DNA of 44,370 nt from positions 1-44,370 of IMG/VR virus record IMGVR_UViG_3300020034_000153. One strand, given 5' to 3'. Of the stretch, positions 1-44,370 are shown one piece after another; within the stretch, counting starts at the first letter, position 1, and every line of letters begins with the position of its first letter. Source of the DNA: a virus. Both the position numbers and the translations under genes were made by a program. A model generated the notes under the pieces. That model made no database searches. It saw nothing but the letters and a program-made list of their open reading frames with translations, and was not told the DNA's origin.

Positions 1-960
1 ATCCAAGTAATCGTAAAAGAATTAGCCACTACAAAAACAATTGAAGGCGCACCGATGATCACTGATAGTCGTGGATTTATTGTTAACGGTGAATTAAGTA
101 CTGCAATTATTCAAGACCCAGATAGCTTAACAATTCTTACTGATTTATATGATGGACATGATAAACCTGAGTGGACAAACCTATTAAAGGGTGACGGTGC
201 TGAAAAGCTCAAATACCCTTATATAACAGCTTTGTTTGGAAGTTCACCAGCACACTTTTATGATTCGATTCCCCAAGTTAATATTGAGGGTGGATATATT
301 GGCAGAAATCTTATTATCTATGAAGAAGTTCGAGCACGTAATGTAGATTTACTTGACGAAAAAGACGATAAACAGCTAGATGATAAATTTGAACAGTATA
401 TCGTTCCTAAATACTGTCCTCACTTAGAAAAGATAGGTAAGCATAAAGGACGGTTAATTCCTAATGATGATGCTAGGTTAGTATTTAATAAGTTTCGTAG
501 ACAGTGGAGAGAGAAACAGACATACGATAAGACAGGCTTCCTCAATAGAGTTCCAGATCATATACTTAAAGTAGGTATGTGTCTTTCATTAGCTGAAGAT
601 GAGTTAACCGGTGAGATTTCAGCCGCTCACATGGAAGAAGCCATTGATAGAATCACTAAGTTAGTTTACAGTTCTCGTAGAACGACTGAAGGTAGAGGAC
701 CAGACCCATTAGCCGCTCCGACTAAAATGATTCTAGATTTTCTAATTGCGGCTGATAATCAAGAGTTGCCTAAACGAGTATTATTATCCCGTGGATACGG
801 AACAGTTAACACATTTAGTCTTGATCAGATTATTGAGAATCTCCTAGAACTTGGATGGATTCAACGTAATAAGATTAATGGTAATCAGGACTGGCTAATT
901 CGTCTTGCTGGAGAACCGAAGGAAAACTATGTTAAGTACATTGAGAGCAGAAAGAAATGA
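1..960 (+). CDS. P-loop replication ATPase (DUF3987-like), C-terminal 319 residues
   Basis: This is the continuation of the gene that starts at 43985. Joined across the circle the protein is 412 residues. Visible here are a Walker-B-like hydrophobic strand ending in the acid pair of GFIVNGELSTAI (Glu about residue 124 of the full protein) and the segment ITALFGSSPAHF followed by GGYIGRNLIIYEEVRAR, a Gly-Arg sensor or arginine-finger style block typical of DUF3987/primase-helicase-like phage ATPases. The C-terminal 80 residues look like a winged-helix tail. It sits directly behind the DNA polymerase cluster, so a replicative helicase or loader role is likely (inference). The stop overlaps the next start (ATGA). 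Confidence 0.72.
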   Translation: MQVIVKELATTKTIEGAPMITDSRGFIVNGELSTAIIQDPDSLTILTDLYDGHDKPEWTNLLKGDGAEKLKYPYITALFGSSPAHFYDSIPQVNIEGGYIGRNLIIYEEVRARNVDLLDEKDDKQLDDKFEQYIVPKYCPHLEKIGKHKGRLIPNDDARLVFNKFRRQWREKQTYDKTGFLNRVPDHILKVGMCLSLAEDELTGEISAAHMEEAIDRITKLVYSSRRTTEGRGPDPLAAPTKMILDFLIAADNQELPKRVLLSRGYGTVNTFSLDQIIENLLELGWIQRNKINGNQDWLIRLAGEPKENYVKYIESRKK

Positions 961-1211
961 TTAAATCTGAATCCTGTCAAGATAATAATCACTTTGAATG
1001 TACTAAAGATGGTGATTTAGATCATTCTGATTGTGAATGTTGGTGTCATACTCAATATTTAATCTTGGATAAAGATGAGGTTGAGGCTCTAAGAGATTTA
1101 TTACAACATCAATATGTAAGTTACGAAAAGTTAAAGAAGATTGAAGTAACTAGAAAAATCATGAAGTGGAGAGGATTCAGTGACATTAGAGAAACTAGAA
1201 CTAGAACGTAG
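957..1211 (+). CDS. Small Cys/His-rich protein
   Basis: 84 residues starting in the ATGA overlap with the ATPase gene. The N-terminus carries a dense metal-ligand cluster: C7, H12, C15, H23, C26, C28, C30 and H31, with the acidic CxCxCH knot typical of small phage zinc proteins. The C-terminal half is a charged helix. No enzyme family is recognised. It is translated in the early operon; function unknown, perhaps a nucleic-acid or protein-binding adaptor (inference). Confidence 0.65.
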   Translation: MIKSESCQDNNHFECTKDGDLDHSDCECWCHTQYLILDKDEVEALRDLLQHQYVSYEKLKKIEVTRKIMKWRGFSDIRETRTRT

Positions 1212-1395
1212 AGCTATGCATGAATATATTATTATGAAGTTAAATGAGAAAGATTATCATGCAGTAGCCGATGCTGCTATGGATTTAAGAGAGTTAGAAG
1301 TTGAAATTAAAATGATTAAGAATATTCAATCTAGCGAGCGTTCAGCTAAGGAATCTAAAGTTCCATTTAGGAGATTAGAAAATGAGCATGAGTGA
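1180..1395 (+). CDS. Small helical protein of unknown function
   Basis: 71 residues from a GTG start that overlaps the previous gene by 32 bases, with a GAGAGG ribosome site just upstream. The sequence is Glu/Lys-rich and predicted almost wholly helical (LEKLELERRAMHEYIIMK... LRELEVEIKMIKNI), so a short coiled coil is plausible. No family recognised. Confidence 0.55.
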   Translation: MTLEKLELERRAMHEYIIMKLNEKDYHAVADAAMDLRELEVEIKMIKNIQSSERSAKESKVPFRRLENEHE

Positions 1396-1588
1396 AAGAG
1401 GATTTGGATCATTAACTCCTGAAAGACGTAAAGAGATTGCATCTAAGGGAGGAAAGTCTGCTCACGAGAAAGGCAAGGCTTATGAGTGGAATTCTGAAAC
1501 TGCTAGATTAGCAGGTGCTAAAGGCGGTAAGATTACTAAAGATGGGAAAGCTAAGTTGGATAATACTAATGACGGAAAGATTGAATAA
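1382..1588 (+). CDS. KGG-motif (con-10/stress-induced) protein
   Basis: 68 residues. The sequence GFGSLTPERRKEIASKGGKSAHEKGKAYEW followed by ETARLAGAKGGK matches the KGG repeat pattern (two K-G-G motifs, each preceded by a short helix) of bacterial stress-induced and fungal conidiation-10 proteins. These are small, basic and glycine-rich, and are induced by stress or starvation; the molecular role is unclear. The gene overlaps its upstream neighbour by 14 bases and its stop TAATG overlaps the next start. Family call is confident, function in the phage is not known. Confidence 0.75.
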   Translation: MSMSERGFGSLTPERRKEIASKGGKSAHEKGKAYEWNSETARLAGAKGGKITKDGKAKLDNTNDGKIE

Positions 1589-1953
1589 TGATTAATGATG
1601 CCCAATCTTTGAATATGATTGCAGCAAGAGTTAATTCAGCTAACTCAAAATGGTGGCTTGATTTAGAGACGGGTCTTCCTATTAAACGTAATATTGGTGA
1701 ACTTCTTATGCTTTCAGTTAGTGAGTTATCTGAAGCAATGGAAGGACACCGTAAGAATTTAATGGATGATAAACTCCCACACCGTAAAATGTTTGATGTC
1801 GAAGTAGTAGATACATTTATTCGCTTATTTGATATTGCTGGTGCATTAATTCCTGAATTTGGTCAGATATTTGAAGAGAAGATGAAGTTTAATTCTATTA
1901 GAAAAGATCACACTTTAGAAGCTCGTAAGAAAGCAGACGGTAAAAAATACTAA
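1588..1953 (+). CDS. MazG-like nucleoside triphosphate pyrophosphohydrolase
   Basis: 121 residues. It carries the all-alpha NTP-PPase signature E-x2-E (E46, E49 in SELSEA), a 22-residue gap, then E-x2-D (E72, D75 in EVVD), which binds the Mg2+ ions that hydrolyse NTP to NMP plus PPi. Phage MazG-type enzymes clean nucleotide pools or lower alarmone levels during takeover. Location among replication genes fits the pool-keeping role. Which substrate is used cannot be read from the sequence. Confidence 0.75.
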   Translation: MINDAQSLNMIAARVNSANSKWWLDLETGLPIKRNIGELLMLSVSELSEAMEGHRKNLMDDKLPHRKMFDVEVVDTFIRLFDIAGALIPEFGQIFEEKMKFNSIRKDHTLEARKKADGKKY

Positions 1954-2141
1954 TGAACCACAAAGTATCATTCAAAATAATTGGGCCATCTCATATTAAA
2001 ACTCTACCAAATAATGAGGGATTCGAAATCTATGCTGATAAACCTATTGAAATAACTATCTATAATGGTAGAATTGGTGGTTATACATTAGATACAGAAC
2101 CTCATTCTGTAATACAAATAATAACTGAGGAGAGAAAATGA
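1953..2141 (+). CDS. Small protein of unknown function
   Basis: 62 residues starting one base inside the previous stop (TAATG). The composition suggests a small beta-rich fold (VSFKIIGPSHIKTLP... IEITIYNGRIGGY). No cysteines, membrane segment or known motif. The ribosome site of the next gene (GGAGAGAAA) lies in its last codons, so the cluster is translationally coupled. Confidence 0.5.
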   Translation: MNHKVSFKIIGPSHIKTLPNNEGFEIYADKPIEITIYNGRIGGYTLDTEPHSVIQIITEERK

Positions 2142-2308
2142 AATATCAAATAGTTAGTTATACTAAAGATGGATTTATTATCAGACATAAAACATTTACA
2201 GATCATGAATATGATGAAATGATAGCTTATATTGCTCATGAATCTCAGTTAAAAGAAGTTAATAGAGTTGAAATTACTAGGTGGAATATTAAAGGAGAAA
2301 AAGTATGA
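2138..2308 (+). CDS. Small protein of unknown function
   Basis: 56 residues. The ATG at 2138 follows a good GAGGAGAG ribosome site and overlaps the upstream stop (ATGA). Mixed alpha/beta composition (MKYQIVSYTKDGFIIRH...). Its own 3' end carries AAAGGAG, the ribosome site for the next gene. No family recognised; kept because of start signals and perfect spacing in the operon. Confidence 0.5.
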   Translation: MKYQIVSYTKDGFIIRHKTFTDHEYDEMIAYIAHESQLKEVNRVEITRWNIKGEKV

Positions 2309-2433
2309 TATATCATATTATAGAAATTTGGTCTGGAATTCTTTTAGCAATGTATACATTCATATTGGTTGACACAATAAAAGATAAAAAATTACATAGT
2401 AAATTTATTTCTCCTGGAAAGACGAAAAGATAA
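2305..2433 (+). CDS. Small single-helix membrane protein
   Basis: 42 residues, start ATG overlapping the previous stop, preceded by AAAGGAG. Residues about 5-23 (IIEIWSGILLAMYTFILV) form one hydrophobic span followed by a basic tail (KDKKLHSKF...KTKR), giving an N-out/C-in style membrane peptide. Function unknown; small early membrane peptides in phages often act in lysis timing or superinfection exclusion (family-level knowledge, not shown here). Confidence 0.5.
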   Translation: MIYHIIEIWSGILLAMYTFILVDTIKDKKLHSKFISPGKTKR

Positions 2434-2434
2434 A

Positions 2435-2974
2435 ATGACACCAGAAGCGATTTTACAGCAAGGGTTAGAGATAATCAAAAAGAAACAAGTTGATTATGCT
2501 ACAGACCCAACTAAGAATAGGTATGAGAACTTTGAACGTAGCGGAACTATAGCTAGTTGGTTTAAAGACCCAATAGATATTGCGTTTGCTACGTTGATCG
2601 GAACTAAACTTGCTAGGCTAGGAAGTTTATTATCTGAGAATAAGACTCCAAATAATGAGACAGTAGAAGATACGTTTATTGATTTAGCTAATTACTCAGC
2701 TTTGTGGGGTGGATACAGAACTTCTGTTAAAAATTCAGTTGAAGATGAATCAGATAATGTTACAAAATTAAGTCCTTGTTTATCTTGTTCTAAATGTGGG
2801 TCAAAAAGTATACCCAATAAATATATGTTAACTATTCAAAATGATAAGAATACAGTCATAAGATATAATTATTTCTGTAGTTATTTTTGCATGCAAGAAT
2901 ACATAGATAAGTTTCTGGGATCAAATAAAGCACCAACTTATAATACTTCAAATCGTACAATAACAATAAAATAA
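2435..2974 (+). CDS. DUF1599-like nucleotide-metabolism protein with C-terminal zinc motif
   Basis: 179 residues. The N-terminal 100 residues resemble the phage DUF1599 or nucleotide-modification-associated family: a KKKQVDYAT opening, an N-x-F-x-R block, then LIGTKLARL and VEDTFIDLANYSAL, an all-alpha arrangement with acidic residues related in style to dNTP pyrophosphohydrolases. The tail carries a zinc-binding array CLSCSKC ... YFCSYFC. With the MazG-like gene just upstream it suggests a nucleotide-processing pair (inference). The family assignment is from memory and moderate. Confidence 0.5.
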   Translation: MTPEAILQQGLEIIKKKQVDYATDPTKNRYENFERSGTIASWFKDPIDIAFATLIGTKLARLGSLLSENKTPNNETVEDTFIDLANYSALWGGYRTSVKNSVEDESDNVTKLSPCLSCSKCGSKSIPNKYMLTIQNDKNTVIRYNYFCSYFCMQEYIDKFLGSNKAPTYNTSNRTITIK

Positions 2975-2982
2975 TAAGGGAA

Positions 2983-3069
2983 GCCGAGTTGGCGAAATAG
3001 GCAAACGCATGAGACTTAAAATCTCACGGTAGCAATACCTTGTCGGTTCGATTCCGACACTCGGCACCA
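2983..3069 (+). tRNA. tRNA-Leu (anticodon UAA)
   Basis: A complete class II tRNA of 87 nt. Acceptor arms GCCGAGT and ACTCGGC pair over 7 bp, followed by A and an encoded CCA (3067-3069). The anticodon stem TGAGA/TCTCA encloses CTTAAAA with anticodon TAA. There is a long variable arm (CGGTA...TACC) as expected for tRNA-Leu and a T arm GTCGG-TTCGATT-CCGAC. It reads UUA, a codon that is abundant in this AT-rich genome, so it probably supplements the host pool. Confidence 0.95.
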
Positions 3070-3071
3070 TT

Positions 3072-3248
3072 ATGACAAAAATCACAACAGTTAGAAACGA
3101 CAAAGATTTCATTTTTGAATTTCACGGTAAGGTTAATATTGAATTCACCGAAGATATGATTATTGTTACAGCTCAATCATTAATAAAAGGTATTAAAGTA
3201 ATGCATTCATTCTACTTTAAAGATGTTAAATCTATTAAAGTAAGTTAA
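3072..3248 (+). CDS. Small protein of unknown function
   Basis: 58 residues starting two bases after the tRNA CCA end. Beta-rich composition (TKITTVRNDKDFIFEFHG...). No clear ribosome site because the tRNA occupies the leader, so translation may depend on tRNA processing by the host (inference). Its stop overlaps the next start as TAATG. No family recognised. Confidence 0.45.
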   Translation: MTKITTVRNDKDFIFEFHGKVNIEFTEDMIIVTAQSLIKGIKVMHSFYFKDVKSIKVS

Positions 3249-3439
3249 TGAAAAACACAAAAACTAAGCAGAAAAGATGGATAGGAAGGCAAATAGCTAG
3301 AGGATTATGTACAAGATGTGGAGTAAATGATATTAGTCACAATAGTGTATCATCTTGTAATGAGTGTCTAGTAAAGAGATCTATCGCTAAAAGGACTAAA
3401 AGACTTGAACAAGCGAAGAAGATTCAAAGCCAAGCGTAG
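3248..3439 (+). CDS. Small zinc-finger protein
   Basis: 63 residues, very basic (about 18 Lys/Arg). A Cx2C...Cx2C motif is visible (CTRC at 21-24 and CNEC at 37-40), flanked by basic helices, so a zinc-stabilised nucleic-acid binder is likely. This is the last gene of the rightward operon, followed by the convergent hairpin at 3454-3478. Confidence 0.55.
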   Translation: MKNTKTKQKRWIGRQIARGLCTRCGVNDISHNSVSSCNECLVKRSIAKRTKRLEQAKKIQSQA

Positions 3440-3453
3440 ACGTGTCCGGTATA

Positions 3454-3478
3454 AAAGAATAAATTATCTTTATTCTTT
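3454..3478. terminator. Convergent, probably bidirectional terminator hairpin
   Basis: A perfect 10-bp inverted repeat AAAGAATAAA / TTTATTCTTT with a TTATC loop lies exactly between the ends of the two converging operons. The stem is AT-rich and both sides give U-rich RNA, so it may work in both directions. It is the only gap between the arms. Confidence 0.65.
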
Positions 3479-3497
3479 GTTGGGATCGCCACAACAA

Positions 3498-3674
3498 TCA
3501 TAATTTAGGAATAGGAACATCTCCAATTCCCAAAACTCTCATTAAATAAACAATTAAACAGATAGCAACAATAACATATATTACAGTCTTAAATATCGAA
3601 GGCATAGGAATGTAAGTAACAATTAAATAAACAATCAATCCAGCAAGAGCTAAAGTGAAAATCAGACTAATCAT
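3498..3674 (-). CDS. Two-helix small membrane protein (holin candidate)
   Basis: 58 residues, start ATG preceded by AGGAG at ideal spacing. Two hydrophobic spans are clear: about residues 3-20 (SLIFTLALAGLIVYLIVT) and 31-47 (VIYVIVAICLIVYLMRV), joined by the short turn YIPMPSIFK. It is the last gene of the late operon. Size and topology fit a class II holin, but other small phage membrane proteins look similar and no partner endolysin is adjacent. Confidence 0.55.
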   Translation of the reverse strand: MISLIFTLALAGLIVYLIVTYIPMPSIFKTVIYVIVAICLIVYLMRVLGIGDVPIPKL

Positions 3675-3683
3675 TGATTTCTC

Positions 3684-4727
3684 CTATCTGACATTGTTGT
3701 ACGGTAACTTCCCACCAAGATTAATAGCCCCACCTTTATTCATTGATCTTTGCTCCTGAAGAATACGATTTAGAGAATCACCTTCAGGTTCAATACCAAG
3801 AATTTTATTTATCCAATCTTCAGTTTGCCAGGGAGCTTTAGTTGATAAGTTATCTCCTACATTCTTAGCTACTGATTGCCTAAATATTAAATCTTCTTCT
3901 CCAGCCGGTAACATTCTAGGAGTCGGAGAAGGACCGGAATAATTAACATTTGATTTACTAAGCATAGGATTCTTAGGCATAGGATTAGGAGTATAATCTT
4001 TAAATACACCTTCAGTTACATTCTTACCATTAACAATATTACCTTCGGGTACAACTTCTCCTGCGACAGAAGATGCCTCATCGGCAAAGTTAGAGATACT
4101 AGGAGTAATTTTAGGTCTGCCACCCTGAGCGAAATCTTCAAGAAATGGCATCTTAACAAATGATCTTAAGCCTTTAGGAATAATAGCATTCTCGGCGCTA
4201 GACAAAGCACCGGCTGCCATTCTAGCCGTTTTGATAGGATTACCTACAGCAGTCATAACTCCAGGAGTGATAGCCGCTAACCCAGTATCCATACCGATAT
4301 TCTTAGCTTTCTGAATTGGACTGGATTTAGGTTCAATCATTAATCCTTCCGAGATTAAATCTCTCAAACCCCTGCCTGCACCAACACCTAAAGCTGCACC
4401 CGGTAATGTTCCTAAACCAAATGTTTCTGGTGTAGAAGCCGCTCCTCCTAACATACCACCCACTGCCGGAATAGTATCAAGTAATCCTTTAGCAATTTGC
4501 TGTAGTTTAGGATGCCCTGCAAAAGTAGTAGCTCTACTCTGAGCCTTCTCTTGAGCTGCTTGAGCAGAGGCATCACCAGCTAAAGGATTTTCTACTCTAC
4601 TTCTAAGATCAGGTTTACGATTAAATACTTCCATCATTAATTGATTATCATCAATATCTTTCAGCTCAGGAACTTCTGCTTTAAGTTTAGCTAAGAAGTC
4701 TTTTTGAGACATTAACTTATCAGGCAT
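3684..4727 (-). CDS. Putative internal virion / DNA-ejection protein
   Basis: 347 residues. The middle (about 75-185) is Gly/Ala-rich and amphipathic (LLDTIPAVGGMLGGAAST, LPGAALGVGAGRG), resembling membrane-active ejection proteins carried inside podovirus heads. The N-terminus is a helical QKDFLAKLKAEVPELKDID domain and the C-terminus is proline-rich and disordered. It is co-translated with the next upstream gene (TAATG overlap) in the late operon after the tail genes. Function is inferred from position and composition. Confidence 0.45.
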   Translation of the reverse strand: MPDKLMSQKDFLAKLKAEVPELKDIDDNQLMMEVFNRKPDLRSRVENPLAGDASAQAAQEKAQSRATTFAGHPKLQQIAKGLLDTIPAVGGMLGGAASTPETFGLGTLPGAALGVGAGRGLRDLISEGLMIEPKSSPIQKAKNIGMDTGLAAITPGVMTAVGNPIKTARMAAGALSSAENAIIPKGLRSFVKMPFLEDFAQGGRPKITPSISNFADEASSVAGEVVPEGNIVNGKNVTEGVFKDYTPNPMPKNPMLSKSNVNYSGPSPTPRMLPAGEEDLIFRQSVAKNVGDNLSTKAPWQTEDWINKILGIEPEGDSLNRILQEQRSMNKGGAINLGGKLPYNNVR

Positions 4728-6211
4728 TACTTCACCGTCCCAAAGATTTTGTCAAGTGCAGCATCAATTTTAGAGTTATTGTTGGTGTTACCTTTAGGTC
4801 CACTTGCATAGCCCTTTAAATAACTATCTACAGTATTCAATCTACCATTAAACATACTTAAAGTGCTTTCTGAGCTTAAGAGACTTTTTAAGTATTTAAT
4901 CATTTCAATAGAGCCACCACCTCTTGCACCACCATGAACTCTACCCATACCAGAAGTCATTAAACCAAGATTAGTAATGAATTGACCTACAGCAGCATCA
5001 TTGTTTAATTTGGGATCTTTAGTAATAATATCACTGAAAGTATTTAATGAATTCTCAACCTCTTCAGGACTACCAGTTGTACCAACCTTAGCTGCTAACT
5101 CACGAATGCGACTCATAACTGGTCCGAACAGTCCGCGTTTATCTAAATCAGCAGCCTGCTTTCTTAAGTCAGAAATATGGGGAAGAAGCATCTTAGCACC
5201 TTCCATCATAGTCTTAGTTTGATTAGTAACTTCATCAGCCTTAGTAGGCATATTTGCTGGCTTATATAATTCGGTATCAATTAAGTCTTTCATTTGACCA
5301 GTATCCTGATTGAGTAAGATAGATTTATATCCGCCTTTACCATCAGGGACAATGACAGGACTCCAGCCTTTATTATTCTGAGAAGCTAATTTATTCTTAC
5401 CAGTTTCATCAATCTCTGCCATCTTGAATTTATGAGTTAATTCAAGTTCTGCAGTCTGAGAAAGCTCGTGAGGCTCAGCAATCTTCTGATGTTCGCCAGT
5501 AGCAGGATTAAACACATAAATACTTCCGTCATTAATTTTCTGAAATTCTAAATCTGGATGCTTAATTTTGAATTCTTTAAGGTCAACTTCTTTCTGTTTA
5601 ATTTTTAAATCATTAGCATCTTTATCTTCCTTGGCTACTTGAATTCTATCTTTTAGAGTCTGAGCTTCAGCCTGAGTCTTATCTTTCAGATCTTGAGCTT
5701 CTTTAGTTGCTTTCTCAGTCTCAGTTTGATGCCTAGCTGTATTTTCAAGAACATTAGTTTGATGTTTAAGGGTGGAAGCTTGAAATTCCGGATTAAGTTT
5801 ATTCTTCCAATCAGTTAGTTTATGTTCAAAAGGAGCATTAATCGCAGCCGCTCCCTCATCAGCACCTTTGAAAGCACCCACTAAAGTGCCACCAATTTGC
5901 CTTAACAGTGAAGGGTGATAGTCTTCTCTTTTAGGATACTGTGATAATAACTCAGAAAAGTGATCCATCATAGTAGGCTCAGATTGTGGCTGAGGATTAC
6001 TAAGATTAGACATATTAACTAACGGGGTAGATGGGGGATCTCCTAATTGAATAGGAAAGTTAGCCATTCCTTCTGCTGTATTTGGCGCAGGACCGGCTGG
6101 CTGACCAATTGTAGTAGGTAACATATCTTCGTTAATACCAGGCTGATATGGTTGATCATCAGCTAAGTTACCAAATAAATTCTTAAGTCTGAGAGACTGA
6201 AATAAATCCAT
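4727..6211 (-). CDS. Putative internal virion protein with long coiled coil
   Basis: 494 residues. A proline-rich N-terminus leads to a long Lys/Glu/Gln-rich coiled coil (about 150-215, NVLENTARHQTETEKATKEA...), followed by a more globular region and a glycine-rich stretch VHGGARGGGS. Together with the flanking 347- and 134-residue products it makes the three-gene set usually found as ejection or inner-core proteins in short-tailed phages. No catalytic motif such as a transglycosylase was seen. Confidence 0.45.
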   Translation of the reverse strand: MDLFQSLRLKNLFGNLADDQPYQPGINEDMLPTTIGQPAGPAPNTAEGMANFPIQLGDPPSTPLVNMSNLSNPQPQSEPTMMDHFSELLSQYPKREDYHPSLLRQIGGTLVGAFKGADEGAAAINAPFEHKLTDWKNKLNPEFQASTLKHQTNVLENTARHQTETEKATKEAQDLKDKTQAEAQTLKDRIQVAKEDKDANDLKIKQKEVDLKEFKIKHPDLEFQKINDGSIYVFNPATGEHQKIAEPHELSQTAELELTHKFKMAEIDETGKNKLASQNNKGWSPVIVPDGKGGYKSILLNQDTGQMKDLIDTELYKPANMPTKADEVTNQTKTMMEGAKMLLPHISDLRKQAADLDKRGLFGPVMSRIRELAAKVGTTGSPEEVENSLNTFSDIITKDPKLNNDAAVGQFITNLGLMTSGMGRVHGGARGGGSIEMIKYLKSLLSSESTLSMFNGRLNTVDSYLKGYASGPKGNTNNNSKIDAALDKIFGTVK

Positions 6212-6212
6212 A

Positions 6213-6617
6213 TTAGTGCTTCATGAGGGCACCGATGCCCCCGGCTGCCATGCTACCAATTTCAGCGATCTGACCTAATGGACCTTTATGCTGTGCAGTA
6301 ACATTCAATCCTTCTAAACCTTTCATCTTGTTACCTAGAATCATTTGGGATAAATCAGTATTGATATTATTTGAAGCATCAGACATTGATTGACTCTGAT
6401 CTCTAGCTAATTTAGCTTGTAACGCACCATAATTAGGAGAATATCCTCCCTGTAAACCTTTCTGGCGATTAATATTCATCATAGCATTAGAGTAAGCTGC
6501 TTTAATAGGACTGAATGCTCTAGCTCTAAGATTTTGCTGATCTTGAGATGAGACTCCGCCAGTAGAGGCGATATCTCTATATCCCTGACTTGCAACTTTA
6601 TTATCGCCTTTTGCCAT
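6213..6617 (-). CDS. Putative internal virion protein (small)
   Basis: 134 residues, Ala/Ser/Gln/Asn-rich and helical, with a glycine-rich hydrophobic C-terminus (IGSMAAGGIGALMKH) that could insert in membranes. The pattern FSPIKAAYSNAMMNINRQ ... YGALQAKLARDQ is like small ejection proteins of short-tailed phages. Good ribosome site (AGGTGAGATAGG region) upstream. Assigned by context. Confidence 0.4.
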   Translation of the reverse strand: MAKGDNKVASQGYRDIASTGGVSSQDQQNLRARAFSPIKAAYSNAMMNINRQKGLQGGYSPNYGALQAKLARDQSQSMSDASNNINTDLSQMILGNKMKGLEGLNVTAQHKGPLGQIAEIGSMAAGGIGALMKH

Positions 6618-6625
6618 AACCTATC

Positions 6626-7006
6626 TCACCTCAAATCCAAAACTAAAGACTTTCCCCTTGTATTTCTAAATCCATGCTGTATTAAATGATTACCAAATGA
6701 TTCATTTTGAATAAAAGCATGTAATTGGTCAAAACTAAATTTACGCCCAATATAGGATGATATTTCCATTGCATCCATTAACGCACGTCCAATCTTAGTT
6801 AGATTATAATCTTTATTAGTAATAAGAATAGACTCGGCAATTGGTTTAACACCACCAGCTATAATTATATTATCCTCATCATCAACTACAACGAAGGATG
6901 CCATTAAATCTGAAAAGTAGCTAAACTCAAACTCTTCTCTAAAGTATCTTTCATGGATTCTTCGAATGACTTCAATGTCCCTTGATTGTAGAGAACGAGT
7001 AATCAT
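6626..7006 (-). CDS. GNAT-like acetyltransferase fold protein
   Basis: 126 residues. The order RSLQSRDIEVIRRIHERYF, then FVVVDDEDNIIIAGGVKPI, then a helix KIGRALMDAMEISSYIG and the closing strand HGFRNTRGKSLVLDL follows the GNAT fold. The acetyl-CoA-binding R/Q-x2-G-x-G/A loop is not evident, so it may be a degenerate GNAT used as a virion or chaperone-like component. Such genes are common in phage structural operons. Enzymatic activity is doubtful. Confidence 0.5.
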   Translation of the reverse strand: MITRSLQSRDIEVIRRIHERYFREEFEFSYFSDLMASFVVVDDEDNIIIAGGVKPIAESILITNKDYNLTKIGRALMDAMEISSYIGRKFSFDQLHAFIQNESFGNHLIQHGFRNTRGKSLVLDLR

Positions 7007-7007
7007 G

Positions 7008-7358
7008 TTATTCAGCTAAGAACTCTTCAATCGTAAAAATTGTATTTCTTTTACGTTGAATATGAAAATGTTCATTCATAGTTCCAGGAGACTCTAAGGA
7101 GCTGTAGAATCTATCTTTATCTAGTATACTCATAATATGATCTAGAATTATCTGTTTATCATCTAAATCTTTACTTCTAACATCATAAGCTTCACCAAGA
7201 TAATGAGGATCGGTTAAACCTGAATGAATTCCTTCACATGCTGATGTGATAGTTAAGTCAATATTTAGAAACTTAGAGGTTCTTTTAATAGCTTCCAGAA
7301 TTACATAACCAGAAGCAGATATTTTAGTAAATTGAACTCCAGGTTTGATTTTAACCAT
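7008..7358 (-). CDS. M15-type peptidase (endolysin or virion lysin candidate)
   Basis: 116 residues. The zinc-ligand pattern of M15 peptidases is visible: H52-x6-D59 in HYLGEAYD and a final E96-x2-H99 in NEHFHI, with an upstream SACEGIHSG loop. Enzymes of this family cut D-Ala/L-Ala bonds in peptidoglycan. The whole protein is one catalytic domain with no binding domain or signal peptide, so it either needs a holin or acts from the virion. It sits between tail and internal-protein genes. Confidence 0.6.
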   Translation of the reverse strand: MVKIKPGVQFTKISASGYVILEAIKRTSKFLNIDLTITSACEGIHSGLTDPHYLGEAYDVRSKDLDDKQIILDHIMSILDKDRFYSSLESPGTMNEHFHIQRKRNTIFTIEEFLAE

Positions 7359-7360
7359 GA

Positions 7361-7732
7361 CTAACCTGATACTCCAATCTCTCCTTCACCTTCGAAACTA
7401 AGACTGGTATTAGCAGAAGCACCACCAACTAAAAAGTCAGCGGCATCAAGGCGCAGAAGTCCATACCAATCAACATAGCTATTAGCAGGAACAGATAATC
7501 CCTGACCAATTACTTCAGTTCCAGCAGTATTAGCACCTGTAGCACCTAACCAGAATGAACAGGTTACAGCACCACTAGTTTTATTAACAATACGAATATG
7601 TTTTAAGATAATATATTGCGCTGAAGCACCAGCATTAACACCTCCAGCCGCTGTTGCTGGATTAAGAATATTAGTAGTAAGAGTATTTGTTAATGCTACT
7701 GGTCCAAATCTAGCTGTTTTGTTAGCTGCCAT
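7361..7732 (-). CDS. Small virion surface protein
   Basis: 123 residues, Ala/Gly/Thr-rich beta protein (ANTAGTEVIGQGLSVPANSYVDWYGLLRL...). It resembles single-domain beta-sandwich decoration or fibre-tip proteins. Ribosome site AGGAGAG precedes the ATG. It lies right behind the collagen-like fibre gene, which suggests a tip or adapter on that fibre (inference). Confidence 0.4.
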   Translation of the reverse strand: MAANKTARFGPVALTNTLTTNILNPATAAGGVNAGASAQYIILKHIRIVNKTSGAVTCSFWLGATGANTAGTEVIGQGLSVPANSYVDWYGLLRLDAADFLVGGASANTSLSFEGEGEIGVSG

Positions 7733-7741
7733 TTTTCTCTC

Positions 7742-8788
7742 CTAAGGAACATTAATCTTTTGAATTGAAAACCCAGCAACATGTAATGTACTACCATTAC
7801 CGGCTGCATCAGAATGAACTGTAATACTACAAGTCTGAATACCTGTAATGTCAATAGCTTGTGTATTCCAAACTGCACGAGGAACTCCAGTAATTGCAGT
7901 TCCAGCAGCTCCTATTGGAGCTGTTTCACCCATTGCACTAACGTAGATAAGAGATGTAGAATGACAACCCATATAACCAATTATATGAACTGGTATATTT
8001 GAAGCAGTTGCAACTAAACCACCACTGAAACTGGCACCAGCAACACCACTAATACCAATTCCAAGAGTATAATTCCTATTGCCACCAGTAGTATTTGTAA
8101 TATTACCAAATAATTCATATCGGATTGTATCTCCTGGACGAATTTGTAAACTGACACTTGCTACAATAGATTCTGCAACAACAAAGTTTATAACGTCAGA
8201 AGCAATTCCCCCACGAGAAATTAAAGGTAAATTAGATAAAAAAGCAACTCCAGGTATACCTTCATCTCCATCTATACCGTCAGTAGGAAATAAAGTAACT
8301 CCGGCTGGACCAGCAGCACCAGCAATTCCAGGATTACCTTGTGGACCTGGTAATGCTATAAAACAATCACCATCTTCTCCATCTATACCAAATCCAGGAG
8401 GTCCAGATTGTCCTGATGTTCCTGCGATACCATCTTGTCCTCTAATACCAGGAGGACCGGGAGAACCATCTTCTCCATTATCACCATTAAAACCAACTGG
8501 ACCCTGTAATCCAGTTAATCCTTGTAAACCTATTGGACCGGGAATTGAAATATTATCATCTAAACCTAGTACGGAAGAGCCGCTATCGAGTAATTGTTGA
8601 ATAATTATATTCTGATTAACTATGGATGAACTACTGCTTGAAGAAGTGTTAGCATTTTGAGTGAGTTTAAGAAGTTGCCCGATTAGCTGATAAATTACTT
8701 GATATAAAGCATTATCCTTTTGTTGTAATCCTGTATTTAATAATAAAGCATATAATCTAGTAGGGTCAGTTATTTTAGATGTTGCCAT
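7742..8788 (-). CDS. Collagen-like tail or head fibre
   Basis: 348 residues. An N-terminal helical region with a Ser tract (TSSSSSSSIV) is followed by Gly-X-Y collagen repeats over about residues 83-178 (GPIGLQGLTGLQGPVGFNG and onwards), with two short interruptions. A C-terminal beta domain of about 160 residues (RPGDTIRYELFGNI..., ITGIQTCSITVHSD) probably trimerises and binds receptor. Collagen triple helices are a known building block of phage fibres. Confidence 0.75.
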   Translation of the reverse strand: MATSKITDPTRLYALLLNTGLQQKDNALYQVIYQLIGQLLKLTQNANTSSSSSSSIVNQNIIIQQLLDSGSSVLGLDDNISIPGPIGLQGLTGLQGPVGFNGDNGEDGSPGPPGIRGQDGIAGTSGQSGPPGFGIDGEDGDCFIALPGPQGNPGIAGAAGPAGVTLFPTDGIDGDEGIPGVAFLSNLPLISRGGIASDVINFVVAESIVASVSLQIRPGDTIRYELFGNITNTTGGNRNYTLGIGISGVAGASFSGGLVATASNIPVHIIGYMGCHSTSLIYVSAMGETAPIGAAGTAITGVPRAVWNTQAIDITGIQTCSITVHSDAAGNGSTLHVAGFSIQKINVP

Positions 8789-8797
8789 AATTTACCA

Positions 8798-9088
8798 TTA
8801 CATCGGATATCCTGTGGCCATTGGTTTAACATAAATAGTTATCTTACTGATATTAAACACTTCATCTATACCTGTAGTTTTAATCTCCAATTGCGCATTC
8901 TGGTCAATAAAGTTTGCAAGCACAAAAGGTTCTCTATTTGTAGAATTCTGTAGTGTAATTGAAGCTAATTGAATATTATTTACATCATCTAGTGACCTTA
9001 AAAATAACTGTAAGAATCCAGAACCAGTAACACGCATACGAGTTCCATTAAAATGAATTAATTCGCCATTAAATGAAGAATTACTCAT
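8798..9088 (-). CDS. Small virion protein of unknown function
   Basis: 96 residues, beta-rich (FNGTRMRVTGSGFLQLFLRSLDD... LEIKTTGIDEVFNISKITIYVKP). No motif recognised. Position between two structural beta proteins suggests a fibre or collar component. Confidence 0.4.
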   Translation of the reverse strand: MSNSSFNGELIHFNGTRMRVTGSGFLQLFLRSLDDVNNIQLASITLQNSTNREPFVLANFIDQNAQLEIKTTGIDEVFNISKITIYVKPMATGYPM

Positions 9089-9090
9089 TG

Positions 9091-10107
9091 TTAACCTCCA
9101 ACGTAACCTGTTCTCACAAACGGATTTGGAATTTTCACATCAACAGTATCATCAGTATCTCTGTCATATAATGTATCATTAGTCTTATTTAAAGTTAATG
9201 TATAAATTCCTGAAGTATTTGGATGTAAAACTGCTAAAGTTCCTAATACAATCGGGATAGGACTGGGAGTTGCATCAAGAATAGCATTAAATGTAACTCC
9301 ATCAGCAGTTGGGTCAAATCCTACTGGTAAACAGAATACTAAACTGTTTGTTGTTGCTACTATACTCTCAGGGACTCCAGTTTGAGTAACTCCATCATTA
9401 TCTGTATAAGAAAATGTAAAATCTGTTAAATCAGTAAATATCAGAGCATTAGGGTCTAATGGGTCTGATGTCATTGTGATACAATCTCCCTGGTTAATAG
9501 GAGGAGGTGTATCAATTGTCCAAACAAAAGGAAGTGTATCGTATGTTCCTTCTATCCTAAAATTATAAAATATACCTACTACAGGATCTCCGGTACCTCC
9601 ACTATCTACCTGTAAATCTACTTTTAATCCTATTCCATTTCCAAGCATATCTGCGATGCCTAAAATTGGAAAGTATACAAAAGTATCAGCATTTAATGTT
9701 CCATTATTACCAGTAGCTTGCTGTATATTAAAAGTTGATGTCCCATCCACTGGAGGATATGGAGGTGGGGGAATAAAATCAGCAAGTATCATTAAACTAG
9801 CGGCTGTTACAATAAATCCAGCCGGTAAAGATGTAAGATCTATAGGTGCTAGACTGCCATCTAAGTAAATTGAATTACCACCTAAACTTAATCGAATAGT
9901 ATCTGTGAAAGTTGCATTTGCTGCTTGGAGAATCATACTTCCAACAAGATTCTCTATATCAACATCACTAAGCAATGCATCTAAAATAGATTGTAAAGTT
10001 CCAGTATTAGATTCCCATCCACCTGCAAATGGAGCTACACCACCTACCCTAACTGGCACTCCGCCTGATATAATAGATGTTGGTCTAATTATAAAAGTTC
10101 CAGGCAT
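9091..10107 (-). CDS. Putative structural beta protein (tail or fibre associated)
   Basis: 338 residues, almost Lys-free, Thr/Asp/Pro-rich, with Ig-like beta blocks. The region about 215-305 (QGDCITMTSDPLDPNALIFTD...) resembles an IPT/TIG or Ig-like domain. A poly-proline turn FIPPPPYPPVDG separates two parts. The stop overlaps nothing downstream but the start shares TAATG with the upstream gene, so the two are coupled. Role inferred from operon position. Confidence 0.4.
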   Translation of the reverse strand: MPGTFIIRPTSIISGGVPVRVGGVAPFAGGWESNTGTLQSILDALLSDVDIENLVGSMILQAANATFTDTIRLSLGGNSIYLDGSLAPIDLTSLPAGFIVTAASLMILADFIPPPPYPPVDGTSTFNIQQATGNNGTLNADTFVYFPILGIADMLGNGIGLKVDLQVDSGGTGDPVVGIFYNFRIEGTYDTLPFVWTIDTPPPINQGDCITMTSDPLDPNALIFTDLTDFTFSYTDNDGVTQTGVPESIVATTNSLVFCLPVGFDPTADGVTFNAILDATPSPIPIVLGTLAVLHPNTSGIYTLTLNKTNDTLYDRDTDDTVDVKIPNPFVRTGYVGG

Positions 10108-11612
10108 TAATCAGCTCCTAATATAATTTCATTAATATTATATATTGCAACAGTATTAATTCCCATTAAAAAAGTCCAGGGAGCCCATCTAATCTTCTTC
10201 GGGTCAAAGCCATTAACATAATTAGCAACTAATAAAGCTCTTGTTGGAAGAACTATGTAAACTTCTTTTTGAATAGGAGCATTTATAATTTGAATTTTAC
10301 GAAATTCATTCCTGTTTAAATCTCTCCAATACTGTTCTATTTTCCATGAGAGTTCAGGATTAATGTAACGACCATTAAACAGTACAATACCTTGATAGGT
10401 AGCAACGATGAGATAATCAACGCTAGATCCACCAGAGTCAAGAACAGTTGCAATTCCATGAATACAAGTTCCTAAAGCTGTATCAATTGGAACTAAAGGC
10501 CAAGAAGAAGGAGCATCACCATTATCAGTAAATGAGACAGTTCTGCTACGCTTCATTACATATAAAACATCACGTAGCTCACAAGCGTTGGTAATTGGAT
10601 TTCCATCAGGAGGAACAATAATAATCCCATCAATCTGGCTAATGGATTCTGGTTCACCTATAGTTGAAACTAATCCAATTGAAATATCATCAAATGTTGT
10701 ACAGAGTACTAATCTACTATTATAACCAGCTAATACAGCTCCGGCTGGAATATTAACATAATTATCAAGCAAATATGAAGCATCTTCGATTAATTCAGAA
10801 TCAAAAAATGAAATGTTACTTAATGTAGTAGTAACATTGTCATTAATAGTTGCGTTCGGGATGAAAAAGAAATCAAACCCAAATGGATTATTATCGTATG
10901 TAGTTACTACTTTTGTTGCAACAATATGACGCCTAACGATAGTAGCATCACCTGTTGGAATGTTAACAAAATTAACAGAGAAGAATTCAGCCGTTGTGAA
11001 TCCTGTAATCTCACCTGGTGCAATGAATGCACCACTATCAGTCTCACCTACTACACCGAATAAATGAAACCCTGGATCAGTATTACCAGCCGCCCCGTTC
11101 GATAATGTCATTAATCCAGTAATAGGAGTGCCACCAGCTTTACGTGCAGGAGTTCCATCTCCCATATAAACATATAAAAATTCATCCTCCAGTCCCTTTT
11201 CAATATTTAATCCATTAGTATCTTGAAATGACGTAAAGGGACTTAAGTATGCTCTACCATTAACAGGAAGAAATGCAAAATCAGTCATTCCTGCTACAGT
11301 TAGAATAGGACCAAAAACAGTAGTTGCATTAACTACATGATAAATCTTACCGTCATCTCCATCGACAATTAATACAATTAAAGTATTGGCAGTTTGTGTT
11401 GGATAGTTATAAATACGTTTAACATTCGATAAAGGAACTGAAACATCTTGGCTAATTCCGATTCCATCCCTAGTTCTAAATGATGAGTCTCCTACGAATT
11501 TAACATTTTCGCAGTCAGAGAAATGATCTAATGGAGTGTTGTCAACGTCTCCACGCTGCCATAACCCATTAAATTTATCGATGACGATTGGTTCGTGATC
11601 TCTCAGTTTCAT
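10107..11612 (-). CDS. Propeller-like tail protein (stopper/hub type)
   Basis: 501 residues. The opening motif FNGLWQRGDVDNTPLDHFSDCENVKF and the following TRDGIG are hallmarks of a widespread phage structural family related to tail-hub or DNA-stabilising beta-propellers such as P22 gp10. Repeated beta blocks (VLIVDGDDGKIYHV, YLIVATYQGIVLFNG) fit a propeller. It probably closes the head-tail channel (family-level inference). Confidence 0.5.
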   Translation of the reverse strand: MKLRDHEPIVIDKFNGLWQRGDVDNTPLDHFSDCENVKFVGDSSFRTRDGIGISQDVSVPLSNVKRIYNYPTQTANTLIVLIVDGDDGKIYHVVNATTVFGPILTVAGMTDFAFLPVNGRAYLSPFTSFQDTNGLNIEKGLEDEFLYVYMGDGTPARKAGGTPITGLMTLSNGAAGNTDPGFHLFGVVGETDSGAFIAPGEITGFTTAEFFSVNFVNIPTGDATIVRRHIVATKVVTTYDNNPFGFDFFFIPNATINDNVTTTLSNISFFDSELIEDASYLLDNYVNIPAGAVLAGYNSRLVLCTTFDDISIGLVSTIGEPESISQIDGIIIVPPDGNPITNACELRDVLYVMKRSRTVSFTDNGDAPSSWPLVPIDTALGTCIHGIATVLDSGGSSVDYLIVATYQGIVLFNGRYINPELSWKIEQYWRDLNRNEFRKIQIINAPIQKEVYIVLPTRALLVANYVNGFDPKKIRWAPWTFLMGINTVAIYNINEIILGAD

Positions 11613-11620
11613 GATATTTA

Positions 11621-11691
11621 TTTGGCTACTCTGCTACACTTCATTGCAGCGTCGGTCAGACATTAAAACGAAGTTTCACAGAGTAGCCAAA
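11621..11691 (-). other. Structured intergenic RNA element (13-bp closing stem)
   Basis: The gap before the propeller gene holds a perfect 13-bp inverted repeat: TTTGGCTACTCTG at 11621-11633 pairs with CAGAGTAGCCAAA at 11679-11691. Inside, ACTTC/GAAGT and GTC/GAC can pair further. The element sits 9 bases before the start codon at 11612. It could be a terminator, an RNase processing site or a translational control hairpin. There is no clean U-tract on the minus strand after the stem. Confidence 0.55.
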
Positions 11692-11705
11692 GAATAAAAA
11701 GCTAA

Positions 11706-11936
11706 TTAAGGATTAGAAGCAACAGCAGCCGCTAACGCATCGGCATTGGTATTCAGTTCAGTAACTTCATCAAAGAACGGCTGAAGTTCTGTTTCTGTAG
11801 CCCCATTAGCTAATGCCTGATCAATGGCAGCCTGCAGACGAGCAGCAAATCCATTGATGAGAACTGTTGCTGAAGCCATAACACCTTCAGACTTATCAAC
11901 AGCATCCTTCAAACTAGCAATAACCGGATTTCCCAT
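11706..11936 (-). CDS. Small helical virion-region protein
   Basis: 76 residues. The start is placed at the ATG preceded by AAGGAGTG rather than at a longer in-frame start, because that longer start would overlap most of the upstream gene. Ala-rich amphipathic helices (LKDAVDKSEGVMASATVL, LNTNADALAAAVASNP). Function unknown. Confidence 0.55.
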   Translation of the reverse strand: MGNPVIASLKDAVDKSEGVMASATVLINGFAARLQAAIDQALANGATETELQPFFDEVTELNTNADALAAAVASNP

Positions 11937-11937
11937 A

Positions 11938-12105
11938 TCACACTCCTTTTTTCTGCGCATTGATTGCTTCTTCCAATTCATTACTAGATGTATTAAGCTC
12001 TTTAGTAAGATTTTTAATTTCTTCAAGACTTACATCCCTTCTACGAATAAGAGAAATAAACTCCCTGAAGTCTTCAATACCTTCAATTTCAATTTTAATA
12101 GGCAT
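11938..12105 (-). CDS. Small coiled-coil protein
   Basis: 55 residues (MPIKIEIEGIEDFREFIS...), start coupled to the upstream stop as TAATG. Charged helical sequence EEIKNLTKELNTSSNELEEAIN suggests a coiled coil. Its 3' end supplies the AAAGGAG ribosome site of the next gene. Unknown role in the tail region. Confidence 0.5.
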   Translation of the reverse strand: MPIKIEIEGIEDFREFISLIRRRDVSLEEIKNLTKELNTSSNELEEAINAQKKGV

Positions 12106-13049
12106 TATGTTGGTGGCGAAACAACAATAAGAGCAGCCGTTGCTCTAGAGTAATTATTCCACACATCAGTAGTAGAACCAGTATAACCATCAGTGGGAGT
12201 AATGTCAGTATTGATATCAGCAAACTGATTGAATAATACGTGATTGCTAGCTCCCTGTCCAGCTAATGCGATAGTATTGATTCTCTGCCCTGCACCTGTG
12301 AGGCTGAAGAAATCATTCCTCAGAATCTCAGCAAAGTTCAACGACATAACAATATCGCTACCGTTCTGAAAGAACTTACAGGCTTCGATTAACCAACTAC
12401 GTGGGATAGCAGCCGCTGTATTCAATCCAATAATTGCAGTCCCTGCAAGAGTATCGAATCTGCAACCATAAGCTGAAACATAACCACATCCTCCGTTATC
12501 TTCAATGCCCTTTTGTGTAGTTCCACCATTACCTGCAAAGTTACAGTTGACAACACTAAGATGAGAGGCATCGATAGTATCTACAACAGCACTTCTAGTA
12601 GTACGAATAGCTGCTGAGCCATTATGAGGAGTAAATTCAATATTCTCAAATGCCCAACCAGCCGCTCTTAATTCAATAAGAGCTTGTCCTGCAACAGCAC
12701 CAGTAGCAGGAGGTAGCCAACATGCTCCACCACCTGTAGGTGTGCCATTAGCAGGAATTCCACCAGTACCAGTTGTAGCCTGACGTGGACTATTAGCGGC
12801 TCCGTAGATAGTAACATCATAAACATCTAATGGAGCTACAGCTTGTTCACGCAATACTCCACCGAGAATAATAATATCCCTACTTCTAAGATTAGGAGCT
12901 AAATCAGTGAAATTAGCAAAGGAGCCACGTGGTCCGTTGCCTTGAGGAAAGATATACCACGGTCGACCAATTTTACCAAGCCGATTACTTTGAATATTAA
13001 TATCCCTAGCATCCTGCTTAATCTCACGCCAAAAACCAACATTACTCAT
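12105..13049 (-). CDS. Beta-helix tail spike-like protein
   Basis: 314 residues. A conserved head (YIFPQGNGPRGSFANFTDLAP) is followed by repeated short strands with spaced Asn/Gly turns (IIILGGVLRE, VTIYGAANSP, AFENIEFTPHNG, LSVVNCNFAGNGG, YVSAYGCRFDTLAG, WLIEACKFFQNG, AEILRNDFFSLTG), the pattern of a right-handed parallel beta-helix. It would be a receptor-binding or polysaccharide-contact protein of the tail. No catalytic pair could be assigned. Confidence 0.6.
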   Translation of the reverse strand: MSNVGFWREIKQDARDINIQSNRLGKIGRPWYIFPQGNGPRGSFANFTDLAPNLRSRDIIILGGVLREQAVAPLDVYDVTIYGAANSPRQATTGTGGIPANGTPTGGGACWLPPATGAVAGQALIELRAAGWAFENIEFTPHNGSAAIRTTRSAVVDTIDASHLSVVNCNFAGNGGTTQKGIEDNGGCGYVSAYGCRFDTLAGTAIIGLNTAAAIPRSWLIEACKFFQNGSDIVMSLNFAEILRNDFFSLTGAGQRINTIALAGQGASNHVLFNQFADINTDITPTDGYTGSTTDVWNNYSRATAALIVVSPPT

Positions 13050-13105
13050 CTGACTCCTCCAGTCGCATTACGACCAACAAGCTAAGCTTGCCAGAGGTAA
13101 AGTAA

Positions 13106-13822
13106 TTAACTATATGTACGTCTTTTAAATGAGCTTCTGAATGGCCTACGCCTAATCATAATATTTTGTCTGCCCTTAGAACCAATACCTACAATTCTAT
13201 CAAGTGCTAAAACTGCATTACCATTTAAACTTTGTGCTCGTGTTGGATTCTCACCAAGCATTTCAGCAACTAAAGCTCCGGTTCTATATTCTAAGAATCC
13301 CCTAGAGTTGATCACTGAAATATTATCTGCTCCAGTTGTACTAGTAAACTGAGCGAATAAGAACTTGATATAATCCATTTTAATATCATTATCCTGATTG
13401 GCTGATAAAAATTTAATTTTCTGAGTTTGCCAAGTATACCAGATAAGCTGTTGAACCTCTACCCCTTGCTGCCATCTCGGGAGGGTATCAAGCTTAGTCA
13501 TAGGAATATAAGGATCAATTCCTGCTTGCCTCTCCCATAAAACTCTAGGTTCTACTAAATCAGATGGAAGATATGGAGTATTTACGACTGGTACATCTGG
13601 AGCAAACCCAATTTCAGTTGTTCCAGATAATACTGTTACTTCAGTGGAGACAGTAGCAGTCACAGGAACATCATTCAATTCAAAGAGTTCCTGAAGTTCT
13701 TGCAAAGCTGAGTTTAGTAGTGGAAGCTGCTTAATATATGGATAAATAGTCTTCGACGGATCATTATTTAGAGCAGCAGCTCTATCCATGACGCTTCCGC
13801 TAGTTATGTCTGGGTAGGCCAC
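13106..13822 (-). CDS. Head-tail adaptor-like protein
   Basis: 238 residues. The N-terminal helix MDRAAALNND...ALQELQELFELNDVPV, a beta insertion, and a C-terminal basic tail (RRRPFRSSFKRRTYS) are like podovirus adaptor proteins that ring the portal. Its position downstream of capsid genes and before spike genes fits. Family assignment is by pattern and context only. Confidence 0.45.
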   Translation of the reverse strand: MAYPDITSGSVMDRAAALNNDPSKTIYPYIKQLPLLNSALQELQELFELNDVPVTATVSTEVTVLSGTTEIGFAPDVPVVNTPYLPSDLVEPRVLWERQAGIDPYIPMTKLDTLPRWQQGVEVQQLIWYTWQTQKIKFLSANQDNDIKMDYIKFLFAQFTSTTGADNISVINSRGFLEYRTGALVAEMLGENPTRAQSLNGNAVLALDRIVGIGSKGRQNIMIRRRPFRSSFKRRTYS

Positions 13823-13849
13823 TGCTTCTCCCTACTGAATTGTTGGAGC

Positions 13850-14557
13850 CTAAAAGCTAGGAGCTGGAACATCAACAGACTGCATAGTTAAAGCTTTATA
13901 CTTTTCAACGTTAACAATTGTCTTGCAGTTACCGCAAATTGGATAATCTGTATTCATCAGATAGCCGCAAGCAGGACACTTGGACATCTCTGTAGTAATA
14001 GTGAAATCTTTCATCCACGGCTTACCTGCATGGACGTTCATTTCCTTAGCCGCAATACGCATATCATCAGCAATGACAAGTGGATTTCCGTTAGTTCTAG
14101 CCCACATTGTATCTGCTAACTTAATTAGTGCATTATAGAATGTATCTTGTTTAGCCTTAGCCGTTAACATGGCTCCCATATGATTCTTGATAACATCTTC
14201 TACAGTGAGTTCACTAGGAATCCAAAATAAACCAGGCATGGAAGAACCCATATTACATCCAAGTAATCCATTACAGAAGTCCTTGACTACTGAATCGGCA
14301 ATTTGAATCGAAGAGTTAGGAATTTCCAGTAACGGCTGTTCTTCGTCAATTTCTCTCCACCAAGAAGAGGAACCAACAACTAAAATTGATGGCTTAGAGA
14401 AACTACCGGCTGCAATCTTGAATATACCAGGTTCAATAGTATATTTTCTCTCAACAATGTTTTTAGGATAAATTGAAACAATCGTAGATTTATCCACCGG
14501 ATTGAGCGGTGCTCTTACTGTTCTCTTACGAGCATTAATCAAACCTAAAATGCCCAT
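13850..14557 (-). CDS. Virion-region protein with C-terminal zinc ribbon
   Basis: 235 residues. A zinc ribbon CPACGYLMNTDYPICGNC lies near the C-terminus (about 195-212). The front part is mixed alpha/beta without a known motif. A similar CPxC zinc unit occurs in the portal protein of this genome, which may mean the two share a folding strategy. Function unknown. Confidence 0.45.
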   Translation of the reverse strand: MGILGLINARKRTVRAPLNPVDKSTIVSIYPKNIVERKYTIEPGIFKIAAGSFSKPSILVVGSSSWWREIDEEQPLLEIPNSSIQIADSVVKDFCNGLLGCNMGSSMPGLFWIPSELTVEDVIKNHMGAMLTAKAKQDTFYNALIKLADTMWARTNGNPLVIADDMRIAAKEMNVHAGKPWMKDFTITTEMSKCPACGYLMNTDYPICGNCKTIVNVEKYKALTMQSVDVPAPSF

Positions 14558-14757
14558 TAGACACCTTCCTTGTACAGAAGAGTCCTAACTGCCGCATCTT
14601 TAGCTTCTAATAATTTACGTAATGTAACTGTACGTTCTGGATTCATAGGATAATCATTAACAATTCTTTCTGCTAATTCACAGAATGGTTTACTTGCAGC
14701 CTGTAAATGTTCTGGTAAATGAGCATACTGGAAAAACTGTAACATTCTGTCAACCAT
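14557..14757 (-). CDS. Small helical protein of unknown function
   Basis: 66 residues. The ATG at 14757 is preferred over a TTG three bases upstream because the GAAGG ribosome site is then 7 bases away. It overlaps the upstream stop (TGATG) and ends one base inside the next start. Helical, with FCELAERIVNDYPMNPERTVTLRKLLEAKDAA reminiscent of the small DUF-type protein often coded between phage head genes. Confidence 0.5.
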   Translation of the reverse strand: MVDRMLQFFQYAHLPEHLQAASKPFCELAERIVNDYPMNPERTVTLRKLLEAKDAAVRTLLYKEGV

Positions 14758-15338
14758 CAATGCACCTTCTCGAAGTTCCTGGGCACAATTATTGATTCCC
14801 CAGTTTTAGTTGTGCCTTCTAAACTGGATTGCTCTCCAAACAACTCCTCTACTAAACCGTCGATTCTCTTTTTCTGAGTTTCTAAATATGCTTCTTGAGA
14901 GTTTTCAGGATCATGATATTTTCTTAACGAGTGATCTTTAGTTCCGTACTGAGCAGCATATACCGTATCAATAACAAATTTAGCCGCATCTATTCTAGGA
15001 GGAAGGTAATTACCATTCTTATCTTCAAATGTCCAAAGATTCTCGTATGAAATCTTAGCTGTAGGTAAATCTTCCTTATTAATATCTGGAACAACTACTA
15101 ATCGTTCCAGCACATACTTCTCTTTAATCCATTGACGATATTTAGGAACGTAACGAACTTCAGTTACAGTTCTCAGATATATACCATTTTCAGTAACATC
15201 GTCATAAGTGCCTAAACGATGCTCAAATTGGTCTTCACTCCAAACAACTCTCCAAATTGGCAGACCTGTAACTGTATCAATACCAAATAGGTCTTTCAGT
15301 TGAGAGTTAATCTTGGCAATCGTTTCTGTGAGTTCCAT
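14757..15338 (-). CDS. Virion-region protein of unknown function
   Basis: 193 residues, beginning with a helix MELTETIAKINSQLKDLFG followed by W-x-V-VWSEDQFEHRLGTYDD. This head is widespread in phage capsid operons between major capsid and adaptor genes. Role not established. The intergenic hairpin at 15364-15405 lies just upstream, so this gene may be transcribed at a lower level than the capsid genes (inference). Confidence 0.45.
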   Translation of the reverse strand: MELTETIAKINSQLKDLFGIDTVTGLPIWRVVWSEDQFEHRLGTYDDVTENGIYLRTVTEVRYVPKYRQWIKEKYVLERLVVVPDINKEDLPTAKISYENLWTFEDKNGNYLPPRIDAAKFVIDTVYAAQYGTKDHSLRKYHDPENSQEAYLETQKKRIDGLVEELFGEQSSLEGTTKTGESIIVPRNFEKVH

Positions 15339-15363
15339 TTTTTAGTTACTTAAAGTTTTATAT

Positions 15364-15405
15364 GGTAGCAGGAGTTTAACTGGTGAATGTTAAACTCCTG
15401 CTACC
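15364..15405 (-). terminator. 17-bp perfect hairpin behind the capsid genes
   Basis: GGTAGCAGGAGTTTAAC (15364-15380) pairs perfectly with its complement at 15389-15405 around an 8-nt loop. On the minus strand it directly follows the decoration-like gene and is trailed by an A/U-rich stretch without a clean U-run. Likely a partial terminator or processing/stability hairpin that sets high capsid output relative to downstream genes. Confidence 0.6.
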
Positions 15406-15414
15406 TATAACTAT

Positions 15415-15735
15415 TTAGCTAATAGCACCCGGATAGTATTTGCCTGTTGCCGGGTTATAAATCATAGCCACTGGAATGTTAACACCAGGATTAGCGGCTA
15501 CCATAATATTTCCAGCAATAGAGAAAACATCCATTGCATCAGGAAATACCAAATAAAGAATATGCTCACCCTCAAGAGGAGGTGTGATATTAACAATCTG
15601 AGTTACCCCAGTAACAATCGTCAGTAAGCTAACCGGAGCGATGGTAGCGGCTGATGCAATTGTAGATGGAGTTGGACCCTTATTACTCTGGAATGGACTG
15701 AATTTATATGCGTTTAACTCAGATGCTCCAGACAT
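15415..15735 (-). CDS. Putative capsid decoration protein
   Basis: 106 residues, beta-rich, with no cysteine (MSGASELNAYKFSPFQSNKG... GEHILYLVFPDAMDVFSIAG ... NPATGKYYPGAIS). It lies directly behind the major capsid gene, three bases away, which is the usual place for decoration or head-fibre proteins. Assignment rests on position and size. Confidence 0.45.
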   Translation of the reverse strand: MSGASELNAYKFSPFQSNKGPTPSTIASAATIAPVSLLTIVTGVTQIVNITPPLEGEHILYLVFPDAMDVFSIAGNIMVAANPGVNIPVAMIYNPATGKYYPGAIS

Positions 15736-15737
15736 GT

Positions 15738-16994
15738 TTATTGATATCCTTCCGGGATGGCGAGGTTATCGATATATGCTGTAGCAGCAGGATTATTAAC
15801 AAAGAACTGCATTCCGGCCACCATGTAGAAGATGTCCGATGCAGCAACACCGCCAGTAGAACTACGAATCTCGAAGATGTTTCTACCGTCAGTCTTATAG
15901 AAGCCAATAGGAAGAACTTCTCCCCGTCCCCAAACTTCATCGGAAACGAAGTCAATTCTTGTCTTATTCCAGCTATAAGACGGCTTGTCTGGAGCACCAG
16001 CAAACTGCATCCTATCAAAATACATATTTAAGTCCCCTTCGGACTTATTCTGATTCTGCTGCTGAATCATAATAACTGCCTGACCAATGTCCTCATACGC
16101 CTGTTTCTGACAGGGATGAAGCCACGCATTGGGCTTGAAGTTATTATTAATACCAACACGATTACCAATCTTATTAATTGCTAACCGAGGAAGTGGAAGA
16201 CTCAATGCGCTATTATTTCCGTTAACTCGGTTAGACCGAATTTCAGGAGTACTAGCACGAGAAAATCCAAGCCATGTTCCAACGGAAGCATTACTGTGAT
16301 GATAAGGAACACCAAACATTGCAGGAAGTGATAATGGAGAAATAATACCATCAACAATCAAAACATCTCCAGCCACAGCACCGGCTACAGCAGGAGTCAC
16401 TTCGATTACTGAATTCTCCACATCCCAAAATGTAACTTGTCCCTTACCACGATTAGTACCTAATGCAGAATTGAATACCTGAACAACCTGACCAAATCGA
16501 ACAAGACGGGCACCAAATTCAGGTGTTAACTGATATGTATCAACTCCACCAGAAGTTGTAACTGCATCAATTTCACCAACCTGACCAGTTCCCGGCTGCA
16601 TTAGCTGAGAATCTAACTGACGCCGTAACTCATCTAATGCTGTAGCAGTAAGACGCTTGACAGCATTAGTAATAGCTTTACGATCGTTATCAGTTGCCCA
16701 CTGAGTGAGCTTAGTGTATTCAATGTTCTCAGAAACGAACACTGAATTGAGAACAGCCTTATCCCAAGTCGGGCCGCCTCCCCTACCTAAATCACCACCA
16801 TTAGGATCAAAATACTGAAATGATCCGCCAGGTCGTAATTCAAGAGGAATGCGCATTTGACGCTGAGAAATTACCTCAACGTCACGCTTTTTAATATTCG
16901 CGAAGAACATGTCATCGCGTTCAAAAAGCACCCGAATCTTCGGGATAACGCGTTCGAGTTCTAACGCATTAACCTGAGATTCAACAACAGCCAC
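15738..16994 (-). CDS. Major capsid protein (HK97-type)
   Basis: 418 residues from a GTG start with a strong GGAGGA site. The order (N-terminal ELERVIPKIRVLFERDD, long helix DRKAITNAVKRLTATALDELRRQLDSQ, beta P-domain, C-terminal MVAGMQFFVNNPAATAYIDNLA) and the place between scaffold-like and decoration-like genes identify the major capsid protein of a short-tailed phage type. It has no obvious cleaved delta domain, in keeping with a separate scaffold. Confidence 0.7.
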   Translation of the reverse strand: MAVVESQVNALELERVIPKIRVLFERDDMFFANIKKRDVEVISQRQMRIPLELRPGGSFQYFDPNGGDLGRGGGPTWDKAVLNSVFVSENIEYTKLTQWATDNDRKAITNAVKRLTATALDELRRQLDSQLMQPGTGQVGEIDAVTTSGGVDTYQLTPEFGARLVRFGQVVQVFNSALGTNRGKGQVTFWDVENSVIEVTPAVAGAVAGDVLIVDGIISPLSLPAMFGVPYHHSNASVGTWLGFSRASTPEIRSNRVNGNNSALSLPLPRLAINKIGNRVGINNNFKPNAWLHPCQKQAYEDIGQAVIMIQQQNQNKSEGDLNMYFDRMQFAGAPDKPSYSWNKTRIDFVSDEVWGRGEVLPIGFYKTDGRNIFEIRSSTGGVAASDIFYMVAGMQFFVNNPAATAYIDNLAIPEGYQ

Positions 16995-16996
16995 AA

Positions 16997-18352
16997 TTAG
17001 TCCTCCATTAAGAATTCTAAAGTTGTCTTACCTTTGAGATCGTTCTTATCATATTTTGTGGCCGATTTATCTGGAGTTCGGCTTTCTCGTTTCTCAGACT
17101 TACGTTCTCTATCATCACTTCTATCTTCTTTATCTTCATTAGTAACACGTTTTCCCATTCCCTTTAAAGCTTCGTTACGGGCCTGTTTTATGACTGCAGG
17201 CAGCAGTGTCTTTGCTTTGGCAAGGAATGCACTACGAACTCTATTAACAGAATCTCTATTCATGTTATCTTCAATAGCTTTCTTCCAAAGCTTATCAACA
17301 AGACTTTTAAATCTAGTATCTTTATTAATTGCAGTTTCAAGGCTTGCCATTGCTTCTTTAACTGCAGTCTTACGGACATATTCCGTCATTGAATCTTTTG
17401 GGTCGATATGAGCTTCAATAGTAGACTTGTACGAATTATTAACACGGGTATTCAAATCTTCTACTGCTTCGGAGAGCTTATTCTTAAGAAATGCTTCTTC
17501 TCTTCTAGAAAGATCAGATTCTTTCTTGGAATGCTCCTCATCGTCAGAAGTCGTATCTTTACTGTAATTAGTAGGAGCCGTTATTTCATCGGAACCAAAT
17601 GCCATCTCATTAAGTAACTGAGCGGCTTTAGTCAATTCTTCGTTATTCTTCTTTTTACCTAAATTAGCCATATTAATAACAGCACTCTTAATAACATTAG
17701 TGATGATATGATTATACGCATTCATATCAACTTCAGCAATAGTCTTCAAGTAATTATCAACAATCTTATTAAATGATTTAGGATTTTCAGACTTAACACT
17801 AGCTAGGATTGTCTTAGTATTACCTTCTAAGACATCCTTCTCAAAGTTGTTAAGTGTTTGAATAGCTTCAACTGCTTTTTTAGCATCATCAATAGTAGGA
17901 AGCAGTTCAGTGTATTGCTGTTCTCGATAGTAAGCTTTCTCTAAATAAGGAAAATCTTTGAAGAGCTCAGGGTACTTCTTGAGGATTTCACGACGACGAA
18001 CAGGAGTAACTAATTCAAGTTTCTCCTCATCGATTTCATCGTCCTCTAAATCATCCTCTAGTTCTTTTAGCTCGTCATCTTCATCTGAGTCTTCATCTGA
18101 ATCTGAATCTGAATCTGAATCTGAATCTTCAGTCTCTTTATCAGATTTCTTAGATTTATCAGATTTATCTTGCTTATCATCTTTATTTTCCTTCTTATCC
18201 TTCTTAGAATCTTTTAAATCAATAACTTCAGACTCATCATCGCTACTGAGGAAATCAATAATATCTTCCTTTCCCATTGAAGGAGGAGGCGGTGTTCCTC
18301 CAGTAGGAGAATCAGGAGGAGAATACAAAAAACTAAACATTCGTCTTGACAT
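16997..18352 (-). CDS. Scaffold-like acidic protein
   Basis: 451 residues. The ATG at 18352 has AAGGA five bases upstream, better than the GTG one codon earlier. After a proline-rich head there is an extreme acidic tract of Ser-Asp and Asp-Glu (about 70-115, DSDSDSDSDEDSDED), encoded in part by a 6-bp DNA repeat near 18094-18127. The rest is Lys/Glu-rich helix with a basic tail (KRVTNEDKEDRSDDRERKSEK). Position between portal and capsid and this charge layout fit an internal scaffolding protein. Confidence 0.6.
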   Translation of the reverse strand: MSRRMFSFLYSPPDSPTGGTPPPPSMGKEDIIDFLSSDDESEVIDLKDSKKDKKENKDDKQDKSDKSKKSDKETEDSDSDSDSDSDEDSDEDDELKELEDDLEDDEIDEEKLELVTPVRRREILKKYPELFKDFPYLEKAYYREQQYTELLPTIDDAKKAVEAIQTLNNFEKDVLEGNTKTILASVKSENPKSFNKIVDNYLKTIAEVDMNAYNHIITNVIKSAVINMANLGKKKNNEELTKAAQLLNEMAFGSDEITAPTNYSKDTTSDDEEHSKKESDLSRREEAFLKNKLSEAVEDLNTRVNNSYKSTIEAHIDPKDSMTEYVRKTAVKEAMASLETAINKDTRFKSLVDKLWKKAIEDNMNRDSVNRVRSAFLAKAKTLLPAVIKQARNEALKGMGKRVTNEDKEDRSDDRERKSEKRESRTPDKSATKYDKNDLKGKTTLEFLMED

Positions 18353-20636
18353 CACTATCCTTTTTAATGGGTGCGTCTAAGTCGCTATTGGGCTTTTTAC
18401 CAGGAGCGGCACCTTGCTCTTGACTAGCCATTTGTTCCGCCATCATTGCGTTTTGAATTTCAGTAAAATGTAATTTACCATGTAATAATACATTCATATA
18501 ACCTTCAGGATTAGACTGCTTAGTTTGCCTTCCAGCTTCGCTTGTAATCCACTTGCGGCAGATTTCAAACTCTACTTCATTATTATCGTAGATGGGATCA
18601 ATTTCAACAGATGGTATGAATTCTTCGCCTGTTTCAGGATCCATTCCAGTAGGAATTGGCTGTGAGTCAAGCAGAATCTTAATTTCATCATATTGCTTAA
18701 TCATGCTATCTTCATTAGGAACAAACAAATCAACAATTCCTAATGCGTCATGAAGCAACGAGATATTTTCAGGAGCGGCTAGAATCTTAAGAACTTCAGG
18801 ATTTCCATTCTTGAAGAGTTCCATAACCGTGTCTTTAATCTGCGACCAAGTCATAGGCAGATTTTCATTTGCCTCTAACTCAACCTTACCTACCTTACCT
18901 TCTAAGTCAGCTTTACGAATGAAGACGTTAACGAAGTTTCCATCATCGAGTTTCTGGACATCCTTCTCATCTTCTTTAACACCCTTAATATACATTGGAA
19001 CAACTTTGGAAAATAAAGTCTTCCAGGTTGTAGTAAATAACTTCCAATTATTTTGAAGTCTCTGTAATGCCTGAGCACGAGACATTGAATACTGAGAAGC
19101 TGTTTCAGTTCCTTGCATACTTCCACCAAACAGTGATGGGAGAGCACCAGAAACTAATTGACCTAACGATTGAATATTTGTAGAAAAAGGTATTACTTCA
19201 GAACTTAAAGTAGCCGTTCTCATCTCGAAGAATCCGTCGGCTAATGACTTTCCTGTTTTAGGAGTAGCCGGAAAGACTCCACCTGGAGTAGTTTCGGTCT
19301 GACCGTAAGCATCGAAATTCAACACTCCGGGGTCAGCAAATGTCTGGCTGATTCCATGCTCAATAGTCTGTAGAACAAGTGAAATCAAGTCGTTAGTGAT
19401 TTCTTGAATAGAAACTAAACTCTGACCTAATGGGTCAAAGTGTAAGTAATCAGAAAGAGGATTCTCGGTAAGAGTCCAGTAATCATCAAGACACTCATTG
19501 TGAGCTTCAGCAAAGCTATCATTAATATAGACAACTCTAACGCCATCTGGAAATTTCTTCTTTAACTCATTAACGGCTCTATCGTCAGCAAGAATATTAA
19601 ATTTAGCTGGGCGAATCCATGCTTGATGTTTAGTAACTACGTTAGTAGGAAACTCACCTTGGTATTGAGGACTGAGGCGTCCCCACTGATCATAATTCTC
19701 GTATGAACCATGATTACCTTTAATAGCCTCACGAAGCTTTTTAGAACCTCGGAGATGCTGAAATTCATCCATAGCTATAGTATAATCAATTTCCCGACTT
19801 AAAATTAAATATGGACAGTCAGCTTGCCCTCTAGCATACGAAGGTACTTTTACGTAAAGACCTCCATACACCTCAATACAAACTCTAGCTTTTGGTTCAT
19901 TCGTAGAACCTACAAACTTAGGAACAATTAATCTCTTAGCAGATAAAGTTGGTTGGACAATCTCTAGACAATTAGGACATAAATCTAAATTATCCTCATT
20001 TAATTCATCATCAATCTTTACATCAGTATCGTCCTTACCAAACTTATCTCTAAGCTGGTCATCTATTTCATCATCCATTGGAAAGCCACACGCAGGACAC
20101 GTTGTGACTTTATGAAATTCATCTACATTTTCATATTCAGTTTTAGTATAGGTTCCGTAAGACTTATCACATTTAGAATAATTATGAAACGCAGTCATAC
20201 CTTCAGTGGCAAAAATAAATAAGGCATGTATCCAGATAAGGCTAGCATTACTATGACGGTATACTAATTGAGAAATTTTATCGCCGGCTTTGGCAGTTGC
20301 AATGTCCAAAGTGTTATCAGCATCATCTGGAAAACACTTAATTGGTGGAACAGTTACTGAAAGAGCGGCGATAATTGATTCAAGATAAGCTCTATAAACA
20401 TTAATAGGCTTATCATAAGCACCTTGGTCTGTATCGGCATCTTGAGTTTCATCCCAGATACGCCAATCATGAGCAACTTCTGAGTACCAAATTCTCTGAA
20501 ATCCTTCCCAGAGAAGCTTTAAACGTCTCCACTGACGAATTTGACGTTCACGAACAGATTTATCCTCTGCAACGCAGTCATCGTAGACTGATTTGAGGAG
20601 GACTTCCATCTCTTCTGTCAGTTCGACTTTAGCCAT
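18333..20636 (-). CDS. Portal protein with zinc-binding insertion
   Basis: 767 residues. Long helices at the N-terminus (VRERQIRQWRRLKLLWEGFQRIW), a clip/stem region with FDPLGQSLVSIQEITNDLISLVLQTIEHG and the A-rich TETASQYSMSRAQALQRLQNNWK helix match the dodecameric portal of short-tailed phages. Unusually, residues about 180-235 hold paired CPAC and CPNC knuckles separated by an acidic loop (DDEIDDQLRDKFGKDD), which looks like a zinc ribbon insertion. The C-terminus is disordered and acidic. Confidence 0.7.
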   Translation of the reverse strand: MAKVELTEEMEVLLKSVYDDCVAEDKSVRERQIRQWRRLKLLWEGFQRIWYSEVAHDWRIWDETQDADTDQGAYDKPINVYRAYLESIIAALSVTVPPIKCFPDDADNTLDIATAKAGDKISQLVYRHSNASLIWIHALFIFATEGMTAFHNYSKCDKSYGTYTKTEYENVDEFHKVTTCPACGFPMDDEIDDQLRDKFGKDDTDVKIDDELNEDNLDLCPNCLEIVQPTLSAKRLIVPKFVGSTNEPKARVCIEVYGGLYVKVPSYARGQADCPYLILSREIDYTIAMDEFQHLRGSKKLREAIKGNHGSYENYDQWGRLSPQYQGEFPTNVVTKHQAWIRPAKFNILADDRAVNELKKKFPDGVRVVYINDSFAEAHNECLDDYWTLTENPLSDYLHFDPLGQSLVSIQEITNDLISLVLQTIEHGISQTFADPGVLNFDAYGQTETTPGGVFPATPKTGKSLADGFFEMRTATLSSEVIPFSTNIQSLGQLVSGALPSLFGGSMQGTETASQYSMSRAQALQRLQNNWKLFTTTWKTLFSKVVPMYIKGVKEDEKDVQKLDDGNFVNVFIRKADLEGKVGKVELEANENLPMTWSQIKDTVMELFKNGNPEVLKILAAPENISLLHDALGIVDLFVPNEDSMIKQYDEIKILLDSQPIPTGMDPETGEEFIPSVEIDPIYDNNEVEFEICRKWITSEAGRQTKQSNPEGYMNVLLHGKLHFTEIQNAMMAEQMASQEQGAAPGKKPNSDLDAPIKKDSDVKTNV

Positions 20637-20642
20637 TAGTAA

Positions 20643-20951
20643 TTAACCGCGAACGCCAGTAATACCAGAAGGAACAGGTCTATCTTCTTTACGCATAAAC
20701 AAATCATTAAACTTATTAAACAGACCTTTCTTTTTCTGAGTTACTTCAAATTTCTTCTTCGGCTTAGATTTGATTTTAGATTCAGTTGGAATACTTGTCA
20801 TAGATGCTTGGCGTGCAAGTTTACTTCCAGCCAAATCAGGATTCTTAACAAAAGCAAACTTAGAACCGAATGAGTCTTTAGTTCCTACACTAGTAGTAAA
20901 TCCAGTTGCATGAACTGGTTGCTTTTTAGAAGGACCTGTATTAACTGGCAT
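20643..20951 (-). CDS. Small basic protein between portal and terminase
   Basis: 102 residues, strongly basic and low in hydrophobics (SKIKSKPKKKFEVTQKKKGLFNKFNDLFMRKED), mostly disordered. Overlaps the upstream gene by 11 bases. No family recognised; could bind DNA or the terminase-portal interface during packaging (inference from charge and place). Confidence 0.45.
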   Translation of the reverse strand: MPVNTGPSKKQPVHATGFTTSVGTKDSFGSKFAFVKNPDLAGSKLARQASMTSIPTESKIKSKPKKKFEVTQKKKGLFNKFNDLFMRKEDRPVPSGITGVRG

Positions 20952-21339
20952 TTGATTTTACCGTTTCAGTCTCAGCTACTCCAAGTTCCTTCTCAATATC
21001 TTCAACAGTTAATGGCTTACCTTGATTCGAATCAGCCGTTGTTGTGGCTTTATTAGCTTCGAGTGCTCTTAACTTAGCTCTATCTTCAGCCTCAAGCATT
21101 TGCTGACGAACCTTCCAATTCATATGTTTACTTGTAATAGGAATTAGATTACGAGTATCGACTGGCTTATCTTCGATTACTGGAGGAGTCAGAATTCTAT
21201 CAAGTAAATCCCTATTAGCTTGATTAACTAATGCAAGCTGAGTCTTAAGAGTCTCGCAGCTTTCACAGTAAGTTAACTCTCTCTTACGTTCCTTGAAGGA
21301 AGTTCGAATCTCTAAGTATTCTCGAAGCCAGCCAAACAT
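20941..21339 (-). CDS. Small helical protein behind large terminase
   Basis: 132 residues. An amphipathic N-terminal segment (MFGWLREYLEIRTSFKERKRELTYC) is followed by a Cx2-spaced CESCETL and a coiled helix (LALVNQANRDLLDRILT, MLEAEDRAKLRALEANKA). The layout is like the small protein found next to terminase in many short-tailed phages. Starts one base after the terminase stop. Function unknown. Confidence 0.45.
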   Translation of the reverse strand: MFGWLREYLEIRTSFKERKRELTYCESCETLKTQLALVNQANRDLLDRILTPPVIEDKPVDTRNLIPITSKHMNWKVRQQMLEAEDRAKLRALEANKATTTADSNQGKPLTVEDIEKELGVAETETVKSNAS

Positions 21340-23025
21340 TTAGTTCCTTCTCTTCTTATGAAATCGACTGACCATTCCAGTCTTATTCTCAGCTTCGAGA
21401 GTTCTCATGTTACGATAGAACGCTGTGAAATCGTTATTAGCAGAAAGTTGTGCAATTAATGCAGCTTCTTTCTGAACACGATTGAATTCTTCACCTGCAT
21501 CTTCAAAATAACGTTCAGCAGTGTCTACTGCGTAACGTAAATCATCATAAGGATCATCACCTTCAAACTCGGCAACGTCCTCAGCAGGTTTACCATCCTT
21601 ACCTTTCTTATCATAATTACATGCTTTAATTGATTCAATCATCACCGGACAACAGTTAGGGTGTCCTTCATGATTGTCTTCTTTACAGTTAAAAATTTGA
21701 AGTTTTGGTAAATTCGTTTCTTCAACTATTGTATTATCAAATATACTTAAATACTTCTCGTATTCAATCTGACCTTTGATGCGATAGATACGCATCGCAT
21801 ACTCTTCATTATATACAAGTTGCTCAGCTTTAGGAACTGTAGGCTTCTGCTTAAATCTAAGATATTCATGAATTAACATTTTACCAGCTACCCGACTTCC
21901 AGAAGTATTATTAGATAACTCGATAGGACAACCTAATGCTTCTTCAATCTGAGTCTGAACTGTATGTTCAAGTCCTCTATCTTGACTTGCTGACTTACAG
22001 AACTTAACTGACTTTGGCTTTTCTAGTTCAAGAAAATGTTTGATAATCGGTGCCCACATTTCAATCTTAGTTTTCTGCCAATATAATTCACGATATAAAT
22101 ACAATCTCTTTTGCGGACTTACAGCATAGAATCCGATGTAAGTCATAGCCGCAAATCCCCAGTCACCTACAATAAATTTAGGCCACCAACCGGGAATCTC
22201 GAATGGTTCAACTACATGTATAGCATTTTCTGGTTCATCTGGGTATTTACGATCTCTGAATTCATCGAATACCTGTCCTAGATATGCTGACCAATCACCA
22301 AATTTCTTAGCTTTTCTTTCAGCGTCAGGACGTCCATCAAGAGACTGAGCATAAGTAGGATCAATATGTTCTTTATTATCTTCAAGTGTTGCATGAATAT
22401 AAATCCTTTTATTTCCTCCCCTACCTGAAATAATTACTCCACCTTTTGGATTTGGATCAATAAATCTTTTCTTAGTGAATGTATGCCCAATACCTCCAGG
22501 CATTGCAGCTGCTCGTGTGATTGCTGGTAGTCCTGTTCCTACTGGTGCTCTATTTCTTTCAAATGCAATGTAAAGATAAATGTATTCAGTACAATTGGTA
22601 AGCTCATCTGGTGTGAAGAGAGAGATTTCCATAGAATCGAAATTATGAACATCCTTCTCTTCTTCACAGTGTGCTAAGAATATTTGGGCACCGTCATTAC
22701 TTAATCCACGACCGCCATATTGATCTGGTCTAGGAAACGTCCAAATCATATCAGAGCCGTTGTAGGTAGCTCCAAAATGGCGGTAAATATCTCGTGTCCT
22801 GCCTACAATTTCTTTCTTAAGGTCAGGACGTGTACGCCGCATGAATACCTGTTTAAACTTAGGATTCTCATGCCACTTATGAACAATACCATACATTAAT
22901 AATACGTCAGACTTACCAGAACCGGCACCTCCACCATAAAGAGCTTCTTTAATGGTAGGAGGAATAGATAGAAACTGTTCCTGTTTAGGATTGGGTTTCC
23001 ATATGTGTGCTGGTAGCTGGTCCAC
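21340..23025 (-). CDS. terL: Terminase large subunit
   Basis: 561 residues. Walker A GGGAGSGKS (31-39), Walker B with catalytic acid in ISLFTPDE (D140, E141) and a C-terminal RNase-H-like nuclease with D288 in FIVGDWGFA and the late acidic cluster GDDPYDDLRYAVDT identify the DNA-packaging motor. It hydrolyses ATP to pump DNA through the portal and cuts the concatemer. Packaging type (headful or defined ends) cannot be read from this sequence alone. Confidence 0.93.
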   Translation of the reverse strand: MDQLPAHIWKPNPKQEQFLSIPPTIKEALYGGGAGSGKSDVLLMYGIVHKWHENPKFKQVFMRRTRPDLKKEIVGRTRDIYRHFGATYNGSDMIWTFPRPDQYGGRGLSNDGAQIFLAHCEEEKDVHNFDSMEISLFTPDELTNCTEYIYLYIAFERNRAPVGTGLPAITRAAAMPGGIGHTFTKKRFIDPNPKGGVIISGRGGNKRIYIHATLEDNKEHIDPTYAQSLDGRPDAERKAKKFGDWSAYLGQVFDEFRDRKYPDEPENAIHVVEPFEIPGWWPKFIVGDWGFAAMTYIGFYAVSPQKRLYLYRELYWQKTKIEMWAPIIKHFLELEKPKSVKFCKSASQDRGLEHTVQTQIEEALGCPIELSNNTSGSRVAGKMLIHEYLRFKQKPTVPKAEQLVYNEEYAMRIYRIKGQIEYEKYLSIFDNTIVEETNLPKLQIFNCKEDNHEGHPNCCPVMIESIKACNYDKKGKDGKPAEDVAEFEGDDPYDDLRYAVDTAERYFEDAGEEFNRVQKEAALIAQLSANNDFTAFYRNMRTLEAENKTGMVSRFHKKRRN

Positions 23026-23051
23026 TGGTTCTCAGATAATCTAAAATGAAA

Positions 23052-23417
23052 CTAATTAATACTGAAGTTAACAGGAGAACTAGGAAGTGATACAACAACA
23101 TTAAGTGTTACAGTTGGTGAAACACCCCAAATATTACTAGCCTGCAATGTAAATGTGTGTGGTCCAGTCGTTGTAATTGTAACCTGCTGAGTAAGACCGG
23201 TAGGAGTTCCAACTACAACTCCATCTTGCTTAACAATATAATTGTCAACGGCTCCGTTAACAGCGTTGACTGGGCCTGCTACCCAACCTAATGTCTTAGT
23301 AATTGGAAGAGATTGAGCATGAACAATAATAGTACCAGGAATAACAATTGGAGAATTCTTACCTGAACAAGCGTAAGCGATAGCAAAGATTACTGCAACA
23401 ATAGCTAACTTCTTCAT
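23052..23417 (-). CDS. Phage lipoprotein with Ig/FnIII-like domain
   Basis: 121 residues. A short signal peptide MKKLAIVAVIFAIAYAC ends in a lipobox-like A-Y-A-C (C17), followed by a beta-sandwich of about 85 residues (TKTLGWVAGP... YIVKQDGVVVGTPTGLTQQVTITTTGPHTFTLQASN) resembling fibronectin III or Ig folds. It should be exported and anchored in the membrane. Phage lipoproteins in late or lysogenic operons often block superinfection; that role here is inference. Confidence 0.6.
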   Translation of the reverse strand: MKKLAIVAVIFAIAYACSGKNSPIVIPGTIIVHAQSLPITKTLGWVAGPVNAVNGAVDNYIVKQDGVVVGTPTGLTQQVTITTTGPHTFTLQASNIWGVSPTVTLNVVVSLPSSPVNFSIN

Positions 23418-23809
23418 TACTTCTTATGCTCCTCTATCTTCAGTTCAGGTTTGTTCTTAAATGTTTCAGTCGAAGCTTCATTGGTAATAGGCTTATTAGA
23501 GGCAGCCACAAAAGTATCAGTATTAGGAATAGTTTTAATACCGGCAATCAGCCTGTCAACATTCTCATCATAAACTTCTAATGCTTTACTCTCATTTAAA
23601 GAGCTAGGATTGATAGCATTGATAGTACGGACAGTAGCAATGATTGTATCCCGTGCAATCTTCTTCTTGTCCTTACCGGGAAGACCAGTCTCTTCAGCCA
23701 ACGTAACAGCGGCTGTAATTAATTCATTATATGGTTGTGCCTTTGGAACGAATCCTAAAATCAAAGGAACAAATCGAACTAAATTCTTGAGAAACCCACC
23801 GAAGCTCAT
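23417..23809 (-). CDS. Protein of unknown function before the lipoprotein
   Basis: 130 residues with a hydrophobic N-terminal helix (FGGFLKNLVRFVPLILGFVP), then a helical LITAAVTLAEETG...KKIARDTIIATVRTINAI and a Lys/Glu tail. It overlaps both neighbours and sits between the two-helix membrane protein and the lipoprotein, so a lysis or envelope role is possible. Confidence 0.4.
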   Translation of the reverse strand: MSFGGFLKNLVRFVPLILGFVPKAQPYNELITAAVTLAEETGLPGKDKKKIARDTIIATVRTINAINPSSLNESKALEVYDENVDRLIAGIKTIPNTDTFVAASNKPITNEASTETFKNKPELKIEEHKK

Positions 23810-24078
23810 TTTCCATTTCTCCTATCAGGTTGAGGATCATCTATTCGATCATCTTGTGACTTAGTAACTTTGCGAAGTAAATCTATTACATTAATACCTA
23901 GAGCTCCACCAATAGTAACTACTACTGAGAAGCCTAATCCAAAAATCTCACCAACTCCAGCCGGCGACTGAAAATCAGTCCATGCTGTATGCTTAGCTAG
24001 AATACCAGAACCGAAGTAGAAGAATGCTGCAAGACCGGCTAGGAATACAGTGAGTGCAACCTTCTGTCTTGTTTGCAC
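23806..24078 (-). CDS. Two-helix membrane protein (holin candidate)
   Basis: 90 residues from a GTG start with AGGGA upstream. Two hydrophobic spans: about 8-24 (ALTVFLAGLAAFFYFGS) and 43-66 (VGEIFGLGFSVVVTIGGALGINVI), with a charged C-terminal tail. This fits a holin or another inner-membrane phage protein. It is the second such candidate in the genome (other at 3498-3674). Confidence 0.5.
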   Translation of the reverse strand: MQTRQKVALTVFLAGLAAFFYFGSGILAKHTAWTDFQSPAGVGEIFGLGFSVVVTIGGALGINVIDLLRKVTKSQDDRIDDPQPDRRNGK

Positions 24079-24142
24079 TAAGTTCCCTAAATCTGAAATC
24101 TAAAACTTAAAGCTTAAAATTCACAATCGGAGCAATTGGAAT

Positions 24143-24898
24143 CTATGGAACTATTAAATAGGTAAATGAAAATGAATAGAAACGATTAGTTGTACTAACT
24201 GTAGTCCAACGAAATTCTGCTGTGTCTGTTGCTAAATCTGCTGCTATCCTCACTCCTTCAGCAGATAATGTAGTAAGAGCCGTTCCTCCAGCTTGCTCAG
24301 GTGATGCAATAGCAGATGCAATAGGAAGTGACATGTGAAAATTAGTATCGCCTATAGCAGTTGGGTCAGCATCGAATCGACCACTTACTGTAACTACATT
24401 GCCTACACGCATATACTGTGTAGTATAAGCAGTTGTTGCATCTAAATTTGTAATGGAAGTTAGTGTAGGAGTGTAAGTTTGAGTTGCATTACTTACACCG
24501 GTTCCTCCGTTAGCGGCTGGAAGAGTGTCACCAAGTGATGTAATTACACCAGTAGTTGCGGCTCCTCTAAGGATACCAGAACTTAAAGATCCAATAGCCT
24601 GCTCAGCAGATAATCCAGTATTAGCAGTCTGAACAATGTATGTAGCATTCGCTGGAGCAAATCCAGATGAACCATTACCGGCTACTAATAGATTACCATT
24701 AGCATCCACTCGTAGCCTAGCATTATTAAATGTAACTGTATTGATTGGAGGAGTTTGAGCTGCTGAGCTTACTAATAAATATCCTAGTGAATCAACTTTA
24801 ACTCTAATCTGTGATGGAGTCTGTCCTAGTAATATAGTAGATGTTAATATTGCTACAGTACTAAAAGCTATCAGCTTTAATTTCAATTTCAGTTTCAT
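24143..24898 (-). CDS. Secreted fibre-like protein
   Basis: 251 residues. A real-looking signal peptide opens it: n-region MKLKLKLKL, hydrophobic core IAFSTVAILTSTILLG, then QT. The body has two copies of a short repeat (IRVKVDSLGYLLVS and LRVDANGNLLVA), the tail-fibre linker LPAANGGTGVSNA and a fibre-tip-like beta domain (TQYMRVGNVVTVSGRFDAD). An export signal on a fibre-like protein is unusual for a virion part and suggests it acts at the host surface. Confidence is good for features, low for role. Confidence 0.5.
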   Translation of the reverse strand: MKLKLKLKLIAFSTVAILTSTILLGQTPSQIRVKVDSLGYLLVSSAAQTPPINTVTFNNARLRVDANGNLLVAGNGSSGFAPANATYIVQTANTGLSAEQAIGSLSSGILRGAATTGVITSLGDTLPAANGGTGVSNATQTYTPTLTSITNLDATTAYTTQYMRVGNVVTVSGRFDADPTAIGDTNFHMSLPIASAIASPEQAGGTALTTLSAEGVRIAADLATDTAEFRWTTVSTTNRFYSFSFTYLIVP

Positions 24899-24900
24899 AA

Positions 24901-25260
24901 CTAAGAACCTACATAACTGACGTTGAATGTTCCGCCAACAACATTTTCACTTACTCGAATGCGAATGAATAAGTAAACTCCTTCAACAGTAACAATTACC
25001 ATTGTAGCAGTAATACCAGTAGTAAGCGTAATCTCATTAGTAATTGGACCAAAATCATTAAAGTCAGTTGGAGAAGCTACAAGGTCAGTTGACTCAATTA
25101 CTATCTTACCAGCAGTGATGTTAGCGGCTGGATATGTTTGGATATAAAAAGTATGGTGCTTAAAGCTATTAGGAATAGCAATGATAATACTTTCACCAGT
25201 ATCTACAGGCTCAGCGAAGAATTGTAATTTAGTGCCACGAGTAGCTGATTTAATTGGCAT
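24901..25260 (-). CDS. Small beta protein (virion surface candidate)
   Basis: 119 residues, beta-rich, one domain (KLQFFAEPVDTGESIIIAIPNSFKHHTFYIQTYP ... EGVYLFIRIRVSE). Three bases upstream of the secreted fibre-like gene. Resembles small decoration or fibre-associated proteins. No specific family. Confidence 0.4.
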   Translation of the reverse strand: MPIKSATRGTKLQFFAEPVDTGESIIIAIPNSFKHHTFYIQTYPAANITAGKIVIESTDLVASPTDFNDFGPITNEITLTTGITATMVIVTVEGVYLFIRIRVSENVVGGTFNVSYVGS

Positions 25261-25333
25261 TACCCTTTATTTTCTTTCCTGCTGAGATTGATGCTTGATA
25301 GAATGTATTTCATTTCTGAAACTCTAACAAGTA

Positions 25334-25549
25334 TTAGCTAATTACGATAGTATAGTTTCCGCCGCTGATTGCAACAGTGAAAACAGTAGCCGCTGAGATA
25401 TCGTAAGTTTGAGGATTAACTCCGTTAATTAAGTCAACTGTTAATAGTCCAGCCGGAATGTCAACGCTAAATTTAGCCACGTTGGCAATAACTAATCCAG
25501 TCGCAACTAATCCTGCACCGCTTGCTCCGGTAACTGTAACTTGGCTCAT
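25334..25549 (-). CDS. Small beta protein of unknown function
   Basis: 71 residues, no charged clusters, alternating Val/Thr/Ala strands (VTVTGASGAGLVATG... DISAATVFTVAISGGNYTIVIS). AAGGAGACTAAAAA ribosome site upstream. Possibly a surface or tip protein like its neighbours. Confidence 0.4.
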   Translation of the reverse strand: MSQVTVTGASGAGLVATGLVIANVAKFSVDIPAGLLTVDLINGVNPQTYDISAATVFTVAISGGNYTIVIS

Positions 25550-25578
25550 TTTTTAGTCTCCTTGAAAGTGAATGTGAA

Positions 25579-25977
25579 TTATTCAGAAACGTGAATCGTT
25601 TCGTAGTTAGTTTCCTGATTGAAGGTAGGACTGTAAACAATAATCTGAGGCATGTTAACACCGTCTCTATTCTTATTGTTCTCAGCGTTAACAATCTTAT
25701 TCATCTCGCCAGCAACAGCGGCTAATTTCTCAGCTTTTATTTCAGGAATGCGAATCTTCAATTCGTCCATTGCAGCGTTCATAATATCTAATGCTTTATG
25801 CTTAGCTGAGTTAGATTGACTAGCTAACTTTTCATCTACATCCTTCATTACATCTGTAATTTTAGGAGGCATGCAAGGAATAATATTCTTCTTAGCTGAA
25901 CCTAAAGAATTCAGTCTATTAAGAAGATTCATAGGAGATTCAATTCTAACTTGAATCTGCTCTTCTGTTAAAATCAT
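25579..25977 (-). CDS. First late gene; small-terminase-like candidate
   Basis: 132 residues; start chosen at the ATG behind CGGAGGAAATAAT, since the longer in-frame start lacks a ribosome site. Sequence: N-terminal helices (MILTEEQIQVRIESPMNLLNRL), a helical middle (AAMDELKIRIPEIKAEKLAAVAGEMNKIV) and a short C-terminal strand (PQIIVYSPTF...NYETIHVSE). This layout resembles small terminase or DNA-recognition proteins in related phages, but the assignment is weak. It is the 5'-most gene of the leftward operon, right behind the leftward promoter. Confidence 0.35.
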   Translation of the reverse strand: MILTEEQIQVRIESPMNLLNRLNSLGSAKKNIIPCMPPKITDVMKDVDEKLASQSNSAKHKALDIMNAAMDELKIRIPEIKAEKLAAVAGEMNKIVNAENNKNRDGVNMPQIIVYSPTFNQETNYETIHVSE

Positions 25978-26087
25978 ATTATTTCCTCCGACAAACCGAA
26001 ACCCAAGCCTGAGCAAGTCTAACACAATCCCTCATCCCTGTCAACCTCAAAATCTGCACATATTGCGTTCATATCCTCACGACGCGA

Positions 26088-26116
26088 GTGAACATTTCAC
26101 CGAATGAACATTTCAC
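26088..26116. promoter_or_regulatory. Paired dyad operators (TGAACATTTCA type)
   Basis: Two copies of a short dyad, GTGAACATTTCAC (26088-26100) and ATGAACATTTCAC (26104-26116), lie 16 bp apart in the leader of the leftward operon. A third copy is at 28367-28379. The half-sites TGAA/TTCA are symmetric around CAT, as expected for a dimeric regulator. Confidence 0.5.
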
Positions 26117-26189
26117 TTTTTACGTTTTCTCCCTGAATTCTTGACTTGTTCTCTTTTGTTTATTTCTAGCTTTCAGAATTAAGTTATTC

Positions 26190-26218
26190 ATTTTCTTACC
26201 TGAGTTATTCATTGTCAA
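26190..26218 (-). promoter_or_regulatory. Leftward (late operon) promoter candidate
   Basis: On the minus strand a perfect -35 TTGACA (26218-26213) is followed after 17 bp by GAAAAT (26195-26190), a weak -10. Transcription would start near 26183 and run into the leftward operon. The -10 is poor, so an activator may be needed, which would suit a late promoter. Confidence 0.4.
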
Positions 26219-26232
26219 TAGCGCGCAATACT

Positions 26233-26740
26233 GTGCACTAATGTAACTAACTGTGCAGGGGTGTATAGGGGTGTGCAATGCAATACCATGCATCCATGTG
26301 CAGTTATGTGAACCAATTGCACACTATTATACAGAATTGCATGGCATGATCTTTATTGCACATATTATTTTCTTTATGCTAGTGCAGAGATGTGCATATG
26401 GCATAACAATATTGTCGTGCAATAGTGTGTAATTTTGTGAATACTCAATCGCCATGCCAATGTATAATACTGTGTAATTATGTGCAATTGTGTACAGGTA
26501 CGAATTATGTAATGGCATAATGTTTGAACTGCACACTTTTACTGTGCAGAACTGTAAATTACACAATCGTAATACTGCACACTATTATACACGCTGTAAG
26601 TCCTTTGCTATCAATGACTTACAGGAACGATTACAGAAGTGTAATAATGGTTACGATTCTGTAACGTCATTTTGCAGAACTGTGCATATTTGACTTCACA
26701 ATACTGCACACTTCTATACGTGATTACACGTCACTGCATA
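26233..26740. repeat. GTGCA/TGCAC iteron field in the divergent control region
   Basis: About 500 bp without a credible gene contain at least 16 GTGCA or TGCAC cores, most as ACTGTGCA or TGCACACT. The first cores are exactly 20 bp apart (26233, 26253, 26273), followed by steps of 25, 20, 20, 19, 25, 10 and 25, so they stay roughly on helix phase. A longer form, TGCACACTATTATACA, recurs at 26318 and 26576 and in shorter form at 26705, with an inverted relative at 26262. This looks like a multi-site protein-binding array for replication or regulation. Confidence 0.6.
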
Positions 26741-26751
26741 GTCAATGACCG

Positions 26752-26780
26752 TTGGCAAGAGGTATGTATTACTATATGAT
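26752..26780 (+). promoter_or_regulatory. Rightward promoter P1 (sigma70-like)
   Basis: TTGGCA (26752-26757), 17-bp spacer, TATGAT (26775-26780). Predicted start near 26787, exactly where the hairpin-rich leader begins. It would drive the two small genes at 27083 and 27235. Confidence 0.55.
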
Positions 26781-26786
26781 ATGGAA

Positions 26787-27082
26787 TGACGATGCAAGCG
26801 GCGCGAAAGCCGCACCTGCTTAGCAGGACTCGCTAGGGCTTTACTGTTAGCCCTAACCAAAGTGACTCACAACGGAAACTATTCTGTGTAATAGAGTTGT
26901 GCTTAGCAAACACGGGCCTTATAACCCAAGGCACGGATAGTGTAGAACTATCTCAGGATAATGTGGGTGTCTCTCTCTGTATCAATGGCATACCGGCTTA
27001 GGCACGGGTGTTTGACAGAGAATTAAATGGGTTTGTTTGTAGGCTGTAGTTGCTCCGCAACTCACTTACAGAAAAGGATACA
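26787..27082 (+). ncRNA. Structured leader RNA of the first rightward transcript
   Basis: Eight helices can be drawn in under 300 nt: GCGGC 26798/26809, CCTGC 26815/26823, TAGGGCT 26834/26849 (7 bp), CACAAC 26868/26896 enclosing CTATT 26879/26890, GCCTT 26916/26928, GATAGT 26936/26947, TCTCTGT 26974/27015 (7 bp) and AGTTGC 27048/27057 just before the ribosome site at about 27072. GC content is visibly higher than in flanking DNA. No ORF fits. Candidate cis-regulatory leader or independent RNA. I do not recognise a known family. Confidence 0.5.
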
Positions 27083-27238
27083 ATGCCTAAACCGTCATAC
27101 TTCGCTATTGTCTGGCGCGAAGCTGGTAAACGCCGTAAGATGGTATTCCAGCTACGAGAGACAGCGCAAATCATGTTAGATAGACTAATGCGCGATTGCA
27201 GACATTACGATGCAGTTCTAAAGGAAGTGAAGCAATGA
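27083..27238 (+). CDS. Small basic early protein
   Basis: 51 residues, start ATG with AAAAGGA upstream. Basic and helical (SYFAIVWREAGKRRKMVFQLRETAQIMLDRLMRDCRH). First gene behind promoter P1. Codons use more GC than most of the genome. Unknown family; early position and charge suggest a host-takeover or nucleic-acid-binding protein (inference). Confidence 0.6.
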   Translation: MPKPSYFAIVWREAGKRRKMVFQLRETAQIMLDRLMRDCRHYDAVLKEVKQ

Positions 27239-27429
27239 TTTATCAAACTCATGCCTTCTGGCTGGCATTCCATGAATTCTATATGAACAATCCTGAAATC
27301 GATTTAAGTATAGCTCAAGCCTTCTCTGATTGGCTAGCTAAGCACTCTATAGACCAACTGATACACCTTCGTAACACTCACTATCTGATAGCTAATACAA
27401 TTGAAGATGCTATCATCAATAAACAATAA
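27235..27429 (+). CDS. Small helical early protein
   Basis: 64 residues, ATGA overlap with the previous gene and ribosome site AAGGAAGTGAAG. Aromatic-rich N-terminus (MIYQTHAFWLAFHEFYMNNPEID) and short helices (IAQAFSDWLAKHSIDQLIHLRN). No family recognised. Together with its partner it is bracketed by the 28-position inverted repeat. Confidence 0.6.
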   Translation: MIYQTHAFWLAFHEFYMNNPEIDLSIAQAFSDWLAKHSIDQLIHLRNTHYLIANTIEDAIINKQ

Positions 27430-27488
27430 ACATTTACAGCCTACTAATAAGCCCATTTGATACAATAATGCTACTTCTGGTCTTTATA

Positions 27489-27604
27489 GATTAGCAAGTA
27501 AGTCTAATCCTACTGTCTAACGCGACAGGTAATAAAAGATTAGCATTGCTAATACGGTTGCTGTTGATTCTGTGGTTAACAAACGTCCAAAACAGCGGAC
27601 AGAA
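27489..27604 (+). ncRNA. 3' structured segment with crossing helices
   Basis: Helices: GATTAG 27489/27504, CTGTC 27513/27524, ATTAGC 27539/27548, then two crossing pairs GCTGTT 27560-27565/27591-27596 and TTCTGT 27568-27573/27599-27604, which have the i-k-j-l order of an H-type pseudoknot. It lies between the second small gene and the terminator at 27615 and could be the folded tail of the first transcript. Confidence 0.4.
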
Positions 27605-27614
27605 ACAACGTATC

Positions 27615-27634
27615 AACGGCTACCGTTCGTTTTT
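27615..27634 (+). terminator. Intrinsic terminator of the first rightward unit
   Basis: AACGG-CTA-CCGTT stem-loop (27615-27627) followed by CGTTTTT. Short stem, but clean U-run and ideal position just upstream of the next promoter. Defines a transcript of about 850 nt from P1. Confidence 0.55.
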
Positions 27635-27637
27635 CTC

Positions 27638-27666
27638 TTGACAAGCTACGGCGTTCGTGATATAAT
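27638..27666 (+). promoter_or_regulatory. Strong rightward promoter P2
   Basis: TTGACA (27638-27643), exactly 17 bp, TATAAT (27661-27666): both hexamers are perfect sigma70 consensus. It starts near 27673 and drives gene 27717-28160, whose ribosome site AGGAGACAG follows. Confidence 0.9.
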
Positions 27667-27716
27667 CGTGTTAGGCAAGGCAAAGGGCAATTACGCCCAC
27701 TTTAGGAGACAGACAA

Positions 27717-28160
27717 ATGAGTGAAGACCAGAAGACGGCACTTGAACTTCAACGTGAGGCAGCGGAAACCAAAGCAGAAGAGACAAACAAGTCTCGAACA
27801 GGTTTGGGAACACGAGTTACTGTGACTCAGACTCGTGGTAAGGGAACGCAGGTTATCTCTTATGAATCGTTTGATGAATCGAAGATTGATACGATTCCTC
27901 AGACAGTTCAGGACTTCGTTAACACAACAAAGACTTCAGATGACAAGACTCTTGCAGGATATCTCTGGCGCGGTTTCAATGCACTTGCTTACGAAACTGC
28001 CAGCGACCCAATTGCAGAGTTCGTTAACAAGTCGTGGTCTGATGATGTTCAGCTTCAGTTCAGGACTGCCGTTCGTAACTACTCGCGTGGAGTTCAGTGC
28101 AGCATTGAAGATGCGGTTGCTCTTATCAAGCCGGGATTTGATAAGACTTTCACTAAGTAA
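27717..28160 (+). CDS. Highly expressed early protein of unknown function
   Basis: 147 residues behind a perfect promoter and a strong AGGAG site. Codon use differs from neighbours (many CGT, AAC, TTC, CTT), as in highly expressed genes. N-terminus is charged and probably disordered (MSEDQKTALELQREAAETKAEETNKSR); the body (TIPQTVQDFVNTTKTSDDKTLAGYLWRGFNALAYETASD... FRTAVRNYSRG) is helical with no catalytic signature. Likely the main immediate-early product; could be a host-takeover or DNA-architectural protein (inference). Confidence 0.75.
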   Translation: MSEDQKTALELQREAAETKAEETNKSRTGLGTRVTVTQTRGKGTQVISYESFDESKIDTIPQTVQDFVNTTKTSDDKTLAGYLWRGFNALAYETASDPIAEFVNKSWSDDVQLQFRTAVRNYSRGVQCSIEDAVALIKPGFDKTFTK

Positions 28161-28190
28161 GAGCTTCGCTCCTGAGTAGTTCTCTAGGTT

Positions 28191-28268
28191 TGCTAGTTCC
28201 TATTAAAAACTAGCATCCAGAAGTAGCATTCCCCTTGTATCAGATAGGCTTCAATTCTTTTTAATAGG
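28191..28268 (+). ncRNA. Pseudoknot-type fold after the early gene
   Basis: TGCTAGT (28191-28197) pairs with ACTAGCA (28209-28215), and CCTATTAAAAA (28199-28209) pairs with TTTTTAATAGG (28258-28268, 11 bp perfect). The strands cross, giving an H-type pseudoknot order or two alternative hairpins, since both use base 28209. The second stem encloses the right arm (28217-28251) of the long repeat from 27449. Confidence 0.45.
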
Positions 28269-28270
28269 GC

Positions 28271-28360
28271 AAAACACGTTTTAGCACGTTTCTGAACGTT
28301 GCCTTACGTCTCCGTTCGTTTCTGGACGTTTCTGGACATTTCTGGGCGTTTCGTAACGTT
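28271..28360. repeat. Nine 10-bp phased repeats (array 1, origin candidate)
   Basis: Nine consecutive 10-bp units, most ending in ACGTT, with consensus TCTGRACGTT. A period of one helical turn places every unit on the same DNA face, as in iteron or initiator-binding arrays. The dyad operator copy at 28367-28379 follows directly. No gene overlaps it. Confidence 0.65.
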
Positions 28361-28366
28361 CGCGGA

Positions 28367-28379
28367 ATGAACATTTCGC
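28367..28379. promoter_or_regulatory. Third copy of the TGAACATTTC dyad
   Basis: ATGAACATTTCGC shares GAATGAACATTTC and a following T-run with the copy at 26104-26116. It links the leftward-operon leader and the origin-like region by one putative regulator. Confidence 0.45.
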
Positions 28380-28489
28380 GTTTTTCGCCCGTTTTTGTTG
28401 GGGTTTTTTGGCCTTTGTCCACTTTTCAGGCCGGAAACTGACCTAAGTCAGAATCGCCTACCCGCCTTTCCCCGCCGGCTTTCTGATTC

Positions 28490-28550
28490 TTTTTCTTATT
28501 CTATATCTTATTATTTTTTATATATTTTTTTATATATATATAATAATAAG
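28490..28550. other. AT-only tract between two inverted repeat arrays
   Basis: About 60 bp consist almost wholly of A and T (TATATATTTTTTTATATATA style), next to a CCCCCT-GGG-AGGGGG hairpin at 28556-28570. Such tracts act as DNA-unwinding elements at origins. It lies between array 1 and the inverted array 2. Confidence 0.5.
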
Positions 28551-28646
28551 AACGACCCCCTGGGAGGGGGGTATCCAAAATCAAAAATTTAGAAGAGGGG
28601 ACACAACGGCATGAAAAATCGCACGCCCGTAACCCATTGATACCAC

Positions 28647-28675
28647 TTGACATCCCGCCCTCGACGTGCTACAAT
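28647..28675 (+). promoter_or_regulatory. Strong rightward promoter P3
   Basis: TTGACA (28647-28652), 17 bp, TACAAT (28670-28675). The predicted start is near 28682, within the first unit of array 2. Nothing is encoded for the next 595 bases, so the promoter first makes non-coding RNA. Confidence 0.85.
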
Positions 28676-28680
28676 GCCCT

Positions 28681-28720
28681 TACGAAACGTCCTTAAACGT
28701 CCTTAAACCTCCGGAAACTT
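28681..28720. repeat. Four 10-bp phased repeats (array 2, inverted)
   Basis: Four units of consensus CCTTAAACGT with the same 10-bp period. The complement reads GGACGTTTAA, matching the GGACGTTTCT core of array 1, so the two arrays face each other around the AT tract. It covers the start point of promoter P3, so the binding protein could also repress it. Confidence 0.6.
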
Positions 28721-29277
28721 CCGTGCCGCTCACCGCGAACATGTCCACTTTTTGAGAATCCACTTTTAATGACACTTTGTTAATAGCTACTATAGCAAGA
28801 GTAAACAAAAGCCACTTCAAAACTCGACTATGCGAGTATAAATAGCCTTCTAAGCATAGTGCGTTGGCTTTCAGCCAGATAAGGATGGACAATCCTACGA
28901 GCGGATGCCTTAAGCAAGTATCCGCTAGTCACTAGTAGCCTTGTATACGGGGCGAAAGGGCTGATTAACCATCCAAATGCTAACGTATATGGGAATGCCA
29001 TACCTTGAAAGTAGCAGTGGCAAACTTAGGTTAAGGTTAAACTTTACTGTTCATGTCCATTGTGTTAGTTTAAGGCATGACTGTTTAATAGCTAACCGTT
29101 ATCTGGTAGACTTGGAAGTTGTGTAACCAGAGACGATTAAAATTGAACTTCCAGCTAATCTAATAGATTGAATTGAGTGGTTAGTGCTGCTGTAGATAGA
29201 TAATGCTGAAATAAGTGTCTACCTTAGTACAACGGCTAACCACTCTATTGAGTCTATTAGTTACAGTCAGGAGAGAA
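28683..29277 (+). ncRNA. Long ORF-less structured RNA from P3
   Basis: Most of 28808-29259 can be paired: AAAGCCA 28808/28865 enclosing ACTATGC 28827/28854; AGGAT 28882/28892; AGCGGAT 28900/28920 (7 bp); CTTGTATACG 28940/28984 (10 bp with three G-U); TGCCA 28996/29018; TTAAACT 29037/29067 (7 bp); crossing helices TCTGGT 29102/29126 and TTGGAAGTT 29112/29146; then the 29161-29259 hairpin. TTAACC 28965 can also pair out of its loop to GGTTAA 29029. Short ORFs in this stretch have no ribosome site or protein-like composition. Either a 595-nt leader of gene 29278 or a free large RNA. Resembles in size and intricacy the ornate phage RNAs such as GOLLD or ROOL, but I cannot assign it. Confidence 0.55.
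29161..29259 (+). ncRNA. Hairpin RNA element copy 1
   Basis: 29161-29185 pairs with 29235-29259 with two mismatches and two G-U pairs: TAATAGA/TCTATTA outer, TTGAATT/TATTGAG inner purine-rich part, GAGTGGTTAG/CTAACCACTC. The apical part holds GTAGATA 29192/TGTCTAC 29216. It ends 18 bases before the ATG at 29278. Copy 2 at 30875-30978 has the same plan with compensatory changes. Confidence 0.65.
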
Positions 29278-29475
29278 ATGATGTTAGTTATTCAATATCA
29301 TATGCAAGATGCTCACGATACGAAAAATCGATTTGGAGCTACTCTCTGCGGGCGATTCGATTCAATGATAGCGTTTGAGAAGTTCAAACATTATCAAAAA
29401 AGTCTCAGAAAAGTAATCTCTAACATAATCATCTTGAAGAATGAAAGAGATGAGAATGAAAGAACCAAAACCTAG
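29278..29475 (+). CDS. Small protein of unknown function
   Basis: 65 residues. Start at the first of two adjacent ATG codons, behind CAGGAGAG. A longer in-frame start would begin inside the RNA hairpin and has no ribosome site. Sequence MMLVIQYHMQDAHDTKNRFGATLCGRFDSMIAFEKFKHY then a basic helix. It shares the style of small phage zinc or host-interaction proteins but has one Cys only. Controlled by the upstream RNA element if that is regulatory. Confidence 0.6.
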   Translation: MMLVIQYHMQDAHDTKNRFGATLCGRFDSMIAFEKFKHYQKSLRKVISNIIILKNERDENERTKT

Positions 29476-29638
29476 AGAAAAACGAGAATTCAACGCTAAG
29501 AAAGCCGTTGATGCGTTTTACAGAGGTTCACGGAAACGGCTACCGCGATTTAAACGAGTAGATAGCGAAGGAGTAGACATCAGCAGGATAGACATGACAA
29601 AGCATGTATTCATGCATAGGAAAGGTAGAGTTGATTAA
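29456..29638 (+). CDS. Small highly basic protein
   Basis: 60 residues starting at the ATG behind AAAGAGATGAGA, overlapping the previous gene by 20 bases. About one third Lys/Arg (KPREKREFNAKKAVDAFYRGSRKRLPRFKRV), so nucleic-acid binding is likely. No family recognised. Confidence 0.5.
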   Translation: MKEPKPREKREFNAKKAVDAFYRGSRKRLPRFKRVDSEGVDISRIDMTKHVFMHRKGRVD

Positions 29639-29661
29639 ATGACTAAAGAGCTTAACGAATT

Positions 29662-30360
29662 GTGATATCGCCAGAACTGCAACATTGGAATTGTGAGCGT
29701 TGCAATGGCTACAATGATTATTTAGAAGAACATTGTAGCTATTGCCATTTTCACAGCCCAGACTACGTAACATTCAAATCACAAGCTATCGTTCAACTAC
29801 AGAGAGGAGTCTTCTATTATGCTAATATGCACATTCCGAGATTGGAGCAAAGCTCCATGACAGAGCAAGAGGCACTATTTGCAAAGCTATATAATGGCTA
29901 CAAAATTCGAGTCAGCGAAATGACTGACGAAGAATTAGCCGTTCATATAGCTGAAATCTCTGACATAGCCTTTAAGGCTAAGGTCGGTAAGATTGCCGCT
30001 GATGATGAAAAGAAAGAGAGGATTAGTAAGAGAACTCCTAAAGGTAAAGAGTTCTCAATTACAAGTAACGAACCTGATGGTAGAGTAAGTGATTCAATTA
30101 ACGCTGTCAAGGTCAGGCAGAATCGAAAGACTAAACTGGATAAGATGTATGACGGCTTCATAGCCGCTGGCATCCCAGAAGAAACAGCTCAAGAAATGAT
30201 TCGTAATCTAGAAAGGAAAGCTACTGATGCTCAAGTAAATAGTTTTCCTGTCTTGAAGGAGATTAAATCTTCAGTAAATATTACAATTCCACAACCTGTA
30301 ATCGATGATACACCTAGAATTCCTTTCGACCCCAGTAAGTTAGTTCTGTTTGGTAAGTAG
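29662..30360 (+). CDS. RanBP2-type zinc finger protein
   Basis: 232 residues from a GTG start. The first 30 residues contain W-x-C-x2-C-x3-N-x7-C-x2-C (HWNCERCNGYNDYLEEHCSYC), the pattern of RanBP2-type zinc fingers, which in other proteins bind single-stranded RNA or ubiquitin. The rest is helical and charged, with a possible UBA-like helix pair (DKMYDGFIAAGIPEETAQEMIRNL). An 8-codon ORF (29639-29665, MTKELNEL) ends in the start codon; without a TG duplication it would extend this protein, so the true N-terminus may be longer. Finger call is good, RNA binding is inference. Confidence 0.6.
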   Translation: MISPELQHWNCERCNGYNDYLEEHCSYCHFHSPDYVTFKSQAIVQLQRGVFYYANMHIPRLEQSSMTEQEALFAKLYNGYKIRVSEMTDEELAVHIAEISDIAFKAKVGKIAADDEKKERISKRTPKGKEFSITSNEPDGRVSDSINAVKVRQNRKTKLDKMYDGFIAAGIPEETAQEMIRNLERKATDAQVNSFPVLKEIKSSVNITIPQPVIDDTPRIPFDPSKLVLFGK

Positions 30361-30387
30361 TAATTAGCACTCAAATAGGAGATAAAA

Positions 30388-30744
30388 GTGAAGATTAATG
30401 TAGAGAAGTTCCTGACTAAAAAAGGTAATAGGGTTGGTAAAGCAGCTATTGAATTCGAGCATTCAGACGGAGTCCTTGCGGGATTCAGTCTAGTAGGATT
30501 CACTATCTGTGATGATACAGAGAAAGGGTTGTTCATTCTCTTTCCAAGTTCAATCATCAAGAACCGAAACAATCCTGAAGAAAGCAAGCCTTTCTTCTTC
30601 CTTAGACCTAGCACAGATGAATTGCTGGATAAACTTGAGACGGCAATCCTAGATGAATACGATAGAGTTAAGGGTACCTTTAGAAATTCTCCGGCACTTA
30701 CTGAAGTGAAAGATTCGGTAGCTGACGTACTCGGGATCAAGTAA
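30388..30744 (+). CDS. SpoVG-like protein
   Basis: 118 residues, GTG start behind ATAGGAGATAAAA. The layout of strand KAAIEFEHSDGVLAGFSLVGFTICDDTEKGLFILFPSS, a charged loop with NPEESKPFFFLRP and the helix STDELLDKLETAILDEYDRVKG closely follows SpoVG, a small dimeric protein shown in several bacteria to bind DNA and RNA site-specifically. Its stop codon lies inside the three-way-junction RNA that follows. Family assignment by pattern; moderate. Confidence 0.6.
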   Translation: MKINVEKFLTKKGNRVGKAAIEFEHSDGVLAGFSLVGFTICDDTEKGLFILFPSSIIKNRNNPEESKPFFFLRPSTDELLDKLETAILDEYDRVKGTFRNSPALTEVKDSVADVLGIK

Positions 30745-30873
30745 TAGTGTCCAGACTTAGTGAGTTATATCACTTTAGTAGATGCACAGAGTGTGTAATC
30801 GAAGTTGTGATATAACAAGACCGTTGATGTATGCTACATGCATACATCAACAGCTTCTAAGTTGGGCACTATT
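30743..30873 (+). ncRNA. Three-way-junction RNA element
   Basis: The outer stem 30743-30760/30857-30873 has 17 pairs with one G-U and one bulged G. It encloses GTTATATCAC/GTGATATAAC (30764-30773/30807-30816, 10 bp, with an inner hairpin TGCACA/TGTGTA) and GTTGATGTATGC/GCATACATCAAC (30823-30834/30840-30851, 12 bp perfect, loop TACAT), the latter extended by AAG/CTT. Nearly every base is used. No U-run follows, so it is not a plain terminator. Confidence 0.65.
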
Positions 30874-30874
30874 C

Positions 30875-30978
30875 AGTAAGAGATTGAACAAAGCCGTTAG
30901 CTTGCATTGACAATGTTCATTTATGAGAGTGATCAATAGAGCAGACTTCAGGCTAACGGCTTGATTGAGTTTCTTACT
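30875..30978 (+). ncRNA. Hairpin RNA element copy 2
   Basis: 30875-30904 pairs with 30949-30978: AGTAAGA/TCTTACT outer, GATTGAACA/GATTGAGTT inner part, AAGCCGTTAGC/GCTAACGGCTT, 27 of 30 positions paired including three G-U. The apical part holds ATTGA 30906/TCAAT 30933. It begins one base after the three-way junction and ends 34 bases before the ATG at 31013. Homologous in plan to 29161-29259. Confidence 0.65.
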
Positions 30979-31012
30979 TAAACAACAATTAAACAACAAG
31001 GAGAGATAAACA

Positions 31013-31516
31013 ATGTGCTTACCAGATTTTATTGAATTTAAACAAGTTGATGAATTGTCACCATTGACAGGATATCGTTCTTGGAGGAGAAGAATCTCAG
31101 ATGGCAGACTAATTATTTCATCTCTAAATCAAACATATGATTGGAAGAAGTTAGAAGGTCCACATAAGGTAGAGCTAATAGATTCAGGAATCTACTCATA
31201 TAATAATTATAATTATAATAATAATAATTATTATTATTATAATAATTATAATAATTATAATAATAATAATTATTATTATTATAATAATTATTATAATAAT
31301 AATTATTATAATCTCTTTGGAATCATCAATCAATGGGGAAAAGTAGCAATTCATAAAGGTGGATATCGCTCAGAGTATGCTAGAGTACATACTTTATTTA
31401 ATATTAGAGAATCTGATGCTAAAGGACCAAAGGAATTCCTAGATTGGATTAAAGAATTTAATGATTTAATTAGATTACTAGCAATTGAATATGAATGTAA
31501 AGTAACATCATGGTAA
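31013..31516 (+). CDS. GIY..WG..H..GYR-EYA family protein with Asn/Tyr-only insert
   Basis: 167 residues, ribosome site AAGGAGAGATAA. Flanks match a widespread bacterial and phage family of unknown function: GYRSWRR..., SGIYSY, then NQWGKVAIHKGGYRSEYARVHTLF. Between them residues 63-100 consist only of Tyr (17) and Asn (21), written only with TAT and AAT codons, so 114 bp are pure A/T. Relatives as I remember them have a short linker there. The insert is prion-like in composition and could drive assembly; function unknown. Confidence 0.65.
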   Translation: MCLPDFIEFKQVDELSPLTGYRSWRRRISDGRLIISSLNQTYDWKKLEGPHKVELIDSGIYSYNNYNYNNNNYYYYNNYNNYNNNNYYYYNNYYNNNYYNLFGIINQWGKVAIHKGGYRSEYARVHTLFNIRESDAKGPKEFLDWIKEFNDLIRLLAIEYECKVTSW

Positions 31517-31539
31517 GATCACTTCAAGGAGATGAATAA

Positions 31540-31800
31540 ATGACTGTAGAAATTAAACAAGAAGACATCGATAAGGCAATCAAGGAAACAGGACCAAAGA
31601 GTATCTGTACTCATTGCATCCTTGCTCAAGCTCTGATGAGAATGGGATTTACTAATGTCTATATCAGTCCTTCCTACACTGAGTTCTATGATGGGACTAA
31701 GACGAGAGAGTTTACAAATCCATATCATATTACTTCCCTTGACATGGAAGATTTTCATACTGTAAAGCCACAAACAATTGTCTTAGAAAGTGTCTGGTAA
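31540..31800 (+). CDS. Small phage protein of unknown function
   Basis: 86 residues behind AAGGAGATGAATAA. Contains CTHCILAQALMRMGFTNVYISPSY, a motif seen in small early phage proteins of unknown role; C22 and C25 with one His could bind metal. C-terminus is beta-rich. No enzyme signature. Confidence 0.5.
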   Translation: MTVEIKQEDIDKAIKETGPKSICTHCILAQALMRMGFTNVYISPSYTEFYDGTKTREFTNPYHITSLDMEDFHTVKPQTIVLESVW

Positions 31801-31803
31801 CAA

Positions 31804-32022
31804 ATGACAATCATTGAAATCAATCATAATACTAATGAAGTTAATCTTTATTCATCTGAGGATAACTTAAATAACGATGATCCATATACCTCATTACCAT
31901 ATAAAGGTAATATGAAAGTAATTACTGGATTCCTCGAAGAATTGCTTAATGCTCTTGAACCAATAAGTGCTAGACTTGATAAGGTAGATGAAGATATCAG
32001 AACTACTCCGGATGAGTGGTAG
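31804..32022 (+). CDS. Small acidic protein
   Basis: 72 residues, acidic (IEINHNTNEVNLYSSEDNLNNDDPY), with a helical C-terminal half FLEELLNALEPISARLDKVDEDIR. Starts three bases after the previous stop. Unknown function. Confidence 0.45.
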   Translation: MTIIEINHNTNEVNLYSSEDNLNNDDPYTSLPYKGNMKVITGFLEELLNALEPISARLDKVDEDIRTTPDEW

Positions 32023-32028
32023 TAATTC

Positions 32029-32289
32029 ATGACTAAAATAATCCTATGTAATTCTTGCAGAGTAGTAGCATACGCTAAGGACAAATATTATTTATCTGAT
32101 ATTGAGAGATGCAAATTCTGTGGCTCTAAATTTATTAAATTGATAGTACTTCCATTGAGTAAACTCTCAGAAGAACTAATAATGAGAGGTGCTCAAATGA
32201 GGATTTCGGAAGATAAAAAAGTTAAAGCTTCTAAATCTTCTAAAGCTTCTAAAGTATCTAACATTATCTCAGAAGAGCTGAAGAAGTGA
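32029..32289 (+). CDS. Zinc-ribbon protein
   Basis: 86 residues. CNSC near the N-terminus and CKFC at about 31-34 form a zinc ribbon of about 30 residues; the C-terminus is a low-complexity Lys/Ser tail (KVKASKSSKASKVSN) encoded by imperfect AAAGCTTCT repeats. Possible nucleic-acid binder. Confidence 0.5.
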   Translation: MTKIILCNSCRVVAYAKDKYYLSDIERCKFCGSKFIKLIVLPLSKLSEELIMRGAQMRISEDKKVKASKSSKASKVSNIISEELKK

Positions 32290-32471
32290 GTAAGCTAGAT
32301 AAATTATCTGAACATAATAATGTAAGTATAGATAGAATGGAAATGAAAGGAAACGGACACCTTCCTTCAATTTGTGGTTGCTCCGGAAAGCTAGATTATC
32401 ATAGAGATAAAGATAAGTATATAACAGTTCTTAAGTGTAGAATCTGCGGTAAAATTTTCTTTTTAGATTAA
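32286..32471 (+). CDS. Small zinc-binding protein
   Basis: 61 residues from a GTG start in overlap with the previous gene (GTGA). Cys pattern ICGC ... CRIC suggests a second zinc ribbon, with the short opening helix MSKLDKLSEHNNVS. Unknown role. Confidence 0.45.
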   Translation: MSKLDKLSEHNNVSIDRMEMKGNGHLPSICGCSGKLDYHRDKDKYITVLKCRICGKIFFLD

Positions 32472-32483
32472 ACATAATCAAAG

Positions 32484-32500
32484 AATTCAAAATTTGAATT
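32484..32500. promoter_or_regulatory. 17-bp palindrome (possible operator)
   Basis: AATTCAAA-A-TTTGAATT is a perfect dyad in the 48-bp gap before gene 32520. It may be an operator or just AT-rich symmetry; no promoter hexamers pair with it convincingly. Confidence 0.3.
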
Positions 32501-32519
32501 TGAATCTTAATTTAAAATT

Positions 32520-32894
32520 ATGGAAAATATAGGTAACGGAATTCAGGCTCAAGTATCGACTGGATACATACAATTAACTACAACAAACAATAATATAATT
32601 TATTTGGATTCTACTTCAATAGAGAATCTAATTAAATTATATTATCAATCAGTTAAATTCTTTGAGAATCGTTCACAATCATCTAGCGAAGAAGTAACAA
32701 TTATAATTGATGAATCGAAGAAAGCATTCTATTGCAGAAAAGGACATAAGAAGGATTTTGCTAAACAGATATGCTCTACTTGTCGTAGAATAGCTAATCA
32801 AAGATACCAAAGTAAAATTAGAAGTGCTATAAAAGAACATAAGGATGCTATAGATTGTATAGACAAAAGTCTGACCACTACCGGCAGTACTTGA
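32520..32894 (+). CDS. Protein of unknown function with C-terminal zinc motif
   Basis: 124 residues, no clear ribosome site. The first half is Thr/Ser/Asn-rich beta; the second has FYCRKGHKKDFAKQICSTCRRIANQRYQ, a CxxxH...CxxC zinc unit with many basic residues as in small nucleic-acid-binding fingers. Unknown family. Confidence 0.4.
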   Translation: MENIGNGIQAQVSTGYIQLTTTNNNIIYLDSTSIENLIKLYYQSVKFFENRSQSSSEEVTIIIDESKKAFYCRKGHKKDFAKQICSTCRRIANQRYQSKIRSAIKEHKDAIDCIDKSLTTTGST

Positions 32895-32901
32895 CAGGCA
32901 T

Positions 32902-32909
32902 GGTATAAT
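32902..32909 (+). promoter_or_regulatory. Extended -10 promoter candidate before the SNF2 gene
   Basis: TGGTATAAT gives a perfect -10 with the TGn extension. A TTGACA lies only 7 bp upstream, too close to be its -35. Start would be near 32916, 50 bases before the helicase ATG. Confidence 0.45.
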
Positions 32910-32967
32910 AGTTACAGAAGCCGCAAGGACAAACATCAATTAAGAGAATCAAAAGAAAATCAGAACA

Positions 32968-34542
32968 ATGGCATTATCAAGCATCATCAAACAAACCTGT
33001 AAAACTTGCGGTAAAATAGCCGTTGAGAAGTCACGGCTTAGTTTTGGTAGTTCAAAGCTCATTACGTTAGAATGTGGTCATATTCTAACTGAAGATGTTC
33101 TAGCTGCTAATGATTATTCAGCAATTGTAAGCTCAGATAACCGAAGATTGATGCAATATCAGATCGACGGGGTTAAATTCTTAGAACAATCTGATGCAAG
33201 AGCTTTACTTGCTGATGAACAAGGATTAGGTAAAACAGTTCAAGCATTAGCTCTTTTGAGGTTACATCCTGAACAATTACTTCCAGCCGTTATCGTTTGT
33301 CCTACTACCGTTAAACTTCAATGGCACCATGAAATCATTCGTTGGTGTGGTGTTAACGGCTTTCTCTGTCAAGTAATCAATAGCTCTAAAGAGAAGGCGA
33401 TGCCGGGATTTCAAATCTACGTTACAACGTATGACTTGGTTAAAAATGAAGATTGCTTTGAGTATGTTGAAGGACAAGTACAAACAGTAATCATTGACGA
33501 ATGTCAGCGTATTAAGAATCACTTGTCTGACCGTGCTAAAGCAATCCAAAAGCTCTGTAAGAGTGTTACTCATGTAATTCCGATGAGTGGCACACCAATT
33601 AAGAATAATGCTGGAGAATACTTTACAGTATTAAACTTAATCCAGCCTAGACTCTTTCCTCACTACGATAGATTCATTCAGAATGATTGTGATAGTTACA
33701 GCAACGGCTGGGGCTATAAGGTAGGTGGATTAAGAGACCCAAATAGATTTCACGAGAAGACTAAAGATTTCATTCTACGAAGAACTAAGGCTGAGGTTCT
33801 AAAGGATTTACCTGAACTTTCACGAAAGTTCTATCATGTAGAACTCGATAGGAAACTTAATAAAGTATACGCCCTAGCATTAGATGAATTAGAGGAATTG
33901 TACTTCTCTGATGAAGGTTCTGAGTTTGATAAGTCAAGTAATATGTTAGCTATTATGACTAAACTCAGGCAAATCACAGGAATAAGTAAGGTTACTCAAT
34001 GCTTAGAATTCGTTACTGAGTTTCTTGAATCTAACGACAGGAAAATAGTAATCTTCACTCATCATCAGAATGTAATGTTGATGATTGAACAGAGCTTAAA
34101 CAATTATCTAACTGAGCATGGATTACATCCAATTCTCAGTATGAACTCTTCACTTAATGGAGAAAAGAGAGCCGCTCTAGCCGCTAAGTTTAAGGATGAC
34201 CCTAATTGCCGGGTAATGGTAGCGTCAACCCTTGCAGCCGGTGAAGGGCTTAACTTGCAATTCTGCTCTGATGCTGTCATGTTAGAGAGACAGTGGAATC
34301 CTGCTAATGAAGAGCAAGCAGAAGGAAGATTCCATAGATTTGGGCAGACTAATCCAGTAGACGTAACGTATATGATAGCATCTGGAACTATTGATGACCA
34401 CTTCACTACTCTAGTAGAACAGAAGAGAGCTATCATTGCAAGTACATTAGATAATAAAGAATTCAACTGGGACCAGAACTCATTAATGAAAGATTTAGCC
34501 GCTAGTTTGATTGCTGGAGGTAAGAAAGCATGGAAATTGTAA
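32968..34542 (+). CDS. SNF2-family helicase/translocase
   Basis: 524 residues. Zinc-like CKTCGK...LECGH at the N-terminus, then RLMQYQIDGVKFLE, Walker A DEQGLGKT (K89), motif II DECQ (D177-Q180 instead of DEAH), motif III SGTPIKN, and the second RecA lobe with TLAAGEGLNLQ and EGRFHRFGQTNPV (motif VI). It is a double-stranded DNA translocase that may remodel forks or displace proteins; phage members accompany replication and recombination genes. The acid pair of motif II is intact, the last two residues are variant. Confidence 0.88.
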   Translation: MALSSIIKQTCKTCGKIAVEKSRLSFGSSKLITLECGHILTEDVLAANDYSAIVSSDNRRLMQYQIDGVKFLEQSDARALLADEQGLGKTVQALALLRLHPEQLLPAVIVCPTTVKLQWHHEIIRWCGVNGFLCQVINSSKEKAMPGFQIYVTTYDLVKNEDCFEYVEGQVQTVIIDECQRIKNHLSDRAKAIQKLCKSVTHVIPMSGTPIKNNAGEYFTVLNLIQPRLFPHYDRFIQNDCDSYSNGWGYKVGGLRDPNRFHEKTKDFILRRTKAEVLKDLPELSRKFYHVELDRKLNKVYALALDELEELYFSDEGSEFDKSSNMLAIMTKLRQITGISKVTQCLEFVTEFLESNDRKIVIFTHHQNVMLMIEQSLNNYLTEHGLHPILSMNSSLNGEKRAALAAKFKDDPNCRVMVASTLAAGEGLNLQFCSDAVMLERQWNPANEEQAEGRFHRFGQTNPVDVTYMIASGTIDDHFTTLVEQKRAIIASTLDNKEFNWDQNSLMKDLAASLIAGGKKAWKL

Positions 34543-34718
34543 ATGAAGAAGTAACTATTTACATAGTATTCCAAAACGATAATGCGCTTCAAGCATTTGA
34601 AGATATGGATGAAGCAGTAAAATTTAAAAACAAACTAAGAGAAGAGTATAAAGGAATACCACTGGGTAATAATTTTCATATCAGAAATATCAAACTGACA
34701 TTGAGAGATGAAAAGTGA
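34530..34718 (+). CDS. Small protein of unknown function
   Basis: 62 residues overlapping the SNF2 gene by 13 bases, with AGGTAAGAAAGC upstream of the ATG. Composition YIVFQNDNALQAFEDMDEAVKFKNKLREEYKG suggests a compact alpha/beta unit. Common small early phage type, role unknown. Confidence 0.5.
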   Translation: MEIVNEEVTIYIVFQNDNALQAFEDMDEAVKFKNKLREEYKGIPLGNNFHIRNIKLTLRDEK

Positions 34719-34925
34719 AAGATGAAACTAAAATACTAAAGAGTCTGACAACTAGAATTAAGTAATCTTTATGATATTAATGAAGCAGAACATACTTGTG
34801 CTATACAGATGTTAATCGTAATTCAAACTCTCGGGTACTCTCCTAAATTAACTACTAAATTAATGAGATATGTAACAGCTATGTTTGAGGCTACTAATGA
34901 AGAGTGTGAGAAGGAAGATAAGTGA
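34715..34925 (+). pseudogene. Frameshifted small gene
   Basis: A GTG start in the ATGA-type overlap opens VKDETKILKSLTTRIK and stops at 34763. Protein-like sequence resumes in the +1 frame from about 34761 (SNLYDINEAEHTCAIQMLIVIQTLGYSP...) and runs to 34925, where it overlaps the next start normally. One base appears lost or gained near 34755-34765. Sequencing error, a real mutation or programmed shifting are all possible; the first two are likelier since no slippery heptamer is present. Confidence 0.5.
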
Positions 34926-35101
34926 AGAGGATAGAATTACTAAAAAAGATAAAATATATTAAAAAGACATGTGAGTCTGTAGAAAATATTGTTATAGTAG
35001 GTCATGGTTCAGATTGGATTCGTAAATATATTAGAGTGATGATTAAAGATGTTAAAGATCTTGAAGATTTTGAAATTAGAAGATTAGAGGAAAAAAGATG
35101 A
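34922..35101 (+). CDS. Small basic helical protein
   Basis: 59 residues from a GTG in overlap with the previous stop, with AAGGAAGATAA upstream. Sequence KRIELLKKIKYIKKTCESVENIVIVGHGSDWIRKYIRVM has a strand flanked by charged helices. Overlaps the next start by ATGA. Unknown function. Confidence 0.5.
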   Translation: MKRIELLKKIKYIKKTCESVENIVIVGHGSDWIRKYIRVMIKDVKDLEDFEIRRLEEKR

Positions 35102-35700
35102 CATCCAACACGAATCTAAACAATCTAAATCAAGGAATGAATGAGTTCTGTGGACCAGCTGTTCTTTCGATTCTAACCGGACGGAGCATTGATGAGTGTG
35201 CAATAGTTATTGGTTCAATTAGAGGTAATTATAAAGTAAAAGGTGTACTTCTTAATGATTTGCTAATGGCATTAGATAAGTTAGGATATGATCAAATTCC
35301 GACTCCTCACGGTAATACATTATTCTCTACATTAACAATGCTAGCTAATGAAGATGGAATTTATATTGTATCACTTAGGAAGCATTATGTGATTATTGAA
35401 GTCTTAGATAGAAAGATTTATTTCTGCGATAATCATACAAAAGAACCAATTAACGCAGCAAGTTCAGCTAGATTAGGTGATGAAGTACGTTATATTCATA
35501 AGATTGTTAAGCGTCCTCTGAAGATTGAAGTAAGCATTCAGCTCGAAGTAGTTAGAACTCATTGGACCGTAACGATTCAGAAAAGAATTAGGTTTAATTA
35601 TGGAGATGATGTAGTTATTCATAATGGTTCATTTCAAGCGAGTAATAATGAACTTAAAGAGATTACAGAAAAACTAATAGAGTTAAGTAATGACAATTGA
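35098..35700 (+). CDS. C39-like cysteine peptidase
   Basis: 200 residues. The pattern FCGPAVLSILTGRS with C18, HYVIIEV with H96 and YFCDNH with D111 gives a papain-like Cys-His-Asp arrangement as in C39 and related phage peptidases. The helical GVLLNDLLMALDKLGY block between them also fits the fold. The C-terminal 70 residues are beta-rich and unassigned. No signal peptide, so it works inside the host cell; substrate unknown, perhaps a phage precursor or a host factor (inference). Confidence 0.6.
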   Translation: MTSNTNLNNLNQGMNEFCGPAVLSILTGRSIDECAIVIGSIRGNYKVKGVLLNDLLMALDKLGYDQIPTPHGNTLFSTLTMLANEDGIYIVSLRKHYVIIEVLDRKIYFCDNHTKEPINAASSARLGDEVRYIHKIVKRPLKIEVSIQLEVVRTHWTVTIQKRIRFNYGDDVVIHNGSFQASNNELKEITEKLIELSNDN

Positions 35701-35890
35701 AATCACATATGAATGTTGGACATGCCTGTACCGAAATAGACAGAATCTAGGAATGCCCGGATTTGAATTAATTCAGACAGAATTTGATTCTCTTAGTGAT
35801 GCAATAAATCATTGGAATCATAATAAGGATTGTGATATTAGAACTGTAGTTGTAATAAATGAAGGAAGTAATGGAGGAGATAATGAGTGA
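35690..35890 (+). CDS. Small Cys-containing protein
   Basis: 66 residues, overlapping the peptidase gene by 11 bases. Sequence TYECWTCLYRNRQNLGMPGFELIQTEFDSLSDAINHWNHNKDC has one CxxC and a later Cys/His pair that could bind one zinc. Its last codons carry the GGAGGAGA ribosome site of the nuclease gene. Confidence 0.5.
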   Translation: MTIEITYECWTCLYRNRQNLGMPGFELIQTEFDSLSDAINHWNHNKDCDIRTVVVINEGSNGGDNE

Positions 35891-36800
35891 TAAACTATCA
35901 ATTGTACTCGATGCATCAATGTATGATATGTTCAGGCTCTGTGAACAGAGATTTGACTATCGATATAATCTGAATCTAATTCAGAGACCTTCTGGATTTG
36001 GTAAGAGTACCACTTCACCTTTAGATAAAGGTAATATGATTCACGCTGGATGTGAGTCATATTATGAATCTTTAAGACTTGGTACTGACTACTCTACTGC
36101 CGTAGGCATTGCTGAGATTAGCATGAGAAGCTCAGCCGCTGTTAATGATTTTGACGATGATGACATCAGAATTGTCCTTGATACAATGGAGGAGTATTTT
36201 GATTATTGGAGGTTTGAAGACCAACTCCTAACAATCAATGCTGTTGAACAACCATTCATGTATCTTCTATACGAGGATGAAGATATCAAAATCTTCATGA
36301 GTGGTAAGATTGACATACTCTTTTCTAAAGATAGTTATATCAATGCACCTATGGACCATAAGAGCTTCTCTCGAAGTGGTCCAGTTAATGATATGAGTAA
36401 TCAATTTAAGAACTACTGTAACTTCACTAAGTCAAACATACTAATGGTTAATCGAATTGGATTACAGAAGACTCTTAAACCTCACGAAAAGTTTCTTAGG
36501 GTTCCAGTTAGTTACGATTATTTAATACTGGAACAGTGGAAAGTTAACGTAGTTAAAGTATGTAAATACTACGTAAGCTGTGCAGTCAATGAATCATGGT
36601 CTATGAACGAAACATCATGCGATAAGTTTAATAGAAAGTGTGATTATCTTGAATTATGTAGAAGCTCTGGAGCTGAAGCCATCCGGTTCAAGATTGAGAA
36701 TAACTTCGTTAAGACGGAACCCTGGGATGTAACTAAGGTGTTTGAGAAGACTTCTGAAACCATCAAAAAAGCTCAATTAGAAAAGGAAAAAGTTCAATGA
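35883..36800 (+). CDS. Cas4/RecB-like PD-(D/E)XK exonuclease
   Basis: 305 residues; start at the ATG behind GGAGGAGATA. Nuclease residues: H54 in GNMIHAG, D144 in SGKIDIL, D158-x-K160 in APMDHK and Q174. Four cysteines, C20 plus C246, C253 and C259, give the AddB/Cas4-type Fe-S cluster pattern. Such enzymes resect DNA ends for recombination. With the Sak4-like ATPase and SSB-like protein downstream it forms a phage recombination set. Confidence 0.8.
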   Translation: MSDKLSIVLDASMYDMFRLCEQRFDYRYNLNLIQRPSGFGKSTTSPLDKGNMIHAGCESYYESLRLGTDYSTAVGIAEISMRSSAAVNDFDDDDIRIVLDTMEEYFDYWRFEDQLLTINAVEQPFMYLLYEDEDIKIFMSGKIDILFSKDSYINAPMDHKSFSRSGPVNDMSNQFKNYCNFTKSNILMVNRIGLQKTLKPHEKFLRVPVSYDYLILEQWKVNVVKVCKYYVSCAVNESWSMNETSCDKFNRKCDYLELCRSSGAEAIRFKIENNFVKTEPWDVTKVFEKTSETIKKAQLEKEKVQ

Positions 36801-37027
36801 AAATCAAAAAAGAAATTAATCTTTATTATGTCGGTGCTGGACATGTGGCTGACGCTATTTTACTAGGCGATAATGATTCATGGACTCATCCAAATTTAGA
36901 TAAAGCTATTAAACATGCTACTAATATTATTGAATGTGATAAAGGCAAAGAAATAGTGATTGTAGTTAAGATTGTAACTATTGTTCGTAGAAAGAAGATT
37001 CCAGTTTCTATTGAAATTCTGAAATGA
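36797..37027 (+). CDS. Small protein of unknown function
   Basis: 76 residues in ATGA overlap with the nuclease gene; ribosome site AAAAGGAAAAAG. Beta-rich start (EINLYYVGAGHVADAILLGDND) and a basic strand IVVKIVTIVRRKK. No family recognised. Confidence 0.5.
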   Translation: MKIKKEINLYYVGAGHVADAILLGDNDSWTHPNLDKAIKHATNIIECDKGKEIVIVVKIVTIVRRKKIPVSIEILK

Positions 37028-37113
37028 GTGATGAAGAACTAAACGAGAAAACTCAAGTAGTTCAGAATTTTGTTGAGTCTATTAGAGTAGTAGGAAAAGA
37101 TGAAAGCAGCTAA
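37024..37113 (+). CDS. Very small acidic peptide
   Basis: 29 residues (MSDEELNEKTQVVQNFVESIRVVGKDESS), ATGA overlap with the gene before and 14-base overlap with the next. No strong ribosome site, so it may exist mainly to couple translation. Low confidence as a functional protein. Confidence 0.35.
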   Translation: MSDEELNEKTQVVQNFVESIRVVGKDESS

Positions 37114-37453
37114 TCACATTCATAAATTTAGAAGAAAGAAGTATAAGTCAGGAAATACTATATTCTTTTGTGTACTTGACTGTCCATTCAAAGTTGAAGC
37201 TGAGTTAGCACTCGGTAAAGTTAGTCTCTGTAACATCTGTGGTGTTGAATTTGAAATGAATGAGTATACAATCAAACTCAATAAGCCACATTGTATTAAT
37301 TGCAACAAAGTAAAGGTTACAGACAAAGACGGCAATAAACGATTCGTAAGGAAACTTACTGGAGTTATTGGAGCCAGTCTTGCTGATGAACTTGCTCAGA
37401 TGAAAGCAATACTTGATGTTGACAAACAAATAGAAGAGGAGAAAGAAATATGA
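37100..37453 (+). CDS. Zinc-binding protein with several Cys pairs
   Basis: 117 residues behind TAGTAGGAAAAG. Three metal-ligand pairs: FFCVLDC, CNIC and HCINC, in a basic context, then a helical LADELAQMKAILDVDKQIEE tail. Two zinc knuckles are likely. Placed between the nuclease and the ATPase of the recombination set. Unknown function. Confidence 0.5.
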   Translation: MKAANHIHKFRRKKYKSGNTIFFCVLDCPFKVEAELALGKVSLCNICGVEFEMNEYTIKLNKPHCINCNKVKVTDKDGNKRFVRKLTGVIGASLADELAQMKAILDVDKQIEEEKEI

Positions 37454-37668
37454 CTGAAATTGAAATTAGTTGTGACTCAAACAGTGTAAGAATCATTCAA
37501 GATAATAAAGAGCAGGTAACATTCATGAAAGTTAAAGATCCCAATCAAGTTCATAAAATAATTTCTGAATTTGTTAATATGCTTGCTGATATTGCTGAAG
37601 TAGGTAAGGATGTTAAAGTTACTAAAATAGACGAAGGTTATTCAGCCACAGAAGAGTTTCTGATTTGA
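37450..37668 (+). CDS. Small protein of unknown function
   Basis: 72 residues, start in ATGA overlap with the previous gene, ribosome site GAGGAGAAAG. Opening beta hairpin (EIEISCDSNSVRIIQDNKEQVTFMK) then a helix VHKIISEFVNMLADIAEVG. Unknown. Confidence 0.5.
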   Translation: MTEIEISCDSNSVRIIQDNKEQVTFMKVKDPNQVHKIISEFVNMLADIAEVGKDVKVTKIDEGYSATEEFLI

Positions 37669-37826
37669 ATACTACTATTATTATCGCAGCCTCTGTTGTT
37701 TGTTTGATTGGTACGTTTCTCATTATATTCAAGATTATAGATAGGCATAACAAAGATAAGAAAGATCTTAAAGTTAGTGATGAGTGGTTAAACGAGAACG
37801 AAGGAAATGAAGGTAGGAAACATTGA
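37665..37826 (+). CDS. Single-span membrane protein
   Basis: 53 residues from a TTG start overlapping the previous stop (TTGA). Hydrophobic residues 4-23 (TIIIAASVVCLIGTFLIIF) form a membrane span followed by a charged tail (KIIDRHNKDKKDLKVSDEWLNEN). Its end supplies GGTAGG for the next gene. Role unknown. Confidence 0.5.
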   Translation: MNTTIIIAASVVCLIGTFLIIFKIIDRHNKDKKDLKVSDEWLNENEGNEGRKH

Positions 37827-38722
37827 AAGCTAGTGATATTGTAGTAGAGAGCCAATCTTCAATTCTAATGAAAGGCCCATTCGGTCATGGGAAGACATTA
37901 GCGGCTGCATCATTTGCAATTGAAGGTCCAATCTTTCTAGCTTACTTTGATAAGAAGAAGCCTATTGAGTTAATTCATTTCTTCAAGAAGCATCGTCCTG
38001 AGCTTCTGAAGAATATTGAGTTTGAAGTTTACGGTGCTCATAATGCTAACCTCTACTTAAATAAGCTAATTGATTTTGCTAATGATTGTCGATACGTAGC
38101 CGTTATCACTGATTCTGTAACTCAGCTTACTAGTGCGGCTGTGAATTGGAGTCTTGGATTTAGGAAAGATGCTAAATTTAATAAGACTAAAGATAAGATT
38201 CTCCCTGATTGGGATGAATATAAGATTGAGACTTCACTTGTAACACAGGCATTAGATATCAGTAGAACACTTCCATGTCATGTAATTTGGACTTGTCATC
38301 CAGTTCCTTCTATTAAAGTTGAAGGTGCCGGAGCTTCTATTAAAGTTACTAAGACTAATCCAATTGTTACTTACGGTTCAAAGGTAGCCGGTATTGTCCC
38401 AGGTAATTTCAGTGAAATCTATCATTTCAGCAAGCAGAGCGGCTGGGATGCTAATATCTCTAAGAATATTACAAAGTATCTAGTTTCCACAGATTCTATA
38501 GGAGATGATTTCGCTAAGTCAAACTTAGGTCTGAAAGGTGAGTTTGACATTACTGATAAGCTCTTCTATGAAATCTGGAAGGAACAGATTAAGAGACTTA
38601 AGGAGGAACAGGATGCGTTAGTTCAAACAACAACTCAAGTACCCAATCCATTTGATAATCTAGTAACAGATAATTCTGCGACTGTGAAGCGGTGGAATGC
38701 CGAAAAGGGAACTTACGAATAA
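37823..38722 (+). CDS. RecA-like ATPase (Sak4/AAA_24 type)
   Basis: 299 residues from a TTG start (TTGA overlap). Walker A GPFGHGKT (18-25), hydrophobic Walker B strand RYVAVITDSVTQL, and the SRTLPCHVIWTCHPVPS strand place it in the RecA-like phage ATPases used for single-strand annealing (Sak4, PF13479-type). It probably works with the nuclease at 35883 and the SSB-like protein at 38765 in recombination-dependent replication. Confidence 0.75.
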   Translation: MKASDIVVESQSSILMKGPFGHGKTLAAASFAIEGPIFLAYFDKKKPIELIHFFKKHRPELLKNIEFEVYGAHNANLYLNKLIDFANDCRYVAVITDSVTQLTSAAVNWSLGFRKDAKFNKTKDKILPDWDEYKIETSLVTQALDISRTLPCHVIWTCHPVPSIKVEGAGASIKVTKTNPIVTYGSKVAGIVPGNFSEIYHFSKQSGWDANISKNITKYLVSTDSIGDDFAKSNLGLKGEFDITDKLFYEIWKEQIKRLKEEQDALVQTTTQVPNPFDNLVTDNSATVKRWNAEKGTYE

Positions 38723-38764
38723 CTCGTAATTCCAATCAATCAACCAAGAAAAGAGAAAACAACA

Positions 38765-39154
38765 ATGCGTGCAGTACTTACACCGGATGATCTCAAAAAG
38801 GGTGATCTTGCTGAAACCGGCTGGCATCCTGCTGAGATTACGGATTACGTAGAGAAAGCAGCAGATACGGATGGTTCTACTAACTGTATCTTTCACTTCA
38901 AGATTATTGATGGACCTAATAAGGGTATTGGTTGCCAAAAGCTCTTCAATGAGAAAGCTTTTGGTTTCGGTAAAGCCTTCTGGGTGGTTCTTTTTGGACC
39001 TCCTGACCCTGTTCGTGGATATGCTGACGGTCAGCTTTCTACTGAATCATTCCGTCAGCAGGTTGGTAAGAAGGTTATGATTTACATTAAGCGTGGAAAG
39101 AGCAACAAAGGCAACGAATTCAATGATGTTGCTGATTTCCGTCCAATGGCATAG
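38765..39154 (+). CDS. SSB-like / DUF669-type single-strand DNA-binding protein
   Basis: 129 residues. Pattern: GWHPAEITDYVEKAADTDGSTNCIFHFKIIDGPNKGIG then LFNEKAFGFGKAFW and the closing VGKKVMIYIKRGKSNKGNEFNDVADFRP, matching phage DUF669/OB-fold proteins found next to Sak4. Codons are unusually optimised (ATC, TTC, GGT, AAG), suggesting high expression, and a strong terminator follows directly. Probably coats ssDNA. No acidic C-terminal tip like bacterial SSB. Confidence 0.65.
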   Translation: MRAVLTPDDLKKGDLAETGWHPAEITDYVEKAADTDGSTNCIFHFKIIDGPNKGIGCQKLFNEKAFGFGKAFWVVLFGPPDPVRGYADGQLSTESFRQQVGKKVMIYIKRGKSNKGNEFNDVADFRPMA

Positions 39155-39163
39155 TTCGTAGAT

Positions 39164-39210
39164 TTTGTTTCTGGTTGTCGTGTCCGTCAAGACCTCCGAC
39201 TAGAAACAAA
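39164..39210 (+). terminator. Terminator after the SSB-like gene
   Basis: TTTGTTTCTGGTTG (39164-39177) pairs with CGACTAGAAACAAA (39197-39210) over 14 bp including two G-U pairs, followed by TAGTCTTTT. It ends 10-55 bases after the stop codon. Confidence 0.7.
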
Positions 39211-39224
39211 TAGTCTTTTGGGGA

Positions 39225-39250
39225 GCCGGTTAGACGATAAATAAACCGGC
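39225..39250 (+). promoter_or_regulatory. Second hairpin in the SSB downstream gap
   Basis: GCCGGTT (39225-39231) pairs with AACCGGC (39244-39250), followed by CAATTCTTTT and then the AAGGAAA ribosome site of gene 39271. Either a second terminator or a leader hairpin that controls the next gene. Confidence 0.5.
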
Positions 39251-39270
39251 CAATTCTTTTAAGGAAACCA

Positions 39271-39528
39271 ATGCCATCACATCAAGAACGAATTCATAAA
39301 GTATACGAAGGATTATGCATTAAATGTTTAAAAAGACTTAATATGGATTGGGATGACGAAAATTCATATCCTAATTTATGTAATATCTGTAAGTGTTTTA
39401 AGTATCTAGAGCGTAAGATGATTTATACTCTACCTAACTCAATTATCCATCAATTATCTCAAGAAGAAACAACCAGAATGTATCTCATAATGGAAAGGAA
39501 TCAAAATGACCATTTACATGTACTATGA
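39271..39528 (+). CDS. Small zinc-finger protein
   Basis: 85 residues behind AAGGAAACC. CIKC (16-19) and CNIC (37-40, with C42) form a zinc finger of the type seen in the small protein at 3248. The C-terminal half is helical (IIHQLSQEETTRMYLIMER). Unknown function. Confidence 0.5.
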   Translation: MPSHQERIHKVYEGLCIKCLKRLNMDWDDENSYPNLCNICKCFKYLERKMIYTLPNSIIHQLSQEETTRMYLIMERNQNDHLHVL

Positions 39529-39589
39529 GACAGACAGAAATTCTGGATGTTATGATTCAGTTAAATATCACAAAGTTTACTTGGCTTGA
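39506..39589 (+). CDS. Very small peptide
   Basis: 27 residues (MTIYMYYETDRNSGCYDSVKYHKVYLA) with a better ribosome site (AAAGGAATCAAA) than the alternative frame starting at 39525. It overlaps the end of gene 39271. Kept because of the start signal and protein-like sequence; may be a truncated longer gene. Confidence 0.35.
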   Translation: MTIYMYYETDRNSGCYDSVKYHKVYLA

Positions 39590-39632
39590 TCATCTCATAA
39601 TGCTTTGTAAAGAGATTGAGGAAGATAAAAAG

Positions 39633-39881
39633 ATGCCAGTAGAAGAAACACTCTGTCCTGAATGTAATGGGAAGATGGTAAGCCGTAAAGGTCAATATGG
39701 TATGTTCTGGGGATGTGCTGCATTTCCTCAGTGTAAAGGTACAAGAGATAATCAAGGTAGAAGTAAGGCTGATAGAGCTGCTGAGAGAGCAAAACGTGAC
39801 CCAGATTGTGAAGCAGAACATGATATTGGAAGTTCTAATATAACTAGGCAAGAAAACGATCATTTTAAGTTCAATAGGTGA
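39633..39881 (+). CDS. Topoisomerase-type zinc ribbon protein
   Basis: 82 residues; start at the ATG behind GAGGAAGATAAAAAG. The pattern CPECNGKMVSRKGQYGMFWG followed by CAAFPQCKGTRD is the C4 zinc ribbon found at the C-terminus of type IA topoisomerases and in stand-alone phage proteins. The tail is Arg/Glu-rich. Probable ssDNA-binding role. Confidence 0.6.
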   Translation: MPVEETLCPECNGKMVSRKGQYGMFWGCAAFPQCKGTRDNQGRSKADRAAERAKRDPDCEAEHDIGSSNITRQENDHFKFNR

Positions 39882-40153
39882 CAATTAGCAAAGGCCCACC
39901 CAAGAAATACAATTGGCTAGAGTTAGCATTAGAAATTCATTCCTTTCATATTAATCAATTAAAGAGCAACAAAACCCAAACAATCAGGCAGACAGCGGCT
40001 GATTTGAACAGAAGCTTAGGTTCGGTTAGCCAAAGTATTACAATAGGCTCATGGTATAAAACTCATGAGAAACAGTTAAAACGATTTAATAGTCTTAAGG
40101 AAGCTATGAATTTCATACGTGACCGAAACTACGAGCAGAGGACATCATCATGA
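39878..40153 (+). CDS. Helix-turn-helix-like protein
   Basis: 91 residues from a GTG start overlapping the previous stop (GTGA). RQTAADLNRSLGSVSQSITIGSWYKTHEKQLKRF looks like a helix-turn-helix (second helix GSVSQSITIGSW) as in small phage DNA-binding regulators. It is the only recognisable transcription-regulator-like protein here, so it could bind one of the dyads in the control region (inference). Confidence 0.45.
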   Translation: MTISKGPPKKYNWLELALEIHSFHINQLKSNKTQTIRQTAADLNRSLGSVSQSITIGSWYKTHEKQLKRFNSLKEAMNFIRDRNYEQRTSS

Positions 40154-40464
40154 AAAAATCAGAAGTTGAAGCTGATATCAACGGAGCTAAATTTAAGACC
40201 TTTATTACAGCATTTCAAGAATTGGTTGCTGCTTATGGATTAGATACTAAAGATATTTCAGTTTTTCTGGCTGTTGATTTTGCTGCAACTAGAGAATTAC
40301 ATTTATTCAGTGATGGATGCTCAGTTTGTTGGATGGATAGAATAGGATTCTATTTTAATGATCAGATTGAAAATAATCCTAATTTTAAACATTTATCTAA
40401 AGACTCAGAAGATGAATCTAATTCTAATTCTAATTCTAATCCTACAACTAATAACGTTCATTAA
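40150..40464 (+). CDS. Small phage protein of unknown function
   Basis: 104 residues, ATGA overlap. Helical and aromatic (FKTFITAFQELVAAYGLDTKDISVFLAVDFAATRELHLFSDG) with a SNSNSNSN tail from a TCTAAT repeat. No motif recognised. Confidence 0.5.
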   Translation: MKKSEVEADINGAKFKTFITAFQELVAAYGLDTKDISVFLAVDFAATRELHLFSDGCSVCWMDRIGFYFNDQIENNPNFKHLSKDSEDESNSNSNSNPTTNNVH

Positions 40465-40466
40465 TT

Positions 40467-40667
40467 ATGGTGGTAATGATTACGTCACATAAGTATAAGG
40501 CTGGAGATGTAACTAAAGTTAAAGATAATACTGGATATAACCCAGTTCCATGTAGGATTATAAGAGAAGCAACATTTGAAGAGTGGCTTAATCAGCCAGG
40601 TGAACGAGTTGATCCTGATGATAAATACAGAGCTTATAATTTCTATTGGGTTAGCGTAGACTGTTAG
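40467..40667 (+). CDS. Small protein ending in a fresh tandem duplication
   Basis: 66 residues (MVVMITSHKYKAGDVTKVKDN... YWVSVDC). A small beta-barrel-like KOW/SH3-style opening is possible. Its last codons lie in a 13-bp tandem repeat (40651-40676); without it the stop would overlap the polymerase start as TGATG, like most genes here. Confidence 0.5.
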   Translation: MVVMITSHKYKAGDVTKVKDNTGYNPVPCRIIREATFEEWLNQPGERVDPDDKYRAYNFYWVSVDC

Positions 40668-40676
40668 CGTAGACTG
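40651..40676 (+). repeat. 13-bp tandem duplication at the polymerase start
   Basis: TTAGCGTAGACTG occurs twice head to tail and ends directly at the polymerase ATG (40677). It separates the two genes by 9 bases and removes the usual TGATG overlap. The copies are identical, so the duplication is recent. Confidence 0.85.
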
Positions 40677-43145
40677 ATGAAAAGATTTGTAGAGAATAAA
40701 GGACCATTAGAACCAGATTTAATGGTTGTAGGCCAATTTCCAGGTAATGCTGAAGTTGAAGCGCAATTAAATTTTGTTGGTCCTTCTGGTGAGTTACTTA
40801 ATGATTGTCTAAGATTAGCAGGAATCCGTCGTAGTGAAGTATTCATAGCTAATACTTGCCGCTATCAGCCTCCGATGAATGATATTGATCAATTACATCT
40901 CATTGATGTAAAACTAGAAGATGAAGTAGAGAATCTCTGGAATGAGATTAGAGCACTTAGACCAAAGTGTATTCTGGCTGTTGGTGAAGTTGCATTAAAT
41001 GCAGTCACCGACTATTCAGATATTATGGACTGCCGAGGTAGTATTCTACTAGCTAAGGATGGAGTCACGAAGGTAGTTCCTACAATTCATCCAGCAGCTT
41101 TACTGAGTAGATTTGAGGGTGGAGAGCAGAAGGGTGGATTAGCTTTTACATGGTTAAAGGTAATTCAATCTGACGTAGTTCGAGCCGTTGACGAATCAAA
41201 AAGTAGAAAATTTGATTTACCGTTTAGAGAATTAGAAGTTTGTCATTCAAGTCTTCAAGCTTATCGATTCTTCGAGAAGTATAAGAATTTAGATTTAGCA
41301 GCTAACGATATTGAATCAATTAATTGTATGCCAGTGTGTACTGGATTTGCATTCAATAAGCATCATGCAATGTCATTTCCACTACTACGTAATATTGGTC
41401 CCCATAAACTAACTGATATGGGCAATAAGGAGATGGCTGAAATATGGAGGCTACTTCAAGAGAACTTTAACAGACTTAAATTAATTGGGCATAATATGAA
41501 ATATGATGAATTTAAACAGAATTTGATTGGGTTTCAAAATCTGAACGTATATTCAGACACTCTAATCAAGACAAGAGTTATTTTTCCTGAGCTTCCAATG
41601 AAGAGTCTTCTGGTAGTTAGTTCACTGTGGACTAGAGAACCATATTATAAATCAGAAGGTAAAGAATTCAGGTTAGGCAGGAGTCCAATTGAGAATCTCT
41701 TCAAGTACAATGCTAAAGATTGTGCTGTAGAATTTGAAGTTGATGAAGTTCAAGATGAAGACTTAAAAGAACTCGGTAAGACTTACGGATTAGACTTAAT
41801 GAATTATTATTATAATTATATGATGAAGAAACATAAGTTCTATTTAAATATGGAGAATAATGGTTTCAGAGTTGATGACTCTCGTAAGAAAGAACTAGCC
41901 GTTCGTTACACCGAAATGGCTAGGGTTGTTCATGAGAGAATTGCCGTTGGATTAGGATACGAATTAAATGTTAAATCTTATCCTCAGATGTTTAATCTTC
42001 TATATAAAGAAATGGGATTTAAGATTAGAAAGAAGAATCCCACTTCTGAAGATTCTATTGTTGCATTGTTAGGGAATCATGCCAAGAAAAAAGAACATAA
42101 AGACATTCTTACCGACATCCTCGAAGAGCGTAGAATTAGAGATCAGAAGAGTAGATACATTAACTTCCATCCAGATTATGATGGACGGTGCAAAACGTCT
42201 TTCAATATCTCAGCAACAGAAACTACACGAAGTTCTACAGGAATACTTGACAAGCCAGTGCGCCCAAGAAAGATTGGACTTGCATTCCATACAATTTCAA
42301 AGCATGGTCGCCTCGCTAAAGATATACGGAGCATGTTCATACCAGATGAGGGTACCATCTTTCTCCAAGCGGATAGTTCTCAAGCTGAAGCTAGAGTAGT
42401 AGCCGTTCTTAGTGAAGATTGGGAGCTACTCAAAGCATTTGACGAGATCGACATTCACCGTAGGACGGCTGGATTGATATTTGGTTATTGTAGTAGTCTT
42501 ATTCTTACTACCGGTAGAATTAATTTAGTAGATGATATCCTAAAAGATGGACCTGAACGATTCTGCGGTAAAAAGGTTCGTCATGCAGGTAATTATAATA
42601 TGGGTAAAGGTAGATTTATGCAAGAGTTAAACACTGACGCTCAAAAATTTGAAATTAATATGAATGTATCTGAGTGGAAAGCTGGTAAGATGCTCGAACA
42701 ATTTCACGCAGCATCTCCAAAAATTAGAGGCGTCTTCCATAGAGATATTATTGAAGCATTACAAAGTACAAGAAATTTAATTGATCCTTTTGGAGGATTA
42801 CGAATCTTCAACGGACGTATGGATGATGACTTATATAAGGAAGGATATGCTAATATTCCTCAGAGAACCGTAGCTCATTTAGTTCAGGGAGCTGCTCTTA
42901 AGATTGAAGAGGAATTGAATGGCGATGTTAATATGATGTGGCTCTCAGAGAATCACGATTCATTAACTATGCAAGTTCCCAAAAATAACTGGGAACCGTA
43001 TGCTAAGTTAATGAAAAAATACTTTGAGGTTCCAATTGATTTTAAAACATACTGTACTCTAAAACGTGATTATAAGCTTGTTATTCCATGTGAAGTAGAA
43101 GTAGCAGAGAAGAATTATGGTGATTTCAAGAAGGTGAAGATTTGA
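40677..43145 (+). CDS. polA: Uracil-DNA-glycosylase-like domain fused to DNA polymerase I
   Basis: 822 residues. Residues 1-185 form a UDG-superfamily domain: VVGQFPGNAEVEAQLNFVGPSGELL (family 4/5-like motif A), NTCRYQPP and PTIHPAALLSR (motif B); the usual N-terminal Fe-S cysteine pair is missing. Then a 3'-5' exonuclease with DIES, GHNMKYDEF and YNAKD, and a family A polymerase with motif A DSSQAE (D566), motif B K633-x-R635...NYNMGKG and motif C HDS (D761) where HDE is usual. This is the phage replicase with built-in uracil recognition. Confidence 0.9.
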   Translation: MKRFVENKGPLEPDLMVVGQFPGNAEVEAQLNFVGPSGELLNDCLRLAGIRRSEVFIANTCRYQPPMNDIDQLHLIDVKLEDEVENLWNEIRALRPKCILAVGEVALNAVTDYSDIMDCRGSILLAKDGVTKVVPTIHPAALLSRFEGGEQKGGLAFTWLKVIQSDVVRAVDESKSRKFDLPFRELEVCHSSLQAYRFFEKYKNLDLAANDIESINCMPVCTGFAFNKHHAMSFPLLRNIGPHKLTDMGNKEMAEIWRLLQENFNRLKLIGHNMKYDEFKQNLIGFQNLNVYSDTLIKTRVIFPELPMKSLLVVSSLWTREPYYKSEGKEFRLGRSPIENLFKYNAKDCAVEFEVDEVQDEDLKELGKTYGLDLMNYYYNYMMKKHKFYLNMENNGFRVDDSRKKELAVRYTEMARVVHERIAVGLGYELNVKSYPQMFNLLYKEMGFKIRKKNPTSEDSIVALLGNHAKKKEHKDILTDILEERRIRDQKSRYINFHPDYDGRCKTSFNISATETTRSSTGILDKPVRPRKIGLAFHTISKHGRLAKDIRSMFIPDEGTIFLQADSSQAEARVVAVLSEDWELLKAFDEIDIHRRTAGLIFGYCSSLILTTGRINLVDDILKDGPERFCGKKVRHAGNYNMGKGRFMQELNTDAQKFEINMNVSEWKAGKMLEQFHAASPKIRGVFHRDIIEALQSTRNLIDPFGGLRIFNGRMDDDLYKEGYANIPQRTVAHLVQGAALKIEEELNGDVNMMWLSENHDSLTMQVPKNNWEPYAKLMKKYFEVPIDFKTYCTLKRDYKLVIPCEVEVAEKNYGDFKKVKI

Positions 43146-43471
43146 TAGAAGTTTCAAGAATTGTTTTTGTAATCAGACATAAAGCTACAGGTAAATTCAT
43201 GCCATTATTTCGACGTAATAAAGGATACTCTCATTGGAATCCAAGCAACACTGAAAAGAAGGCTCACCAGGAGACTAATCATATCAGAGTCTTCAGTAAT
43301 CTAGTAGCGGCTAAGATTGCTTATAGGAGTTGGTTTATAACTCAAAATGCTGAATTTGCTGGATATACAACTACTGACGGAGAGGACGATTATACTACTA
43401 TTGATAAGAAAGATGATAGAAAACAAGAAGATATCGAAATTGTTGAAGCTGAATTGGTTATTAAAAAGTGA
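43142..43471 (+). CDS. Phage protein of unknown function
   Basis: 109 residues from a TTG start overlapping the polymerase stop. RIVFVIRHKATGKFMPLFRRNKGYSHWNP...RVFSNLVAAKIAYRSW is a recurrent phage block next to polymerase genes, with an acidic disordered tail. No catalytic motif. Confidence 0.55.
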   Translation: MIEVSRIVFVIRHKATGKFMPLFRRNKGYSHWNPSNTEKKAHQETNHIRVFSNLVAAKIAYRSWFITQNAEFAGYTTTDGEDDYTTIDKKDDRKQEDIEIVEAELVIKK

Positions 43472-43635
43472 AGTACAGACCAACAAGACTTAAAGAAATA
43501 ATAGCAGAAACTAACTTCCTTCAAGATTTGCTGTATCAAATCTACACTAATAAAGAGAAGTTTACAGTTGTTAATTGGAAGAGTGTTTCAAAAAGACTTC
43601 AATCAATCAGAGATAGAATTCGGGAGGAAGAGTGA
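43468..43635 (+). CDS. Small helical protein
   Basis: 55 residues from a GTG in overlap with the previous stop. Sequence MKYRPTRLKEIIAETNFLQDLLYQIYTNKEKF is helical, basic. It ends in GGGAGGAAGAG, the ribosome site of the next gene. Unknown function. Confidence 0.5.
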   Translation: MKYRPTRLKEIIAETNFLQDLLYQIYTNKEKFTVVNWKSVSKRLQSIRDRIREEE

Positions 43636-43856
43636 TTTGTTTAATTGCTGGTAACTCATTTGAGGCATATACATTTGCTAAGGGGCAGTTTCTTGCTGAT
43701 AATGAATGGTTCTATCCTGAAACTATAGAAATATTATATGCTCGTTCTAATTTTCATGTTCTTGTTGTAGGAACAGCAGGGCAGAATGTTCCTAATAATT
43801 ACTTCGAGCGTTTATTGTCTATTGCACAAATAAGAGGTAAAATTGGAAGACCTTAA
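43632..43856 (+). CDS. Conserved small phage protein
   Basis: 74 residues from a GTG in overlap (GTGA). MICLIAGNSFEAYTFAKGQFLADNEWFYPETIEILYARSNFHVLVVGT is a Rossmann-like two-strand block found as a stand-alone small protein in many phages. Function unknown. Confidence 0.55.
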   Translation: MICLIAGNSFEAYTFAKGQFLADNEWFYPETIEILYARSNFHVLVVGTAGQNVPNNYFERLLSIAQIRGKIGRP

Positions 43857-44001
43857 AATTCAATTAGAATTAACAGTTTACGAAGCTAAGTTACTACATA
43901 AGATGATTAGTAATTCGATGGTAATTATTGACGATCAGAAAATGGCATGGGAACTTAGAGAGCGATTAATCAATCTGATTAATAATGCCCAAAAAGCTTA
44001 A
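43843..44001 (+). CDS. Small helical protein (TTG start)
   Basis: 52 residues. TTG start behind AGAGGTAAAA, inside the end of the previous gene. Sequence LEDLKIQLELTVYEAKLLHKMISNSM is a strand and two helices. Overlaps the next gene by 17 bases. Kept because of its start signal and the unbroken overlap chain. Confidence 0.5.
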   Translation: MEDLKIQLELTVYEAKLLHKMISNSMVIIDDQKMAWELRERLINLINNAQKA

Positions 44002-44370
44002 CTGGGTTGAATCCCTTGTAGCAGAGAACCAACACGTAGAAACTCCCGAAAGCTGGATGTGGTGGAGTTTGTTATGTTGTATAAGTGCCAGTGCAGGCAA
44101 TAATTACTATCTACCTACTCTTAAAGGAGATTTAATTTATAAACCAAATATTTATGTGATGCTTTTAGGAGAGTCTGGACTGGGTAAAGGTTATCCGGTC
44201 AATTTAGCAAAGAGATTAGTTCAGAAAACAAATGTAACAAGAGTTATATCAGGCAGATCATCCATCCAAGCAATCGTAAAAGAATTAGCCACTACAAAAA
44301 CAATTGAAGGCGCACCGATGATCACTGATAGTCGTGGATTTATTGTTAACGGTGAATTAAGTACTGCAAT
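43985..44370 (+). CDS. P-loop replication ATPase (DUF3987-like), N-terminal part
   Basis: Start of the gene that continues at base 1. The first 93 codons (43985-44263) join in frame to 1-960. The Walker A loop GESGLGKG is at residues 62-69, preceded by an aromatic helix ESWMWWSLLCCISASAG typical of DUF3987-type proteins. The last 107 bases here are the repeated end of the circle. No strong ribosome site; translation is probably coupled to the overlapping gene before it. Confidence 0.72.
   Translation, partial: MPKKLNWVESLVAENQHVETPESWMWWSLLCCISASAGNNYYLPTLKGDLIYKPNIYVMLLGESGLGKGYPVNLAKRLVQKTNVTRVISGRSSIQAIVKELATTKTIEGAPMITDSRGFIVNGELSTA
44264..44370. repeat. Terminal overlap with bases 1-107
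   Basis: Identical to the first 107 bases except for C at 44271 against T at position 8, which changes GCA (Ala) to GTA (Val) in the ATPase gene. It shows that the window is one full circular unit cut inside a gene. Assembly overlap is likelier than a physical terminal repeat because it splits a coding region arbitrarily. Confidence 0.9.

Follow-up and report, generated by a model that had tools for sequence, protein, structure and literature searches.

Two long hairpins of similar design precede genes in the rightward early operon of an uncultured phage, and the question is whether they belong to one RNA family and what such an RNA would do there. The phage is represented by a 44,370-base IMG/VR record, analysed over its whole length and called the window here, in which the structural genes run leftward and the early operon rightward. 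By BLAST, the region has no match among 50,697 GenBank phage records. The original prediction described two related hairpins with compensatory base changes, located them correctly (Table 1), and took them for a selected RNA structure outside any named class. The latter view agrees with the covarying relatives described below and with Rfam 15, in which no family reaches its gathering score over either hairpin; its matches in the window are a tRNA and a Pistol ribozyme only, neither over the hairpins, and tRNA and Pistol are again the only matches in 24 relatives. An ATG follows both hairpins, as had been stated, the precise gaps being 17 nt (hairpin 1) and 35 nt (hairpin 2), and each start codon has its own Shine-Dalgarno sequence (SD).

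Both elements fold with low energy: -45.0 kcal/mol for hairpin 1 (z -5.24) and -41.1 kcal/mol for hairpin 2 (z -5.80), with 0 of 200 shuffles as low in either case. Their alignment yields 31 consensus pairs, 7 of which are changed on both sides, including those quoted in the prediction. From the outside in, an 8-bp outer helix is followed by U.G, U-A, a G.G mismatch, A-U, A-U, U-A, a mismatch zone (U.U in hairpin 1, adjacent C.A and A.G in hairpin 2) and 11 inner pairs. In the 26-position helix of hairpin 1, the G.G and U.U mismatches are 4 positions apart. The core is hence not interrupted by an open, purine-rich middle, as had been thought, since UUGAAU pairs with AUUGAG around the single G.G mismatch; it is a near-continuous helix of 25-26 bp, with 1-3 mismatches per 25-26 positions, or about two helical turns of dsRNA. 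Nor is the apical hairpin a shared part: the loops of 49-50 nt have folds of their own, specific to each copy, and those of the relatives measure 40-114 nt. Pairing of the arms with other regions (-17 to -20 kcal/mol) is weaker than with their own partners (-31 kcal/mol), and the local hairpins therefore stand. An intrinsic terminator was considered and rejected, a U run being absent 3' of both hairpins.

Table 1. Features of the window and of related loci (L numbers).
Feature	Location	Strand	Details
Hairpin 1	29160-29260	+	arms 29160-29185 / 29235-29260, 49-nt loop
Hairpin 2	30876-30977	+	arms 30876-30901 / 30952-30977, 50-nt loop
Early operon promoter (inferred)	28647-28675	+	rightward, TTGACA-N17-TACAAT
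Pistol self-cleaving ribozyme	28822-28884	+	Rfam RF02679, 49.6 bits, gathering score 34.5
Small hairpin GGAAGTT...AACTTCC	29112-29152	+	directly 5' of hairpin 1; from sequence and relatives
Branched structure	30741-30874	+	outer stem and two inner stems, immediately 5' of hairpin 2; from folding
65-aa ORF after hairpin 1	29278-29475	+	SD AGGAG
232-aa early gene	29662-30360	+	from tblastn and alignment
Asn/Tyr-repeat protein gene after hairpin 2	31013-31516	+
Window bracketing stem	27022-27461	+	arms ~27022-27053 / 27431-27461, duplex -39.8 kcal/mol
Adjoining window stem around ORF 27717-28160	27458-28241	+	arms ~27458-27480 / 28217-28241, duplex -31.5 kcal/mol
Tandem bracketing stems	L051 206-450, 453-732, 736-1009
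Tandem bracketing stems	L063 1029-1294, 1301-1545
Tandem bracketing stems	L060 6-329, 338-733, 725-1001
Second bracketing type	L019:1817-2688, L021:1989-2844, L063:1556-2555, L060:1006-2028, L011:1902-2858

The leader upstream of hairpin 1 is itself structured. A promoter comparable to that of the window is found at the same location in many relatives, and the Pistol ribozyme lies ~280 nt 5' of hairpin 1 in the same presumed leader. Pistol (41.7-61.7 bits) is repeated across the phage group: besides the window, it is found at L019:3419-3486, L002:2683-2747 and L027:2981-3046 (minus strand), placed within the early leader for the window and L019, and upstream of that leader for L002 and L027. 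When the whole leader is folded, its minimum-energy structure lacks the small hairpin; the folding energy of the branched structure is low. Inverted arrays of GGACGTTTCT-like repeats flank the early promoter (28318-28356 and 28680-28718), and the relatives have similar CGTCCG/CACGTTCCGA arrays; both look like operator arrays. An AT-rich inverted repeat block directly 5' of the promoter (28487-28552) is kept in many relatives. Elsewhere in the window, a noncoding stretch (26230-26740) has dense TGCAC/GTGCA inverted repeats and low folding energy, and the top hairpin on both strands, in a scan of folding energy regressed on G+C content, is that at 15345-15423.

The 232-aa gene is the conserved gene 3' of the hairpin in the relatives. 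By eye, the N-terminus of its product matches the RanBP2-type zinc finger pattern W-x-C-x2-C-x3-N-x6-C-x2-C; relatives of this product have different N-termini ahead of a conserved MTPQEELFAKFYN domain. The protein encoded after hairpin 2 contains a low-complexity Asn/Tyr tract, the AAT/TAT runs of which form a near-palindrome, and a similar tract is kept in relatives. The window also encodes a family A DNA polymerase with a fused uracil-DNA glycosylase domain (40677-43145). As a pointer to the host, the early protein is found in two contigs of one Pacearchaeota MAG only; these are possibly phage contigs binned there and were set aside.

Relatives were sought among 43 related loci collected with the helicase gene (32968-34542) and further ones collected with early genes. 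As the prediction had proposed, a covariance model was built from the two copies; over 507 kb, it matches two further uncultured phages, at L019:3660-3760 (37.2 bits, E 1.7e-5) and L021:3338-3441 (30.8 bits, E 6e-4). A four-sequence model adds L065 (33.6 bits, E 7.7e-4) and, weakly, L056 (E 0.43). Folding of each relative's leader gives L005, L051, L056, L065 and L069, and L011 was added by a motif scan, the control of which, reversed sequence, counts for little. In total, the family has ~13 members. In a profile scan, every member scores higher on the plus than on the minus strand. A pair-profile scan was also run over 1.1 Mb on both strands, leaving out groups of members in turn. Hairpin 1, L021, L069 and L005 are top-ranked when left out, and L011 takes rank 7, which makes its membership weaker. 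The few competitors are more stems of similar plan. Several of these extra copies lie directly 5' of an SD and ATG (L002, L069, L043), such as L002:2961-3108, immediately 5' of AAGGAG...ATG, with G.G and U.U at matching places. Plain DNA patterns reach less far: that of TTGA...TTGAG with stems finds the window's own copy only, and that for the form in L019 and L021 finds those two phages only. The CCTGCATTTGA pattern returned 29 stretches, of which the matches outside the clade were set aside as chance-like in appearance.

The members stand after the early promoter and ahead of the first conserved genes, in many cases immediately 5' of an SD and ATG; in L005, L011, L056 and L069, the stem is shortly 5' of a start codon, similar to the two window hairpins. 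A well conserved noncoding stretch, GAGTAGGTCCATTGAATGGGCGTAAA..CGCTAAGTTAACTAGTGAATA, lies 3' of the hairpin in two phages (L019:3755-3915, L021:3435-3570); it is absent from the window and has no Rfam match in either of the two. L065:582-650 carries a second module of a small hairpin and TGCATTTGATTGAATG, apparently truncated, lacking the 3' arm.

Intragenomic covariation had been regarded as strong evidence of selection; from two copies alone it is weak, and it becomes strong once the relatives are added. In an alignment of ten members, 95% of cells are paired at 22 core pairs, double changes occur at 17 pairs, and covariation amounts to 361 versus 66 +/- 16 in 5000 shuffles (0 as high) and at most 49 when the arms are slid, figures that overstate independence because the alignment is anchored by hand on the motif, the choice of some members was guided by pairing and the sequences share ancestry. 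Hand anchoring was used because MAFFT misaligned a nine-member set; the model searches are independent of it. A tool-made alignment of four members gives the same picture, with 97.9% of cells paired, double-sided changes at 13 of 24 pairs (0 of 500 shuffles) and pairing that falls to ~41% when slid by one column. The search for further homologues, the absence of which was to speak against the structure, has thus returned relatives that covary strongly.

Among the ten members, positions m4 and i2 are invariant, GAG/CUC is kept in 9-10, the U.G at m1 in 8 and the G.G at m3 in 6. From m4 to i3, the sequence of the centre hardly varies; the flanking helices vary freely and keep their pairing. G.U pairs outnumber A.C 19 to 1 in this core and, both being scored alike, 35 to 2 in 16 well-supported stems, the author's selection out of 117 that together, with much noise, total 271 versus 199. 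This excess identifies the transcribed strand as the one that folds. Compared about the helix centre, the two strands are identical at 48.6% of positions versus 26.5 +/- 5.0% expected, in a weak test of a pseudo-dyad, as other offsets reach 42%. The hairpins are members of a real, unnamed family of RNA structures with strong covariation, for which we infer a function below.

Two further aspects were beyond the view of the prediction: such stems are repeated at gene boundaries, and similar ones enclose whole small genes. When longer loops are allowed in the scan, stems of 26-33 bp, usually with a central G.G mismatch, are found around small ORFs, in tandem in three relatives (Table 1) and also in L005, L011 (749-1356), L019 and L021. 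A profile-free search of the same loci gives 58 stems at a score of at least 48, some of them operator-like repeat arrays or low-complexity repeats, whereas three sets of simulated sequence contain 0, 0 and 1; such sequence serves as control for inverted repeats, reversed sequence being useless here. The central G.G is present in 13 cassettes, mostly within GAGTCTAGTAG*ACTG. A 20-base arm pattern searched in IMG/VR leads to new contigs with two cassettes (L142) and one (L146), in which the partner arm follows after loops of 227-288 nt, the G.G is at the same place and the loop holds a small ORF. For the arm matches in L140, L141 and L147, the partner arm was not found; in L145 and for one arm of L143, the DNA ends before any partner could show. 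One L063 cassette, compared by BLAST, has no match among GenBank phages. The bracketed genes all have the same direction, and their set differs between related phages.

In the window, the first bracketing stem encloses two small ORFs (27084-27238 and 27235-27429) and has a U.U mid-stem, with a G-C pair where G.G stands elsewhere. A second bracketing type, lacking the G.G core, surrounds an ORF of ~146-179 aa in five relatives; the adjoining window stem is similar.

Cassettes and local hairpins may be related through the position of the mismatch. With the gene in the loop, the G.G of all 13 cassettes lies 9-12 bp away from the loop, which is the gene-proximal end, and 14-22 away from the opposite end; with the gene outside, the G.G of the local hairpins is ~10 bp from the outer end and 14-15 from the other. 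In both forms, the mismatch is therefore ~10 bp from the gene side. The L051 cassette at 736-1009 has a U.U four positions from the G.G, in the same gene-relative order as hairpin 1 and L002. By formal profile, the sequence similarity of hairpins and cassettes is weak, the permuted register being best for both window hairpins, L002, L060, L065 and L069, and not for L051, L056 and the second L069 stem. A common origin of the local hairpins and the gene-bracketing stems is plausible and falls short of proof.

The reading preferred here, given about one chance in two, is that the hairpins are gene-boundary processing signals of the early transcript, cut by an RNase III-type enzyme that is most likely the host's. 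The helix of 25-26 bp would form with a middle that is conserved in its sequence and in its mismatches (U.U, three pairs, G.G), and the dsRNA-specific endonuclease would bind it and cut near the mismatches, detaching the gene or genes on the 3' side from the RNA on the 5' side. In L005, L056 and L011, the same cut would free a ribosome-binding site carried or touched by the 3' arm, and cutting of the bracketing stems would release single-gene mRNAs in the manner of rRNA processing stems. A processing duplex is the simplest account of helices of at least two turns, with a conserved mismatch, that lie on the transcribed strand at gene boundaries, either between or around genes; from these we infer cutting, the type of enzyme and selection for being cut. 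A host enzyme is assumed because no RNase III (Pfam PF14622) was found in 14 related records. The strong conservation of the core points to something more specific than RNase III, for which sequence usually matters little. Release of translation cannot be the general outcome, since the SD is outside the helix in the window, L019, L021 and L065, and the last three have no ORF start directly 3' of the hairpin. Two further observations count against processing: the local hairpin is missing in many relatives (L024, L057, L063), and a promoter (27638-27666) lies within the loop of the adjoining window stem, which would hence require read-through from upstream. A wider proposal, judged less likely than not, is an oriented RNA punctuation in which a ~26-bp helix with U.U/G.G, ~10 bp from its gene-proximal end, would mark gene boundaries in general, as a local hairpin or a long-range stem, with a dedicated enzyme converting one transcript to single-gene mRNAs.

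The serious rivals are translational control without cutting and antitermination of the HK022 put kind, each of which leaves part of the distribution unexplained. Under translational control, the ribosome-binding site of the following gene would be masked by the 3' arm, and the hairpin would be opened or locked by temperature or by a protein, which may be the product encoded downstream. L056, L005 and L011 would suit this well, with GAGG/GGAGG in the 3' arm or at its edge and an ATG within ~12 nt; the conserved 3' AUUGAG(G) is SD-like, and the base of the hairpin 1 fold reaches the SD weakly. However, the SD of hairpin 2 is more than 20 nt past the helix, L019, L021 and L065 have no ORF directly downstream, and the SD stays in the loop of the gene-bracketing stems, which makes this a rather unlikely general explanation. 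Antitermination would have the small and the long hairpin of the early leader bind RNA polymerase and allow terminator read-through. Two adjacent hairpins in early transcripts, in two copies per phage, do recall putL/putR, and the small hairpin directly precedes the long one in L019, L051, L056 and L069 as in the window; but the long hairpin spans ~90-165 nt with a freely varying loop, its conserved part is mid-helix, and the distance from the promoter to copies on its 3' side reaches ~1.2 kb or more. The gene-bracketing stems and the further copies ahead of other genes do not suit it either, and the probability of this mechanism is judged to be low.

A similarly low probability is attached to a binding site for a phage or host protein that would protect mRNA ends or repress, without cutting. 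A core of conserved sequence and mismatches within a helix, among small early genes of unassigned function, is what such a site might look like, yet no candidate protein was identified, and occurrence at both ends of genes is simpler as processing or end protection. Very improbable is a role at the DNA level, as ends of mobile gene cassettes or as folded single-strand recombination sites resembling integron attC. Tandem small genes between inverted repeats that vary among related phages would be expected of cassettes, but arm sequences diverge between units without loss of complementarity, the bracketed genes are co-directional, and the transcribed strand has far more G.U than A.C. This last point leaves this reading some room, because folded ssDNA tolerates G.T too.

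If processing is the function, a covarying family of gene-boundary helices, together with similar helices around single small genes, would mean the systematic splitting of one transcript into separate mRNAs. Detailed knowledge of phage mRNA processing comes from few model phages; the stems provide exact test sites, and their mismatch pattern, if recognised, would be a handle on processing sites in other uncultured phages.

Among known systems, HK022 putL and putR (~70 nt, two stem-loops near early promoters; PMC9378689) are similar in combining two adjacent stem-loops, in two copies, in early phage transcripts. They differ in that put RNA contacts RNA polymerase, whereas here the long stem-loop alone is ~100 nt, its loop is unconserved and copies are also far from the promoter. 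The RNase III sites of T7 (R0.3, R1, R1.1, R1.3) are, like the elements here, local hairpins between early genes, directly before start codons. T7 R1.1, the known model, has an interrupted stem as well; it is described as a stem with symmetrical box sets, one for each RNase III monomer (PMC8708148), and the geometry here agrees with RNase III. No sequence relation to the T7 sites is seen, and the present stems, as putative cutting sites, have 25-26 bp versus ~9-17 paired positions in the T7 folds; their loops are long and variable, and their mismatch pattern is conserved. The Pistol ribozyme (RF02679) occupies the same presumed leader and also cuts phage-associated RNA, but it is a separate element to which the hairpins have no match. 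Finally, the processing stems of rRNA are cut by RNase III and, like the gene-bracketing stems, are long helices that bracket the RNA to be released; in the phages, by contrast, individual small protein genes are bracketed in tandem, and a conserved core around a central G.G is common to the arms.
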